A stretch of DNA of 64,000 bases, taken from positions 682,001 through 746,000 of the forward strand of contig NZ_JANDBD010000001.1 in NCBI RefSeq assembly GCF_024320865.1. The letters run 5' to 3'. Shown here piece by piece: positions 1-64,000 of this stretch (position 1 is its first letter; every line of letters starts with the position of its first letter). This DNA is from Mycolicibacterium arenosum (lineage in GTDB: Bacteria > Actinomycetota > Actinomycetes > Mycobacteriales > Mycobacteriaceae). Made by a program: the position numbers and the translations under genes. Below the pieces are notes generated by a model. The model saw only the letters and a program-made list of their open reading frames with translations. It was not told the origin of the DNA and ran no database searches.

Positions 1-10
1 CCGTTGTCAT
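1..10 (-). CDS. mftC: mftC, first codons only (radical SAM mycofactocin maturase)
   Basis: Only the ATG and two further codons lie inside the window; the gene runs leftward off the edge. The ATG overlaps the TGA stop of mftB in an ATGA arrangement, which is the usual translational coupling in this cluster. The identity rests on gene order only (mftA, mftB, mftC is the family order), because there is too little sequence to judge the protein itself. Confidence 0.6.
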
Positions 11-291
11 GCATCACCTTCAGGGACGAGAATATTGGAGTCGATGAGCACACCAAGGGCGTGTAAGTACGGCGCTTCCTGAGTGGCATCTATTGCAGCT
101 GCCCGGCAGGCGGACCGAAGGTCGGGATACTCACCCAGAGATTGGACGATTGCGACGATGGTGCGGTTCTTGAGGAACGACAGCTTTCGTGTCCCGAAGT
201 GGTAGAGCAGCGCTCCAAACGGTTCGGGTCGAACGGCGACCTGCGGATGTAGCCGCCAGGCTCCGACGAGATCCTGTGCGGGCGACGTCAC
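7..291 (-). CDS. mftB: Mycofactocin biosynthesis chaperone MftB
   Basis: A 94-residue peptide-binding chaperone (RRE fold) that presents the MftA precursor peptide to the radical SAM enzyme MftC. The string WRLHPQVAVRPEPFGALLYH followed by FGTRKLSFLKNRT is the family signature as I know it. I chose the GTG at 291, two bases after the mftA stop. An ATG at 309 is in frame but lies inside mftA and would add six residues not expected in the family. The stop overlaps the mftC start. The gene is part of an mftABC run transcribed leftward. Length and motifs match intact family members, and I see no damage. Confidence 0.93.
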   Translation of the reverse strand: MTSPAQDLVGAWRLHPQVAVRPEPFGALLYHFGTRKLSFLKNRTIVAIVQSLGEYPDLRSACRAAAIDATQEAPYLHALGVLIDSNILVPEGDA

Positions 292-293
292 TG

Positions 294-383
294 TCAGTAG
301 ACCCCGCACATCCCGTCGATCGACACCGCCTCGACAAGGGTCTCGGTAACCAGCTCGGTCTCGGGCTGCGCGTCGTCGTCCAT
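294..383 (-). CDS. mftA: Mycofactocin precursor peptide MftA
   Basis: A 29-codon gene, too short for ordinary ORF calling. It encodes an acidic leader followed by the invariant C-terminal core IDGMCGVY. In characterised systems MftC oxidatively decarboxylates and crosslinks the terminal Val-Tyr, which is then released and glycosylated to give mycofactocin, a redox cofactor for nicotinoprotein dehydrogenases. A good ribosome binding site (AGGGAG) lies about 7 bases before the ATG. The stop is TGA, and mftB starts two bases later at a GTG. The terminal Val and Tyr are both intact. The MftR repressor gene that often accompanies mftA is not seen upstream in this window. Confidence 0.95.
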
Positions 384-564
384 CTGAAACTCCCTGGTGT
401 GATGAAGGTCTCCACTGTGGTCGTCAAAGCGACACTATGGCAGCGGGTGGTGAAACGGAAGAGCGATTCGAAATTGAGTTCAAAAATGCCCGGAGGGCCT
501 CACGTCTACTCGACGGTCCGACCGGGCGACCACGTCCGGTTGCCTAGGGAGTCGCTGGAATGGC

Positions 565-1578
565 TCAGCGCCGCGCTAGTCGAAACTCCCTGGGGGAGAG
601 GCCGGTCCATCGTTTGAAGGCGTGCGAAAAGTTGGTCGGATCACCGTATCCGAGCTCCGTGGCTATTTGACTCGCCGACATCGATCGAGTGAGTAGTAGC
701 AACACGGCACTCTCACGCAGACATGACTCGCGCAACTCGCGAAATGTGGTCCCCTCTTCGGCGAGGCGCCGCTTGAGCGTGCTCGTCGACACGGAGAGCT
801 CGTCGGCGACCGACTGGCTACTGCGCTGCCTCGGATTCTTCTCCAGAAGCTGTCTCACCTTGGCGGAATACGATGTGCCCCCGCTGCGCTGGTCGAGACT
901 CCGGGTGAGGTCGACGATGGCGAGACGGTAGGCGACGGGATCCGAGAACCGGCACACCTCGCCGAGGGTCTCCGCGGGAATACGGAGGTAGGACATTGGA
1001 GCGTCGAACAATAGACGTCCGGCTAGCGACAGGTTGTCCTCGTGCTCGGCCATGACGACGGGTGCTGGCCAACCGATGTGAAGCGTGATGGTTCGCGCGT
1101 CGTCGACGAGCATGTCCAGCAGCCGCAACAACACCGACCCGCAGTAGGTGACGGCCAGGGCGTCTAGAGCCGGATCGCTCGTGTGGCCGGTGAGCCCAAC
1201 GGTGAGGCCTCGGTCACTTTGGCGAAAGTGTGGACTAACGGCGGTGGTAATCAATGGTAGAAAATCGAGCAGTTTCATGATTTCGGCCACCGATCCTGCG
1301 CTGACCAGTGGAAAGCTCAACGGGCCGAAGGACGTCAACTGCGCCTGGCCGGCGAACGCGAATCCGAGCAGAGTTGCCTGGTTTACGTCGAGACCGGGGT
1401 AGACCTCTTGAAACCACCGCAGCGGAGCCTGAAGGCCATGCTTAACCAGCGTCGAGTCGTCTACCTCTTCACGCGCCATGATGCGGCGGAGGCGCCCTAC
1501 GGCTGGTAGGTCTAGGGCCTTGCTCTCGAGCAGTTGAACGAACGCCAGTGGAGGTACGCCCACATCATCGACCCTCAA
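565..1578 (-). CDS. AraC family transcriptional regulator (arabinose-binding-domain/OruR type)
   Basis: A 337-residue regulator. Roughly residues 20-210 resemble the Arabinose_bd ligand domain, and residues 240-335 form the two-helix-turn-helix AraC DNA-binding domain (SVADELSVSTSTLKRRL, then ASQIATELGYGDPTNFSHAF). The start is a TTG with an AGGGAGG ribosome binding site 8 bases upstream; no better in-frame start is visible. The gene is divergent from the ferredoxin-CYP153-reductase operon, and the 124-bp gap between them contains an inverted repeat. AraC-type regulators next to CYP153 operons are known in alkane-degrading actinobacteria, so I infer it activates that operon in response to an alkane or fatty acid. 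It could alternatively regulate the mft genes downstream of it. Confidence 0.88.
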   Translation of the reverse strand: MRVDDVGVPPLAFVQLLESKALDLPAVGRLRRIMAREEVDDSTLVKHGLQAPLRWFQEVYPGLDVNQATLLGFAFAGQAQLTSFGPLSFPLVSAGSVAEIMKLLDFLPLITTAVSPHFRQSDRGLTVGLTGHTSDPALDALAVTYCGSVLLRLLDMLVDDARTITLHIGWPAPVVMAEHEDNLSLAGRLLFDAPMSYLRIPAETLGEVCRFSDPVAYRLAIVDLTRSLDQRSGGTSYSAKVRQLLEKNPRQRSSQSVADELSVSTSTLKRRLAEEGTTFRELRESCLRESAVLLLLTRSMSASQIATELGYGDPTNFSHAFKRWTGLSPREFRLARR

Positions 1579-1649
1579 TGCCGCGGCCTCCCTGAGCCAA
1601 ATTCACAAGCTTATGACTCCACCGAGCATAGCCCCGACGCGCATTCCCG

Positions 1650-1666
1650 GTCACAGTTGTAGTGAC
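1650..1666. promoter_or_regulatory. Inverted repeat in the AraC / CYP153 divergent promoter
   Basis: GTCAC and GTGAC arms of 5 bp are separated by 7 bases, about 36 bp before the ferredoxin start and 72 bp from the AraC gene start. Its position suggests a regulator site, but the arms are short and chance is possible. Confidence 0.35.
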
Positions 1667-1702
1667 GTGGAACACTCGCGGACAACGTATCAGGAGTTAA
1701 CT

Positions 1703-2023
1703 ATGGCAGTCGTCACGTTCGTCTCCCACGACGGAGACAAGCACGAGGCACCTCTCGAGGAGGGCCAGTCACTGATGCAGGTCGCCACCAACAATGCAAT
1801 ACCCGGCATCGATGGCGACTGCGGCGGCGAGGCCGCGTGTGGCACCTGCCACGTCGTCGTCGATCCGCAGTGGTCCGAGCAGGTGGGTCTATCCGGCCCA
1901 GCCGAAGAGGAAATGCTAGCGATGAACCCCGAGCGTCAGCCGACCTCCCGGTTGTCCTGCCAGATGCCGGTTTCCGAGGAGTGGGACGGCTTGATCGTCC
2001 AGACGCCTGAATTCCAGATGTGA
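1703..2023 (+). CDS. 2Fe-2S ferredoxin (adrenodoxin/putidaredoxin type), electron donor to the P450
   Basis: A 106-residue soluble ferredoxin. The cluster ligands are Cys40, Cys46, Cys49 and Cys86, in the C-x5-C-x2-C spacing of the vertebrate and bacterial P450-partner ferredoxins (DCGGEAACGTCH, then SCQMP). The ATG at 1703 follows a CAGGAG ribosome binding site; an in-frame upstream ATG at 1613 would add 30 residues with no family counterpart. It is the first gene of an operon with the CYP153-type P450 (21-bp gap) and the ferredoxin reductase. Together these give the complete class I electron chain: NADH to reductase to ferredoxin to P450. Confidence 0.93.
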   Translation: MAVVTFVSHDGDKHEAPLEEGQSLMQVATNNAIPGIDGDCGGEAACGTCHVVVDPQWSEQVGLSGPAEEEMLAMNPERQPTSRLSCQMPVSEEWDGLIVQTPEFQM

Positions 2024-2044
2024 TCAGAAAGTGAAGGTGAACCG

Positions 2045-3436
2045 ATGAGTATCTCAAAAGCAATCACCGACAAGGTTCAGTCGACCGTCCCGATCGACCG
2101 GCAAATTCAAGGCGCTCACCTGTACGACAAGGCGAGGCGTTGGGTGACCCGGACCAACGGGAAGAAGATCTTCACCGAGGCTCCCATCCCGCCGGTGGAG
2201 GATGTCGATCTGCTCGACATCGACATGAGCAATCCGTTCCTCTACCGCCAGGGACTTTGGCAGTCGTATTTCGAGCGTTTGCGCAACGAAGCCCCGATTC
2301 ACTTCCAGCCCACCAGCCCATTTGGTCCATTCTGGTCCGTCACCCGGCATGCCGACATCGTGGCGGTCGACAAGAACCACGAACTGTTCTCCGCGGAGCC
2401 GTTCATCATCATCGGGAGGCCGCCTCGCTTCATGGATCTGGCGATGTTCATCGCGATGGATCCGCCGGAACACGATAGGCAGCGGGCGGCCGTCCAAGGG
2501 GTGGTCGCGCCGAAGAACCTGCGAGAGATGGAGGGACTGATCCGCTCGCGCGTTCAAGAAGTGCTGGATGGCCTGCCAGTGAATCAGCCGTTCGACTGGG
2601 TGCACACCGTCTCGGTCGAATTGACCGCTCGGATGCTTGCGACGCTGTTGGACTTCCCCTACGAGCAGCGCCGAAAGCTCGTCTACTGGTCAGATCTCGC
2701 AACATCGATGGAGCAGGCCAACGGCGGGCCCTCGGATAATGACGAGGTGTTCGAGGGCATGCGCGACATGGCGCAGGGCCTGAGTGCGCTATGGCACGAC
2801 AAGGCCGCTCGAACGGCGGCCGGGGAGGAACCCGGCTTCGACTTGATCACCATGTTGCAGAGCAACGACAGCACGAAGGATCTGCTCAGCCGCCGGCCGT
2901 TGGAGTTCCTCGGCAACCTGGTGTTGCTGATCGTCGGAGGTAACGACACGACACGGAACTCGATGAGCGGTGGCGTTCTCGCTCTGAACCAGTTCCCCGA
3001 CCAGTTCGAGAAGTTGAAGGCGAATCCCGACCTGATTCCCAACATGGTCTCGGAGGTCATCCGCTGGCAAACCCCGCTGGCATACATGCGTCGGATCGCC
3101 AAGGCCGACACCGTGTTGAACGGGCAGTTCATCCGCAAGGGCGACAAGCTGGTGATGTGGTACGCCTCGGGCAACCGTGACGAACGCATCTTCGATCGGC
3201 CGGATGATCTGATCATCGACCGGGCCAACGCTCGCAACCACATCTCCTTCGGCTTCGGTGTGCACCGATGCATGGGCAACCGCTTGGCCGAGTTGCAATT
3301 GCGGATTCTGTGGGAGGAGTTGTTGACGCGCTTCGATGACATCCAGGTCGTCGGTGAGCCCGAGTACGTGCAGTCCAACTTCGTGAGGGGCATCAGCAAA
3401 ATGATGGTCCGCCTCACGCCGAAATCCGACACGTGA
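2045..3436 (+). CDS. Cytochrome P450, CYP153 family alkane/fatty acid terminal hydroxylase
   Basis: A 463-residue class I P450. The I-helix oxygen-binding motif is GGNDTTRNSM, the ExxR motif is SEVIRW, and the haem loop is FGFGVHRCMG with the thiolate near Cys409. Stretches such as MFIAMDPPEHD, FDWVHTVS, ATLLDFP, GNLVLLIVGGNDTTRNS and RWQTPLAYMRR match what I remember of CYP153A6 from Mycobacterium sp. HXN-1500, a soluble n-alkane terminal hydroxylase. The N-terminus is about 40 residues longer than that protein. It is flanked by its own ferredoxin and reductase. The expected reaction is omega-hydroxylation of medium-chain alkanes, or of related chains, to primary alcohols. The family is clear; the substrate is inferred. 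Confidence 0.92.
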   Translation: MSISKAITDKVQSTVPIDRQIQGAHLYDKARRWVTRTNGKKIFTEAPIPPVEDVDLLDIDMSNPFLYRQGLWQSYFERLRNEAPIHFQPTSPFGPFWSVTRHADIVAVDKNHELFSAEPFIIIGRPPRFMDLAMFIAMDPPEHDRQRAAVQGVVAPKNLREMEGLIRSRVQEVLDGLPVNQPFDWVHTVSVELTARMLATLLDFPYEQRRKLVYWSDLATSMEQANGGPSDNDEVFEGMRDMAQGLSALWHDKAARTAAGEEPGFDLITMLQSNDSTKDLLSRRPLEFLGNLVLLIVGGNDTTRNSMSGGVLALNQFPDQFEKLKANPDLIPNMVSEVIRWQTPLAYMRRIAKADTVLNGQFIRKGDKLVMWYASGNRDERIFDRPDDLIIDRANARNHISFGFGVHRCMGNRLAELQLRILWEELLTRFDDIQVVGEPEYVQSNFVRGISKMMVRLTPKSDT

Positions 3437-4641
3437 CGCCGGAGCGGGCGGTCATCGTCGGGGCCAGCCATGCCGGGGCTCAACTCGTGGCGAGCCTGCG
3501 ACAGGAGGGGTGGACCGGCGAAATCGTTCTCATCGGCAACGAGTCGGCCCTGCCCTACCAACGCCCTCCGCTGTCGAAGGCTTACTTGGCGGACAAGTGC
3601 GCACCCGGTGATCTCGCCATCCGCAAGGCCGACTTCTACGCGAAACAGAGCATCGAACTGGTCGATGCGACGGTGGAAGCGATCGACCGCACGGCTGGTC
3701 GTGTCGCACTGAGTACTGGTGATTCACTTCGCTACGACAAGCTCGCGCTGTGTACCGGCGCCCGGCCTCGCCGGCTCTCAACCCCTGGGGCCGATCTGGA
3801 CGGGGTGTACTACTTGCGGACCGCCGCAGACGTCGAGCTGATTCGAGAGGCCACCAGTCCTGGGCGCCGGGCCGTAATCGTCGGCGGCGGCTACATCGGT
3901 CTCGAGACTGCGGCTTCACTGCGTGCCCTGGGTCTGGAGGTCACCGTGCTCGAGGCGGCGGAGCGGGTTCTCGAACGGGTCACCGCCCCGGACGTATCGG
4001 CGTTCTTCGACCGGATCCACCGGGAGGAGAATGTCGATATCCGGACGGGTGCGCTGGTCGAGGGGTTGTCTGGCGACGGCAGCGTGCGCGAAGTAATCCT
4101 CGCCGGTGGGGAGACGATTCAAGCGGACCTCGTCATCGTCGGCATCGGCGTGGAGCCGAACGTCGAACTCGCTGCTGCCGCCGGTCTCGCTGTCGACAAC
4201 GGTGTCGTGATCGACGACCAGACTCGGACCACCGACCCGGACATCGTTGCAGCAGGCGACTGCGCGAGCCACGACATGGCCCGTTACGGCCGTCGTATTC
4301 GCCTGGAGTCGGTAGCGAGTGCTGGCGAGCAGGCCAAGGTCGGCGCCGCCACCATGTGCGGGAAGTCGAAGAAGATTGCGGCTCTCCCCTGGTTCTGGTC
4401 GGATCAGTACGACCTCAAACTGCAGATCGCAGGCCTCAACACCGGATACGACGAAGTCGTGCTTAGCGGCGATCCGGCCAGGGATCGCGATTTCACGTGC
4501 TTCTATCTCCGTGCCGGCGAGCTCGTTGCCGCTGACTGTGTCAACCGCCCCCGTGACTTCGTGTTCAGCAAGCGCGCGATCACGCAGCAGATCCCCGTCG
4601 ACCGCGCCGAGCTCTTGCTTGCGGGCTCTGCAAAAGAATGA
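3433..4641 (+). CDS. NAD(P)H:ferredoxin reductase (FAD-dependent, putidaredoxin reductase type)
   Basis: A 402-residue flavoprotein with an N-terminal FAD dinucleotide fold (VIVGASHAGAQL), the PYQRPPLSK stretch typical of this family, and a second Rossmann motif for NAD(P)H (AVIVGGGYIGLE, about residue 150). DIVAAGDCA is the FAD-binding motif near residue 275. The GTG start overlaps the P450 stop by 4 bp (GTGA), so the two are translationally coupled. It passes electrons to the ferredoxin two genes upstream. Length and motifs are complete. Confidence 0.94.
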   Translation: MTPERAVIVGASHAGAQLVASLRQEGWTGEIVLIGNESALPYQRPPLSKAYLADKCAPGDLAIRKADFYAKQSIELVDATVEAIDRTAGRVALSTGDSLRYDKLALCTGARPRRLSTPGADLDGVYYLRTAADVELIREATSPGRRAVIVGGGYIGLETAASLRALGLEVTVLEAAERVLERVTAPDVSAFFDRIHREENVDIRTGALVEGLSGDGSVREVILAGGETIQADLVIVGIGVEPNVELAAAAGLAVDNGVVIDDQTRTTDPDIVAAGDCASHDMARYGRRIRLESVASAGEQAKVGAATMCGKSKKIAALPWFWSDQYDLKLQIAGLNTGYDEVVLSGDPARDRDFTCFYLRAGELVAADCVNRPRDFVFSKRAITQQIPVDRAELLLAGSAKE

Positions 4642-5334
4642 CGGTGCCGTCAGCCAGCCCGGTGTAGCGGAATATCACGTTCGCTGCCAAGGCGGCAACG
4701 CGGGCGAGCAGGTCGAGCAGGTCGAGCAGGAATGGATCTTGTTGGCTGTAAAACGTTTTTGCAATCGAATGGTGGGCCAGTGTTGGAATCAAGAGTCGTC
4801 GCCGCTCGGGAAACCGGACTCGTGAAGCGGCACCTCGAGGTGGGAGGCGGTGCATTTGCGCCTTCTGTTGCCAGCCTGCGCCTTCCCGTCTCAGCCATCG
4901 GGACAGCGTCCTCGGGCGGCAGTGATGATGCCGCTTCTGCGTCAGCGGTGGCCAGGCGGGCCGTACACGGGAGCGATCGTGGAACGGCGTTCCTGGTGAG
5001 CGTAATCATTCGCCATGTCTCGGCCGCAGTGAGCGAACGGCGCAAGGTTTGGTTCGTCGACGACGAGGATGGCGAAGACCCCTTCGGTGTTGGCATCGCC
5101 CGGAATGGGTCGCCGAGCGATCACCCGTTGCTTGCTATTCCCACGCGTCCTGGGGTTCGGCGACGACCCGAGTCGCACTGGCCACGGCTAATGGTGTCGA
5201 GCCCTCGGTTGCAGAGGCGAGCATCGAGAAAATGGAAAGTGACTGCCCATTCACACACTGCTATGGTGAACGTCACAACCAGAGCCTGATCAGCCGTTTG
5301 GAATTTCTTGGTGGCTACTACGAGGTGGAGGTCG
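4642..5334. other. Gene-poor 690-bp stretch with a short tandem 9-mer
   Basis: I find no convincing gene here. Open frames exist on both strands but show no family resemblance. At 4706-4730 a 9-bp unit (gagcaggtc) is repeated about 2.8 times. The stretch may hold the terminator of the P450 operon and the promoter of the SCP2-acyl-CoA ligase-dehydrogenase operon, or may be the residue of a decayed gene. Confidence 0.5.
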
Positions 5335-5748
5335 ATGATGGCGGTTTTCAAGGACGACAACGAGGTTTACGCCTTCATGGGTGGGATCTTTCGGCTGGGC
5401 TTAGAGAAGGAGGGGTTGGGCGACAAGCTGGCGGGTTCTGGCGTGGTGTTGCGGGTGCATTACACCGACCCGGATGCGGTGGTCACGGTGGACATGCCCA
5501 ACCGAGTGGTGGAGACGGGGGCCGATAGCGCTGCCGTGCCCAACGTGGAGCTGTTCATGTCGGCCGACACCGGGAACAAATTCTGGTTGGGGAAGGTGAA
5601 CCTGACGTTGGCGATGGCGAAGGGGACGGTGCGGGCGAAGGGGCCGGTGCCGAAGTTGATCAAATTGATTCCCCAGGCGAAGAATCTATTTCCCGAGTAC
5701 CGGTCGATGCTGCAGACTCAGGATCGGCAGGACCTCATCGATGCGTGA
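5335..5748 (+). CDS. SCP2 sterol-binding domain protein
   Basis: A small protein (136-137 residues) made of one SCP2-like lipid-binding fold. The central DADTGNKFWLGK-like segment (here SADTGNKFWLGKVN) and the C-terminal GPVPKLIKLIPQAK helix fit that family. Two adjacent ATGs (5335, 5338) follow a GTGGAGG ribosome binding site; the second has the better spacing. It lies 36 bp ahead of the acyl-CoA ligase and probably belongs to the same operon. SCP2 folds bind fatty acyl chains or acyl-CoA, so a role as lipid carrier for the alkane-derived chains is plausible, but this is inferred from context only. Confidence 0.82.
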   Translation: MMAVFKDDNEVYAFMGGIFRLGLEKEGLGDKLAGSGVVLRVHYTDPDAVVTVDMPNRVVETGADSAAVPNVELFMSADTGNKFWLGKVNLTLAMAKGTVRAKGPVPKLIKLIPQAKNLFPEYRSMLQTQDRQDLIDA

Positions 5749-5784
5749 CCGTCGCCTGAGCATCGGTCCTCGGATGGGGGTGCG

Positions 5785-7413
5785 ATGAAGAGCACAATGC
5801 AGGACGTCGCATTGACGGTCGCTGGGATCGTGTCTCACGCTGCGGCGATTCACGGTGATCGTGAGGTGCTGACCGCGCGAGGGCCCGGTCAGATCTCTCG
5901 CGTGTCATATCGCGAGGCGGGGGAACGGGCGGCGCGATTGGCGAATGCGTTGCGAGAGATCGGTGTTCGAGGCGACGAGCGAGTCGCGACGTTGCAGTGG
6001 AGCAATCAGGAGCATCTGGATTGCTATGCGGCGGTGCCGTCCATGGGCGCGGTATTGCACACGTTGAATTTGAGATTGCCGCCTGAGCAACTGACGTGGA
6101 TCGCCAACCATGCGGTTGATCGGGTGATCGTCGCCGATGACACGGTGCTTCCGTTGTTGGCGGCGGCATTGCCGTCGATGACGTCTGTGCGCACGGTGTT
6201 GGTGACTGGGTCGGGGGACCTTGCTGCGGTCGAGGGGTGCGGCAAGGACGTTCTTCGGTACGACGAGGTGGTGGCGGGCCAGTCGAGCACGTTCGAGTGG
6301 CCGAGCGTCGAGGAGACGTCGGCTGCGGCCATGTGCTACACCAGCGGTACCACTGGACACCCGAAAGGCGTTGTCTACAGCCATCGTTCGACATGGTTGC
6401 ACTCTCAGGCGGCGTGCACGGCGAATGCGTTGGGCATCGGCCATGACGACACGGTGTTGGCGATCGTGCCGATGTTCCATGCCAATGCGTGGGGGTTGCC
6501 CTACGCGGCGATGATGGCAGGTGCGGAGCTTCTCTTGCCGGACCGTTTTCTACAGGCTGCGCCGCTGGTGGAGATGATCGAGGCCGCACGGCCGACGATG
6601 GCTGGGGCGGTACCGACGATTTGGACCGACGTTCTGCATTATCTGCGTGACAATCCTGGTCACGACATCAGTTCCTTGAAGATGGTGGCATGTGGTGGTT
6701 CAGCGGTGCCGCGATCGTTGATGACTGCCTACGACGAGTTGGGTGTCCGGATCGTACAGGCGTGGGGGATGACGGAGACCTCCCCGCTGGCCGCGGTCGC
6801 TCTGCCGCGGAGTTCGGATTCCCCGGAGAGGGCGCTTCATCTGCGGGGAACTCAGGGCAGGGTGGTGGCGGGCGTGCAGACCCGCATCGTCGATGATGCC
6901 GGTGTCGAACAGCCCTGGGATGGGAATTCGGTGGGGGAGATTCAGATTCGGGGGCCGTGGATCACGGGGTCTTATTACGAGCACGACGGCCCGGCGGTGT
7001 CGCCGGACGGGTGGTTGCTTACCGGGGACGTCGGGGCGATCAGCGCCGAAGGTTTCATTACCTTGACCGATCGCTCCAAGGATGTGATCAAGTCCGGTGG
7101 GGAGTGGATTTCCTCAGTGGAGTTGGAGAACGAGTTGGCCGCTCACGATGCGGTACGCCTCGCCTCGGTGATCGGGGTGCCCGACGACAAGTGGCAGGAA
7201 CGGCCGTTGGCGGTGGTGGTCCTGCATGCCGATTGCACCGTGACCGCAGCGGAGTTGTCGGAATTCCTGCGACCGCGGGTGGCTAAGTGGTGGTTGCCGG
7301 AACGGTGGGCGTTCGTCGCCGATATCCCGCTGACCTCCACGGGCAAATTCGACAAGAAGAGACTGCGACGCCAGCACGGCGACGGTGATCTCGCCGTCCA
7401 GATGCTGACGTGA
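5785..7413 (+). CDS. Medium/long-chain fatty acid-CoA ligase (acyl-CoA synthetase)
   Basis: A 542-residue ANL-superfamily enzyme. The AMP/phosphate loop is [12 protein letters not shown]; the A5-like motif is [10 protein letters not shown]; the hinge and A8 region is LTGDVG followed by [15 protein letters not shown]; and the C-terminal catalytic lysine motif is STGKFDKK. It activates a fatty acid to acyl-AMP and then acyl-CoA. The order (SCP2 protein, this ligase, alcohol dehydrogenase) in one orientation next to a CYP153 system suggests that it activates the acid made from the alkane. Close relatives are called AlkK-like medium-chain ligases, but chain length cannot be read from sequence. 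Confidence 0.9.
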
Positions 7414-7456
7414 ATCGGCAGACCATGACTATGACATCGACGTGGAGGAGACGTAC

Positions 7457-8563
7457 ATGAAGACACGCGCTGCGGTGCTGTGGGGTTTGGGTGAGAAGTG
7501 GGAGGTCGAGGAGGTCGAGTTGGATCCTCCCGGCCCCGATGAGGTGTTGGTCCGGTTGACCGCGAGTGGGTTGTGCCATTCCGATGAGCACCTTGTGACC
7601 GGTGACCTGCCATTTCCGCTGCCGGTCGTGGGTGGTCACGAAGGGGCGGGGACGATCGTCGAACTGGGTGCTGGTGTCGATGACCTCGCTGAGGGGGATT
7701 CGGTCATTCTTACGTTCCTGCCGTCCTGTGGGCAGTGTTCCTATTGCGCGCGGGGGATGGGAAATCTGTGCGACTTGGGCGCAGCGTTGATGATGGGACC
7801 GCAGATAGACGGGACCTACCGATTCCATGCCCGTGGCGAGGACATCGGTCAGATGTGCCTGTTGGGAACGTTCTCCGAGTACTCCGTGGTGCCGAAGGCA
7901 TCGGTGGTCAAGATCGATCAGGGCACGCCGTTGGATAAGGCGGCGTTGATCGGTTGCGGTGTGACTACGGGCTACGGCTCTGCGGTGCGCACCGGTGAGG
8001 TGCGGGCCGGGGACACCGTCGTCGTGGTCGGAGCCGGTGGTATCGGAATGAATGCAATTCAAGGCGCCCGTATCGCTGGCGCGTTGACCATCGTTGCGGT
8101 CGACCCGGTTGAGTTCAAGCGTGATAAGGCCGGCAGCTTCGGCGCTACGCATGCGGTCGCCACCATTGACGAGGCCTGGGCTTTGGTCAGTGACCTCACC
8201 CGTGGCAAGCTCGCCGACGTGTGCGTGTTGACCACTGACATCGCCGAGGCATCCTATATTGCCGAGGCGCTGTCGTTAGTGGGCAAGCGTGGCCGGGTGG
8301 TCGTGACCGCGATCGGCCATCCCGAGGAAACCTCGATGTCGGGCTCGCTGCTGGAACTGACGCTGTATGAGAAGCAGATCCGCGGTGCGCTCTATGGTTC
8401 GTCTAATGCCGCCCACGACGTCCCGCGGTTGGTCGAACTCTACAACTCTGGATCCCTCAAGCTCGATGAACTCATCACGCGGGAGTACACCCTAGATCAG
8501 ATCAACGAGGGTTACGACGATATGCGATCGGGCCGCAACATTCGGGGACTCATCCGGTACTGA
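7457..8563 (+). CDS. NDMA-dependent (mycofactocin-associated) zinc alcohol dehydrogenase
   Basis: A 368-residue medium-chain dehydrogenase. Catalytic zinc ligands lie in GLCHSDEH (Cys40) and GGHEGAG. The four-cysteine structural zinc loop is CGQCSYCARGMGNLC. The nucleotide fold is VVGAGGIGMNAIQGA. The overall pattern, including ALMMGPQIDGTYRFHARGED, fits the nicotinoprotein subfamily (TIGR03989-type), which holds NAD tightly and needs mycofactocin or an artificial acceptor for re-oxidation. I chose the ATG at 7457 because GGAGGA precedes it by 7 bases. The link to the mft genes 7 kb away and to CYP153 suggests oxidation of the alkane-derived primary alcohol. Confidence 0.92.
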   Translation: MKTRAAVLWGLGEKWEVEEVELDPPGPDEVLVRLTASGLCHSDEHLVTGDLPFPLPVVGGHEGAGTIVELGAGVDDLAEGDSVILTFLPSCGQCSYCARGMGNLCDLGAALMMGPQIDGTYRFHARGEDIGQMCLLGTFSEYSVVPKASVVKIDQGTPLDKAALIGCGVTTGYGSAVRTGEVRAGDTVVVVGAGGIGMNAIQGARIAGALTIVAVDPVEFKRDKAGSFGATHAVATIDEAWALVSDLTRGKLADVCVLTTDIAEASYIAEALSLVGKRGRVVVTAIGHPEETSMSGSLLELTLYEKQIRGALYGSSNAAHDVPRLVELYNSGSLKLDELITREYTLDQINEGYDDMRSGRNIRGLIRY

Positions 8564-8602
8564 GCCAGCACGAACACAAGCGAACCCCACGCGACGCAGC
8601 GG

Positions 8603-8622
8603 CAACGCGTCACCACGCGTTG
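8603..8622 (+). terminator. Hairpin downstream of the alcohol dehydrogenase; the rest of 8564-8972 has no gene
   Basis: Perfect 8-bp arms (caacgcgt / acgcgttg) flank a 4-base loop, 40 bp after the dehydrogenase stop. There is no T-run, as is common for mycobacterial terminators. The remaining 350 bp up to the next gene contain no frame I can support; the BtrH-domain gene promoter must lie there. Confidence 0.4.
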
Positions 8623-8972
8623 GTCTGCAGTGTAGCCATTGTGGCCCGATGCTGTTTTGAATCGGAGCGGTCGGCTTTCGATGCGGTCGGCGGTCCATCG
8701 TCGTGCTGGGTGGGACGGATGGCCGCCAATCGAATCCCGGTGATCATCGCGGGGGTCGGTTCTACGCTCGATCTGGTCTCCCGCCGATCTCGTGCTGATG
8801 GTCGGTGCAGAGAACTCGGTTCGGTGGGCTCGGCGTGCTTTTGACGAACCTTGGCGATCTCGTCTTCTGCTTCAACAGCTTTCGTGCTTTCGATCCGACG
8901 ATCAGTGACCTGGCCGGCCGGATCGACCTGCGACCCGTCAGCTCGACACACTGCCACCACGAGGAGCCCACG

Positions 8973-10064
8973 ATGACCACAGTGCAGATTCCGTTCCGCC
9001 ATAGGAAGGGAGGGCATTGCGGTTCGGGCGCACTCCGCGACCTCACCGAATGGGCCGAACTCGGCTGGGGGGCGCAACAACTCAGTGAAGGCTTGGTCTT
9101 CGCCCTTGGGGGCGCCCTGAGCTTCTCGTATGTCCGCTCGTCGCAGTTGTCTCCACGGGCCTACCTGGTGGGGCGGGGTACTGATATGGAGGACGACTAC
9201 TTGGCCCGGATCGGCGCACGGTTCGTAGTTCAGTCGACCGATGACCCAGACGCGGGATGGGCTCTCGTGACCGATGAGGTCGACAGGGGCCGACCGGTAA
9301 TGGTCTGGGCGGACATTGGCGAACTCCCCTATCTGCGCGTCCGGTTGCACATGAGCCGCCATGACATCGTGATCGTTGGATACGACGATGAGAAACAGAT
9401 GGCGTACGTCATAGACAACGACCGCGACACCACGCAACTGGTGCCGTACGACAATCTGCGACGAGCACGCTCGTCGATCGGGTTCCCCACGCCGACCCGG
9501 CACACGACGTATCACATCGATTGGCCCGACCGACTGCCCGATCTCCCGCCGATTGCGGGCTCGGCGCTGGCGGCAAGTGCCGCGCTCATGCGCCGGGGCG
9601 TGATGGCTGAGCCGGCCCCGTACGTCGCGACGGCTGAGTTCGAGTGCTCGGGGCTGAAGGGCGTGCAGCGCTTCGCAGACGACCTGCGTCAGTGGCCGGC
9701 GCTGTTCGACGACGATGCACTGCCTGCGGCCTTGTTCGGACTCGGAGCATTCATCGAAAAAGCTGGTACCGGAGGAGGGCTGTTTCGCGCGCTACAGGCA
9801 CAAGGCTGTCAGACTATCGCCGAACTCCTTCGCAACGACGCTGCTGCCGATGCGGCGGCGGCGGCGGTCAGGTCATCCGAGGCGTGGTCTGCTTTGGCCA
9901 CCGCGGCCACGAACGCGGATACATCGCCACACCGACGCTGTCTGGCTGCGGCCGACGTCGCCGCGGTGATCCCGGAGGCCGAGATGCGCCTCGTCGAAGC
10001 GCTTGAGAAGGCCAGTCGATCGCTCGGCGCTATCGTCGAGTCCGTAGATGGAGGCCGTCGATGA
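8973..10064 (+). CDS. BtrH N-terminal domain protein (butirosin-H-like, DUF4872-type)
   Basis: A 363-residue protein. The N-terminal half resembles the BtrH papain-like acyltransferase fold: GGHCGSGAL provides a candidate catalytic Cys16, followed by SRHDIVIVGYD and YVIDNDRD, which could supply His and Asp. The C-terminal half is helical and alanine-rich, as in DUF4872 proteins. BtrH itself transfers an acyl group from an acyl carrier protein to an amine. I chose the ATG at 8973 because GAGGAG precedes it and the upstream extension looks non-coding. The substrate here is unknown; the neighbourhood suggests an acyl-CoA or acyl-ACP-linked reaction. Confidence 0.75.
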   Translation: MTTVQIPFRHRKGGHCGSGALRDLTEWAELGWGAQQLSEGLVFALGGALSFSYVRSSQLSPRAYLVGRGTDMEDDYLARIGARFVVQSTDDPDAGWALVTDEVDRGRPVMVWADIGELPYLRVRLHMSRHDIVIVGYDDEKQMAYVIDNDRDTTQLVPYDNLRRARSSIGFPTPTRHTTYHIDWPDRLPDLPPIAGSALAASAALMRRGVMAEPAPYVATAEFECSGLKGVQRFADDLRQWPALFDDDALPAALFGLGAFIEKAGTGGGLFRALQAQGCQTIAELLRNDAAADAAAAAVRSSEAWSALATAATNADTSPHRRCLAAADVAAVIPEAEMRLVEALEKASRSLGAIVESVDGGRR

Positions 10065-10168
10065 GTGATAACGAGATCGGATCCACCTTCTTGGAACCAC
10101 CGGTTTGTCGAATGGCAGCACGACGACATTCGGCGCTTGAAAGAGAGTGCAGTCGGCGTCGCGCGTGA
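10061..10168 (+). pseudogene. Short ORF overlapping the BtrH stop; possible remnant of a truncated gene
   Basis: An ATG overlaps the preceding stop (ATGA) and opens a 35-codon frame beginning MSDNEIGSTFLEPP, a credible protein start. The rest is arginine-rich and ends at a TGA, as expected if the original gene was cut or frameshifted. No family was recognised, and it may not be translated at all. Confidence 0.25.
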
Positions 10169-10763
10169 TCCTGCGCATAGCGAGGTTCATCTTCACTGCG
10201 GTGCGACACGAGCGCGGTATGACCCAGGGCTGCTCAGGATTCAACCGGAACCGACAAACGAGAAGCCGCGTCCCGATCTCCGGCTGGTGAATCGCGATGT
10301 CGTTGCTAGACGAACGTGCTCGCAGCAGTGAGATTGAGTCCGTCAGCTGGACCTTCAGCTATGGGTGGTGACCCTGCGGCTCCGCGACAGGGGCGGACCG
10401 GCTGGGCGTAACTACGACGCCTGGTGCTCCAAACCTCTTGTCGCGTTTGTGGTGTGCGTATCGCGCGTGTGCCGCCTGCGCACGTAGCCCCCAGGCAATG
10501 GCGGTGTACTACCGACGAAAGTGTTCGAGTTCAGGCGGAAGAGGCGGGCGAGAGAGGTGTTCTGTGATGCGGTTGACGGCGCGGTGGAAACATGGCGTCG
10601 GCTAGGTGTTAGTGCAGAGTGGCGGTGGTGCAGCCCGCTGCTGCGGCGACATCCCCGAACTCACAATATTGAGTTCGTATCTCGGCGTACAGGTCGACAG
10701 CCGCGGGAGGCCGTCAGTAACTCGACGTGGAATCGTGTGCATTGCCCTATCCCATTCGACAGG
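10169..10763. other. Non-coding or decayed 600-bp stretch
   Basis: No frame in either strand shows family resemblance or a convincing ribosome binding site. Given the truncated ORF on its left and the broken chimeric gene on its right, this looks like a deletion scar rather than a dedicated regulatory region. Confidence 0.4.
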
Positions 10764-10782
10764 TTTAGACTCTGAGTCTAAA
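10764..10782. promoter_or_regulatory. Perfect 19-bp palindromic operator
   Basis: The sequence tttagactctgagtctaaa has 8-bp arms and a 3-base centre. It ends 34 bp before the ATG at 10817, in the promoter position of the chimera-thioesterase-hydrolase operon. Its symmetry and size suit a TetR- or GntR-type dimer, but no dedicated regulator gene adjoins it. Confidence 0.6.
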
Positions 10783-10816
10783 TCCGTTGTTGACCGTGAC
10801 GGGGAAGGGAGTCGTC

Positions 10817-11935
10817 ATGGCCACCGTACGTGTCCGCTACGACCCGTTTGACGCCGAGATCCTCGACGACCCCTATCCGACCTACCCGTTGTTGCGCGAT
10901 CTGCCGGGCGTGTCCACAGCCGATCGTGACCGGTTTCGTATGTGGTCGAGCGAGCTGGTGCAGGTCGACGTGACCCACGGGCAAACCACTGATGCGCTCG
11001 CGGCCGTGGCGTCGATATACGCCTACTTCACCGAGTTCCTCGCCGACCGCCGCAAGACCCCACGCGAGAACCTGATGTCGGCGTTGGCCAACGCCACGGT
11101 CGACGGTGTGGGGCCCGACGGCGAGGTCCTCGGATTCTGCGCGCCGCTTCTCGCGCGCACGCTTACCAGGCAGTGTCAGGAGACTCATTCGCCGGGGGAC
11201 CGCGCCGGGTTGCTGTGGTTTGCGGCAGACATCGCACTCATCGCCGTTACCGAGGCACCCGTACGATGCTGGACTGACTTGTGGGGCCTGGCGTTCGTCG
11301 CGGTCGGCGGCATCGGAACGACGGTCTTCGTGCTCGTCGAGCTTCGGCACGAGCACGCGATAGTGCACCTGCTGCTCATCGCTGTTGGCCTCTACCTGGT
11401 CAGTCGCCTCGGAGTGGAGGCCACTTACCCCGATTTCCTCGGGCCGCTGCTGGCCATGGGCGCGGGACTGGGGCTGATCACCGCGCCCGCGACAACCGCC
11501 ATCGTCGCGGCGACGCCGGTGGAGAAACACGGCGTGGCCGCTGCGGTCAACGACGCCAGCCGCGAGATCGGCGCCGCCGTCGGTGTGGCCATCGCCGGCA
11601 GTGTTCTGGCTGCTGGATACACCAATCGCATTGAACCCGTGCTTCCCACGGTTGCGTCGGCAGCGCGCGAACCGATCTCGGATTCTCTGGCCGCAGCGCT
11701 TCAGGTCGCCCAGCAGGCCGGTCCCTCCGCGCAGCAGGTCGCCGACATCGCTCGAGCAGCTTTCGTGCACGGCAACAGTCAGGCCGCTCTGGCGCTTTCG
11801 GCGATCACGGCCATCAGTGCACTCGTCCTCGGGGTCTGGGCACCCGGCCGCCCGCCCGCGACTACACGACGCCGCCCGAACGTCACCGGCGACGGGCGGC
11901 AGCTTGACCCATCGACAGAATCGAGCGCCCGATGA
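10817..11935 (+). pseudogene. Chimeric ORF: internally deleted P450 fragment fused to the C-terminal part of an MFS transporter
   Basis: One open frame of 372 codons contains pieces of two unrelated families. Residues 1-25 look like a P450 N-terminus (DPYPTYPLLRD). They pass directly into STADRDRFRMWS, which normally lies over 100 residues further on, so an internal segment is missing. The P450 part then stops near GFCAPLLA, before the ETT, ExxR and haem motifs. From about residue 130 the frame encodes the last membrane helices of a DHA2-type drug transporter (LLAMGAGLGLITAPATTAIV, then GVAAAVNDASREIGAAVGVA). It cannot be a working P450. The frame stays open and its stop overlaps the next gene, so it may still be translated. 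Confidence 0.72.
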
Positions 11936-12456
11936 GCGGGGCGGTGAGCCTTGAACCGGAGCGGTTGCCGCCGCACACGCCGACGTGCATGGGGTGCGGC
12001 CCCGACAATCCCAACGGCCTGCAGATGACCGTGTTCCGGTCCGGGCGCGAGGTCTACACCGATCTGGTTTTCGACGACAAGCACGCAGGAGCACCGGGTC
12101 TCGCGCACGGCGGGGCCATCGCGGCGGCCTGTGACGACCTGTTCGGCTTCACTTTGTGGATCGCCGGCACCCCTGCCGTCACCCGCGATCTGTCCGTTGG
12201 CTACCTCCGACCGGTGCCGCTGTACCAGCCCCACCGAATCGTCGCGCGCGTCGACAACCGCGAGGGCCGGACGCTGCACGTCAGCGCGACCGGGACCGGA
12301 CAGGACGGCATTGTTCGCTTCACCGCCACGGCGACGTTCGTCGCGGTGGACGCCGAACACTTCGCCGCGCACGGTGACCTCGGCGCATTCGGCGAGATGC
12401 TCGAGCGATTCGTTCGACAGGGATCGTCGACTGACGACAACAAGCGTGAGGACTGA
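11932..12456 (+). CDS. Hotdog-fold thioesterase (PaaI-like)
   Basis: A 174-residue protein. CMGCGPDNPNGLQ at the start and GLAHGGAIAAACDDLFG in the middle match actinobacterial PaaI-type acyl-CoA thioesterases, with the Gly-Gly-Ala helix start and an acidic residue as the likely catalytic part. The ATG overlaps the previous stop (ATGA). A second hotdog protein follows 6 bp later, so the two may form a heteromer or act on related acyl-CoAs. Substrate unknown. Confidence 0.8.
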   Translation: MSGAVSLEPERLPPHTPTCMGCGPDNPNGLQMTVFRSGREVYTDLVFDDKHAGAPGLAHGGAIAAACDDLFGFTLWIAGTPAVTRDLSVGYLRPVPLYQPHRIVARVDNREGRTLHVSATGTGQDGIVRFTATATFVAVDAEHFAAHGDLGAFGEMLERFVRQGSSTDDNKRED

Positions 12457-12462
12457 CAGGAC

Positions 12463-12912
12463 ATGCCAACCGTGACATTCGCGCACTTCGACTCCGACAT
12501 CGCCGATCAGCTACGCCAATCGGCCGACACGGCTGGTGGACTGTCGACCTTCCTGGACTTTCGACACATCGAACTCACCGCCGGTCGTCTGGTAGCGGAG
12601 ATGGCGACCCGCGACGATCTGCTGACACCGTTCGGCAACCTGCACGGCGGATGCCTGTCCGCGATGGTCGACCACTGCCTCGGTGTCGTCTTCTACCCCG
12701 TTATCCCGGCGGGATCATGGGTCGCCACAACCGAATTCAAGCTGAACCTGTTGCGCCCCGTGTCCGACGGGGTGTGCACCGCCGTGGCCGACATCGTGTC
12801 GCTCGGAAAGCGCAGCGGGGTGGCGCGCATCGACATCTCTAACGGCGACAAGGCCGTTTGCGCGGCGCAGGGCACCGTCACCATCGTGGGCGCCGCCGGC
12901 GGCGGACAGTGA
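12463..12912 (+). CDS. Hotdog-fold thioesterase (PaaI family)
   Basis: A 149-residue protein with the PaaI pattern LLTPFGNLHGGCLSAMVDHCLG, in which HGG and Asp mark the active-site helix, followed by TTEFKLNLLRPV on the second strand. It is probably an acyl-CoA thioesterase acting with the hotdog protein just upstream; the sequences differ enough that they are not a recent duplication. It is cotranscribed with the preceding gene and probably with the hydrolase downstream. Confidence 0.82.
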   Translation: MPTVTFAHFDSDIADQLRQSADTAGGLSTFLDFRHIELTAGRLVAEMATRDDLLTPFGNLHGGCLSAMVDHCLGVVFYPVIPAGSWVATTEFKLNLLRPVSDGVCTAVADIVSLGKRSGVARIDISNGDKAVCAAQGTVTIVGAAGGGQ

Positions 12913-12970
12913 GCACCGGCATGGCCTGTCGTGCGCGGCGGGCGCAGCCCCACAACCCCACCCGTGCACC

Positions 12971-13861
12971 ATGACACCCGTTGCGCTGCAACGGGTCCGA
13001 ACCGTGGACGGGATCACCCTGGCCGCCGACTATTACGGCTGCGATGCCAGCCGTCCGGTTGTGCTGCTCGCGCACGGTGGCGGTCAGAACCGGCACGCGT
13101 GGAGCACGACAGCGCATCGACTGCAATCGCGTGGGTACTCCGTGGTCGCCTACGACACGCGGGGTCACGGCGACAGCGATTGGGACCCGGCCGGCCGGTA
13201 CGACATGGAGCGACTCGCGACCGACCTGCTCGCCGTTCGCGACCACTTCAGTGGGGATACCCCGCCCGCCGTCGTGGGTGCCTCGCTGGGAGGGATGACC
13301 GCTTTGGGCGCACATCTACTGAGTTCCGGGGCATCGTGGGCGGCGGTCGTGTTGGTCGACGTCACGCCACGGCTGGAATTCGAAGGCGCTCGTCGCGTCG
13401 TGTCGTTCATGGCCGCACACCCCGACGGATTCGGCACGCTCGACGACGCCGCCGAGGTGATCGCCGCCTATAACCCCCATCGCGTGCGCCCCGACAATGT
13501 CGAGGGCTTGCACAAGGTGCTGCGACAGCGTCCCGACGGCCGCTGGGTGTGGCGGTGGGACCCGGCGTTCGTTCACTCCAACTTCGAGTTCCTCGGCGAC
13601 GGCGCGACTTCGGGCACCGAGCAGTTCGACGCGATCAACCACTTGCTGATCGACGGTGCCCGACGCGTCACCGCCCCAACACTTCTGGTGCGCGGCCTGT
13701 TGTCCGACGTGGTTTCCCACGCCACCGTCGAGGAGTTCAAACAGGTGGTCCCGCACGCCGAGACGGTCGACGTGTCCGGTGCCGGTCACATGATCGCCGG
13801 CGACGACAACGACACCTTCGCCACCGCTGTCACCGAGTTCCTCGACCGCTGCGCGTGGTAG
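12971..13861 (+). CDS. Alpha/beta hydrolase
   Basis: A 296-residue alpha/beta-hydrolase. HGGGQNRHAW is the oxyanion-side loop, GASLGG is the nucleophile elbow with the catalytic Ser near residue 101, and GAGHMIAGDD carries the catalytic His near the C-terminus. The N-terminus has no signal peptide, so it is probably cytoplasmic. It follows the thioesterases on the same strand and converges on the MmpL gene. It could be an esterase or epoxide hydrolase; the sequence does not decide. Confidence 0.85.
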   Translation: MTPVALQRVRTVDGITLAADYYGCDASRPVVLLAHGGGQNRHAWSTTAHRLQSRGYSVVAYDTRGHGDSDWDPAGRYDMERLATDLLAVRDHFSGDTPPAVVGASLGGMTALGAHLLSSGASWAAVVLVDVTPRLEFEGARRVVSFMAAHPDGFGTLDDAAEVIAAYNPHRVRPDNVEGLHKVLRQRPDGRWVWRWDPAFVHSNFEFLGDGATSGTEQFDAINHLLIDGARRVTAPTLLVRGLLSDVVSHATVEEFKQVVPHAETVDVSGAGHMIAGDDNDTFATAVTEFLDRCAW

Positions 13862-13882
13862 GCCCTCAGCGCCGCGCCTGTT

Positions 13883-16800
13883 CTATGAGGCTGTGGCGGT
13901 GGGGCGTTGCGGCCACCAGCTGGCCTCGCGGAGCAGGACGGCGATCGCGGGAACGGTGAGTGTGCGTACGACGAGGGTGTCGAGCAGAAGACCGCAGCCG
14001 ATGATGAACCCGGCCTGGATCATGATGGCGATGGAGCCGACCATCAATCCGAACATGCTGACGGCGAAGATGATGCCGGCCGAGGTGATGACGGAGCCGG
14101 TGCTGGCCACGGTGCGAAGCACCCCGACGCGGATGTTGCGGGAGGACTCCTCCTTCAGACGCGAGACCAGGAGCATGTTGTAGTCCGCACCCACAGCGAC
14201 CAGGATGATGAACGCCAGTAACGGCACCGGCCAGGCGATTTCGTGGCCGAATCCCCACTGGAAGACCAGTACCCCGAGACCCAGGGAAGCAGCGTAGTTC
14301 AGCACCACCGTGCCGAGAAGGTAGAGCGGGGCGAGCAGTGCGCGCAGCAGCAGCACCAGGATCACGCCCACGATGACCAGGGTGGCGGCGGCCAGCCGGG
14401 TGAAGTCGGCGGTCAAAAGTCGCTGAATGTCGGAGTTAACCGCCGGGAATCCGGCGACCGAGATGCGAGCTTGAGCCAGTGAGGTATTGGGTCGGGCGTC
14501 CTCGGCCACGGCGACGATCCGGTGGGACAGGCGGATGGCGTCGGCACTGTAGGGATCGTTGCTGGATTCGATGAGGAACCGCGCGGTCCTGCCGTCGCGG
14601 GAGAGGAACCGTTCGGCGACGTCGGCGAACTGTCGGTTCTCGAAGACGTTGGGAGGCAGGAAGAATCCGCTGGAGGAGTCGGAGCCGTCGCTGGCCCGTG
14701 CCGAGTTCTGAAGTTGGGTTGCGATCTGGCTCATCCCGCTGAGCATCGCGATGTTGCTGTCGGCCAGGGTCTGTACACCGGTGGCCAGCGCTTGAGCGCC
14801 GGAGGCGAGCTGACCGACGCCGTCTTGGAGTCGGCGCACCTTGCCGGCCAGATCAGCGGGGCTGCCGAGGGTGCCGAATGCGCGGTCCAGCGAGGTGACG
14901 GCGGTTTGGACGTCGGCCAACGTGTCGGTAGCTGAAGCGTTCTGGCCGACGGTGTCACCGAGCTCGGCGACTTGAGTGAAGAATCCTGCGTCGCGCAGCG
15001 TGACGAGGACTCGGACTTGGTCGCGGATCTGTGCGCACTGCGGTGTGGTCGCACACCACGGTGAGGTGTTCAGGACGTCGGTCAGGGGGCCGATGGTGGC
15101 GATGGCGCCGTCGGCCTGCGTGGCGAGCGGGCGCAGGCCGGGACCCGAATGCAGCGCTTGATCGACCGCCGGCGCCGTCGCCGAGAGTTGGTTCAGCAGC
15201 GGCCGCAGTCGGTCCATCTGGTGGCCCGCGGTCTGTGCCTGATCGAGAATCGCGGTCAGCGGGGTCAGCGCGGCCCGCAGGGTGGTGTCGAGTTGGGCTA
15301 GGCCGCCGGCGAGTTGGTTTGCACCGTCGGTGAGTTTGGCCAGATCACCCTTGCGGTGCTCTCCTTGGTCTACGGCGCCGGTCATCTTGTCCGCGATTTG
15401 TCCGTTCTGCCAAGCTAATTGGGCTTGCTGCAGGCGTTCCCCCGTAGGGCGGGTGACTCCGGACACCTTCGTCACCCCCGGGACCTGGGCCACGCGCGAA
15501 GCCATCTCATCGAGATCCGCCAGCCCCTTGCCCGTGCGCATGTCGGTGGGGGACTCCACGACGAGGAATTCGGCGATGACGATGTCCTTGCGAAAGTGTC
15601 TGTCCAACAGCTGATATCCCTCGTTACTGGCTGTGGTCGAGGGTTGTCCCTTGCGGTCGTCGTAGCTCAACGTCATCGTTGTCGCCACAGCTGACAGTGC
15701 CAGCAGGAGGACCAGGCTCGCGAGTAGCAGCGGTACCGGCTTGCGCACGACCGCCACCGCTACCGAGTTCCAGTAGCGCCGGGTGCGATCGGACTTGGGT
15801 TCGCCGATGCCGCGTTCGGCAGCCAGCGACAGAACCGGTGGAAGTAGTGTGACGGTCGCCAGGAATCCGACCATGACGGCCACGGCGCAGGCCGGCCCCA
15901 TTCCTGCGAACACGCTCAGGTGGGCGAATACCATTGCGGCGAAAGCCAACGCGACCGTGGCGGCCGAGGCCAGGATGACACGCCCGATACTCGCGGTCGC
16001 GTGTTCCACGGCTTGCTCGGGATGAACGCGTGCGCGGCGCTGTTCGTGATAACGGCTGATAAGGAAGACGGTGTAGTCGGTGCCGGCCCCCAGCAGGATC
16101 GCCGTCATGAATGCCACTGTGAACTGCGATACCGGCATACCCAACTCGCCCAGTGCCGAGAGCACACCGCGCCCCACGGCCAGGCTGATGCCGATCACCA
16201 GTAACGGCAGTAGGGCGGTGAACACCGAGCGGTACACGATGAGCAGGATCAGTGCGATCAATCCTGCGGTGGCAACGGAGATGAAGAGCAGATCGTGTTC
16301 GGCCTCGGCGATCTGGTCGCTGAACGTCGACGGTGGACCGGTCACCCGCGCCGTCGTCGAAGATCCGTCGAACACACGGGCCACGATCGAACGGACCGCG
16401 GAGACCGACTCGGCGGCTGCCGGATCACCCAGGGTTCCCTCAACACCGACCGGTAGATACCAAGCCTTGCCGTCCCGGCTGAGCGCCTGGGCCGCGGTCG
16501 CCTCATCGGCCAACAGATCCTGTACGAGAAGTACGTGGTCATGATCGGCACGCAGTCGTGACACCACGTCGGCGTAACGTTGCCGCGCTGCGGGCGTCAA
16601 GCCGGCTGGGTCCTCCATCGCCACGAACAACATGGTTTTGGAGCCCTGTTCCCCGAAGGCCTCGCTCATCCGGTCGAGCGTCTGAAAGGACCCCACGTCA
16701 CGTGGGATCAGCTGAACCGACTGCCGCTGAACCACGGTCTCCAGCTGGGGGAACAGCAGCGCGAGCACCACCGCCAGGCCGACCCACGCGCCGATGACCA

Positions 16801-16942
16801 GCACCTTGTGCCGCACCGTGAATCGAGCCAGGGCGCCGAGTCGCTCGCTGTACTCACCGGATGTTCTCGCGGCCGACACCGAGCGCTCGCGTACCCGAGC
16901 GGCGGCCACGTCCTGCGTGTTCGGGTCTCCGCCGTCGCTCAA
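13883..16942 (-). CDS. MmpL family RND transporter
   Basis: A protein of about 1019 residues with the two-fold MMPL architecture: one membrane helix near residue 45, a large periplasmic domain, a helix bundle containing GAGTDYTVFLISRYHEQR, a second periplasmic domain with coiled-coil character, and a final bundle containing GADYNMLLVSRLKEE. The Asp-Tyr pairs in both bundles are the proton-relay residues of MmpL proteins, which export lipids, siderophores or drugs. I chose the TTG at 16942, whose TTGA overlaps the stop of the upstream gene; a longer frame would overlap that gene by 120 bp. It is probably regulated by the adjacent TetR. The cargo is unknown, and no MmpS partner is visible. Confidence 0.88.
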   Translation of the reverse strand: MSDGGDPNTQDVAAARVRERSVSAARTSGEYSERLGALARFTVRHKVLVIGAWVGLAVVLALLFPQLETVVQRQSVQLIPRDVGSFQTLDRMSEAFGEQGSKTMLFVAMEDPAGLTPAARQRYADVVSRLRADHDHVLLVQDLLADEATAAQALSRDGKAWYLPVGVEGTLGDPAAAESVSAVRSIVARVFDGSSTTARVTGPPSTFSDQIAEAEHDLLFISVATAGLIALILLIVYRSVFTALLPLLVIGISLAVGRGVLSALGELGMPVSQFTVAFMTAILLGAGTDYTVFLISRYHEQRRARVHPEQAVEHATASIGRVILASAATVALAFAAMVFAHLSVFAGMGPACAVAVMVGFLATVTLLPPVLSLAAERGIGEPKSDRTRRYWNSVAVAVVRKPVPLLLASLVLLLALSAVATTMTLSYDDRKGQPSTTASNEGYQLLDRHFRKDIVIAEFLVVESPTDMRTGKGLADLDEMASRVAQVPGVTKVSGVTRPTGERLQQAQLAWQNGQIADKMTGAVDQGEHRKGDLAKLTDGANQLAGGLAQLDTTLRAALTPLTAILDQAQTAGHQMDRLRPLLNQLSATAPAVDQALHSGPGLRPLATQADGAIATIGPLTDVLNTSPWCATTPQCAQIRDQVRVLVTLRDAGFFTQVAELGDTVGQNASATDTLADVQTAVTSLDRAFGTLGSPADLAGKVRRLQDGVGQLASGAQALATGVQTLADSNIAMLSGMSQIATQLQNSARASDGSDSSSGFFLPPNVFENRQFADVAERFLSRDGRTARFLIESSNDPYSADAIRLSHRIVAVAEDARPNTSLAQARISVAGFPAVNSDIQRLLTADFTRLAAATLVIVGVILVLLLRALLAPLYLLGTVVLNYAASLGLGVLVFQWGFGHEIAWPVPLLAFIILVAVGADYNMLLVSRLKEESSRNIRVGVLRTVASTGSVITSAGIIFAVSMFGLMVGSIAIMIQAGFIIGCGLLLDTLVVRTLTVPAIAVLLREASWWPQRPTATAS

Positions 16943-17373
16943 CGTTGCACCGCGGGGCGGTCGGAGACCAGGTCCTCCTCGGGTAGATCGTGACGCACGA
17001 CCCGGACCCGGCCGCGCGGCAGGCACGCCATGTAGCCGTGGCGCTTGCCGTACAGCTCCCATGCCGTGAAGTGCTCGTCGGCGGCCACCGTGAAGCGGTA
17101 GCCGTTTGAGAATTCGATCCGCAGGGTGCCGTCGTCGTCACAGCTGGCGTGAGTGCAGACGCTGCCGGCGAAGTTCAGTAACGGGCGTTGATGACCCGGC
17201 ACGTCCATAGGGTCGACGATCACGTCCTCCGCCGGATGCGTGCCCAGCGCGGGCAGCGACAGTCGCAGCGGCCGCGTGATGACCAACTCGTTGTAGTCCT
17301 CCAGGTTGAGCACTAGACCGCCGTCCAGGCTGACGCGCTGAACCCCGCACGCTTCGATCCACTGGGTGATCAT
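16939..17373 (-). CDS. DUF6188-like small protein, first gene of the mmpL operon
   Basis: A 144-residue soluble protein with alternating strands (FAGSVCTHASCDDDGTLRIEFSNG, then WELYGKRHGYMACLPRG), consistent with the DUF6188 family, which has no known function. The ATG at 17373 follows GAGAGGGG. Its TGA overlaps the TTG start of the MmpL gene, so both are likely made from one transcript in a coupled way. It may be a partner or regulator of the transporter. Two operator-like repeats lie 32-68 bp upstream. Confidence 0.72.
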   Translation of the reverse strand: MITQWIEACGVQRVSLDGGLVLNLEDYNELVITRPLRLSLPALGTHPAEDVIVDPMDVPGHQRPLLNFAGSVCTHASCDDDGTLRIEFSNGYRFTVAADEHFTAWELYGKRHGYMACLPRGRVRVVRHDLPEEDLVSDRPAVQR

Positions 17374-17404
17374 GACAACCCCTCTCCGCTGATCCGGGCA
17401 AAAC

Positions 17405-17439
17405 GATACTAGCAGTATCTCTGCGCTACCGACAGTAGC
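17405..17439. promoter_or_regulatory. Tandem 15-bp TetR-type operators, mmpL side
   Basis: Two dyads share the pattern G-N-TAC-N5-GTA-N-C: gatactagcagtatc (17405-17419) and gctaccgacagtagc (17425-17439). Their centres are exactly 20 bp apart, about two helical turns. They sit between the 3' end of the leftward TetR gene and the start of the DUF6188-mmpL operon, overlapping the likely promoter of that operon. Confidence 0.7.
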
Positions 17440-17471
17440 GTTTCTCTCGAATCGTTTGGGAGGGTTGGCGA

Positions 17472-18065
17472 CTACTCCTCGCCACCGAAGATCAACGCGA
17501 TGCTGCGCTCGAGTCGTATGGAGACATCTCCGGCGGAGACGCCATGCCGAACCCACGCAATCAGGCTGGCCAGCCAGATGTTGCTGACGATGCCGGCGAG
17601 CCGGTGGTGGCTCGGGTTCGGTTCCCCGCCGGCGATCGCTCGCCCGATCAACTGCTCTATGACGGCCTCTGCGCGGTCCACCTCGGCGCTCGCGCTGCCG
17701 TCGGCGAATACGAATGCACGGGTTACCGCCTCGGTCAGCGCCGGTCTGGTATGACATTCCTCTAAGAGGCGAGTGTTCAATCGTGTGACTCGCAACCGCG
17801 ACGATCCCGCCGTATCGCCCCAATCCCGTTCATTGCCAATGCGTTCGAACTCTCGCGTCAGCACCGCTACCAGCACGTGGGACTTCGAAGGGAACACGCG
17901 ATAGAGGGTGCCGACCGCGATTCCGGCGGCATCGGCGACGTTCCGCATCTTCACCGCGTCGTATCCACCGCTCGATGCGATCTCCGCCGCGCAATCGAGA
18001 ATGATCTCGCGCTTGCGGCCGACCTCGGCGAAGCGCTCCGCTTTGATCGATCCGATTGTCGCCAC
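17472..18065 (-). CDS. TetR family repressor, likely regulator of the mmpL operon
   Basis: A TetR protein of about 197 residues. The N-terminal helix-turn-helix is KREIILDCAAEIASSGGYD, VKMRNVADAAGIAVGTLYRVFPSKS; the C-terminal ligand domain is divergent and reminiscent of KstR-like regulators. I prefer the GTG at 18065 because AAAGGTGG precedes it; a TTG at 18131 would add 22 residues and abut the operator. It is transcribed toward the mmpL operon, and matching tandem operators lie both upstream of it and upstream of that operon, which suggests autoregulation plus control of mmpL. The ligand is unknown. Confidence 0.85.
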   Translation of the reverse strand: MATIGSIKAERFAEVGRKREIILDCAAEIASSGGYDAVKMRNVADAAGIAVGTLYRVFPSKSHVLVAVLTREFERIGNERDWGDTAGSSRLRVTRLNTRLLEECHTRPALTEAVTRAFVFADGSASAEVDRAEAVIEQLIGRAIAGGEPNPSHHRLAGIVSNIWLASLIAWVRHGVSAGDVSIRLERSIALIFGGEE

Positions 18066-18132
18066 AGGCGATCCACCTTTCGACGCGGGCTCGTCGGTAA
18101 CGGCGGACCGTACGGTCTTCAACGACCTCAAC

Positions 18133-18167
18133 GGGACTGACGGTATCGCTACGCTACTGTTGGTACC
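18133..18167. promoter_or_regulatory. Tandem 15-bp TetR-type operators between the divergent TetR genes
   Basis: gggactgacggtatc (18133-18147) and gctactgttggtacc (18153-18167) fit the same G-N-N-AC-N5-GTA-N-C pattern as the pair at 17405-17439, and their centres are again 20 bp apart. The dyads are less perfect here. The site can serve both divergent TetR genes. Confidence 0.6.
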
Positions 18168-18219
18168 ATAGCGCGATGCGAGCCGAAAAGCCCAGGCGAT
18201 CCGCTCGAGGTAAACGGCG

Positions 18220-18837
18220 TTGAACGACTACGTCCCTCCTGACGACGCCGCCGATCCGCGTCGCGCGCGGTCGCGAACCCGCCTGCTCGACGCCGCGGCA
18301 CATCTGCTCACCACGGGCGGGGTCGAGGCGGTCACGATCGACGCTGTCACCAAGGCTTCGAAGGTCGCGCGAACCACCCTCTACCGCCACTTCAACAGTT
18401 CGTCACATCTTCTTGCCGCGACGTTCGAGCGTCTGCTGCCCCAAGTCACCCCTCTGCCTCCCAGCTCGGTTCCGCTGCGCGAGCAGCTGATCGACTTACT
18501 CACACGACAGGCGGCCCTATTCGCCGAAGCACCCCTTCACCTGACCACCCTCGCCTGGCTCTCACTGGGGTCCGCGTCTACGGGCGACGACGACGCCGGG
18601 CATACGCAATCACTGCGTGCGAGGGTGGTTGACCAGTACCGGCAGCCGTTCGACACCATCCTGCAGAGTCCCCAGGCGCACGACGAACTCGATGACTTCG
18701 ACATCGAACTCGCAATGTGCCAACTCGTCGGGCCGCTCGCATTCGCACGCATGACAGGACTTCACGCGATGAGCCGTCACCACTGCGAGGACATCGTCGA
18801 TGACTTCCTCAAGGCCCATCGGCACCCGCGCTCGTAG
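18220..18837 (+). CDS. TetR family transcriptional regulator
   Basis: A 205-residue TetR protein with the DNA-binding domain at the N-terminus (RLLDAAAHLLTTGGVEAVTI, then KASKVARTTLYRHFNSSSHLL) and a helical C-terminal domain with a TetR_C-like SLGSASTGDDD loop. The likely start is a TTG at 18220 with a weak GAGG upstream; no ATG is available nearby. It is divergent from the other TetR gene and shares its operator region. Which of the two controls the transporter cannot be decided from sequence. Confidence 0.82.
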   Translation: MNDYVPPDDAADPRRARSRTRLLDAAAHLLTTGGVEAVTIDAVTKASKVARTTLYRHFNSSSHLLAATFERLLPQVTPLPPSSVPLREQLIDLLTRQAALFAEAPLHLTTLAWLSLGSASTGDDDAGHTQSLRARVVDQYRQPFDTILQSPQAHDELDDFDIELAMCQLVGPLAFARMTGLHAMSRHHCEDIVDDFLKAHRHPRS

Positions 18838-18842
18838 ATCGG

Positions 18843-19091
18843 TTAGCGTCCGCCGTCGCATTCGAGGCAGCCTCGGCTCGGCGGAATCTCATTGCACGCA
18901 ATGCAGATCGGAAACCAATCCATCTGTGCGGGAGCACCTTTGGGTGTCGGCGTCCGGCTGAGTGCGAGACGATCTGGACGATGCCCGGCGTCGATCGGCC
19001 GCGATGCCGACCTCGCGACCGTTGAGAATGTCGGCACCTGCATCGCATCAACCGCACCTACCGCGCACGGGCGGCCCACACCGCGAACCAC
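18843..19091 (-). CDS. Possible small zinc-ribbon protein (CxxC...CxxC)
   Basis: An 82-codon frame whose end reads FPICIACNEIPPSRGCLECD, two CxxC pairs 11 residues apart in a form that looks like a real zinc ribbon. The first 55 residues are less convincing, so the true gene may start at the internal ATG just before DWFPICIAC and encode only about 26 residues. It converges on the TetR gene 6 bp away. No family recognised. Confidence 0.35.
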   Translation of the reverse strand: MVRGVGRPCAVGAVDAMQVPTFSTVARSASRPIDAGHRPDRLALSRTPTPKGAPAQMDWFPICIACNEIPPSRGCLECDGGR

Positions 19092-19351
19092 CGCATCTGG
19101 GTCGACGAACCCTTAGGGCGCCCCCTCGACCACTCTGACACTCCACTGTGACTCATTGCGATGGGCGGCCACTCGTTCGGCGAGAGTCCTTGTCTGACAG
19201 TGCGCTATGGCACGGGGACCGCCGAGGCACGGCAAGGCCAGTGACAAAGCCGCGCGCACGCAACTGACGGAATCGGGCGTTATCGGCGTGGTGCTCTCGG
19301 TTCGAGAGCCGAACATGATCGCGATGGCCGGCCCGGCACGAAGGTCGTCGC
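19092..19351. other. No gene seen; probable left border zone of the mobile element
   Basis: This 260-bp stretch separates the chromosomal TetR/small-protein genes from the ATPase-subtilase cargo. I see no copy of the tRNA-Arg 3' end here or elsewhere on the left, so the left attachment site is not located. Confidence 0.3.
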
Positions 19352-20326
19352 TCAGGGCGTGGGCTTCGGTGCGCGAGCTCCTCGCTCCGCGAGCCTGGCG
19401 GCAATGCCTTCGCGAGTCGGCCGGTCCGAATCGCTCAGGATCGCGTCCTTATATGCGTCTTCAACGGCGGCCCTAATGTCGGCGAACGATAGATCGTCAG
19501 CTTCTTTGAGCACGGCACTGGTCGTCTTCAGGCGCCAAGGGCGCATCAATCGATTGAGGAGTTCGCGACGCTGCTCGTCCGTTGGCTCGGGCAATTCCAG
19601 GACATCATCGAAACGGCGGAACAATGCGGTATCAAGAGCATGCCCTGTGTTGGTCGCCGCGATGAGCAGGCTGTCGCTGACATCGGCATCCAATAGCTGC
19701 AGGAATGTCGTGACGACGCGCTTTATCTCGCCAACATCGCTGTCATCGAGCCGCGTGCGTCCGAGCGCGTCGAATTCGTCGAACAGATAGACCCCTCGGA
19801 CACGGGTGGCTTCTGCGAACACCTCGGTGAGCGTGCCTGCGGTCTCCCCGAGGTACTTGCTGAACACCACCTCGAGTCTGACGCGGATCAAGGGCAGCTT
19901 GAGTTCCCCAGCCAGTGCCTGGGCCGTCATGGTCTTTCCGCATCCCGGCGGGCCGTGAAGAAGGAGACGCCGTCGAGGCCGGAGGCCGTGGTCCGCCAAC
20001 ACCTGCGCGCGCCGCTGTTCAACCACGTAGCGGTCGAGACTCTTTCGAGTCGCGGGGGAGAGCACCAGGTCAGAGAGTTTGGTGTCGCTGTAGCCAACGG
20101 CCAGTATTTGCTCGAGGTTCCGAGGTGCTCTCGCCAACGGTGTAGCACGTGCGGGCGAGTCGGTCCGTGTTCCCTCGATTCGCAACTCACGGAGCCGCTC
20201 CGCCAGTCGAGAATGGCCGGCCCGCGATTCGGCGGCAATTACCTGGTTAAGGAGGTTCGAGAAACGTCGATCGTCGCCCGTGTAGTGCGCCCTGACCAGC
20301 TCGGTCAGGTACTCGGCGTTCGTCAC
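19352..20326 (-). CDS. AAA family ATPase, IetA-like (paired with a subtilase)
   Basis: A 324-residue protein. A helical N-terminal region (1-75) is followed by a classical AAA module: Walker A GPPGCGKT at 125-132, Walker B VYLFDEFDALG near 179-189, sensor 1 LLIAATNTG, and an arginine-finger region ALFRRFDDVLELPEP. An AAA ATPase next to a subtilisin-like protease is the IetAS arrangement, described as a stability/incompatibility toxin-antitoxin module on Ti plasmids and later as an antiphage system. Here the ATPase gene is divergent from the XRE-protease pair, and its GTG start follows GAGGAGGTGAG. I infer that it restrains or directs the protease. Confidence 0.85.
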   Translation of the reverse strand: MTNAEYLTELVRAHYTGDDRRFSNLLNQVIAAESRAGHSRLAERLRELRIEGTRTDSPARATPLARAPRNLEQILAVGYSDTKLSDLVLSPATRKSLDRYVVEQRRAQVLADHGLRPRRRLLLHGPPGCGKTMTAQALAGELKLPLIRVRLEVVFSKYLGETAGTLTEVFAEATRVRGVYLFDEFDALGRTRLDDSDVGEIKRVVTTFLQLLDADVSDSLLIAATNTGHALDTALFRRFDDVLELPEPTDEQRRELLNRLMRPWRLKTTSAVLKEADDLSFADIRAAVEDAYKDAILSDSDRPTREGIAARLAERGARAPKPTP

Positions 20327-20366
20327 GGCTCACCTCCTCATGGGTAGACTACGGCCTCGGCCGACA

Positions 20367-20382
20367 AAGTATTATTTTACTT
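20367..20382. promoter_or_regulatory. AT-rich inverted repeat in the divergent ATPase / XRE promoter
   Basis: aagta and tactt arms with a 6-base AT loop stand out in this GC-rich region, 16 bp before the XRE start. TATTAT (20370-20375), a plausible -10 box for the rightward genes, lies inside the repeat. It is a natural operator for the XRE protein encoded next door. Confidence 0.45.
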
Positions 20383-20397
20383 CTAGAATGAGCAGTT

Positions 20398-20721
20398 ATG
20401 CAGCAACGCGGCCGACCGGCACGCGCAACGAGGTCTCGCGAGGAGTTGGCTCGCGCGCTCGTCCGCACGCTCGGCGTCGCGCGGCAGGAGGCGGGCCTGA
20501 CTCGGCCTCGATTGGCGGAGTTGAGCGGAGTATCCGTGCACACGATCGCCAAGATCGAACAGTCAGCCGTCACGGATCCCGGCTTCACGGTCGTAGCCGC
20601 GCTTGCCGGCGTGCTGGGGATTTCGTTGGATCTACTCCACCGGCGCGCGAAGGACTCTGCATCATCGGCTGGCGTGTCACGCTCGACTGACTTCACGGCA
20701 GAGACAGAATCGGCACCGTGA
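20398..20721 (+). CDS. XRE family helix-turn-helix regulator
   Basis: A 107-residue protein. A basic N-terminus precedes a Cro/C1-type helix-turn-helix (ARQEAGLTRPRLAELSGVSVHTIAKIEQS, residues about 27-57), and the tail is short and acidic. Its stop overlaps the GTG of the downstream protease gene by 4 bp, so regulator and protease are coupled. It lies between the divergent ATPase and protease genes and probably represses both from the AT-rich repeat just upstream. A dedicated XRE gene inside an IetAS-like pair is a difference from the two-gene module as I know it. Confidence 0.83.
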   Translation: MQQRGRPARATRSREELARALVRTLGVARQEAGLTRPRLAELSGVSVHTIAKIEQSAVTDPGFTVVAALAGVLGISLDLLHRRAKDSASSAGVSRSTDFTAETESAP

Positions 20722-21167
20722 TCGTCAACGGACTCGCGCTTCTTCCGCTGAGGCAAGCTGAGATGGAGCCGTTTCAGAGCCGCCGCCAAGGGCGCACGCC
20801 CGACGCGCCGGAACGGAACCGCAACCAACACGCATCTCACGTTCTCGAGCAGATAGACCGCGTTTCCCAGCAGATATCGGCCGCGAAGGCTGAGTACCCG
20901 AGTGACGAGTCGGGAGCGATCGTCACGGCACTGGGCCCGAACCTCGATGACCCGAACGTGTCGCGCCAGATCATCACAGACAGTCCTGGCGGCGAGCTGC
21001 TGGTCAGCGATCAAGGGCGAGTTGTTTTTCGAGTTGAGGATGATCTCGCGGGCTTGCGCGCGAAGGCGACTGCCTACGCCAATGAGGATACGAAGGGGGA
21101 AATCCCAGATACAGCAATCTCATTGCCCGCATTAATGAGATCTCGATGGCAACGATCGCCGACTTGA
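20718..21167 (+). CDS. N-terminal part of the IetS-like protease, separated by a frameshift
   Basis: The GTG overlaps the XRE stop. The first 127 codons (LPLRQAEMEPFQSRRQGRT at the start, then LVSDQGRVVFRVEDDLAGLR and YANEDTKG) look like the leader region that precedes the catalytic domain in large S8-family proteases of this type. Beyond the G5 tract at 21095-21099 the frame yields about 22 unrelated residues and stops. Reading one base back at the G tract gives GGNPRYSNLIARINEIS, which runs without a break into the next open frame and makes a protein of about 804 residues. This is the start of one broken or slippage-dependent gene. Confidence 0.7.
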   Translation: MIVNGLALLPLRQAEMEPFQSRRQGRTPDAPERNRNQHASHVLEQIDRVSQQISAAKAEYPSDESGAIVTALGPNLDDPNVSRQIITDSPGGELLVSDQGRVVFRVEDDLAGLRAKATAYANEDTKGEIPDTAISLPALMRSRWQRSPT

Positions 21168-23131
21168 GCCTTGGTGAAATCTCGAACGACATCACGGACG
21201 AGGAACGCCTCTGGGTGGAGATCTGGACACGCGGCGGTACGGGCCTGAGCACGGCGGAACATGAGGCGATCGACGCTACAGTCGCCGCCTTCGCGGCGTT
21301 GACGACGGAGCCCGCCGGTCCGCTCCCAGTTTTCCGCGGTCCTGAACGCGACGTCCACGTGGTGCTTGCGAGCGGTGAGTCGCTGAAGGCGCTTCCAGTG
21401 CTGCTCCCGGATGCAGCCGAGGTACACATAGCTCCGACTGTGTTCCCGATCGTGATGGCCGAGGCGCAAGACGCAAGCGGTGAGGTCGCCGACGTGTATC
21501 CCCCGCCTCAGAATGCTGTCGCCGTGGCGATCCACGACAGCGGCATCGATGGAGCGCATCCATACGTAACGCCAGCACTCCTCGGTGCCGACAGCGTCGT
21601 ACCCGGAACAACCGGTGCAGCGGACGTCGATGGCCATGGAACCGCAATGGCTGGTGTCGCCGCATACTCGACGCTCGCAGATGGTGTAGCCGAAGGTGAG
21701 CTCTATCCAGACGCGTGGCTAGTGGGTGTGCGGCTGCTCGAGTCCGCCGCGGAGCCAGGAGGTGACCCCGAGCGAGGTGTGCTGTGGGCGGATCGCACCA
21801 CGGAGTCAGTGGAGGTCGCCGAGACGCTCGCCGGCGACCGACCCGTGGTTCACAACCTGAGCATTGGTGCAGACAACACCACCGTCGGCAGAAATGACCG
21901 CACCGCGTGGTCGGTCGCAGCCGACGTTCTCGGCTGGAATCACGGGGACGGACGGCTGCTAGTCGTCGCGGGCGGGAATGCCGAAACCATCACCGACCGA
22001 GACGATTACCCGTCCATCAATCTTGGACCCCCGTTTCTCCAACAACCCGCGCAGGCTTGGAATGTCGTCACTGTCGGTGGATACACAAGTCTCGACACCC
22101 TCACCGTTGAGGATGAGGGCTATGGATATCCGGCACCCTTGGCGGTCCGCGGACAACTGAGTCCCCACAGCCGGACAGCGGCTGCTGCGAACAGTCCGAT
22201 CAAGCCCGACATCGTGATGGAAGCGGGGAACACAGCGCCTGGGGGCGGGCTCGAGAATCCCGAAGCGCAGGGACTCAGCATTCTCACGCTGCAGTCGACT
22301 GCGGGCATCTCGGTCTCACTTCTCCGCCGCACCTGCAAAACCAGTCCGGCGGCGGCCGCGGCGTCGAACGCGCTCGCCCGCATCGCTTCACAGCACCAGA
22401 ATCTGACACCTGCGACGTGGCGAGCGCTCCTGGTGCACACGGCCCGCTGGCCCCAATCCGCCCTAGCGCAGCTCTCAGACAGGCGAGATCTCTTGCGCGC
22501 CTTCGGCTACGGTGTCCCGCGTCCGGAACGGGCAATGTCCAGCGACTCGAATCGGCCGATCATGATCTACGAGGGAAGCCTCATTCCCAGTAGGCATGAC
22601 GAGAAGAAGGCCGATCGACGTGCCGACTTCATCGAGTTGCCTTTTCCTGATGATGAGTTGGACGCCATCGGTGAATCCAATGTTGAGCTCACGGTTACGT
22701 TGTCGTACTTCGCCGAGCCGACAGACAACCTAACCCGCCGGTCCTATGTTGGCGGTCGCCTCCGCTGGGATCTGCAGGGTCCGACTGAGACCGCCGACAG
22801 CTTCCGCGCCCGTATCAATCGCGTCGTCCTTGACCAGGGCGTGCCCCCAGGGAGTGGTTCCTATGCCTGGGAGATACCTCCGGACGACAGATCCCGCGGG
22901 ACGTTGCAACACGATTACGCGACAGTGCCCGCCGCGAATATTGCAGGCACGCGATTGCTCGCCGTGTATCCGGTACTCGGGTGGTGGGAAGATTCGCAAA
23001 AGGGTTGGGAAAAGGTTCTTCCGTACTCAGTTGTTGTGAGTGTCGACCTCGGCGACGTCGACATCGACCTACACGGCATTCTCGCCGAAGCCCTCGTCCC
23101 CGCCACGGTTCCAGTGGAACTCGATGAATAG
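21146..23131 (+). CDS. S8 subtilisin-like serine protease, IetS-like (C-terminal catalytic part)
   Basis: A 661-codon frame carrying the subtilase catalytic domain: Asp131 in VAIHDSGIDG, His164 in DVDGHGTAMAG, and a candidate Ser400 in CKTSPAAAAAS. The usual Gly before the Thr-Ser of the GTS motif is Lys here, which is odd and could impair activity. The ATG at 21146 has no convincing ribosome binding site. The same frame stays open back to 21086, and the residues before it continue the upstream frame's protein, so I regard this as the distal part of one gene interrupted at the G5 tract. It is a putative effector protease of a defence or stability module and converges on the relaxase gene. Confidence 0.82.
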   Translation: MATIADLSLGEISNDITDEERLWVEIWTRGGTGLSTAEHEAIDATVAAFAALTTEPAGPLPVFRGPERDVHVVLASGESLKALPVLLPDAAEVHIAPTVFPIVMAEAQDASGEVADVYPPPQNAVAVAIHDSGIDGAHPYVTPALLGADSVVPGTTGAADVDGHGTAMAGVAAYSTLADGVAEGELYPDAWLVGVRLLESAAEPGGDPERGVLWADRTTESVEVAETLAGDRPVVHNLSIGADNTTVGRNDRTAWSVAADVLGWNHGDGRLLVVAGGNAETITDRDDYPSINLGPPFLQQPAQAWNVVTVGGYTSLDTLTVEDEGYGYPAPLAVRGQLSPHSRTAAAANSPIKPDIVMEAGNTAPGGGLENPEAQGLSILTLQSTAGISVSLLRRTCKTSPAAAAASNALARIASQHQNLTPATWRALLVHTARWPQSALAQLSDRRDLLRAFGYGVPRPERAMSSDSNRPIMIYEGSLIPSRHDEKKADRRADFIELPFPDDELDAIGESNVELTVTLSYFAEPTDNLTRRSYVGGRLRWDLQGPTETADSFRARINRVVLDQGVPPGSGSYAWEIPPDDRSRGTLQHDYATVPAANIAGTRLLAVYPVLGWWEDSQKGWEKVLPYSVVVSVDLGDVDIDLHGILAEALVPATVPVELDE

Positions 23132-23222
23132 CCGTTCCGTCGTCTGCCGGCTGCTCGGTTGAAACTGAGAGCGCGGCAGTCCTCGAACGGCTTCAGCCCC
23201 GCGGTCACACGCGATGCGGCAG

Positions 23223-26200
23223 TCAACGCTCCAATCCGAAGGTCGGACGTTGTGTCTGTCTTTCTGTCACGCGCCAGATGGACTCGTCGACTCGACTGCT
23301 AGACGCGTGCTGTCTACGCAGGCGTTCGCGTTCAGCGAGGCTTGAGGCCACGTCTGGCTCCAGCAGTCGGGAGTCGCAGCGCAGCGCCTGGTCGAGAACC
23401 GGGTCGAAGTCGGGTTGGTTGGCGCGCCTAGAGGGGGTCGCCGCATCGACGCTGAGCGTGACCGACCAGGGCAAGTCACCATGCAGGAGTCTGAGTAGTG
23501 GCCAAGACGGTGCGGGAGGCCAGCCGTGGTCGTCGCCATCAATTAAGACGAGTCGGGCGTGGCGCTCGGCGATATGTTCGGCGAGGTCGACGAGGACTGC
23601 CGGGTCTGCATGCGCGGCATGGTCGATGACAAGGGTTGTATTGGAGTCGATTTCGCGCTCTCGCCGAACGATCTGTCCATGGACATCGGCGAGCATGAGT
23701 GAGGTGCGCTCATGCCCACTGGGCACGGGCGGGTGCTCATCGGCGGCAGAGCACAACGTGATTGCGTGCCCCTGTTCGGCGGCCGAGGCGCGCAAGATGT
23801 CGAGGGCTTCGCGAGCGGTGTCGGAGTCGCCGGCGTGGACGGCAGTGACGGTGAAGCCACTGCGAGCGAGGTTGGTAATCCCGCGTGCCGTGAGTTCGGG
23901 GAGGTGTTGGACAGTATCGGGGTCGATGTGGATCGCGCGTTCGAAGCGGTAGTCGCCGGCGGCGCGCAGCATGGCAAGTTCAGTGTGCAGCTCGTCGATG
24001 TGATCGAGAATGTAATCAGTGGTGCGGGTTTCGCCTTCGGCAAAGGCTTTTGCGGTGGCAGATTCAGCGCGGTCGAGTTCAATGACGAGTTGGTCGCGGT
24101 GTGCGCGCGCCGCGGTGACTGCGGCGAGGTCGTCGGCGATGGCCCGCTTGCGGGCGGCTTCGACCGTCTCGTCGGTGACGATCCGGTCGGCGCCTCCCGC
24201 GGCGTCGGCGCGTTGGGTCATCACCTCGGCAAGTTCGTGGTGGAACCGTTGTGCCGGTGAATGATCGGGTATCGCGAGGGTGGCGAGTTTGACGGCGGCT
24301 CGGGCAGATTCGATGTCGAGCGCGTCCATGTGCGCGTCGGCCTCAGCCAGCGTGAGCTGGTCCTGCGTGTAGCGCAGGTAGTCGAGGGCGTGTTGGTAGT
24401 CGGTCTCGGCGTCGGCCCAGCGGGCGAGGACGTCCTGGACGGCGATTGCGTAGGGCCGGTCGGCAGCCGCACGTTCCCGTAGTTCCCGTAGCTGTTCAGC
24501 GGCGGCGCGGACAGCCGGGCCGTCGTTGCGGCGAACGCGGTCCTGTAGTTCGCGGAGGTGTTCGGTGGCGAGGTGTTTGGCTTCGCGTAACGCCCTGACG
24601 TCCGCCACCACCTCGTTGAGGGGGCGGGGTGCCGGTCGTTCGGTGAGGAGCTCGTCGAAGGAGAGCACGAAATCCACTGCGCCGTCGTCGAAGAGATCCG
24701 GTGGGAGATCCTCGATGTCCGTCGGCGGGATGAGGTGCCCGCCGTGACCGAGTCCGAGCATCTCGAGCAGGACGTCATCGGGCGGCACCGTGGCCAGTTG
24801 GTGCGGGTCGGGCACCCAATGTAGCAAGACTTCTTCTTCGTCGATGTCAACGGGGATGTCGGCGTCTAGGCACGCCGGAATGTCGTTGTGGTCGTAGGGG
24901 TTCGGGTTGGCGAACAGGTCGATCGAATAGGTGAGCAAGCGGGCGCACTGGTCGGGCCGGATGGTGTCGTCGTGGTCGCGGAGGTGCTCGTGCGCCAGCT
25001 GCAGCAGTTCGATCGGGGTCCAGCGTTCGGGGTCGGCGGTGTCGATCGCGACGACGAGACCGCCGAACGCGGGGTCGGCGGTGATGGTTTCGGCTGTCGC
25101 CGAGCCGAAGACGCGGTGCAGGTCCGGTAGCCAGTCGGGCCGCAGGTAGTCGGTGCGGGTGTCGAGGGTGGCGGGGTGGAGTCGTCCGGACAGGCGCCAC
25201 CAGAGGGCGGCGCCGGGCATCTGGTCGGGCAGTGGTCCGTCGGCGGCGGCGTCGGCGAGGAGTTGTCGGACGTCGACGTCAGTGCGCGCGACCTCGGCCA
25301 AACGGCTGGCGAGTTGCGGCCAGTAGGGGTCGCGCCGGATGCGGGGATCGAGCCGGTCCAGATAGTGGAAGCGACGATGATCGGTTGCGGTGCAGCCGAT
25401 TTCACGGGTGGCCAGGTCCGCCAGCAGGTTCTGGGCGCGGCGATCGCGAGTGGCGTACTGCTCGGGCCCGGTGAGTCGGGTGTCAGGGTCGGGTACATCG
25501 TGGGCGGCGCGGAACACCGCGATCTCCGCCCTAACCCCCGCATTCGCGGTGACGAGAGGGCGGGCCCAGCGGGGCGCGGTGGCGGCATCCCAACCGGCGG
25601 CGGTATGCCGGATCTGCTCGGCGAGTGTGGTGACGAGGTCGCGGCGCGCGTGCAGGTAGTCGGCCCAGTCGGTGCTGTCGACGAGCGCCTGGGGGAGGGG
25701 TGGCAGCCAGCGCAGCGGTCCGGCATCGCGGGTGTCGGCGCCGGGTTCCAGGCGGTAATCGAGGACGGCGGCGGGGTCGGCGACGTTGGCGAGATCGCCC
25801 TGTGCGGCAGCGGCTTCCAATCGCCGGATGGGGTCGTGGCCGGCGATGGCGAGCAGCGCCAGGTGCAGGCGCAGGGTCGGCCATCCGCCCGCGGCAGTCA
25901 GATTCGGATGGATGGTGTCAGCGGCGGTATCGATCGCCGCCATGGAGGCAGCGCCGAGGTGGTGTTCGGCCAGTGCGCCGATGGCGTGGACGTACATCCG
26001 GGATGCGTGCCCGAGGCGTTGGAACGGGTCTTCGGCGGTTCGTTGTTCGGTGGTCGCCGAGACCGCGGCGCCGTCGCGGGCGAGGACGCGTTGCAGGACG
26101 TCGAGGGCGGTGTCGGGGTGGGTGGCTTTGGGGGTGAGGACGCGGTGGGCGTCGGTCTCGGCGGTCGGCAGGTAGACGTGGTTCTCGTCGGTGGCGCGTG

Positions 26201-29105
26201 TCATGGCGGTGTAGAGCTGTTGGCGGGTCAGCCGATCCGACCCGACGACGTGGCAGCTTCCGGTCGTGGTCTTGGAACCGATGGTCATGCCCTGGGAGGC
26301 GTCGATCGTCGACGCGTACCCGAGCGTCGTGTAGGCCCGGACGTACCAGGCGGGCAGCGTCGTCTTCTGGCCGGTGTCGAGGCGCGCGACCGTCAGTCCG
26401 CCGTCGCGGGTGACCTTGTCGACACGCCAGCGGTAGCCGTTGCGGACGAAGTCTGTGCCCCCCAGGCGCAGGGTCCGCTTGTTGCGGCGGGTCGCCACTA
26501 CGTCACCCACCGACGCACGCAACCCGTCGGCCAACTCGGCTTCGCGGAGATCCGCGGGCCGAATCTGCTTGCCCTCTGGAACCATTCGCTGAAGGCGGTC
26601 GAGGCGGGCGCGTTCGTTGAGTTGGGTGACGATGTCGTTGGTGGGGGCGAGCATTGCACTGTCGTAGCCGCGGTTCCGGTCGTCGGCCCAGGCTCGGTAG
26701 ACCTGGTGGATGACGGTGTCGTCGGAGCCGACGTGGATGCGGTGCTGGTCGGCGTAGAACGCTAACCCCGCCGGATCCCCCTCCCGCAACGCCAACCCGG
26801 CGTGCGCTTCGGTGCGAGACCGGAACCGGATCACCTCGGTCAAGGTCAGCGCGCCGTAGGTGGCGTCGATATCGCGCAACACACCGCCCGCCGAGACGGA
26901 GGCCAGCTGCTGGTCGTCGCCGATCAACCTGACGCTGGCGCCGCGGGCGAGAGCGGTGGTGATGACGGCGTCGAGCTGTCGCGTGCCGGCCTTGCCTGCC
27001 TCGTCGAGGATGATCAGCGTGTTCTCGTTGATGGCGTCGAACCACTGTCGCGCCGGATCTTCGTGGGCGTTTGGATGGCTTTGTAGCCAGATGAACTTGT
27101 CGACGGTGTCGCACTCGGAACCGATGTCCTCGCGCAGCAGCTGGGCTTGATTCGCACCGGGGGACAGGCCGAGAACGGTGCCACCGGACTCCACCCACGC
27201 ACGTGCGAGCGCGGCCATCGCGGTCGTCTTCCCCGACCCGGCGGGAGCGAGCGCGAGCTGAACCCGCGCACCGGAGCAGGCCATCTCGCGGACGACGGCG
27301 CGCTGGCCGGGGTTGAGTTCTGTTCCGCTGGTGGCCTTCAATCCGAGCAGCGCGAGGTTGACTGTCTCGTCGTCGATGCGGCGGCCGTCGCGTTGTCCGG
27401 CGGCGTGCAGGATGCGTGTCTCGGCGGCCAGGATCTCCGCACTGGTGAACAGGGCGGTGCCGTGCGTGGTGTAGACGCTGGCGCCGTCGCGGCGACGCAG
27501 CACCGCCGGCTCACCCAATTCGGCGTCTGTGATCCGGGCGTGTGCACGGCTCAACGGTTCGGCAAGAGCGGCCGCGGTAATGGCCTCCGCGAGATGCGCA
27601 TCGGACGCCATTCCGACAGTGCGGATGCGGCGTTGGGATTCCGCGTAGACGTGCGCGAACTGCCAACTCGACCGTGATGAGGAGACGGTGTCGACGACGA
27701 GGCGGGCCTGTTCCGCCACCCATCCCGGCGTCACCGTCACCGTCTGCTGAGGCACACACGCGTGGACGCCGACGAGCACCGTCGACAGGGCGTACTGGGA
27801 GCCGAGGTGTTCGATGGCCTGGGTGCGCCACTGCTGCCGCTGCTCGGCCAACGACCTGGGTTCGTGCTTGGCGACGCGGGTTTCCAGCGTCGCCTGCTGA
27901 TGAAGCGAGATGGCTTCGATGGTGGTGGGTTCGCGACCGTGATCGCTCTGAAACCGCTTCGCCAATTCGGTGTACCGGTCCCGAATCAACGCTCGTCGGG
28001 TGGAGAACATCTCGCACAGATCGGCGGGGATGCCGACGATCTCGCGCACCGGACGCTTGCCGCGTTCGGATGAGAGTCGTTCCTCGAAGACGACGCCGGC
28101 GAGCTGGGTGGCGTACGCCTCGAGGCGGGTGTTGTAGAACTCCGAGGCCGCGACCGTGGTCTTGAACAACGGCCGTCCGTCCAATGCGAGCCACCGCGGA
28201 ACACCGTCGGCGCCGAGGGCGCGGACCTTGTTGGAGACGGCGATGTGGGTGTGCAGATCGGGGTCTCCGGCGCGGCTGTCGCGGTGCACGAAGCGCGCGG
28301 CGATGAATCCTTCGGTGTCGAGTTGCGCTACTCCTTGGGCGCCGATGCGGGTGAAGGCGGCATTGTCCTGGAGGAACTCGAGGGTGTCGGCGACGGCCCG
28401 ATCGTGGCACTGCTCCAACGTCTTCGACAGCTCCAACGGCGCCAAAGCCCACAGCACCGAGAAGCTCTTCACGGGGCTGAACGTCAGGTCGTAGCCCGCG
28501 GTGGAGGTGGTCTGATCACGCGACTGGGTGGCGATGAACCCCGTCAGTTCCCGCTCATCCGACGGCACGCGCCCGTACTCCGAATGAAACATGTCCCGCG
28601 CGATGACAGTCCGAAGTCGAGCCCGTAGTGCGTCGTCGATAGGGGCGTTCCACGGGAGGCTCTGGCTGAGATTGTGGTCGCGGAACGCCACGGCCAACCG
28701 GCGCTGCAGTTCGGTGGACGCGTCGTTGATGAGGAACGGCCGACCCAGGTTCACCGCGGCGGTCGCGGCGCCTTTCCCGGCTCCGCGCAGGATCAGGTGT
28801 TCGGCGATACGACCGGCATTCGGGTGCAGTCCCAACCCGAACAGGGCGCGCATCTGGTCCTCGGTGACCTGCGATCCGCGGCCTACCCGCCAGAGTTCGG
28901 TCTCGAAGTCGGAGGTGAGTTCGCGGCCCGCCGGGGTGTGGAAGGCGTCGAGTCCGCGGCCGGTCCACTCGCCGGGTGACTCGCCCTTGTCGGAGTAGTA
29001 GTCGGCGAGCGTTGTGCGGCCGCGGTTTTCGTCGTCGTGCGCGGCGGTCTGCCGGACCAGATACACGTATCCGTCTCCGGCGGTGAGCTTGTGGATGCTC
29101 ATCAT
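23223..29105 (-). CDS. MobF family conjugative relaxase-helicase (TraA/TrwC-like)
   Basis: A 1960-residue protein. The N-terminal third is a TrwC relaxase: LTAGDGYVYLVRQ, the tyrosine pair in LADYYSDKGESPG (likely the nicking Tyr), and the three-histidine metal site in HRDSRAGDPDLHTHI. Then comes a RecD-like superfamily 1 helicase with Walker A LAPAGSGKTTAM, DEAG in LIILDEAGKAG, GDDQQL, ASTIDASQGMTIG and TAMTRATDENHVYL. The last 900 or so residues are a helical, charged extension without a domain I recognise. It nicks at oriT and unwinds the transferred strand. The gene is divergent from a small gene across a repeat-rich candidate oriT. No coupling ATPase is encoded nearby. Confidence 0.94.
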   Translation of the reverse strand: MMSIHKLTAGDGYVYLVRQTAAHDDENRGRTTLADYYSDKGESPGEWTGRGLDAFHTPAGRELTSDFETELWRVGRGSQVTEDQMRALFGLGLHPNAGRIAEHLILRGAGKGAATAAVNLGRPFLINDASTELQRRLAVAFRDHNLSQSLPWNAPIDDALRARLRTVIARDMFHSEYGRVPSDERELTGFIATQSRDQTTSTAGYDLTFSPVKSFSVLWALAPLELSKTLEQCHDRAVADTLEFLQDNAAFTRIGAQGVAQLDTEGFIAARFVHRDSRAGDPDLHTHIAVSNKVRALGADGVPRWLALDGRPLFKTTVAASEFYNTRLEAYATQLAGVVFEERLSSERGKRPVREIVGIPADLCEMFSTRRALIRDRYTELAKRFQSDHGREPTTIEAISLHQQATLETRVAKHEPRSLAEQRQQWRTQAIEHLGSQYALSTVLVGVHACVPQQTVTVTPGWVAEQARLVVDTVSSSRSSWQFAHVYAESQRRIRTVGMASDAHLAEAITAAALAEPLSRAHARITDAELGEPAVLRRRDGASVYTTHGTALFTSAEILAAETRILHAAGQRDGRRIDDETVNLALLGLKATSGTELNPGQRAVVREMACSGARVQLALAPAGSGKTTAMAALARAWVESGGTVLGLSPGANQAQLLREDIGSECDTVDKFIWLQSHPNAHEDPARQWFDAINENTLIILDEAGKAGTRQLDAVITTALARGASVRLIGDDQQLASVSAGGVLRDIDATYGALTLTEVIRFRSRTEAHAGLALREGDPAGLAFYADQHRIHVGSDDTVIHQVYRAWADDRNRGYDSAMLAPTNDIVTQLNERARLDRLQRMVPEGKQIRPADLREAELADGLRASVGDVVATRRNKRTLRLGGTDFVRNGYRWRVDKVTRDGGLTVARLDTGQKTTLPAWYVRAYTTLGYASTIDASQGMTIGSKTTTGSCHVVGSDRLTRQQLYTAMTRATDENHVYLPTAETDAHRVLTPKATHPDTALDVLQRVLARDGAAVSATTEQRTAEDPFQRLGHASRMYVHAIGALAEHHLGAASMAAIDTAADTIHPNLTAAGGWPTLRLHLALLAIAGHDPIRRLEAAAAQGDLANVADPAAVLDYRLEPGADTRDAGPLRWLPPLPQALVDSTDWADYLHARRDLVTTLAEQIRHTAAGWDAATAPRWARPLVTANAGVRAEIAVFRAAHDVPDPDTRLTGPEQYATRDRRAQNLLADLATREIGCTATDHRRFHYLDRLDPRIRRDPYWPQLASRLAEVARTDVDVRQLLADAAADGPLPDQMPGAALWWRLSGRLHPATLDTRTDYLRPDWLPDLHRVFGSATAETITADPAFGGLVVAIDTADPERWTPIELLQLAHEHLRDHDDTIRPDQCARLLTYSIDLFANPNPYDHNDIPACLDADIPVDIDEEEVLLHWVPDPHQLATVPPDDVLLEMLGLGHGGHLIPPTDIEDLPPDLFDDGAVDFVLSFDELLTERPAPRPLNEVVADVRALREAKHLATEHLRELQDRVRRNDGPAVRAAAEQLRELRERAAADRPYAIAVQDVLARWADAETDYQHALDYLRYTQDQLTLAEADAHMDALDIESARAAVKLATLAIPDHSPAQRFHHELAEVMTQRADAAGGADRIVTDETVEAARKRAIADDLAAVTAARAHRDQLVIELDRAESATAKAFAEGETRTTDYILDHIDELHTELAMLRAAGDYRFERAIHIDPDTVQHLPELTARGITNLARSGFTVTAVHAGDSDTAREALDILRASAAEQGHAITLCSAADEHPPVPSGHERTSLMLADVHGQIVRREREIDSNTTLVIDHAAHADPAVLVDLAEHIAERHARLVLIDGDDHGWPPAPSWPLLRLLHGDLPWSVTLSVDAATPSRRANQPDFDPVLDQALRCDSRLLEPDVASSLAERERLRRQHASSSRVDESIWRVTERQTQRPTFGLER

Positions 29106-29141
29106 GACCGCGTCACAGCGTGACCATAAGACGGTTACCCC

Positions 29142-29172
29142 ACGGGTTTTGCGATCGTAGATCGCACCCCGT
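29142..29172. other. Candidate oriT element: imperfect inverted repeat
   Basis: acggg and cccgt outer arms enclose tgcgatc-gta-gatcgca, about 37 bp upstream of the relaxase start. Inverted repeats next to a relaxase gene are the usual relaxase recognition elements. A related repeat follows at 29200-29216. Confidence 0.5.
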
Positions 29173-29199
29173 CTGAACAGGAGTTATGCCGCTGTCGTG

Positions 29200-29216
29200 A
29201 TCGCATCAGATGCGAT
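29200..29216. other. Candidate oriT element: second gcgat-based inverted repeat
   Basis: atcgcat-cag-atgcgat has 7-bp arms and a 3-base loop. It reuses the same gcgat word as the repeat at 29150-29166, so the pair may be the binding sites of the relaxase or of the small protein encoded at 29502. Confidence 0.45.
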
Positions 29217-29421
29217 TGGCCACGATCTACCGGCGTGCAAGAGGTGTGTGGTGCGCAAGCGGGGCCGGCGGGCCCGCGATGTGGGCAGGGGCCGAGGGGC
29301 GGAATCGGGACGACCGAGCGATCGGTGGTTGGTTCCAGGTTGACTCGGTCGACGGTGCCTGGGGCGGAGGAGCGTCGGAGTTGGCGTCGGGGCGTGGAAT
29401 GGCTGCGGGTTGGTTGTCGCC

Positions 29422-29454
29422 GCGCGCCGCCGCGCCGCAGGCGCGGCGGCGCGC
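29422..29454. other. Perfect 15-bp GC-only hairpin in the candidate oriT region
   Basis: Arms gcgcgccgccgcgcc (29422-29436) and its exact complement (29440-29454) enclose a 3-base loop, 47 bp before the small gene at 29502. There is no T-run. It could be an extruded cruciform used at oriT or a transcription barrier between divergent genes. Confidence 0.6.
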
Positions 29455-29501
29455 ACCCAAGGCCGGCGGAGCCGTGGGGTGATCGGCTTAGCATCGCCGG
29501 T

Positions 29502-29969
29502 ATGGACGGGACGACGAGTCGCAAGCAGGCGCGGGCGAGGGTGCTGGAGCGGCAGCGCGACGCGGCCGCGGCGCGAGAAGCACGGGAGCGGGCCAACATC
29601 GGCGATCTGACGGAGTTCACGGTGCAAGCCGCGCGGGCTGCCGAGGTTGACGGGTGGCTGGCGCACAGACTGGAGGCGCTGCACGCCGAGGCGGAGCGGC
29701 GCCGCGACACTCACCGCCTGGCGGCGGGGCTGGCGCTTCGGCGGATGCGGTTGCGCGGGGAGACGATTCCGGGTATCGCCGATGCGGCCGGTGTGTCTAT
29801 CGGTCGGGTGCGCGATTTCCTCAAGATGGCCGCACGATCCGACGCGGGCGATCAGCCCGCTGCGGCAGTGGCCTCAGCGCAGGTGCCGCCGCTGCCCACG
29901 CCGATGGACCAGATCGCTGATGGGCGTGCTGTTTCCGCGCGGGATGCGGCCGACCGGCAAGGAACGTAG
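29502..29969 (+). CDS. Small helical protein beside the relaxase, possible relaxosome accessory factor
   Basis: A 155-residue protein. The N-terminal half is highly charged and probably one long coiled coil (KQARARVLERQRDAAAARE and on). Residues about 85-115 resemble a helix-turn-helix (GETIPGIADAAGVSIGRVRDF). The ATG follows at the end of the repeat-rich intergenic region. Small DNA-binding proteins divergent from MobF relaxases often bind oriT, as TrwA does for TrwC, and that is the inferred role. No family was recognised by name. Confidence 0.6.
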   Translation: MDGTTSRKQARARVLERQRDAAAAREARERANIGDLTEFTVQAARAAEVDGWLAHRLEALHAEAERRRDTHRLAAGLALRRMRLRGETIPGIADAAGVSIGRVRDFLKMAARSDAGDQPAAAVASAQVPPLPTPMDQIADGRAVSARDAADRQGT

Positions 29970-30048
29970 CGGCGTCGTCGGGGCGGTCAATGGCTGTGCG
30001 GGCACGACCGTGCCGATGCTCGTCGACAGGAGCGGCGCACCGAGCGGG

Positions 30049-30945
30049 TTACTGCCACGCGGTCCGGTCGGGATCCCATACCTGTGCGGAGGCGTCACCG
30101 GTCAGCACGGGGTCGGCGAATTCGATGACCGACTCGATGACTGGGTGCAACCGCGGTGGTAGATCATCTCGGGTGTGACGTCGTCGCCACTGTTCCCATT
30201 TCGGTTGAGACAGATCGGCGTAACCGTCGAGGACATCGGCGAGACTCGCGAGTGCGACAACGCGGTGCGCGGCGACCTCGCGGATCGCGTCGCGCAGGGT
30301 GGACCCCGACACGGAGTGACTGCGCGTGAGGGTCCAGATATCGCCGAAGTCCCGCCACCGTGTGTTGGCCGTGCCGCGTTGCACCGCGGTGACGATCTTC
30401 TCGGCGAGCACCATGTGCAGCGGGTAGCCCCGCAACTCGATCGGGTCACCATCGAGTAGTCGCGGCACGGAGACAATGTCCGGTCCGGGAATGATCGGAT
30501 CGCCGATGTTCACGTCGACGTGAAAGCGGAGACGCACCTTGCCGATCCGCGCGTCGACACTCACGCGGACACCCGAGTAGTCGTCCTCCTCGCGGATGAC
30601 TTCGGCAGTGGCGCCGGCGGTGCTGAACTGGACACCGTCATCGATCGGAAGTGCTGCCTCGCAAACGTTCACGATCTGAGAAAGGACCGACGACGGGGCG
30701 TTGCTGATGTTCTCCGCCGCGAGATCGACGTCGCGTGTGGGGCGTCGGTTGCCGAACGCGGCGAGCAGTACACCGCCTTTGAGGATGAAGTCGTCGCGGG
30801 CGTCGCTGGTGGCCAGGCGCGCCAGGAACCCCTCCAAGGCGTACAGGTCGAGCAGTTCCTGGGTGTTTCGCCCGCTCGCCTTGGCGCGTTTCTGGAGCTC
30901 GCGGTACGCCCGTTGGCCGGCGTCGTCGCGCGGACCGGCGTTCAC
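30049..30945 (-). CDS. AbiEii/AbiGii family nucleotidyltransferase toxin
   Basis: A 298-residue nucleotidyltransferase of the DUF1814/AbiEii type. The signature is FILKGGVLLAAFGNRRPTRD followed by VDL, with the GG and the Asp-x-Asp metal-binding residues, near residue 55-80. In type IV toxin-antitoxin systems such proteins modify target nucleic acids (tRNA 3' ends for the mycobacterial MenT relatives) and cause growth arrest or abortive infection. Its start overlaps the AbiEi stop by 4 bp, so antitoxin and toxin come from one transcript, antitoxin first. All key residues are present. Confidence 0.88.
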   Translation of the reverse strand: MNAGPRDDAGQRAYRELQKRAKASGRNTQELLDLYALEGFLARLATSDARDDFILKGGVLLAAFGNRRPTRDVDLAAENISNAPSSVLSQIVNVCEAALPIDDGVQFSTAGATAEVIREEDDYSGVRVSVDARIGKVRLRFHVDVNIGDPIIPGPDIVSVPRLLDGDPIELRGYPLHMVLAEKIVTAVQRGTANTRWRDFGDIWTLTRSHSVSGSTLRDAIREVAAHRVVALASLADVLDGYADLSQPKWEQWRRRHTRDDLPPRLHPVIESVIEFADPVLTGDASAQVWDPDRTAWQ

Positions 30946-31520
30946 AGCAGGATGCTCAGTGCCTGCTGCAGCGCGCGCTGCGCGTGGGGAAAGGACCGCG
31001 CCATCCGCAGGATCTCCGATGGTTGGCCGCCGTGGCGCAACCAGCGCTTCAGCGCGTCGTTCGCCTGGTCGACTCCTTCGTGGTGCTGGAGGCGGTAGGT
31101 GTCGATGATCGTTCGGGGTGCTGAGTAGAGCCCGATCGTCCGATCGCCATCGATGTCCAGTTCCTCGCGACCGATGTCGAACGTGTCGGTGGCGAAGCGG
31201 TGCCAGCTGACATGGGCGGTGACCTTCGGGGCCCAGTCGCCGCGGGGGATGGCGATGTCGATTGCGGCGGGGATGTCATCGGTGAGGTCGTGTCGGACGA
31301 GTGCTGATCGCAGCGCGATGGTGGCACGAGGTGCCGCGGAGGCGATCTCGACGAGTTCCTCATCGCCGTACCAGTCGCTCTTGCGGTAGAAGCCGCGCGC
31401 GATCGGCGTGATCCGCCCATCGAGTCGAAGGGTTTGCAGCTGCCGCTTGCTCATGTGTTCCAGCGCTTCGGCCGATCGAAACGTTGGCGGCAGACGGGAG
31501 AGGATGTCATCGCTATCCAT
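30942..31520 (-). CDS. AbiEi family antitoxin/transcriptional regulator
   Basis: A 192-residue protein. An N-terminal winged-helix-like domain (FRSAEALEHMSKRQLQTLRL, DGRITPIARGFYRKS) is followed by the DUF559/AbiEi C-terminal domain (SAPRTIIDTYRLQHHEGVDQ and ALKRWLRHGG). In AbiE modules this protein represses its own promoter and neutralises AbiEii without direct binding. The gene is directly upstream of, and overlaps, the nucleotidyltransferase. The promoter should lie in 31521-31644. Confidence 0.85.
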   Translation of the reverse strand: MDSDDILSRLPPTFRSAEALEHMSKRQLQTLRLDGRITPIARGFYRKSDWYGDEELVEIASAAPRATIALRSALVRHDLTDDIPAAIDIAIPRGDWAPKVTAHVSWHRFATDTFDIGREELDIDGDRTIGLYSAPRTIIDTYRLQHHEGVDQANDALKRWLRHGGQPSEILRMARSFPHAQRALQQALSILL

Positions 31521-31644
31521 GTCGACCTCGTCCCAAATCCTTCACAGTGGTATATGGACTGTATAGGATTCGGCACGCGCTGTCGACGGTGTTTGGCTGC
31601 GCGTGCACGTCATCTGCGGTCGCCTGCGTCGGGCATCAGCGCGA

Positions 31645-31818
31645 TCAACGCTGGGGCTGTTGCTGTTTCGCGAGGTAGGCGTCCACGGCGGCGGATCGGC
31701 GATGGCCGGCGGGAACGACGCGGCCCTCCAACTTCGCTGATGCCTTTGTGGACCGCACGCCGGCCTTCTTGACGGCAGCCTTCGACACCACCACCGTCTT
31801 CGGTGTGGTGCGCGCCAT
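31645..31818 (-). CDS. Small basic hypothetical protein
   Basis: A 57-codon gene with a good GGAGGTGA ribosome binding site 5 bases before the ATG. The product is strongly basic and lysine/alanine-rich at the N-terminus (TPKTVVVSKAAVKKAG) and ends AVDAYLAKQQQPQR. Codon choice fits a translated gene. It resembles small nucleic-acid-binding or antitoxin-like proteins in charge only; no family recognised. It lies upstream of abiEi on the same strand. Confidence 0.6.
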   Translation of the reverse strand: MARTTPKTVVVSKAAVKKAGVRSTKASAKLEGRVVPAGHRRSAAVDAYLAKQQQPQR

Positions 31819-31950
31819 CAGTTCACCTCCATGCGTCGTGGGTCTCGGTTGAGGTTATCGGCGTGCTGGCGGTGATGGCGATGCCATTACCGGCCCTCGC
31901 TCTGGCGGAGCGGCCTCCGCGGGGTCAGACTGCCAAGGGGAGGTGCAAGC

Positions 31951-32106
31951 GTGTCCGATGCCGATGAGATCGCCGACGCGATTGAGCAGAGCCTCGCCGC
32001 TGCGGACTACGGTGCCGCGCTGTCCGCTCGCGGCCTCACGCTGGTGGCGCTGAACGACGCAGGCGAGATCGTCGAGTACCGCCCCGACGGCGGCCTCTCG
32101 CACTAA
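31951..32106 (+). CDS. Small acidic hypothetical protein
   Basis: A 51-residue acidic protein from a GTG with GGGGAGG 7 bases upstream. The sequence (MSDADEIADAIEQSLA at the start, then LTLVALNDAGEIVEYRPDGG) looks like a helix followed by a beta hairpin. Its stop overlaps the convergent excisionase stop by 4 bp. No family recognised; small acidic genes near xis in such elements are often uncharacterised. Confidence 0.6.
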   Translation: MSDADEIADAIEQSLAAADYGAALSARGLTLVALNDAGEIVEYRPDGGLSH

Positions 32107-32312
32107 CTCTCGAGCGGGACCGACTGGCGGTCGAGGTTCTCGATGAACTCGACGATCGCCGCCTCTGATATCAACCGGCGTCGGCCGACCTTGACGCTGC
32201 GCAGCTGGCGGCTGGCGATGAGTCCGAAGGCGGTCGAGCGGCCGACGCGCAGGCGCTTCATGACCTCTTCGACGGTATGCAGTTGGGCCGGGGTGGTGTG
32301 CGTGGACTCCAT
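32103..32312 (-). CDS. Excisionase-like helix-turn-helix protein (MerR/Xis type)
   Basis: A 69-residue protein with the DNA-binding pattern LHTVEEVMKRLRVGRSTAFGLIASRQL followed by SVKVGRRRLISEAAI, the winged helix-turn-helix of small excisionases. It would bend DNA at the attachment site and bias the integrase toward excision. It is divergent from the XRE repressor, with repeat-type operator candidates between them. Confidence 0.82.
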   Translation of the reverse strand: MESTHTTPAQLHTVEEVMKRLRVGRSTAFGLIASRQLRSVKVGRRRLISEAAIVEFIENLDRQSVPLES

Positions 32313-32320
32313 GCGAGCTC

Positions 32321-32428
32321 CTGTGTCGAAATGAGACAGAACCCGCAGGCCCTGCGCCTATGAAGTGTGTCTACTCCTCTCTTCAAGTTTGCACAACTGC
32401 AAGATAGTCTGTGTCGATATGAGGCAAG
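32321..32428. promoter_or_regulatory. xis / XRE divergent control region with direct-repeat operators
   Basis: A word beginning ctgtgtcgaaatgagaca at 32321-32340 recurs with two changes in its first 18 bases at 32409-32428, where it spans the XRE start codon. The first copy overlaps the likely xis leader. Between them, ttgca-caac-tgcaa forms a dyad at 32389-32402. The layout suggests that the XRE protein represses xis and its own gene from the same site type. Confidence 0.6.
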
Positions 32429-33009
32429 AATGGGCAGACGAGCTGCACCGACGCGTGGCCGCGGCGATCAAAGCCGCACGCTCCGGGCGGTCCGCGCAGT
32501 GGCTCGCTGACGAGACCGAACGGATCGGCTTTCCGATCACGCGTGCGCAGATCGCCAACTACGAGAGTGGCCGCAAGAAGGGGCTCGACCTCACGGAGCT
32601 GCTGATGCTGGCTGCCGCACTGCGTGTGCCACCCGTCGTCCTGCTGTTCCCCGACCTTCCCGACGGGCCCGTCGAGGCCCTTCCCGGTATCACGGTCGAC
32701 AGTTGGGATGCCGCGGCGTGGTTTTCCGGCGAAGCGAGAGCTCCGGATGCCGGGGCGGGGGAGAAGCCCGAAACCGCGGAGTCCAAGCGCATCTGGGCCG
32801 TGCGCGAGCGGTTGACGCAATTGGCGTCCATCGGTCGCTTCTACGACTGGATCAAGGAGATCGGCAAAAGGTCCACGCCGTTGAGGCCCGGCGATCCCGA
32901 GATGCGCGCCTTCAAACTTCAGCTGGAGAGCCTTCGTGACGAGGTCGCTCGACTCGAAGAGATCATTCGTGAAAACGGGGGTGTGCTCGATGCTTCAAGC
33001 GCAGTCTGA
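32419..33009 (+). CDS. XRE family repressor upstream of the integrase
   Basis: A 196-residue protein. The helix-turn-helix lies at the N-terminus (IKAARSGRSAQWLADETERI, then TRAQIANYESGRKKGLDL), followed by a proline-rich linker and a C-terminal coiled coil (MRAFKLQLESLRDEVARLEE) for oligomerisation. The ATG at 32419 lies inside the second operator-like repeat, so binding would block its own translation start region. It is followed by the integrase gene 39 bp downstream. It is the likely immunity/lysogeny-type regulator of the element. Confidence 0.82.
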   Translation: MRQEWADELHRRVAAAIKAARSGRSAQWLADETERIGFPITRAQIANYESGRKKGLDLTELLMLAAALRVPPVVLLFPDLPDGPVEALPGITVDSWDAAAWFSGEARAPDAGAGEKPETAESKRIWAVRERLTQLASIGRFYDWIKEIGKRSTPLRPGDPEMRAFKLQLESLRDEVARLEEIIRENGGVLDASSAV

Positions 33010-33048
33010 CAAGACGACGACGAACCAACAGGGGAACGGGGATTGGTG

Positions 33049-34242
33049 ATGGCGAGCTCAAGGCAACAGCTGCCTCCGCAGATCAAGAAGGTCGAAGTAC
33101 TCGACCGCACGACGGGTAAAACCGTTGTGCGATATCAGGTTAGGGTCGATGCAGGCATCGATCGCGTGACGGGTACTCGCCGACAAGTCCGCCGACGATT
33201 CAAGACGGAGCGTGAGGCGCGCGAGGAGCTCGGCAAGGTCAGCGACCAGGCCGCTATGGAGACGTTCGTGCCGCGCAAAGCCGTCACCGTCGAAGACATG
33301 TGTGCGGACTGGCTTGCGTCGCTGCACCATGCTCGCGCCACCACGCTCAACGCCCTGACCTACGCTCTGGCACCGCTGCGCGAACGCCACGGCACGATGC
33401 CGGTACAGAAGCTGACCCGACCGGATCTCGACCGCCTGTTGAAGGACCTGCGCGATGGCGGCACCGTCACCGCCAAGGGGCATACTCGACGCAAGTGGTC
33501 GCCGCGGTCTCTGAACAAGGCGGTCGACGCGTGGCGCTCGATGCTGGACTACGGAGTCGAGCGTCGCGAGCTCGCGCACAATGTCGCGGCCGCGATCAAG
33601 AAGGCTCCGAAGGCGCACTCCGAGATGGCCACCTACACCCCCGACGAGATCGGCCGTGTGTTGCGCGCCGCCGACGACGATCGCAACGGCCACCTCTGGT
33701 ACCTGGCGCTGTCGGGGCTCCGGCGAGCAGAGATCGCCGGACTGCGTTGGAGTGACATTGATTTGGATGCCCGGACGCTCAGCATCGCCCGCAATCGGGT
33801 TCAGGCCGGGGCCGGCAACGTGGTCGAGAACGATCCGAAGACTCGGTCGTCGCGGCGCACGCTGCCCCTCGACGACGGGCTGGCCGCGGTGCTGCGTCGG
33901 GCCTCGGCCCGGTACGCGCAGGAGCGCCTCGCCCTCGGAGCTGGGCACTGCGATTCCGGCTACGTCGCCGTCAGCACGACCGGAGAGCCGTACACCCCCG
34001 ATGCCCTGACGCGGAAGTGGGGCTCGATCTGCAAGGCCGCGAAGGTGCCGCCGATCCGGCTGCACGACGCGCGCCACTCCTGCGGAACGGCGATGCATCT
34101 ACGAGGGGTCCCAGTGGCCGTCATAGCGAAGTGGCTCGGCCATGCGAACCCGTCGATCACAACGAGTTTGTACGTGCACAGCCAGGACGATGCGCTGAAG
34201 GCCGCCGCAGTGAGTTTGGGCGGAATCATTAAGTCAACATGA
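33049..34242 (+). CDS. Tyrosine recombinase/integrase of the element
   Basis: A 397-residue phage-type integrase. It has an N-terminal arm-binding domain (DRTTGKTVVRYQVRVDAG), a core-binding SAM-like domain from about residue 80 to 180, and the catalytic domain with ALSGLRRAEIAGLRW (first Arg), HDARHS (His339, Arg342), LGHANPSIT (His365) and the nucleophile Tyr375 in SLYVHS. All catalytic residues are present, so it should be active. It probably acts on tRNA-Arg(CCG), 3.3 kb to the right. In most such elements the int gene abuts the att site; here a STAND gene and a second int tail lie in between. Starts at 33046 (GTG) or 33049 (ATG) are both possible. Confidence 0.9.
   Translation: MASSRQQLPPQIKKVEVLDRTTGKTVVRYQVRVDAGIDRVTGTRRQVRRRFKTEREAREELGKVSDQAAMETFVPRKAVTVEDMCADWLASLHHARATTLNALTYALAPLRERHGTMPVQKLTRPDLDRLLKDLRDGGTVTAKGHTRRKWSPRSLNKAVDAWRSMLDYGVERRELAHNVAAAIKKAPKAHSEMATYTPDEIGRVLRAADDDRNGHLWYLALSGLRRAEIAGLRWSDIDLDARTLSIARNRVQAGAGNVVENDPKTRSSRRTLPLDDGLAAVLRRASARYAQERLALGAGHCDSGYVAVSTTGEPYTPDALTRKWGSICKAAKVPPIRLHDARHSCGTAMHLRGVPVAVIAKWLGHANPSITTSLYVHSQDDALKAAAVSLGGIIKST
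34114..34220 (+). repeat. Direct repeat copy 1: 3' end of the intact integrase gene
   Basis: These 107 bp recur at 37306-37412 with five mismatches that I can count (about 95 percent identity). The repeat covers the last catalytic region, including His365 and Tyr375. The two copies flank the STAND gene. Confidence 0.9.
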
Positions 34243-34437
34243 CGCTGGCGCTGGACTGGAGCCACACGACGATGTGGGCACGACTCGGCGGCCAAGCTTT
34301 GGAACCCGGCTCCGAGACAGCGAGTGTCGAGATCGGTCCGCGTCGTGGCGGGCAGGCGTACGGCGCCATGACTCAGAATCGCTGTACGCGTTGTCTATTG
34401 GTTACTCACGTACTTGAAGAACGTAACTCCAGACTCG

Positions 34438-37209
34438 TCATGAGTTGTACATTGCTGCATATATTGCCTCGCCTCTTGTGCGGACGCGCTCGGCAGTGGT
34501 GGCGAGTCGGGCGGACTGCTCAACGGGGATTGCGATCAACTCCTCCAGAGCGCGCATGATGTGTCCGAGGCCGTGGGTAAGCGGGACACCGAGGTGCTCG
34601 TTTTCTAGCGGCATGGCGATGAGCTCCTCGATAAGCTGCAGAGCTGGATCGATTTGTCGTCGGTGGAGTGCGACGATCACTTCGACGCAGCTCACGGTGA
34701 CTTCGTCGTAGCTATTGGCGCTGTCCCTGAGGGTGGCGACCAACGAGTCGACGGAGTCGAGGTCACGTGCCTCGATAAGGTCCCAGATTCTGTCCATCAC
34801 GACGTTGGGCCTTACCTCGTCGCTCGGATCCCGAGTGACCATCTGATCGATAGCCTTGATCGCCTTGTCGATGATCGCGTCATTTCGGTACTCGGGACGT
34901 TTGTTGAGGAAAGAACGCAACGGGTAGGCGCGCTCGAATGCAGTGCTGGCGGCGCTCCCGCCGAACGACTCACAGCTGAGCAGCGTGCGCACCGCGAGCA
35001 CGGCAAAGGGCGCCACAGTGGCGGGTGGCATGCCGGCGATGCTGAGGTCGATCACGATTCCTGACACCGCGACTAGGGCCATCACATCGCGCAGCCGATC
35101 CCGCGGCATCTCAGCCAAGTCGAGCACGACGCCGCGGGCGAGGTTCACAGAGGAATTGAAGTCGCCGCGGCTCATGCGACAAGTCGCGAGTTCGAGCTGC
35201 AGCATCAGCCTGGTGAACTGGAACATCTTCACCTCATCCGGATGGTGGAACTCGAACCGCGAGACCTTCACGATCACAGACAACAACGCGTCGGCGTGTG
35301 CTGCCAACTGGTCCACGGCGAAGAACGCATTGCGCCTGCGCATTTCGGTTAGCCAGCCGAGCAGGGGATGCAACATCATGATGATCTGCTCACTGAGGCG
35401 TGCCGGTGGGATGTCCCGAAGGAAGATGTCACGCAGCACCTCGTGCACGAGGGGATGGATCCGGATGGTCTCGGCCGCTTCATTGTTCGCGTTGAAGTTG
35501 TCGACGAGGACGACTCTTTGAGCGAGAGACTGCGTGCGAAAGATGCTGATGTACCGGCGTTGTACGGCTGGCTCCGCCTCGGCGGGCATCGGTAGTTCGT
35601 GAAGTCGCAGGACGATGGACTCGGGAAACGCAGCAATAAGAAAGTTCAGCGGGATCTTGTCGGGCGCGATCAGCGCAGCGCGGTAGAGAAGGGCTTGAGC
35701 GATCCGCATCTCATCTGGCGAGTTAGAACCGAGTCCATCGCCGAGATGGCCGACGGCGTGCCGGATCGCCGCGTAGAGCGTGGCATTGCTGACTCCAGGA
35801 GGCACGGCGCCCTCGTCCTCAAGGGCATCCAATTCGGCGAAGTACGCCGCGGACAGTTCGGCGACTGTTCCGTCGGCGTTGCCGAAGTACGTTCCCGCCA
35901 TGCTCACCGCCAGCGGGATCAACCCGAGGCGATTGACCACATCTCGCACTCCCGGATGCTCGGTGGACGGTTCCAAACCGGCGTGGGCGGCAAAGCACGC
36001 CATCGCCTCGTCGGCGTTGAACGTCGGGATCTTGATCTTCGGAACCGTTGGCCACCAAGCTGTTTCGTTCGGGGTGGTGATAACGATATTGCCGTTCCCG
36101 TACTTGGGGATTAGGGACTCGATTGCCTGGCGGGACGGTGCGCCGTCGAAAACGATCAGCCACGGGCCGCGATTCCGGGCGAGAGCGTCGTGAAAGGCAC
36201 TGGTCGGGTCTGCCTTATGGCCGAGACGGGTTCTGGTCAGCTCCTCTGCGCAGCGCCGCGCATCGGCCATCATCGTGTCGTTTTCGCGGCAATCGATCCA
36301 GCATATGAATTCGAAGGCGTTGTAGTGCAGATGGCAGAAGTCTGCCGCAAGCGCCGACTTCCCGTAGCCGGTGGTCCCGGTCAGGATCGCCACGCGGGGC
36401 TGCCGGCCGTCCGCGTTGCCCGACAATGCGTCGGCGATCTCATCGAGCTGCTTGACGCGCGGAACGGTTGAGCTAAAGGTCGGGACGCCGCCGATCGGAA
36501 CTCCCCAGTCGAAGCTGCCCAACGCGTGTGCAACCGCGGCGTCGGGTGTCCTCAGGAGCTCGAGGAGGTCGGATGCGGGGAATCGTTCAGTCGTTGTGCC
36601 GGCCGCTGACCGGAAGATGTGGTGTAGCAGGACAATCGACACCATGCGGGAAGTGGCTTTGCCCTGGCTGAGCACCCGGTCTGCACGGGCCGAGCGGACG
36701 TGCCCGGCGACTGAAGCGGCGAGATCGTCCGCCGACCTGGCGTCCACCAGAATGAACCGGTTGGATCGTGGTGTGTCGAGATCCGGTTCCTGATAGGCGA
36801 ATCGGTCGAGCGAGGACCCGTCGGCCTCGGTGAGTATGCACCTTTCGGCCAGTCCTGCAGACAACGGTCTGTTGGTGAGCAGATGGTTGACACCATCCGA
36901 GGCGGCGCCCAAGCGTCGCATCACGTCACCGGCCTCACCGGGGTGCAGCTTGTTGTTCAACGGGTCGCTTGAGCCCTTGACTTGGATGCGCTCGACGACG
37001 ACGCCGCGGTACTCGACCGCGAAGTCCACGATGTCTGGATCCTCGCCGCTGCCGCTCGTGGCGAGCGGGGTGGGCTCGATTAGCAGCGCTACCTCGTCGG
37101 CGTCCACGTCCGCGGCGTGGAGGTAATTCAGGAAGTAGTCGGCGGTGGCCAGGTATTGGTACAGGAACCCGTACGCCGAACTTCGTCCGCCAGTCATCGG
37201 CCGCTCCAT
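34438..37209 (-). CDS. Nuclease-STAND NTPase, Avs-like antiphage protein candidate
   Basis: A 923-residue protein in three parts. Residues 1-150 resemble a Cap4/DUF4297-type restriction-fold nuclease: GGRSSAYGFLYQY near residue 8, acidic residues in LIEP and EDPDIVDF (about 45-62), and the QVK of ERIQVKGSS (76-78). Residues 250-450 are a STAND NTPase: Walker A GTTGYGKS (278-285), Walker B LIVFD (351-355), sensor-like NIVITT (374-379), and GLIPLAV (429-435) as the GLPLA motif of NB-ARC domains. Residues 450-923 are helical, TPR-like, and probably the sensor. This layout is that of antiviral STAND proteins: target recognition, oligomerisation, then DNA cleavage. It is a lone gene between two integrase tails. 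Function is inferred; domain motifs are direct. Confidence 0.8.
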   Translation of the reverse strand: MERPMTGGRSSAYGFLYQYLATADYFLNYLHAADVDADEVALLIEPTPLATSGSGEDPDIVDFAVEYRGVVVERIQVKGSSDPLNNKLHPGEAGDVMRRLGAASDGVNHLLTNRPLSAGLAERCILTEADGSSLDRFAYQEPDLDTPRSNRFILVDARSADDLAASVAGHVRSARADRVLSQGKATSRMVSIVLLHHIFRSAAGTTTERFPASDLLELLRTPDAAVAHALGSFDWGVPIGGVPTFSSTVPRVKQLDEIADALSGNADGRQPRVAILTGTTGYGKSALAADFCHLHYNAFEFICWIDCRENDTMMADARRCAEELTRTRLGHKADPTSAFHDALARNRGPWLIVFDGAPSRQAIESLIPKYGNGNIVITTPNETAWWPTVPKIKIPTFNADEAMACFAAHAGLEPSTEHPGVRDVVNRLGLIPLAVSMAGTYFGNADGTVAELSAAYFAELDALEDEGAVPPGVSNATLYAAIRHAVGHLGDGLGSNSPDEMRIAQALLYRAALIAPDKIPLNFLIAAFPESIVLRLHELPMPAEAEPAVQRRYISIFRTQSLAQRVVLVDNFNANNEAAETIRIHPLVHEVLRDIFLRDIPPARLSEQIIMMLHPLLGWLTEMRRRNAFFAVDQLAAHADALLSVIVKVSRFEFHHPDEVKMFQFTRLMLQLELATCRMSRGDFNSSVNLARGVVLDLAEMPRDRLRDVMALVAVSGIVIDLSIAGMPPATVAPFAVLAVRTLLSCESFGGSAASTAFERAYPLRSFLNKRPEYRNDAIIDKAIKAIDQMVTRDPSDEVRPNVVMDRIWDLIEARDLDSVDSLVATLRDSANSYDEVTVSCVEVIVALHRRQIDPALQLIEELIAMPLENEHLGVPLTHGLGHIMRALEELIAIPVEQSARLATTAERVRTRGEAIYAAMYNS

Positions 37210-37287
37210 GGGTGGGGCGGTCCCTCCACCCCGTCTCCGATGTTAGTACATACGTTCGACATCCGATTTAGCAGACGGTGCGGTGCC

Positions 37288-37439
37288 GCATTTACGGGGG
37301 TGCCCGTGGCCGACATAGCGAAGTGACTCGGCCACGCGAACCCGTCGATCACAACGAGTTTGTACGTGCACAGCCAGGACGATGCGCTGAAGGCCGCCGC
37401 GGTCAGTTTGGGGGAAGTTGTGTCACCCTCGTGTCACTG
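37288..37439 (+). pseudogene. Remnant of a second integrase gene (3' end only)
   Basis: The sequence matches the 3' end of the integrase at 33049-34242 (107 bp at about 95 percent identity, then decaying leftward). One change turns the Trp362 codon into TGA, and a one-base gap lies just upstream. The tail differs after VSLG and ends SPSCH before a stop. It adjoins tRNA-Arg, where the integrase of a tRNA-inserted element normally ends, so this is probably the original junction of an earlier or ancestral element. Confidence 0.85.
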
Positions 37440-37497
37440 AGGCCGTTTTCGAGCCTGAGTGGCCCGGCGAGAAATACATAACGCCTGGTAGAAAGGG

Positions 37498-37570
37498 TGC
37501 CCCCGGCAGGATTCGAACCTGCGGCCTTCTGCTCCGGAGGCAGACGCTCTATCCCCTGAGCTACGGGGGC
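37498..37570 (-). tRNA. tRNA-Arg (anticodon CCG)
   Basis: A 73-base tRNA with acceptor stem gcccccg/cgggggc, discriminator A, a T-arm with ggttcgaatcc, and anticodon stem tctgc/gcaga holding the loop ctccgga, so the anticodon is CCG. CCA is not encoded. It precedes argS on the opposite strand, an arrangement also known in M. tuberculosis. Its 3' end faces the mobile element and is the likely attachment site. Confidence 0.96.
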
Positions 37571-37773
37571 GCAGTGCGGAAACCGCTACGCCATTGGGCC
37601 TCGACAGCCTAACGCATCGCGCCGCGCGCTCGACACCGCCGGTCGCAGGCTCGCCGACTGTTGGCTCGTGTCACGCCCGGGGCGCGATCAGCGTGGCGGT
37701 AACCAACGTTCGGCGGGGCAGCTGGGGAAACTGATTCGGGGCAGGCCCACCCCAGACCATAGGATGGACCCCC

Positions 37774-39426
37774 GTGACCCCCGCCGATCTGGCTGAACTG
37801 CTGAAGACCACCGCCGCCGCGGTGCTGGCCGAGCGCGGCCTCGACGCCGCCGCCCTGCCCGACGTGGTCACGGTGGAGCGTCCGCGCAACCCCGAGCACG
37901 GCGATTACGCGACCAACCTGGCCCTTCAACTGGGCAAGAAGGTCGGCGCGAACCCCCGCGAACTGGCCGGCTGGCTCGTCGCCGCACTCACCGCCGCCGA
38001 CGGCATCGCGGGCGCGGACGTCGCGGGCCCCGGCTTCGTCAACCTCCGCATCGAGACCTCCGCGCAGGCCGTCGTCGTCGGCTACGTGCTCGCCGCGGGT
38101 GCCACGTACGGCGGCTCCGCCGAACTCGCGGGCCGGAACGTCAACCTCGAGTTCGTGTCGGCCAACCCGACCGGACCCATTCACATCGGCGGCACCCGCT
38201 GGGCCGCGGTCGGCGACGCACTCGGACGGCTGCTTGCCACCCAGGGCGCCGCCGTCGTCCGCGAGTACTACTTCAACGACCACGGCGCACAGATCGACCG
38301 CTTCGCCCGGTCGCTCGTCGCCGCCGCGAAGGGGGAGCCCGCTCCCGAGGACGGCTACGCGGGCGACTACATCGCCGACATCGCCGCGAAGGTGCTCGAA
38401 CAGGCCCCCGACGCCATGGCCCTGCCCGCCGCCGAGCAGCAGGAGACGTTCCGGTCGATCGGCGTCGATCTGATGTTCGCCCACATCAAGTCGTCGCTGC
38501 ACGAGTTCGGCACCGACTTCGACGTCTTCACCCACGAGGACTCGATGCACACCAGCGGCCGAGTCGATCAGGCGATCGCGAAGCTGCGCGAAACCGGTGC
38601 CATCTACGAGAAGGACGGCGCAACCTGGTTGCGCACCACCGAATTCGGTGACGACAAGGACCGCGTCGTCATCAAGAGCGACGGCAACCCGGCCTACGTC
38701 GCCGGCGACCTCGCCTACTTCCTGGACAAGCGCCAGCGCGGGTTCGACCTCTGCATCTACATGCTCGGCGCCGACCACCACGGCTACATCGCCAGGCTCA
38801 AGGCCGCCGCGGCGGCGCTCGGCGACGACCCCGACACCGTCGAGGTGATGATCGGGCAGATGGTCAACCTGGTGCGCGACGGCCAACTGGTCAAGATGAG
38901 CAAGCGCGCGGGCACCGTCATCACGCTCGACGACCTCGTCGACGCCATCGGTGTGGACGCCGCGCGGTACTCGCTGATCCGGTCGTCGGTGGACACGCCC
39001 ATCGACATCGACCTCGCGCTCTGGTCGTCGGCGTCCAGCGAGAACCCCGTGTACTACGTGCAGTACGCGCACGCCCGGCTGTCGGCACTCGCGCGCAGCG
39101 CCGCCGACCTCGGACTGGCCGCGGACACCTCGCACCTGGACCTGCTGGTGCACGACCGCGAGGGCACGCTGATGCGCAGCCTCGGCGAGTTCCCTCGGGT
39201 GCTGAAAACCGCTGCTTCCCTTCGGGAACCGCACCGGGTGTGCCGGTATCTCGAGGACCTGGCCGGCGACTACCACCGGTTCTACGACTCCTGCCGTGTG
39301 CTGCCGATGGGCGACGAGGATGCCACCGAGCTCAACGCCGCACGGCTCGCGCTGTGCGAGGCGACCCGGCAGGTCATCGCCAACGGTCTGCAGATCCTCG
39401 GCGTGACCGCCCCGGAGCGGATGTGA
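37774..39426 (+). CDS. argS: Arginyl-tRNA synthetase
   Basis: A 550-residue class I synthetase that charges tRNA-Arg. The HIGH motif appears as [12 protein letters not shown], and the KMSKS motif as VKMSKRAGT. The N-terminal Arg-specific domain ([12 protein letters not shown]) and the DALR anticodon-binding domain at the C-terminus ([12 protein letters not shown] onward) are complete. The GTG start at 37774 gives [11 protein letters not shown]. Its stop overlaps the lysA start. This is the first core gene to the right of the mobile element. Confidence 0.97.
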
Positions 39427-40844
39427 ACGCGCACCCCGCCGGACCACGCCACGCGGACGAGGTCCATCACCACGGCGCTCCCGCCCGCCCGCAGTCCGTC
39501 GCGCAGATGCTGACGCTGGCTCCCCACGTGTGGCCCCGCAACGCCGTTCGCGGCGACAACGGCGCAGTCACGATCGCCGGCGTCTCCGTCGCGCACCTGG
39601 CGCAGGAGTACGGCACCCCGCTGTTCGTGATCGACGAGGACGACTTCCGCTCGCGCTGCCGCGACATCGCCGCGGCGTTCGGCGGCGGCGAGTACGTCCG
39701 GTACGCCGCCAAGGCCTTCCTCTGCACCGAGATCGCCCGCTGGATCGACCAGGAGGGCCTCGCGCTCGACGTCTGCAGCGGCGGTGAGCTCGCCGTCGCC
39801 CTGCGTGCCGACTTCCCTCCCGAGCGAATCGCTCTGCACGGCAACAACAAGTCCGTCGATGAGCTGACCATGGCCGTCGACGCCGGCGTGGGCCACATCG
39901 TGCTGGACTCGATCACCGAGATCGAGCGCCTCGAGGCGATCGCCGGTGCCGCCGGTGTCGTGCAGGACGTGCTGATTCGCGTCACCGTCGGCGTCGAGGC
40001 GCACACCCACGAGTTCATCTCCACGGCGCACGAGGACCAGAAGTTCGGCCTCTCGCTGGCCAGCGGCGTCGCGATGGACGGTGTCCGCCGCGTGTTCGCC
40101 GCCGACCACCTGCGACTCGTCGGCCTGCACAGCCACATCGGCTCGCAGATCTTCGACGTCGCCGGCTTCGAACTCGCCGCGCACCGCGTCATCGGTCTGC
40201 TGCGCGACGTCGTCGCCGAGTTCGGCGTCGAGAAGACCGCCCAGATCGCATGCGTCGACCTCGGTGGTGGCCTCGGCATCTCCTATGTGCCGCAGGACGA
40301 TCCACCCCCGATGTACGAACTCGCCGACAAGCTCAGCGCCATCGTGCGCAACGAGTCGGCCGCGGTCGGCCTGCCCGCGCCGAAGCTGGTGGTGGAACCC
40401 GGCCGCGCCATCGCGGGACCCGGCACCATCACCCTCTACGAGGTCGGCACCGTCAAGGACGTGGCGATCAGCCCGACCGCCCACCGGCGCTACGTCAGCG
40501 TCGACGGCGGGATGAGCGACAACATCCGCACCTCGCTCTACGCCGCCGAGTACGACGCCCGGCTGGTGTCGCGACTCAGCGATGCGCCGCCCACACTGGC
40601 CCGCATCGTCGGAAAGCACTGTGAGAGCGGCGATATCGTGGTTCGGGACACCTGGGTGTCCGACGACATGACACCGGGTGACCTCATCGGGGTCGCCGCG
40701 ACCGGTGCGTACTGCTATTCGATGTCGAGCCGGTACAACCTGCTCGGCCGTCCCGCGGTGGTCGCCGTGCGGGACGGCGCGGCGCGGCTGATCCTGCGCC
40801 GCGAAACAGTCGACGACCTGATCAGCCTGGAGGTGACCGGATAG
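39423..40844 (+). CDS. lysA: Diaminopimelate decarboxylase
   Basis: A 473-residue PLP enzyme that converts meso-diaminopimelate to lysine. Motifs: YAAKAF with the PLP lysine, [51 protein letters not shown], and KHCESGDIV with the dimer-interface active-site Cys. The GTG at 39423 overlaps the argS stop. An ATG at 39507 would give 445 residues, closer to the M. tuberculosis protein, so the start is uncertain by 28 residues. It is followed directly by hom. Confidence 0.96.
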
Positions 40845-42170
40845 ATGAGTGATCGCGAAAAGCCGATCGGCGTAGCGGTATTGGGACTGGGCAACGTCGG
40901 CAGCGAGGTCGTCCGGATCATCGGCGAGAGCGCTGCGGATCTCGCCGCGCGTATCGGCGCTCCGCTGGAACTGCGGGGGATCGGCGTGCGGCGCGTCGCC
41001 GACGACCGCGGCGTTCCCGTCGAACTGCTCACCGACGACATCGCGGCGCTCGTCGCGCGCGACGACGTCGACATCGTCGTCGAGCTGATGGGCCCGGTGA
41101 AGCCCGCCCGCAAGGCGATTCTCGCCGCGCTCGAGGGCGGCAAGTCCGTGGTCACCGCCAACAAGGCGCTGATGGCGCAGTCGACGGGTGAGTTGGCGCA
41201 GGCCGCCGAAGCCGCCCGCGCCGACCTCTACTTCGAAGCCGCTGTGGCCGGGGCGATCCCGGTGATCCGGCCGCTCACGCAGTCGCTCGCCGGTGACACC
41301 GTGCTGCGCGTGGCGGGCATCGTCAACGGCACGACGAACTACATCCTGTCGGCGATGAACGACTCCGGCGCCTCCTACGATTCCGCGCTGGCCGACGCCA
41401 CCGACCTCGGGTACGCCGAGGCCGATCCGACCGCCGACGTCGAGGGGTACGACGCGGCTGCCAAGGCCGCGATCCTGGCGTCCATCGCGTTCCACACCAG
41501 GGTCACGGCCGACGACGTCTACCGCGAGGGCATCACCAAGGTCACGGCGGCCGACTTCGAATCCGCTCGCGCGCTCGGCTGCAACATCAAGCTGCTGGCC
41601 ATCTGCGAGCGACTCACCAACGACGAAGACAAGCAACGCGTGTCCGCCCGCGTGTACCCCGCGCTGGTACCCAACGAGCACCCGCTGGCGTCGGTCAACG
41701 GCGCGTTCAACGCCGTCGTCGTCGAGGCCGAGGCGGCGGGCCGACTGATGTTCTACGGCCAGGGTGCCGGCGGTGCGCCGACCGCGTCGGCGGTGATGGG
41801 CGATCTCGTGATGGCCGCGCGCAACCGCGTCCAGGGCGGCCGCGGCCCGCGTGAGTCGAAGTACGCCAAGCTGCCGATCGCTCCCATCGGTTTCATCCCG
41901 ACGCGCTACTACGTCAGCATGAACGTGGCCGACCGGCCCGGTGTGCTGTCGACGGTGTCGGCGGAGTTCGGCAAGCGCGACGTCAGCATCGCCGAGGTAC
42001 GCCAGGAGGGCATGGTCGACGGAGAGGGGCAGCGCTGCGGCGCGCGCATCGTCGTCGTCACCCACCGCGCGACCGACGCGGCGCTGTCGGAAACCGTTGA
42101 GGCGCTTGCCGACCTGGACGTCGTCCAGACGGTCAACAGCGTGCTGAGGCTGGAAGGAACCACAGAATGA
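40845..42170 (+). CDS. hom: Homoserine dehydrogenase
   Basis: A 441-residue enzyme that reduces aspartate semialdehyde to homoserine, the branch to threonine and methionine. It has an N-terminal NAD(P) fold ([12 protein letters not shown]), a central catalytic part ([14 protein letters not shown], then [15 protein letters not shown]), and a C-terminal ACT domain ([17 protein letters not shown]) for threonine feedback. The ATG immediately follows the lysA stop, and its own stop overlaps thrC (ATGA). It is called thrA in M. tuberculosis. Confidence 0.97.
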
Positions 42171-43246
42171 GCGTCAAGGCGCCAGTGCACACTCCGTGGC
42201 CCGGCCTGATCAGGGCCTACCGGGACAGGCTGCCCGTCGGCGACGACTGGACACCGGTCACGCTGCTGGAGGGCGGCACGCCGCTGATCCCGGCAAAGCG
42301 ACTGTCCGAGATCACCGGCTGCACCGTGCATCTCAAGGTCGAGGGACTCAATCCGACCGGTTCGTTCAAGGACCGCGGCATGACGATGGCTGTCACCGAC
42401 GCGATCGCCCGCGGCCAGAAGGCCGTGCTGTGCGCGTCGACCGGCAACACGTCGGCGTCCGCTGCGGCCTACGCCGCGCAGGGCGGCATCACCTGTGCGG
42501 TGCTGATCCCGCAGGGCAAGATCGCGATGGGCAAGCTGGCCCAGGCCGTCATGCACGGCGCCGAGATCCTCCAGATCGACGGCAACTTCGACGACTGCCT
42601 CGAGTTGGCTCGGAAGCTGACCAACGACTACCCGACGATCGCGCTGGTGAACTCGGTCAACCCGGTCCGTATCGAGGGGCAGAAGACCGCGGCCTTCGAG
42701 ATCGTCGACGCCCTGGGCTACGCGCCGGACGTGCACTCGCTGCCGGTGGGCAACGCGGGCAACATCACCGCGTACTGGAAGGGCTACCGCGAGTACCACC
42801 GGGACGGCATCATCGAGACGCTTCCGAGGATGCTGGGCACCCAGGCCGCCGGCGCCGCGCCGCTGGTCACAGGCGAGCCGGTGAAGAACCCCGAGACGAT
42901 CGCGACCGCGATCCGCATCGGCTCGCCGGCATCCTGGCACTCCGCGGTAGCGGCCCAGCAGGAGTCGAACGGTCGTTTCGTGGCGGCTACCGACGACGAG
43001 ATCCTCGAGGCGTACCGCCTGGTGGCCAAGGCCGAGGGTGTCTTCGTCGAGCCCGCATCGGCGGCCAGCATCGCGGGCCTGCTGAAGGCGGTGGAGGACG
43101 GCTGGGTCGCGAGGGGCTCCACCGTGGTCTGCACTGTGACCGGCAACGGTCTCAAGGACCCCGACACCGCGCTCAAGGACATGCCCACGGTCACGCCGGT
43201 GCCGGTCGATCCCGCCGCCGTCGTCGCCAAACTCGGTCTCGGATAG
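42167..43246 (+). CDS. thrC: Threonine synthase
   Basis: A 359-residue fold-type II PLP enzyme that converts phosphohomoserine to threonine. The PLP lysine lies in [12 protein letters not shown], and [13 protein letters not shown] and [14 protein letters not shown] are the phosphate and cofactor loops. The start overlaps the hom stop by 4 bp. The short form without an N-terminal extension is usual in actinobacteria. It lies between hom and thrB in one operon. Confidence 0.97.
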
Positions 43247-44206
<960 letters not shown>

Positions 44207-44258
44207 GTCGGAAACGCCAGGCGAATTCACACATGCCACACGCGAACCAGGTGTTGTC

Positions 44259-44287
44259 TTGCTTCGAACACCGAAGCGGGTTATCCT
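44259..44287 (+). promoter_or_regulatory. Probable sigma-70-type promoter of rho within a 310-bp leader
   Basis: TTGCTT (44259-44264) and TATCCT (44282-44287) are separated by 17 bp, a good fit to the mycobacterial SigA pattern. This would leave a leader of about 220 bases before the rho start. Long rho leaders are common and often serve autoregulation. The rest of 44207-44516 holds no gene. Confidence 0.45.
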
Positions 44288-44516
44288 CGCTGCGTCCAGC
44301 AATCGCAGCGTCTGTACCTGCGCCGACACTAGGACGACCACTCTCCTTTAGGTGTTCAATCTCGTGAACTGACAGTTCGCCCATGCCGGCGAACTCCGGC
44401 GATCACCACTGCACAGGCGATGGTGATATCGACGGCTTCAGCCCTCGGCCGTGCCGAATAGCTGAATGCAATGAGCCCTCGCACATCGAAAGCAGCGAGG
44501 GAAGGAAAGGAAATCC

Positions 44517-46514
44517 GTGACCGATACGGACCTCATCACGGCTGGTAACAGCGACGACGTTGCGCTGCCCGACCCCGTGACCGCAGACACCACCGAGCAG
44601 GCAGCGCCCGCTGAGGCCGCTCCGGCCGCTGCTGTCGCCGCGAGCGACAAGGGCGGGTCTCTGACCTCCATGGTGCTGCCCGATCTGCGCGCGCTGGCCA
44701 ACACGCTGGGCGTCAAGGGCGCCTCGGCGATGCGCAAGGGCGAGCTGGTGGCCGCCATCCGCGAGCAGCGCGGTGAGTCCAACGGCCGTCCCGCCGAGGC
44801 CGCGGCCCCCGAGGCTGCAGCCCCGCAGGCCGAGGCCCCCGCACAGACCGACGCTCCCGCCGAGGGCGAGAAGCCGGTTCGGTCCCGCCGCCGGGGCGCA
44901 TCGCGCCAGGCGGGTGCGCCCGAGGCCGATGCCGCGCCGAGCGAGGCGGCTGCCGATGCCGCGCCGCAGCAGGCCGAGAAGCCCGCGAAGCAGGACAAGC
45001 CCGAGCAGTCCGACAAGGCCGATAAGTCCGACAAGGCCGATAAATCCGACAAGGCCGAGGACAAGAGCGAGGGCGGTAGGGACTCCGGCCAGCAGAAGTC
45101 CGGCGACACCAACGATCGCAATGACGGCGGCAACAACAATCGCGGCGGGAACAACAACAACCGCGGCGGTGGCAATAACAGCGGCAACAACAGCGGTGGA
45201 AACAACCGCGGTGGCGGCAACAACAACGACGACGATGACGACGACGAGGGCCGCGGCGGGCGCCGTGGCCGGCGTTTCCGCGATCGTCGTCGCCGCGGTG
45301 ACCGTCAGGGCGGTGGCGGCGAGGGTGGCGACACCGAACTTCGCGAGGACGACGTCGTGGTGCCGGTCGCCGGCATCCTCGACGTCCTCGACAACTACGC
45401 GTTCGTGCGCACCTCCGGATACCTCGCGGGCCCCAACGACGTCTACGTGTCCATGAACATGGTGCGCAAGAACGGCCTGCGCCGCGGCGACGCGGTCACC
45501 GGTGCCGTGCGCGTGGCCCGCGAGGGCGACAGCGGAGGCGGCGGCAACCAGAACCAGCGGCAGAAGTTCAACCCGCTGGTGCGGCTCGACACCGTCAACG
45601 GCGGACCGGTCGAGGCAGCCAAGAACCGTCCGGAGTTCGGCAAGCTGACCCCGCTGTACCCGAACCAGCGACTGCGTCTCGAGACCACGCCGGAGAAGCT
45701 GACCACCCGCGTGATCGATCTGATCATGCCGATCGGCAAGGGTCAGCGCGCGCTGATCGTCTCACCGCCGAAGGCCGGTAAGACGACGATCATGCAGGAC
45801 ATCGCGAACGGCGTCGCCAAGAACAACCCCGAATGCCACCTCATGGTCGTGCTCGTCGACGAGCGCCCCGAAGAGGTCACCGACATGCAGCGCTCGGTCA
45901 AGGGCGAGGTCATCGCCTCGACGTTCGACCGGCCGCCGTCAGACCACACCCAGGCGGCGGAGCTCGCCATCGAGCGCGCCAAGCGCCTCGTCGAGCAGGG
46001 CAAGGACGTCATCGTGCTGCTCGACTCGATCACCCGCCTCGGCCGCGCGTACAACAACGCGTCGCCGGCGTCGGGCCGCATCCTGTCCGGTGGCGTCGAC
46101 TCGACGGCGCTGTACCCGCCGAAGCGGTTCCTCGGCGCGGCCCGCAACATCGAGGACGGCGGATCGCTGACCATCATCGCCACGGCGATGGTCGAGACCG
46201 GCTCCACTGGTGACACGGTCATCTTCGAGGAGTTCAAGGGCACCGGTAACGCCGAGCTCAAGCTCGATCGCAAGATCGCCGAGCGCCGTGTGTTCCCGGC
46301 CGTCGACGTGAACCCCTCGGGCACTCGGAAGGACGAGCTGCTGCTGTCGCCCGACGAGTTCGCGGTCGTGCACAAGCTGCGTCGGGTGATGTCGGGTCTC
46401 GACCCGCACGCCGCCATCGACCTACTGATGAGCCAGCTGCGCAAGACGAAGACCAACTACGAGTTCCTGGTGCAGGTCTCCAAGACCACTCCGGGCAACA
46501 TGGACCACGACTAA
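44517..46514 (+). CDS. rho: Transcription termination factor Rho
   Basis: A 665-residue Rho. The N-terminal Rho-N helix region (LPDLRALANTLGVKGASAMR) is followed by a large low-complexity insert, about residues 85-275: Ala/Glu/Pro-rich, then KADKSDKADKSDKAE repeats, then a Gly/Asn-rich stretch and an Asp run. Such inserts are typical of actinobacteria and bind RNA or promote condensates. Next come the cold-shock RNA-binding domain and the ATPase core with Walker A SPPKAGKTTIM, Walker B HLMVVLVDE and the Q/R-loop region. GTG start after GGAAAGGAAA. The repeat number of the insert may vary between strains. Confidence 0.97.
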   Translation: MTDTDLITAGNSDDVALPDPVTADTTEQAAPAEAAPAAAVAASDKGGSLTSMVLPDLRALANTLGVKGASAMRKGELVAAIREQRGESNGRPAEAAAPEAAAPQAEAPAQTDAPAEGEKPVRSRRRGASRQAGAPEADAAPSEAAADAAPQQAEKPAKQDKPEQSDKADKSDKADKSDKAEDKSEGGRDSGQQKSGDTNDRNDGGNNNRGGNNNNRGGGNNSGNNSGGNNRGGGNNNDDDDDDEGRGGRRGRRFRDRRRRGDRQGGGGEGGDTELREDDVVVPVAGILDVLDNYAFVRTSGYLAGPNDVYVSMNMVRKNGLRRGDAVTGAVRVAREGDSGGGGNQNQRQKFNPLVRLDTVNGGPVEAAKNRPEFGKLTPLYPNQRLRLETTPEKLTTRVIDLIMPIGKGQRALIVSPPKAGKTTIMQDIANGVAKNNPECHLMVVLVDERPEEVTDMQRSVKGEVIASTFDRPPSDHTQAAELAIERAKRLVEQGKDVIVLLDSITRLGRAYNNASPASGRILSGGVDSTALYPPKRFLGAARNIEDGGSLTIIATAMVETGSTGDTVIFEEFKGTGNAELKLDRKIAERRVFPAVDVNPSGTRKDELLLSPDEFAVVHKLRRVMSGLDPHAAIDLLMSQLRKTKTNYEFLVQVSKTTPGNMDHD

Positions 46515-46527
46515 CACGCGAGAGAGA

Positions 46528-46554
46528 AGGCCCGCCGCGCTATGCGGCGGGCCT
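46528..46554 (+). terminator. Rho-independent-type terminator after rho
   Basis: A perfect 11-bp stem (aggcccgccgc / gcggcgggcct) with a 5-base loop, 13 bp after the rho stop and followed by ctttcg. This is one of the strongest hairpins in the window. It lies between convergent rho and TetR genes and may serve both. Confidence 0.85.
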
Positions 46555-46577
46555 CTTTCGTGTCACGCGCGCCCGAA

Positions 46578-47201
46578 TCACACGGACGGATCCGCTCGCA
46601 GCCCCGGCATCACGTAGCGCCGGACGTGCGTCAGCACCGCGTCGGAGTCGGCGGCGTCGAGGGTGTCACCGGGTACGGTTGCCAGCGAGATGATCACGCG
46701 CGCAACCCATTCCGATGCCTCGGCGATGTTCGTGTCGACGTGGACGTCGCCGGCGTCGCGGGCCGCGATCAGGTAGCGCGTCCAGAAGTCGGCGAGATCG
46801 GGAACCAGCCCCTGGACGCCGGCGCCCGCGCACGCCGCGAACTCCTCGGGCTCTTCGAGGCGAAGCTTCATCAGCAGGGCGCCCGGATCGTCGTAGGCCG
46901 TGCGACCGTGCCGGATGCCGGCGGCCAGTTGGCGATCCAGCCCATCGACCCGCTCGAGTAGGGCGTGCGCATCCGACCAGTAGGCGTTGTTCAACCGCAC
47001 GATGGCGGCGCCCAGCAGCGTCACCTTGTCGGGGAAGTGCCGGTACAGCCAGCCGCGCGACACGCCGGCGACCTCGGCGACCTCGGACACCGTCGTCGCG
47101 CGAATGCCCTTGGCGCGTAGGCACTCCTCGGCCGCGTCGATCAGTCGGTCGCGGACGCTCCTACGCACCGTCGGGGTGGTCACCGGGCGGCTCCTGGTCA
47201 T
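46578..47201 (-). CDS. TetR family transcriptional regulator
   Basis: A 207-residue TetR protein. The DNA-binding domain is DRLIDAAEECLRAKGIRATT followed by VSEVAEVAGVSRGWLYRHFPDKV; the C-terminal domain binds an unknown ligand. It is divergent from the acyl-CoA ligase gene, and a perfect 16-bp palindrome lies between them. I infer that it represses that ligase and responds to an acyl-CoA, as FadR/TetR regulators of fad genes do. Confidence 0.87.
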   Translation of the reverse strand: MTRSRPVTTPTVRRSVRDRLIDAAEECLRAKGIRATTVSEVAEVAGVSRGWLYRHFPDKVTLLGAAIVRLNNAYWSDAHALLERVDGLDRQLAAGIRHGRTAYDDPGALLMKLRLEEPEEFAACAGAGVQGLVPDLADFWTRYLIAARDAGDVHVDTNIAEASEWVARVIISLATVPGDTLDAADSDAVLTHVRRYVMPGLRADPSV

Positions 47202-47244
47202 TCCTCAGCGGGGGCGGGGGGAACGGATGCATTCTCCCAAGGGG

Positions 47245-47260
47245 CACACGGTACCGTGTG
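47245..47260. promoter_or_regulatory. Perfect 16-bp palindromic operator between TetR and acyl-CoA ligase genes
   Basis: cacacggtaccgtgtg has no mismatch and no spacer. It lies 43 bp from the TetR start and 51 bp from the ligase start, the right place for a TetR dimer that represses both. Confidence 0.75.
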
Positions 47261-47311
47261 ACGGACGGTGGTAGACACTTTTCGGAATCTGTTCACGATC
47301 AAGGTGGATCA

Positions 47312-48892
47312 ATGGCGGACACGCTGCAGCAACTGCTCCGCGAGCGGGCTGACGACGACTCGGTGGGGCTGAAGTTCGGCGAGCGGACCTGGACGTGGCG
47401 CGAGCATCTCGCGGAGGCCGCCGCTCAGGCGTCCGCGCTCATCGCCGCCGCGGATCCCGACCGTCCCCTGCACGTCGGCGCGCTGCTCGGCAACACCCCC
47501 GACATGCTGCGGGCGCTCGCGTCCGCCGGACTCGGTGGGTTCGTGCTGTGCGGCATCAACACCACTCGTCGCGGCGCGGCGCTGGCCCGCGACATCACCC
47601 GCGTCGACACCCAGATCCTGCTGGTCAATCCCGAGCATCGGAGCCTGCTCGACGGACTGGATCTGGGTGACGTCAGAGTCATCGACGTGACCAGCCCGCA
47701 GTGGGCCGCCGAGGTGGCCGCCGCGCCGCCGCTGGTGCCGCACCGGGAGTCCGCGCCCGACGACGTGTTCATGATGATCTTCACCTCGGGCACCAGCGGC
47801 GAGCCCAAGGCCGTGCAGGTTCCCCACGCCGTGGTGCTCATCGCAGGGATGGCCCTGGTGGCCAAATACGACGTCGGAACCGATGACGTCGGATACCTGT
47901 CGATGCCGCTGTTCCACTCGAACGCCGTGTACGCCGGATGGGCCGTGACGCTGGTCTCGGGTGCCGCCATGGTGCCCGCGAAGTTCTCCGCGTCGCGCTT
48001 CCTTGACGACGTGCGCCGCTACGGCGTGACGTACATGAACTACGTCGGCAAGCCGTTGGCCTACATCCTCGCCACCGAGGAGCGTCCGGACGACCACGCC
48101 AACACGCTGCGCGTCGCATTCGGCAACGAGGCCAGCGACCGCGACATCGACGAGTTCGCCCGCCGCTTCGATTGCACGGTGTGGGACGGTTTCGGCTCCA
48201 CCGAGAACGCGATCATCGTCATCCGGGAGGACGGCTGCCCGGCCGGCTCGCTGGGCAAGGGGTACCCCGGCGTGGCGATCTACCACCCGGACACCGTGAC
48301 GGAGTGCGATGTCGCGGAGTTCGACGAGCACGGCGCGCTGAGCAACGCAGATGCCGCCGTGGGGGAGTTGGTGAACACGACCGGCAGCGGACTGTTCCGC
48401 GGCTACTACAACGATCAGGCCGCCACCGACGAGCGGATCCGGCACGGCATGTACTGGTCGGGCGATCTGGCCTATCGCGACGCCGACGGCTGGATCTACT
48501 TCGCGGGCCGCAGCGCGGACTGGCTGCGGGTGGACGGCGAGAACATGGCGACCGCCCCCATCGAGCGGGTGCTGGTGCAGTTCCCTGCGGTCAGCCGCGC
48601 GGTCGTCTACGCGGTTCCCGACGAGCTTGTCGGGGACCAGGTGATGGCCGCGATCGTGCTTCGCGACGGGGCCGAGTTCGACGCGAAGGCGTTCGAGGCG
48701 TTCCTGTCGACGCACGAGGAGATGTCACCGAAGGCGTGGCCGCGGCACGTCTGGATCACCGACGAGCTGCCGACGACGGCGACGAACAAGATCCTCGAGC
48801 GCGAGCTGGTCGCCCGCGGGCTCGACGTCGAGGGCGGCGTGCTGTGGAAGCGCGACGGGTCCCACTACGCCGTCACTGATAGGGGTCGGTGA
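47312..48892 (+). CDS. Fatty acid-CoA ligase (FadD-like acyl-CoA synthetase)
   Basis: A 526-residue ANL enzyme. The phosphate loop is MIFTSGTSGEPKAVQ, the substrate motif is VWDGFGSTENA, and the A8 region is YFAGRSADWLRVDGENM; the C-terminal lysine lies in PTTATNKILERE. The ATG at 47312 follows GGTGGATCA. It would activate a fatty acid or related carboxylate to a CoA thioester. It belongs to an insert absent from the M. tuberculosis rho-rpmE interval. The 3' end overlaps the convergent MarR gene by 20 bp. Acyl chain preference unknown. Confidence 0.88.
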   Translation: MADTLQQLLRERADDDSVGLKFGERTWTWREHLAEAAAQASALIAAADPDRPLHVGALLGNTPDMLRALASAGLGGFVLCGINTTRRGAALARDITRVDTQILLVNPEHRSLLDGLDLGDVRVIDVTSPQWAAEVAAAPPLVPHRESAPDDVFMMIFTSGTSGEPKAVQVPHAVVLIAGMALVAKYDVGTDDVGYLSMPLFHSNAVYAGWAVTLVSGAAMVPAKFSASRFLDDVRRYGVTYMNYVGKPLAYILATEERPDDHANTLRVAFGNEASDRDIDEFARRFDCTVWDGFGSTENAIIVIREDGCPAGSLGKGYPGVAIYHPDTVTECDVAEFDEHGALSNADAAVGELVNTTGSGLFRGYYNDQAATDERIRHGMYWSGDLAYRDADGWIYFAGRSADWLRVDGENMATAPIERVLVQFPAVSRAVVYAVPDELVGDQVMAAIVLRDGAEFDAKAFEAFLSTHEEMSPKAWPRHVWITDELPTTATNKILERELVARGLDVEGGVLWKRDGSHYAVTDRGR

Positions 48893-49310
48893 TCTCACGC
48901 AGGGACATCAGCATGTCGCGCAGTCGGCGGTAGTCCTCCGGCCCGACGTGGGCCCGCCACTCGGCTTCGACCTTCCGCACCTCGGCGGCGGCCGCGGCGC
49001 AGAGCTTCTCGCCCCGCTCGCTGAGCACGATCAACCGCGCCCTCGCATCCGAGGGATCGGGTCGGCGTTCCACGTAGCCGCTGCGTTCGAGCTCGTCGAT
49101 CAGCGCGCCTGCGGTCTGTTTGGTCACCTGCGCCTGCTCGGCCAAATCGGTGATCCGGGTTCCAGCCGGGCTCAGTCGCTGCCCGATTCTGCACTGCGCG
49201 ATTGTGAGGTCGTCGAACCCCGCGTCGCGTAGTGCGTCCATCACGCGGGCTTCGGCGGCCCGGTGCGCGATGAACAGCAGCGTCGCGGTGTTCGGTTGAT
49301 CGTCGGCCAC
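48873..49310 (-). CDS. MarR family transcriptional regulator
   Basis: A 145-residue winged-helix regulator. LTIAQCRIGQRLSPAGTRIT begins the DNA-binding part, LAEQAQVTKQTAGALIDELE is the recognition helix, and RRPDPSDARARLIVLSERGE is the wing. It is divergent from the mycothiol-isomerase-family gene, and a perfect 8-bp-arm palindrome lies in the 66-bp gap. It overlaps the 3' end of the ligase gene by 20 bp on the opposite strand. Confidence 0.9.
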   Translation of the reverse strand: MADDQPNTATLLFIAHRAAEARVMDALRDAGFDDLTIAQCRIGQRLSPAGTRITDLAEQAQVTKQTAGALIDELERSGYVERRPDPSDARARLIVLSERGEKLCAAAAAEVRKVEAEWRAHVGPEDYRRLRDMLMSLREITDPYQ

Positions 49311-49342
49311 CCGTTGACTTTAGTACGGATCCCTGTCTATTT

Positions 49343-49361
49343 TAGTCAGGAAACCTGACTA
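49343..49361. promoter_or_regulatory. Palindromic MarR operator
   Basis: tagtcagg-aaa-cctgacta is a perfect 19-bp dyad, centred between the MarR gene and the divergent gene at 49377 and ending 15 bp before its GTG. It fits the size and symmetry of MarR sites, and I expect autoregulation plus repression of the divergent gene. Confidence 0.8.
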
Positions 49362-49376
49362 GTCGTGGAGGCTCGA

Positions 49377-49994
49377 GTGAGTGACGACGAGATCTGGCGG
49401 CACATCGATCAGCAGCGCTCCGACCTCGCTGACTTCCTCGAGACGCTCACCGCCGACCAGTGGAGCACGCCGTCGTTGTGCGACGGCTGGACCGTCCGCG
49501 ACGTCGCGGTGCACCTGACCCAGTCCGTTGCGCCGTGGCCCCGGATGGCGTTCGAAGCCGTGCGCTCGGGGTTTCGGTTCAACGCCATGGTGGCCAGGAT
49601 CGCCAGGGAGGACGCCAGCACGCCCGAGGAGGTCGTCGCGACGTTGCGAGCGATGGTCGGCGGTCGCAGGCGGCCACCGGGTACGGCGCCCGCTGACCCG
49701 CTGATGGACACGCTGGTGCACGGCCAGGACATCGCCATCCCGCTCGGCGTCAGCCGAGACATTCCGCGGCAGGCCGCGGTCCTCGCCGCCGACCGGGTGT
49801 GGACGATGGGATTCCCGTTCCACGCCAGGAAGCGGTTTCCCGGTGTCGCACTCGTCGCCGACGACGCGGACTTCCGGATCGGCGCGGGCGAACCGGTGAC
49901 CGGCGCCATCGGCGACATCCTGCTCGCGTTGGCCGGCAGGCAGGAGGGGTTGGCCGGCTTGTCGGGTCCCGTCCCGGCGGCCGCGTACCGCTGA
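49377..49994 (+). CDS. Maleylpyruvate isomerase-family / DinB-fold mycothiol-dependent protein
   Basis: A 205-residue protein with the N-terminal mycothiol-dependent maleylpyruvate isomerase fold (WSTPSLCDGWTVRDVAVHLT) and the metal-binding His in LVHGQDIAIPLG. Members use mycothiol as cofactor in isomerisation or S-transfer reactions and are numerous in mycobacteria. The GTG at 49377 follows GTGGAGG. It is under likely MarR control, which suggests a role in detoxification of an electrophile. The substrate is unknown. Confidence 0.8.
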   Translation: MSDDEIWRHIDQQRSDLADFLETLTADQWSTPSLCDGWTVRDVAVHLTQSVAPWPRMAFEAVRSGFRFNAMVARIAREDASTPEEVVATLRAMVGGRRRPPGTAPADPLMDTLVHGQDIAIPLGVSRDIPRQAAVLAADRVWTMGFPFHARKRFPGVALVADDADFRIGAGEPVTGAIGDILLALAGRQEGLAGLSGPVPAAAYR

Positions 49995-50137
49995 GAAACG
50001 CCGGAATAGCGGCCGGTCCGTCGGCGTTTATGACTCTGACGGCTGACCTGGCATAATTGCCCGTTGACACCTCGGCTCCGGTTCACGTCCGAAGACATTT
50101 CGGGCGACCCGGCGCCACTGATCAAGAGGACCAAGAA

Positions 50138-50377
50138 ATGAAATCGGGTATTCACCCCACCTACGTCGAGACCACCGTGGTCTGCGGCTGCGGCAACACC
50201 TTCCAGACTCGGAGCACCAAGGAGAGCGGCCACATCGTGGTCGAGGTCTGCTCCCAGTGCCACCCGTTCTACACCGGCAAGCAGAAGATCCTCGACAGCG
50301 GCGGCCGCGTTGCCCGCTTCGAGAAGCGCTACGGCAAGCGCAAGGCCGGTGCCGACACGGAGACCGCCGACAACTAG
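50138..50377 (+). CDS. rpmE: 50S ribosomal protein L31 (zinc-binding form)
   Basis: A 79-residue L31. The zinc ligands are present in VCGCGNTF and [14 protein letters not shown], so this is the zinc-containing (C+) paralogue rather than the zinc-independent form. The ATG at 50138 follows AAGAGGA. It lies between rho and prfA in the order known for mycobacteria, apart from the inserted block upstream. Confidence 0.97.
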
Positions 50378-50470
50378 CTGCGTCAACGGCGCCTGATCTG
50401 TCGCATTCGCGTCAGGTTCGGGCGCCGTTGTCGTTCCACGGATGGTCCATCGCAACGCAAGGAGGTGCGC

Positions 50471-51544
50471 GTGAGCGACAACGCTCCCAGGATCGAGGCG
50501 CTGCTCGCCGAGTACACCGACCTCGAGACCCAACTCGCCGACCCCTCGTTGCATGCCGATGCGGCCGCCGCGAAGCGAGTGGGCCGACGGTTCGCCCAGG
50601 TGGCGCCGATCGTGGCGACCCACCGCAAGCTCGAGGCGGCGCGCGGCGATCTGGAGGCGGCAAGGGAACTCGCGGCCGATGACGCGTCGTTCGCCGAGGA
50701 GGTTCCCGAGCTCGAGACGCGCGTCCAGGAACTCGACACCCAGCTCACCGACCTGTTGGCCCCGCGCGACCCGCACGACGCGGACGACGTGGTGCTCGAA
50801 GTGAAATCCGGTGAGGGAGGCGAGGAGTCGGCCCTGTTCGCCGCCGACCTCGCCCGGATGTACATCCGCTACGCGGAACGCCACGGCTGGTCGGTGACCG
50901 TGCTCGACGAGACGTGGTCGGACCTCGGCGGCTACAAGGACGCCACCATCACGATCGCCAGCAAGGGCGACTCGGCCGACGGCGTCTGGTCCCGGCTGAA
51001 GTTCGAAGGCGGCGTGCACCGCGTGCAACGCGTGCCCGTCACGGAATCCCAAGGGCGCGTGCACACCTCGGCAGCCGGCGTCCTCGTCTACCCGGAACCC
51101 GAGGACGTGGCCGAGGTGCAGATCGACGAGTCCGACCTCCGCATCGACGTCTACCGGTCGTCCGGCAAGGGCGGTCAGGGCGTCAACACCACGGACTCCG
51201 CCGTCCGCATCACGCACCTGCCCACCGGGATCGTCGTCACCTGTCAGAACGAGCGTTCGCAGCTTCAGAACAAGGCGCGCGCCATGGTGGTGCTGGCGGC
51301 CCGGCTGCAGGCCCTCGCCGAAGAGCAGGCCTCGGCGGACGCGTCCGCGGACCGGGCCAGCCAGATCCGCACCGTCGACCGCAGTGAGCGCATCCGGACG
51401 TACAACTTCCCGGAGAACCGCATCGCCGACCACCGGATCAACTTCAAGGCGCACAACCTCGATCAGGTCCTCGACGGCGAGATGGACGCACTGCTCGACG
51501 CGTTGGCCGCCGCCGACAAGGAGACGAGGCTGCAGGAGGCGTGA
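50471..51544 (+). CDS. prfA: Peptide chain release factor 1
   Basis: A 357-residue RF1 that recognises UAA and UAG stop codons. The peptidyl-tRNA hydrolysis motif GGQ appears in [17 protein letters not shown]. The N-terminal coiled-coil domain and the [18 protein letters not shown] region are complete. I prefer the GTG at 50471 because AAGGAGG precedes it by 5 bases; a GTG two codons earlier overlaps that site. The stop overlaps the start of prmC, whose product methylates this factor. Confidence 0.96.
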
Positions 51545-52410
51545 CGGCGTCCCGGCCCGGGGCGGGCGGAAACACGCTGCGCCGCGCGATCGACGACGCC
51601 GCTCGCACGCTCCGCGAGGCGGGGATCGCCAGCGCGCGTGCCGATGCCGAGAACCTCGCCGCGCACGCCGCGGGGGTCGACCGCAGTCGGCTGATCATGG
51701 TGGAACCCGACGACGGCTTCCTCGGCCGGTACCGCGTCCTCGTCGCCGCGCGCGCCGACCGCATCCCGCTGCAGCACCTGATCGGGAGCGCGGGCTTCGG
51801 CCCGGTCACGCTGAGCGTCGGCCCCGGAGTGTTCGTGCCGCGCCCGGAAACCGAGGCACTGCTGGAATGGGCTCTCGCCCAACCGCTTCCGGATCGGCCG
51901 CTCATCGTCGACCTGTGTACCGGGTCCGGCGCGCTGGCGGTGGCGCTGGCGCACGCGCGGCCCGGTGCGCGGGTGATCGCGGTCGACGACTCCGACAGCG
52001 CCCTCGACTACGCCCGGCGGAACGCCGCCGGGGCCGCCATCGACCTGGTCGCGGCCGATGTGACCGCGCCCGGTCTGCTCGCCGCCCACGACGGCGCCGT
52101 CGACCTCATCGTCGCGAACCCGCCCTACATTCCCGAGGGTGCCGAGCTGGAACCCGAAGTAGCACAACATGATCCGCACCACGCGCTGTTCGGCGGTCCG
52201 GACGGCATGGCCGTCATCGAGCCGATCGTCGCGCACGCCCAGCGGCTGCTGCGTCGGGGGAGCGGCCGTATCGGCATCGAGCACGACGACAGCACGTCGG
52301 CCGCGACGGTCGCGGTGTTCGACCGGGCGGGGATGTTCACCGACGTGACGGCGCACCGCGACTTGACGGGTCGACCGCGGTTCGTCACGGCGACGCGGGT
52401 GAGAAGGTAG
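51541..52410 (+). CDS. prmC: Release factor glutamine methyltransferase
   Basis: A 289-residue SAM-dependent methyltransferase (HemK/PrmC) that methylates the Gln of the GGQ motif in release factors. The helical N-terminal domain is followed by the Rossmann fold with [15 protein letters not shown] and the catalytic NPPY in [10 protein letters not shown]. The GTG overlaps the prfA stop (GTGA), so enzyme and substrate are coupled. Confidence 0.96.
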
Positions 52411-52415
52411 GAGTC

Positions 52416-53078
52416 ATGGCAACCGAGGTTTTCGACTGCTCCGACGCCGAGCAGCGGCGGAAGGGCATCGAGACGGCGATCAGCGCTGCCAAGAGCGGGC
52501 GGTTGGTCGTGATGCCCACCGACACCGTCTACGGCATCGGCGCCGACGCCTTCGACAGCGCGGCCGTCGCCGCGCTGCTGTCCGCCAAGGGGCGCGGCAG
52601 GGACATGCCGGTGGGGGTGCTCGTCGGCTCCTGGCACACCATCGAGGGGCTGGTCTACTCCGTTCCGCCCGCTGCCCGCGAGCTCATCCGCGCCTTCTGG
52701 CCCGGTGCCCTGAGCCTCGTCGTGCGCCAGGCGCCGTCGCTGCAGTGGGATCTGGGCGACGCCAACGGGACCGTGATGCTGCGCATGCCGCTGCATCCCG
52801 TCGCGATCGAACTGCTCCGCGAGGTCGGGCCCATGGCGGTGTCCAGTGCCAACGTCTCGGGCCGCCCGGCGGCAGTGACCGCGGCCGATGCCCGCGACCA
52901 ACTCGGCGATCTCGTCAGCGTGTACCTCGAGGCGGGCACGTCGGTCAACGAGGCGGCGTCGACGATCGTCGACCTGACCGGTGCGCAGCCCCGCGTCCTG
53001 CGCGAGGGCCCGGTGACGGCCGCGCAGGTGGCCGAGGTCCTCGGCGTCGAGGCTGATTCCCTCTCGGCGGCCGACTGA
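52416..53078 (+). CDS. tsaC: L-threonylcarbamoyladenylate synthase (Sua5/YrdC family)
   Basis: A 220-residue YrdC-fold enzyme that makes threonylcarbamoyl-AMP for the t6A modification of ANN-decoding tRNAs. The motif VVMPTDTVYGIGADAF begins the fold, FWPGALSLVVR and SSANVSGRPAA follow, and the C-terminal part lacks the longer Sua5 domain. It lies 5 bp after prmC. The corresponding M. tuberculosis gene, as I recall, is Rv1301. Confidence 0.92.
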   Translation: MATEVFDCSDAEQRRKGIETAISAAKSGRLVVMPTDTVYGIGADAFDSAAVAALLSAKGRGRDMPVGVLVGSWHTIEGLVYSVPPAARELIRAFWPGALSLVVRQAPSLQWDLGDANGTVMLRMPLHPVAIELLREVGPMAVSSANVSGRPAAVTAADARDQLGDLVSVYLEAGTSVNEAASTIVDLTGAQPRVLREGPVTAAQVAEVLGVEADSLSAAD

Positions 53079-53109
53079 CCACTCAGCTTCGTCAAGTACG
53101 GTTCTTCGA

Positions 53110-54303
53110 GTGGTGAGTGAGGCGTTGGGCACGGTGACGCTCGCGCTGAACGACCGTGGCGCAGGCGTTCCGCTGCGGGAGTTGGCCCTCGTCGGCCTCA
53201 CCGCGGCGGTCGTCACCTACCTCGCCACCGGGTGGGTGCGCGCCATCGCGACCCGGCTCGGCGCGGTGGCCTACCCGCGCGAGCGCGACGTGCACATCGA
53301 ACCGATCCCGCGCATGGGCGGCCTGGCGATGTACATCGGCGTCGCCGCGGCCGTCTTGCTGGCCTCGCAACTGCCCGCTCTCACAAGGGGTTTCGTCTAC
53401 TCGTCGGGCATGCCCGCCGTTGTGGTCGCCGGCGGGCTGATCATGGCGATCGGGCTCATCGACGATCGCTGGGGACTGGACGCGCTGACGAAGTTCGCTG
53501 GCCAGATCACCGCCGCAAGCGTGCTGGTCACCATGGGCGTCGCGTGGAGCGTCCTGTACATCCCGATCGGCGGCGTCGGCACGATCGTGCTGGACCAGGT
53601 CACCTCGATCCTGCTCACACTGGCGCTGACCGTGTCGATCGTGAACGCGATGAACTTCGTCGACGGCCTCGACGGTCTCGCCGCCGGCCTCGGCCTCATC
53701 ACCGCGGCGGCCATCTGCATCTTCTCGATCGGACTGTTGCGCGACCACGGTGGCGACGTGCTCTTCTACCCGCCCGCGGTGATCTCGGTGGTGCTGGCGG
53801 GCGCCTGCCTGGGCTTCCTGCCGCACAACTTCCATCCCGCGCGAATCTTCATGGGTGATTCGGGATCGATGCTCATCGGCCTGATGCTCGCGGCCGCGTC
53901 CACCACGGCTGCGGGGCCCATCTCGCAGAACGCCTACGGTGCCCGCGACGTCTTCGCGCTGCTGTCGCCGTTCCTGTTGGTGGTTGCCGTGATGTTCGTG
54001 CCCGCTCTGGACATGTTGCTGGCGATCGTGCGACGCACCAGGGCCGGCCGCAGCCCGTTCAGTCCGGACAAGATGCATCTGCACCACCGACTGCTGCAGA
54101 TCGGCCACTCGCATCGGCGGGTGGTGCTGCTGATCTACATGTGGGTCGGCATCGTCGCACTGGGCGCCGCGAGCACCATTTTCTTCGACCCCCGATACAC
54201 CGGTGGGGTCATGCTCGCGGCCATCGTCGTCGCGGTCGTCATCACGCTGATTCCGTTGTTGAGACGCGGAGAACCCTTCACAGGTGGTGGCAGGGAACTC
54301 TAA
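53110..54303 (+). CDS. wecA: Undecaprenyl-phosphate GlcNAc-1-phosphate transferase (WecA/Rfe)
   Basis: A 397-residue polytopic membrane enzyme of the MraY/WecA family with about 10-11 helices. Motifs: PRERDVHIEPIPRMGG, GLIDDRWGLDALTKF with the catalytic Asp pair, MNFVDGLDGLAAG, and FMGDSGSMLIG; DKMHLHHRLL is the HIHHLL-like sugar loop. It transfers GlcNAc-1-P to decaprenyl phosphate, starting the linker between peptidoglycan and arabinogalactan. Two adjacent GTGs make the start uncertain by one codon. It precedes the ATP synthase operon as in M. tuberculosis. Confidence 0.95.
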   Translation: MVSEALGTVTLALNDRGAGVPLRELALVGLTAAVVTYLATGWVRAIATRLGAVAYPRERDVHIEPIPRMGGLAMYIGVAAAVLLASQLPALTRGFVYSSGMPAVVVAGGLIMAIGLIDDRWGLDALTKFAGQITAASVLVTMGVAWSVLYIPIGGVGTIVLDQVTSILLTLALTVSIVNAMNFVDGLDGLAAGLGLITAAAICIFSIGLLRDHGGDVLFYPPAVISVVLAGACLGFLPHNFHPARIFMGDSGSMLIGLMLAAASTTAAGPISQNAYGARDVFALLSPFLLVVAVMFVPALDMLLAIVRRTRAGRSPFSPDKMHLHHRLLQIGHSHRRVVLLIYMWVGIVALGAASTIFFDPRYTGGVMLAAIVVAVVITLIPLLRRGEPFTGGGREL

Positions 54304-54320
54304 TACGACGAAAAGTAGTA

Positions 54321-54336
54321 GGCCCCCTTTTGGGCC
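54321..54336 (+). terminator. Weak hairpin between wecA and the atp operon
   Basis: ggccc and gggcc arms with loop cctttt lie 18 bp after the wecA stop and are followed by gttt. It is short; it could end wecA transcription or be a leader element of the atp transcript. Confidence 0.3.
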
Positions 54337-54455
54337 GTTTACCATGTGGTACGTTACTGGCAGAACCCGAAAAACCTCGCGGGTTGCCGGCCCGGCCCAT
54401 CGGTTCGCAAGACCGATTCGGCGCCGATACACGACCGACATAAGGGAGCTACCCC

Positions 54456-54569
54456 TTGGGTGATTCCAGCGCGCCCGTCGCCCTTCGATACAGTCGTCGG
54501 GCACGCACCGGAACATCGTTGTTCATGGGGTTCCTCTCGAGGACCCGCGGGATTGAGGTGAAGCAGTGA
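54456..54569 (+). CDS. Possible 37-residue leader ORF coupled to atpI
   Basis: A TTG at 54456 with AAGGGAG 8 bases upstream opens a 37-codon, basic frame ([18 protein letters not shown] and on) whose TGA overlaps the GTG of atpI (GTGA). The coupling geometry supports translation. Codon third positions are less GC-rich than in the neighbours, which argues against it. Confidence 0.35.
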
Positions 54570-55033
54570 CCACCCCAGCGCAGGATGCGCCGTTGGTGTA
54601 TCCCGCCGTCGCCTTCAGGCCGGTGCGATTGCTCGTCGTGTGCCTCGCGCTCACCGCAGTCGCGGTCGCCGCCTCCTGGTACATCGGCAGCCCGCTCTTC
54701 GGCGTCTTCTTCGGCATCGGACTCGGCCTGGGTTTGCTCAACGCGATGCTCGTGAAGCGCGCGGTTGACGCGATCACCGCCGAGGACCATCCGCTGAAGA
54801 AGAAGATGGCCCTCAACTCGGCGACGCGGCTTCTCGTCATCACCGCCGTCGCACTCACCATCGCGTTCATCTTCAAGAACAACGGCGGACTCGGCGTGGT
54901 GTTCGGACTCGCGATCTTCCAGGCGCTGCTGGTGCTCAGCACCAGCCTGCCGATCCTGAAGAAGATCCGCACACAGGGTCTGGACGTCCTGGACACCGAT
55001 TCGAAGGCTCGAGACGAAGGAAAGTTGAGCTGA
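54566..55033 (+). CDS. atpI: ATP synthase-associated membrane protein AtpI
   Basis: A 155-residue membrane protein with four predicted helices ([70 protein letters not shown]). AtpI helps assemble the c-ring or import magnesium in other bacteria. The start is a GTG. It begins the atp operon, 5 bp before atpB; the M. tuberculosis equivalent is Rv1303. No catalytic residues are expected. Confidence 0.85.
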
Positions 55034-55038
55034 CTGCA

Positions 55039-55812
55039 ATGACTGGGACGACCGTAACGCTCCTCGCCGCTGAGGAAGGTGGCGCCGCCATTCAAGTCGG
55101 ACACCACACCATGGTGTTCGAGCTGTTCGGGATGACGTTCAACGGCGACACCATTCTCGCCACCGCCATCACGGGCGTGATCATCATCCTGCTGGCCTTC
55201 TTCCTGAAGTCGAAGGTGACCTCGACGGGTGTGCCGGGCGGTGTGCAGCTGTTCTGGGAGGCACTCACAATCCAGATGCGCGGGCAGATCGAGGCCTCCA
55301 TCGGCATGAGGGTCGCACCGTTCGTGCTGCCGCTGGCCGTCGCCATCTTCGCGACGATTCTGATCTCCAACTGGCTGGCCGTCCTACCGCTGCAGTACGG
55401 AGTGGGCGACACGGCGCACGAGCTCTACAAGGCGCCGGCCTCCGACATCAACTTCGTGTTGGCGCTGGCGGCGTTCGTGTTCATCGCCTATCACGCGGCC
55501 GGCTTCTGGCGCCGCGGCCCGAGCCACCCGTGGAAGGTGCTCAAGGGCCACGTCACGCTGATGATGCCGATCAACCTCGTCGAGGAGATCGCCAAGCCGA
55601 TCTCGTTGGCACTCCGACTCTTCGGCAACATCTTCGCGGGCGGCATCCTCGTCGCACTCATCGCGATGTTCCCCTGGTACATCCAGTGGGCACCCAATGC
55701 CATCTGGAAGACGTTCGACCTCTTCGTCGGCCTCATCCAGGCGTTCATCTTCTCGCTGCTGACGATCCTGTACTTCAGCCAGGCGATGGAGTTGGAAGAC
55801 GACCACCACTAG
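55039..55812 (+). CDS. atpB: ATP synthase subunit a
   Basis: A 257-residue polytopic subunit that forms the proton half-channels against the c-ring. The essential Arg lies in [20 protein letters not shown], and [11 protein letters not shown] precedes it on the fourth helix. There are about six helices in total. It is the first structural gene of the operon in the order a-c-b-(b-delta)-alpha-gamma-beta-epsilon. Confidence 0.97.
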
Positions 55813-55836
55813 CTAACCGACCTGCACGACCAGTAG

Positions 55837-56145
<309 letters not shown>

Positions 56146-56157
56146 TCAGCCGACAGC

Positions 56158-56670
56158 ATGGGTGACCTCACCGTAGTAGTTCCTGCGACGATCCTCGCCG
56201 CAGAAGAAGGTGGCGGGCAGAGCAACTTCCTGCTACCCAACGGCACCTTCTTCGCCGTGCTGCTCATCTTCCTGATCGTGCTCGGCGTGATCGCGAAGTG
56301 GGTCGTGCCGCCGGTCAGCAAGGTGCTCGCCGAGCGCGAGGCGATGCTGGCCAAGACCGCTGCGGACAGCCGCAAGTCGGCCGAGCAGGTGGCAGCAGCC
56401 CAGGCGGATTACGACGAGGCGATGGCGGCGGCGCGCGGCGACGCGTCCGCCATCCGCGACGAGGCGCGCAACGCCGGCAGGCAGGTGATCGACGCGAAGC
56501 GCGCCGAGGCCAGTTCCGAGGTGGCCGAGACCGTGAGCCGGGCCGACGCCACGTTGTCCGAGCAGCGCACGGCGACCGAGTCGGAACTGCAGTCCTCGGT
56601 CGACGGACTGTCGACGACGTTGGCCAGCCGCATCCTCGGCGTCGACGTGAAATCAGGCGGGAGCCAGTAG
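56158..56670 (+). CDS. atpF: ATP synthase subunit b
   Basis: A 170-residue peripheral stalk subunit: one N-terminal membrane helix ([20 protein letters not shown]), then a long charged coiled coil rich in Ala/Glu/Arg. It pairs with the b-like N-terminus of the fused AtpH to make the stator. It starts 12 bp after atpE and ends directly at the atpH start. Confidence 0.96.
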
Positions 56671-58002
56671 ATGTCGATTTTCATCGGGCAGCTGATCGGC
56701 TTCGCGGTCATCGCCTTCATCATCGTCAAGTGGGTCGTCCCGCCGGTGAAGGGGATGATGGCAAAGCAGCAGGAGGCCGTGCGGACCGCGCTCGCCGAGA
56801 GCGCTGCGGCGGCCAAGAAGCTCGAAGACGCCGACGCCATGCACGCCAAGGCGCTCGAGGATGCCAAGGCCCAGTCGGCGAAGGTCACCGAGGAGGCCAA
56901 GCACGACTCGGAGCGGATCGCCGAACAGCTCAAGGAGCAGGCCGGTGTGGACGCCGAGCGCATCAAGGCGCAAGGCGCACAACAGGTTCAGCTGATGCGT
57001 CAGCAGCTGATCCGGCAGCTCCGCAACGGACTGGGTGAGGAGTCGGTCGAGAAGGCCGCCGAACTGGTCCGTGCCCACGTGGCCGATCCCGCGGCGCAAT
57101 CCGCGACGGTGGACCGCTTCCTGGCCGAACTCGACGAGATGGCGCCGTCGACGGCCGTCATCGAGACCGGGGCATCGGCCAGGCTGAGGGCGGCCAGCCG
57201 CGACGCCCTCGCGGCGCTGACCGAGAAGTTCGACGAGGTCGCAGGGCGGCTCCGGGAGCCCGGACTCAACACGTTGGCAGACGAATTGGCCGCCGTGGTC
57301 ACACTGCTGGTCACCCAGCCCACCCTCAACAAGCACCTGGCGGAGCCGACCGACAACGCGTCGGCGAAGGTCCGGCTTCTCGAGCAGGTGTTGTCGGGCA
57401 AGGTCGACGACCACACTCTCGACCTGCTTCGCACCGCCGTCTCACAGCGCTGGTCGGCCGAGGCCGACCTCGTCGACGCCGTCGAGTACACCGCGCGGCT
57501 GGCGCTGCTGCGTCGCGCCGAGCTCGCCGACGAGGTCGACGAGGTCGAGGAACAGCTGTTCCGGTTCGGCCGCGCGGTCGACTCCGAGCCGCACCTCACG
57601 GTGCTGCTGAGCGACTACTCGGAGCCCGCCGAGGGCCGAATCGCGCTGCTGCACAGAGTGCTCGGTGACGGTGTCAACGAGACGGCGAAGGCCCTGCTGA
57701 CGCAGACCGTGGCACTGCTGCGCGGTGAGCGTGCCGACGAGGCCGTGCTGGACCTGGCCGAGCTCGCGGTTGCGCGACGCGGCGAGGTGGTCGCTCACGT
57801 CACCGCGGCCGCAGACCTCTCGGATGCGCAGAGCGCGCGGCTCACCGAGGTGCTGACCCGGATCTACGGACATCCCGTCTCGGTGCAGCTCAACGTGGAT
57901 CCCGAGCTGCTCGGCGGCCTGACGGTCGCGGTCGGCGACGAGGTCATCGACGGCTCCATCGCGTCGCGCCTCGCGGCCGCACAGACACAGCTGCCCGACT
58001 GA
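56671..58002 (+). CDS. atpH: ATP synthase fused b-delta subunit
   Basis: A 443-residue fusion characteristic of mycobacteria and relatives. Residues 1-25 are a membrane helix ([20 protein letters not shown]), residues 30-160 a b-type coiled coil, and residues about 175-443 the delta (OSCP-like) domain ending [17 protein letters not shown], the delta signature. It joins stator to the F1 head. The ATG directly follows the atpF stop. Confidence 0.97.
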
Positions 58003-58049
58003 CAACCCTTTAGACCACCCGCTAACGCAAGGCAGGAAGACGAACAACC

Positions 58050-62092
<4,043 letters not shown>

Positions 62093-62122
62093 TCGCTTCT
62101 CTAGCTCGAAAGGTGGTGTGCC

Positions 62123-62488
62123 ATGGCTGAACTGCACGTGGAGATCGTCGCCGTGGAGCGTGAGCTGTGGTCGGGTGACGCGACGTTCGTCTTCACCAGG
62201 ACGACCGCCGGCGAGATCGGCATTCTGCCGCGGCACATCCCGTTGGTAGCCCAGCTCGTCGACGACGCGATGGTCCGCGTCGAGCGCGAGGGCGAGGACG
62301 ACCTTCGCATCGCGGTCGACGGCGGCTTCCTGTCGGTCACCGAGGAGGCGGTCCGGATTCTGGTGGAGAACGCCGAGTTCGAGTCCGAGATCAATGCGGA
62401 CGACGCCAAGCAGGATTCCGAGTCCGACGACGAACGCACCGCGGCATGGGGCAGGGCGCGCTTGCGCGCCCTAGGCCAACTCGACTGA
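62123..62488 (+). CDS. atpC: ATP synthase subunit epsilon
   Basis: A 121-residue subunit. It has an N-terminal beta sandwich ([35 protein letters not shown]) and a short C-terminal helical part, as in M. tuberculosis, too short for a full inhibitory two-helix arm. It ends the atp operon; the DUF2550 gene follows after 6 bp. Confidence 0.96.
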
Positions 62489-62494
62489 CCGCCG

Positions 62495-62938
62495 GTGAGC
62501 GCGCTCATGATGTTCATGGTCGCGCTCATCGGTGTGCTCCTGATCGTCGTCGGCGCACTGTTCTATCGCCTGTGGAAGCTGCGTCAGGTCGGTGGCACCG
62601 CCGCCATCCTGCGCGATGCGCCCGCCGTTGGCGGGCACGGCTGGCGCCACGGCGTGATTCGGTACCGCGGTGGTGAGGCGGGTTTCTACCGGCTGTCGAG
62701 CCTGCGTTGGTGGCCGGATCGGCGGCTCTCCCGGCGCGGTCTCGAGGTTGTCTCGCGGCGCGCCCCCAGGGGTGACGAGTTCGACATCATGACATCCGAG
62801 ATCGTGGTGCTCGAATTGCGGGACACCCATCCCGACAGTCGCCACGGCTATGAGATCGCTCTCGACCGGGGGGCGTTGACGGCCTTCACCTCCTGGCTGG
62901 AGTCCCGGCCATCGCCGCGTACGCGGCGGCGAGGCTAG
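62495..62938 (+). CDS. DUF2550 membrane-anchored protein
   Basis: A 147-residue protein with one N-terminal membrane helix (FMVALIGVLLIVVGALFYRL) and a basic cytoplasmic part (GWRHGVIRYRGGEAGFYRLS, LRWWPDRRLSRRGLEVVSRR). It is the neighbour of atpC in mycobacteria (Rv1312 in M. tuberculosis, as I recall) and probably cotranscribed. Function unknown. Confidence 0.88.
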   Translation: MSALMMFMVALIGVLLIVVGALFYRLWKLRQVGGTAAILRDAPAVGGHGWRHGVIRYRGGEAGFYRLSSLRWWPDRRLSRRGLEVVSRRAPRGDEFDIMTSEIVVLELRDTHPDSRHGYEIALDRGALTAFTSWLESRPSPRTRRRG

Positions 62939-62947
62939 TTCCGGGGA

Positions 62948-63526
62948 CTATCCGGGCGTCTTGCCGCCGGGCTGCCACAGCACGTCGCCGTCGGGGTTGG
63001 CAACGCGGGACAGGATGAACAGCAAGTCGGACAGCCGGTTCAAGTACTTAGCGGGTAACACGCTGATGCCGTCACCGTGCTGCTCGACGGCCCGCCATGC
63101 CGACCGTTCCGCGCGCCTCGCCACGGTGCGTGCCACGTGCAGGTACGCCGACAGCGGTGTACCGCCGGGCAGCACAAAGGAATTCAGCGCCGGGAGCGAC
63201 TCGTTGAATTCGTCGCACCACGTCTCCAGGCGGTCGATGTAGTCCTGCGAGATCCGCAGCGGCGGGTACTCGGGGTTCTCGACCAGCGGAGTGGAGAGGT
63301 CGGCGCCCGCATCGAACAGGTCGTTCTGGATTCGTAGGAGGACGCTGCGAATCGGCTCACCGGGCTGACCCACGGACACCGCGACGCCGAGGGCCGCATT
63401 GGTCTCGTCGCAATCCGCGTAGGCCTCAAGGCGGGGGTCGTTCTTCGACACCCGGCTGAAGTCGCTCAAGCCGGTCGTTCCGTCATCGCCGGTACGCGTA
63501 TAAATGCGGGTCAGGTGCACTGCCAT
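62948..63526 (-). CDS. Cob(I)yrinic acid a,c-diamide adenosyltransferase, PduO type
   Basis: A 192-residue PduO-type ATP:cob(I)alamin adenosyltransferase that makes adenosylcobalamin. The N-terminal ATP-binding loop [21 protein letters not shown] and the C-terminal [11 protein letters not shown]...[13 protein letters not shown] pattern are complete. It is convergent with the DUF2550 gene and divergent from murA. The M. tuberculosis equivalent, as I recall, is Rv1314c. Confidence 0.92.
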
Positions 63527-63608
63527 GGGCGCAACCGTACTCGGTTACGACCTTCTCCCGAGCGCCTGTGGCAGTCGGAGGGTCGTTGACTGCCCTAAAA
63601 TAACCCGC

Positions 63609-64000
63609 GTGAGCGAGCGTTTCGTGGTGACCGGCGGATCCCGGTTAGCTGGCGAAGTCGCCGTCGGGGGAGCCAAGAACAGCGTGTTGAAGCTGATGGC
63701 GGCTGCGCTTCTGGCGGAGGGCACCAGCACGATCACCAACTGCCCGGACATCCTCGACGTGCCGTTGATGGCCGAGGTGTTGCGCGGATTGGGGGCCACC
63801 GTGGAGCTCGACGGCGACACCGTGCGCATCACGTCGCCCGACGAACTCAAGTACGACGCCGATTTCGCGGCGGTGCGGCAGTTCCGGGCCTCCGTCTGCG
63901 TGCTTGGACCCCTTGTCGGCCGCTGCAAGAAGGCCAAGGTCGCGCTACCGGGCGGGGACGCCATCGGCTCTCGGCCTCTCGACATGCACCAGGCAGGTCT
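63609..64000 (+). CDS. murA: UDP-N-acetylglucosamine 1-carboxyvinyltransferase MurA (5' part, runs off the window)
   Basis: The first 130 residues of MurA, from a GTG at 63609; the gene continues beyond the right edge. It catalyses the first committed step of peptidoglycan synthesis, transfer of enolpyruvate from PEP to UDP-GlcNAc. [13 protein letters not shown] holds the Lys-Asn pair. The active-site loop reads [14 protein letters not shown], with Asp at residue 117 in the place of the Cys of most bacteria. This exchange is known from M. tuberculosis and gives intrinsic fosfomycin resistance. Confidence 0.96.

Follow-up and report, generated by a model that had tools for sequence, protein, structure and literature searches.

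The gene at positions 34438-37197 (minus strand) of the window, by which we mean the whole 64,000-nucleotide stretch of Mycolicibacterium arenosum DNA analyzed here, encodes a 919 aa protein predicted to be composed of a Cap4-type nuclease, an NB-ARC-like STAND module, and a helical putative sensor, and we consider it probable that this protein serves as a one-protein antiphage alarm, in which sensing would be followed by STAND oligomerization, DNA cutting by the nuclease, and a halt of the infected cell. The nuclease-STAND-sensor architecture is already known; here, within one protein family, a predicted nuclease of the Cap4 type is joined to an NB-ARC-like switch, which we read as a variant of that architecture because neither the NCBIfam Avs models nor PADLOC matched the window protein.

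The ORF at 34438-37209 was confirmed in the window and contains 923 codons when counted from the first ATG. The start is likely at residue 5 of this ORF, position 37197, since the window and the two relatives it was compared with all have a GGAG box six bases 5' of this ATG, and since the database form of the protein (P0001) has 919 residues. Residue numbers below follow the 919 aa form, conservation counts refer to the rows of a 66-row family alignment having a residue at the position in question, and all features within the gene lie on the minus strand. The gene's dN/dS was 0.15 against the relative at locus L018 (84% identity) and 0.14 against that at L019 (74%), ranging from 0.10 to 0.24 across the nuclease, NTPase, and C-terminal segments in the two comparisons; the overall values indicate that the gene is maintained and is no chance ORF.

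The initial annotation had described a restriction-like nuclease domain with an acidic pair and a QVK motif, and this description was borne out by both conservation and predicted structure. Residues 1-222 (36532-37197) are predicted to form a Cap4-like PD-(D/E)XK nuclease domain, per the AF2 model, VIA matches, and a profile-profile match, with the nuclease fold present in the model and matching the solved Cap4, DUF4297, and LmuA domains. E41 (37075-37077), a predicted acidic active-site residue, and D58 (37024-37026), a predicted metal-binding Asp, are each found in 63/63 rows and align to the E and D of Cap4-type enzymes; D55 is kept in 61/63 rows, with E in the other two. The (E/Q)xK motif Q72-V73-K74 (36976-36984) is equally well kept (65/65, 64/65, and 65/65 rows, respectively), and hhalign, at 92%, places E41, D58, Q72, and K74 in register with the Cap4-type active site. 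The window protein does not reach the curated score of PF14130 (Cap4_nuclease), of which its own genome has no match, so we regard the domain as a relative outside the curated family; the E...D...QxK motif is nevertheless common to PF14130 matches and the window protein. When 27 family members were run through PADLOC, five reached the LmuA model and one reached the helical-REase model, weakly. The N-terminal nuclease is predicted, from profiles and model together, to belong to the known Cap4/LmuA/HerA-DUF4297 class.

Residues 236-595 (35413-36492) form a STAND NTPase of the NB-ARC/nSTAND_NTPase5-like kind with helical and winged-helix parts, and the motifs on which a full STAND/NB-ARC NTPase had been proposed are conserved. 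In Walker A (GTTGYGKS, residues 274-281, 36355-36378), G274, T276, G277, G279, K280, and S281 are each present in 66/66 rows, as are D351 of Walker B (LIVFD, residues 347-351, 36145-36159) and P428-L429 of the GLPL-type motif (GLIPLAV, residues 425-431, 35905-35925). H581-P582 (35452-35457) occupies what we take to be the MHD-like position, with H in 63/63 rows. Directly following the Walker B Asp, 64/66 rows have G, which supplies no second acid, for which reason slow hydrolysis and switching by nucleotide exchange may be possible. Against Pfam, the window protein falls under the cut-offs for nSTAND_NTPase5 (27.5 of 34), NB-ARC (15.6 of 23.5), and NACHT (20 bits of 26.7); at E 0.01 these families are matched by 22/27, 15/27, and 16/27 of the members, respectively. 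The P-loop NTPase has an NB-ARC-type arrangement that includes the winged helix, and in its predicted fold the switch resembles the NB-ARC of Apaf-1 and plant proteins.

The remainder of the protein, residues 598-919 (34441-35406), is predicted to be an all-helical, TPR-like domain and is the putative sensor. The long helical C-terminus noted initially is upheld by the model, in which residues 598-917 are all helical with ten-residue pLDDT means of 79-97. The accompanying statement that the sensor resembles nothing that can be named stands in part: its sequence was found only in its own protein family and one other protein, but its predicted fold is TPR-like. We infer each step from trigger to cell arrest as follows. 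By analogy, the resting protein would be closed and would bind its trigger through the C-terminus; the activator may be a phage protein, judging from bNACHT25/32, HerA-DUF4297, and Avs1-4; the NB-ARC-like module is predicted to oligomerize with nucleotide bound; and oligomerization, as in tested proteins of like architecture, would bring the Cap4-type nuclease domains together. Host and phage DNA would then be degraded, amounting to abortive infection of the sort suggested by the same three groups of systems.

The initial annotation had further proposed an Avs-type antiphage system; the single-gene, antiphage-type nuclease-STAND architecture was supported, but membership among the Avs proteins was not. 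The window protein had no match in PADLOC 2.0.0, which includes Avs models, and an NCBIfam scan of it at E values up to 1 gave no Avs model. Searches of the window genome with the NCBIfam models Avs1b, Avs2, Avs3a, and Avs4 also found no match, where among the control genomes Avs3a matched none and Avs1b, Avs2, and Avs4 matched one each, below the cut-off. No Avs chain is listed among the solved chains matched by sequence. Membership in Avs1-Avs4 is therefore not supported, given the lack of a PADLOC, NCBIfam, or solved-chain match; the four models are also 1931, 1317, 2083, and 1579 positions long, respectively, versus the 919 residues here. Per PMC12931631, recognition of a terminase, a portal, or another phage protein leads Avs1-4 to kill the cell via nuclease effectors, and Avs5 senses a phage protein and combines TPR-like repeats with a Sir2 effector. 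Avs5 is like the window protein in being a STAND protein with TPR-type C-terminal repeats (here a predicted TPR-like fold), and unlike it in having an nSTAND3 ATPase and a Sir2 NADase effector in place of a nuclease.

Alike in layout are the clade 6 proteins bNACHT25 and bNACHT32, which share with the (predicted) layout of the window protein an N-terminal PD-(D/E)XK DNase, a central STAND NTPase, and a helical C-terminal domain. As described in PMC12169576, these proteins, in which a NACHT switch bears the DNase, confer protection on the bacteria expressing them; DNA is degraded on infection, and D48A abolishes defense. The switch of the window protein is instead NB-ARC-like in fold, with Pfam NACHT below its cut-off, and the comparison is one of architecture, not of sequence. 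The nucleases of Cap4 (CBASS), HerA-DUF4297, Lamassu LmuA, and Hachiman likewise have the N-terminal nuclease fold. The nucleases of those systems, however, are paired with SAVED domains, HerA, or further partners, whereas the window protein combines its predicted nuclease and a STAND switch in a single polypeptide.

A homologue search of 5.8 billion proteins, in which the 7995 candidates sharing the most words with the query were scored, gave 75 matches among those scored. Sixty-six (P0001-P0066) align as one family, with 55 of the rows exceeding 850 residues; the remaining nine, which span 22-40% of the query, have Pfam NB-ARC, AAA_16, or TPR-type domains. The family is largely mycobacterial: nine of the 12 members listed with an organism name are from mycobacteria, the rest being from a Nocardia and two metagenome bins (Acetobacteraceae and Actinomycetia). 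Distribution of the gene is patchy, with full-length members in 7/198 sampled genomes of the genus, including its own (6,822,461 bases), and any match in 12/198; 396 genomes sampled across the phylum gave no full-length match outside its own genome, and no relatives were found in phage records at E 1e-5. A plasmid of Mycolicibacterium arabiense carries a relative with 35% identity over 76% of the length. Neither the family nor its sensor was found in the catalogues searched.

The STAND gene has a tyrosine integrase (33043-34242, plus strand) on one side and a tRNA-Arg(ccg) (37496-37570, minus strand), the presumed integration site, on the other. Between the gene and the tRNA, the 3' end of the integrase occurs once more as a remnant (37288-37416, plus strand) with two one-base gaps relative to the intact gene, such that a direct repeat of 116 bases (34105-34220 and 37297-37412, 94% identical) flanks the STAND gene. 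In seven genomes of the genus, chosen for a matching integrase or tail plus tRNA, the distance from integrase or remnant to tRNA was 65-80 bases in five and 738-746 bases in two, compared to 3253 bases from integrase to tRNA in the window. This difference indicates that the STAND gene is on inserted DNA with an integrase tail at either end, an arrangement that probably arose by recombination between related elements. GC content (0.623 in the gene, 0.679 in the right flank, and 0.638 in the left) is not decisive. The host is mycobacterial, and the stretch contains other defense genes: an AbiEi/AbiEii pair (30049-31520, minus strand; PADLOC 151 and 278 bits), an IetA-like ATPase (19352-20326, minus strand; 240 bits), and an IetS-like subtilase (21146-23131, plus strand; 135 bits). 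The IetA-like and IetS-like genes are on opposite strands, with an HTH gene and a small ORF between them. The stretch also includes a MobF/TrwC relaxase-helicase (23223-29105, minus strand). ORFs 29235-29969 and 20718-21167, which adjoin the relaxase and the IetS-like gene, had no Pfam, PHROGs, or PADLOC match at the limits used.

This setting raises the alternative that plasmids or rival integrative elements, rather than chiefly phages, are what the protein defends its integrative element or host against, with a conjugation or replication protein as trigger of the same nuclease alarm. The position between integrase and tRNA, the MobF relaxase, and the plasmid-borne relative are all in keeping with it. 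Relatives elsewhere have different neighbors, and in a scan of twenty chosen ORFs, transposase, transposition, or integrase genes were near them at 4/7 other loci (L018, L019, L021, and L022); L016, L020, and L023 had no such genes among the one, one, and two ORFs scanned, respectively. We nevertheless judge this alternative unlikely, given that the closest tested architectures (Avs1-4, bNACHT25/32, and HerA-DUF4297) respond to phage, and that antiphage genes too are usually in mobile locations, per PMC12169576. We would like to note that L019 also encodes, near its family member and transposase genes, a 928 aa protein with an N-terminal DUF4365 domain (L019:5467-8253), a possible further defense gene. 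Near the family members of L019 and L020 are 310 aa ORFs (L019:4327-5259 and L020:12903-13835) that are 75% identical over 213 aa, that of L020 having no Pfam match at 1e-5.

It is quite improbable that the protein is a STAND regulator like AfsR or FxSxx-TPR proteins, with an N-terminal domain that binds DNA without cutting it. AfsR chains are the only solved chains clearly matched by sequence, within the NTPase at E 1.9e-5, and NCBIfam FxSxx_TPR (NF040586), whose FxSxx-COOH TPR proteins have a related NTPase/winged-helix module, scores 136 bits against a cut-off of 300 over residues 251-594; the matches so named (P0070-P0074) differ from the window protein in that Pfam lists no nuclease domain for them. 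However, E41, D58, Q72, and K74 are invariant in the rows covering them, and binding alone would need none of them; the N-terminal domain matches Cap4-type nucleases, and no conserved neighbor was found as a possible target. That the gene is decaying cargo, functionless in the window strain, is less credible still, for although a broken integrase tail adjoins it and genome G018 has fragments of a family member, the ORF is full-length in those 7/198 genomes, its motifs are kept, and its dN/dS is low overall and no higher than 0.24 in any of the three segments. The G018 fragments are on contig C8 (L013 and L015, one with an internal TGA) and represent a second family member; a different contig of G018 carries a full-length copy.

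Beyond the one-protein antiphage alarm that we favor, a bolder proposal is that the family is a separate, mycobacteria-centered class of one-gene bacterial NLRs, with a Cap4-fold nuclease, an NB-ARC switch of the Apaf-1/plant resistosome type, and its own TPR-like sensor recognizing a mycobacteriophage protein that triggers no known Avs or bNACHT system; we advance this only tentatively and think it doubtful as a whole. If the protein is protective, mycobacteria would possess a one-gene nuclease NLR missed by at least one defense catalogue (PADLOC 2.0.0), and Cap4-type nucleases would be linked to the kind of NB-ARC switch that immune receptors of animals and plants have. Such a protein could also help account for the phage resistance of environmental mycobacteria.
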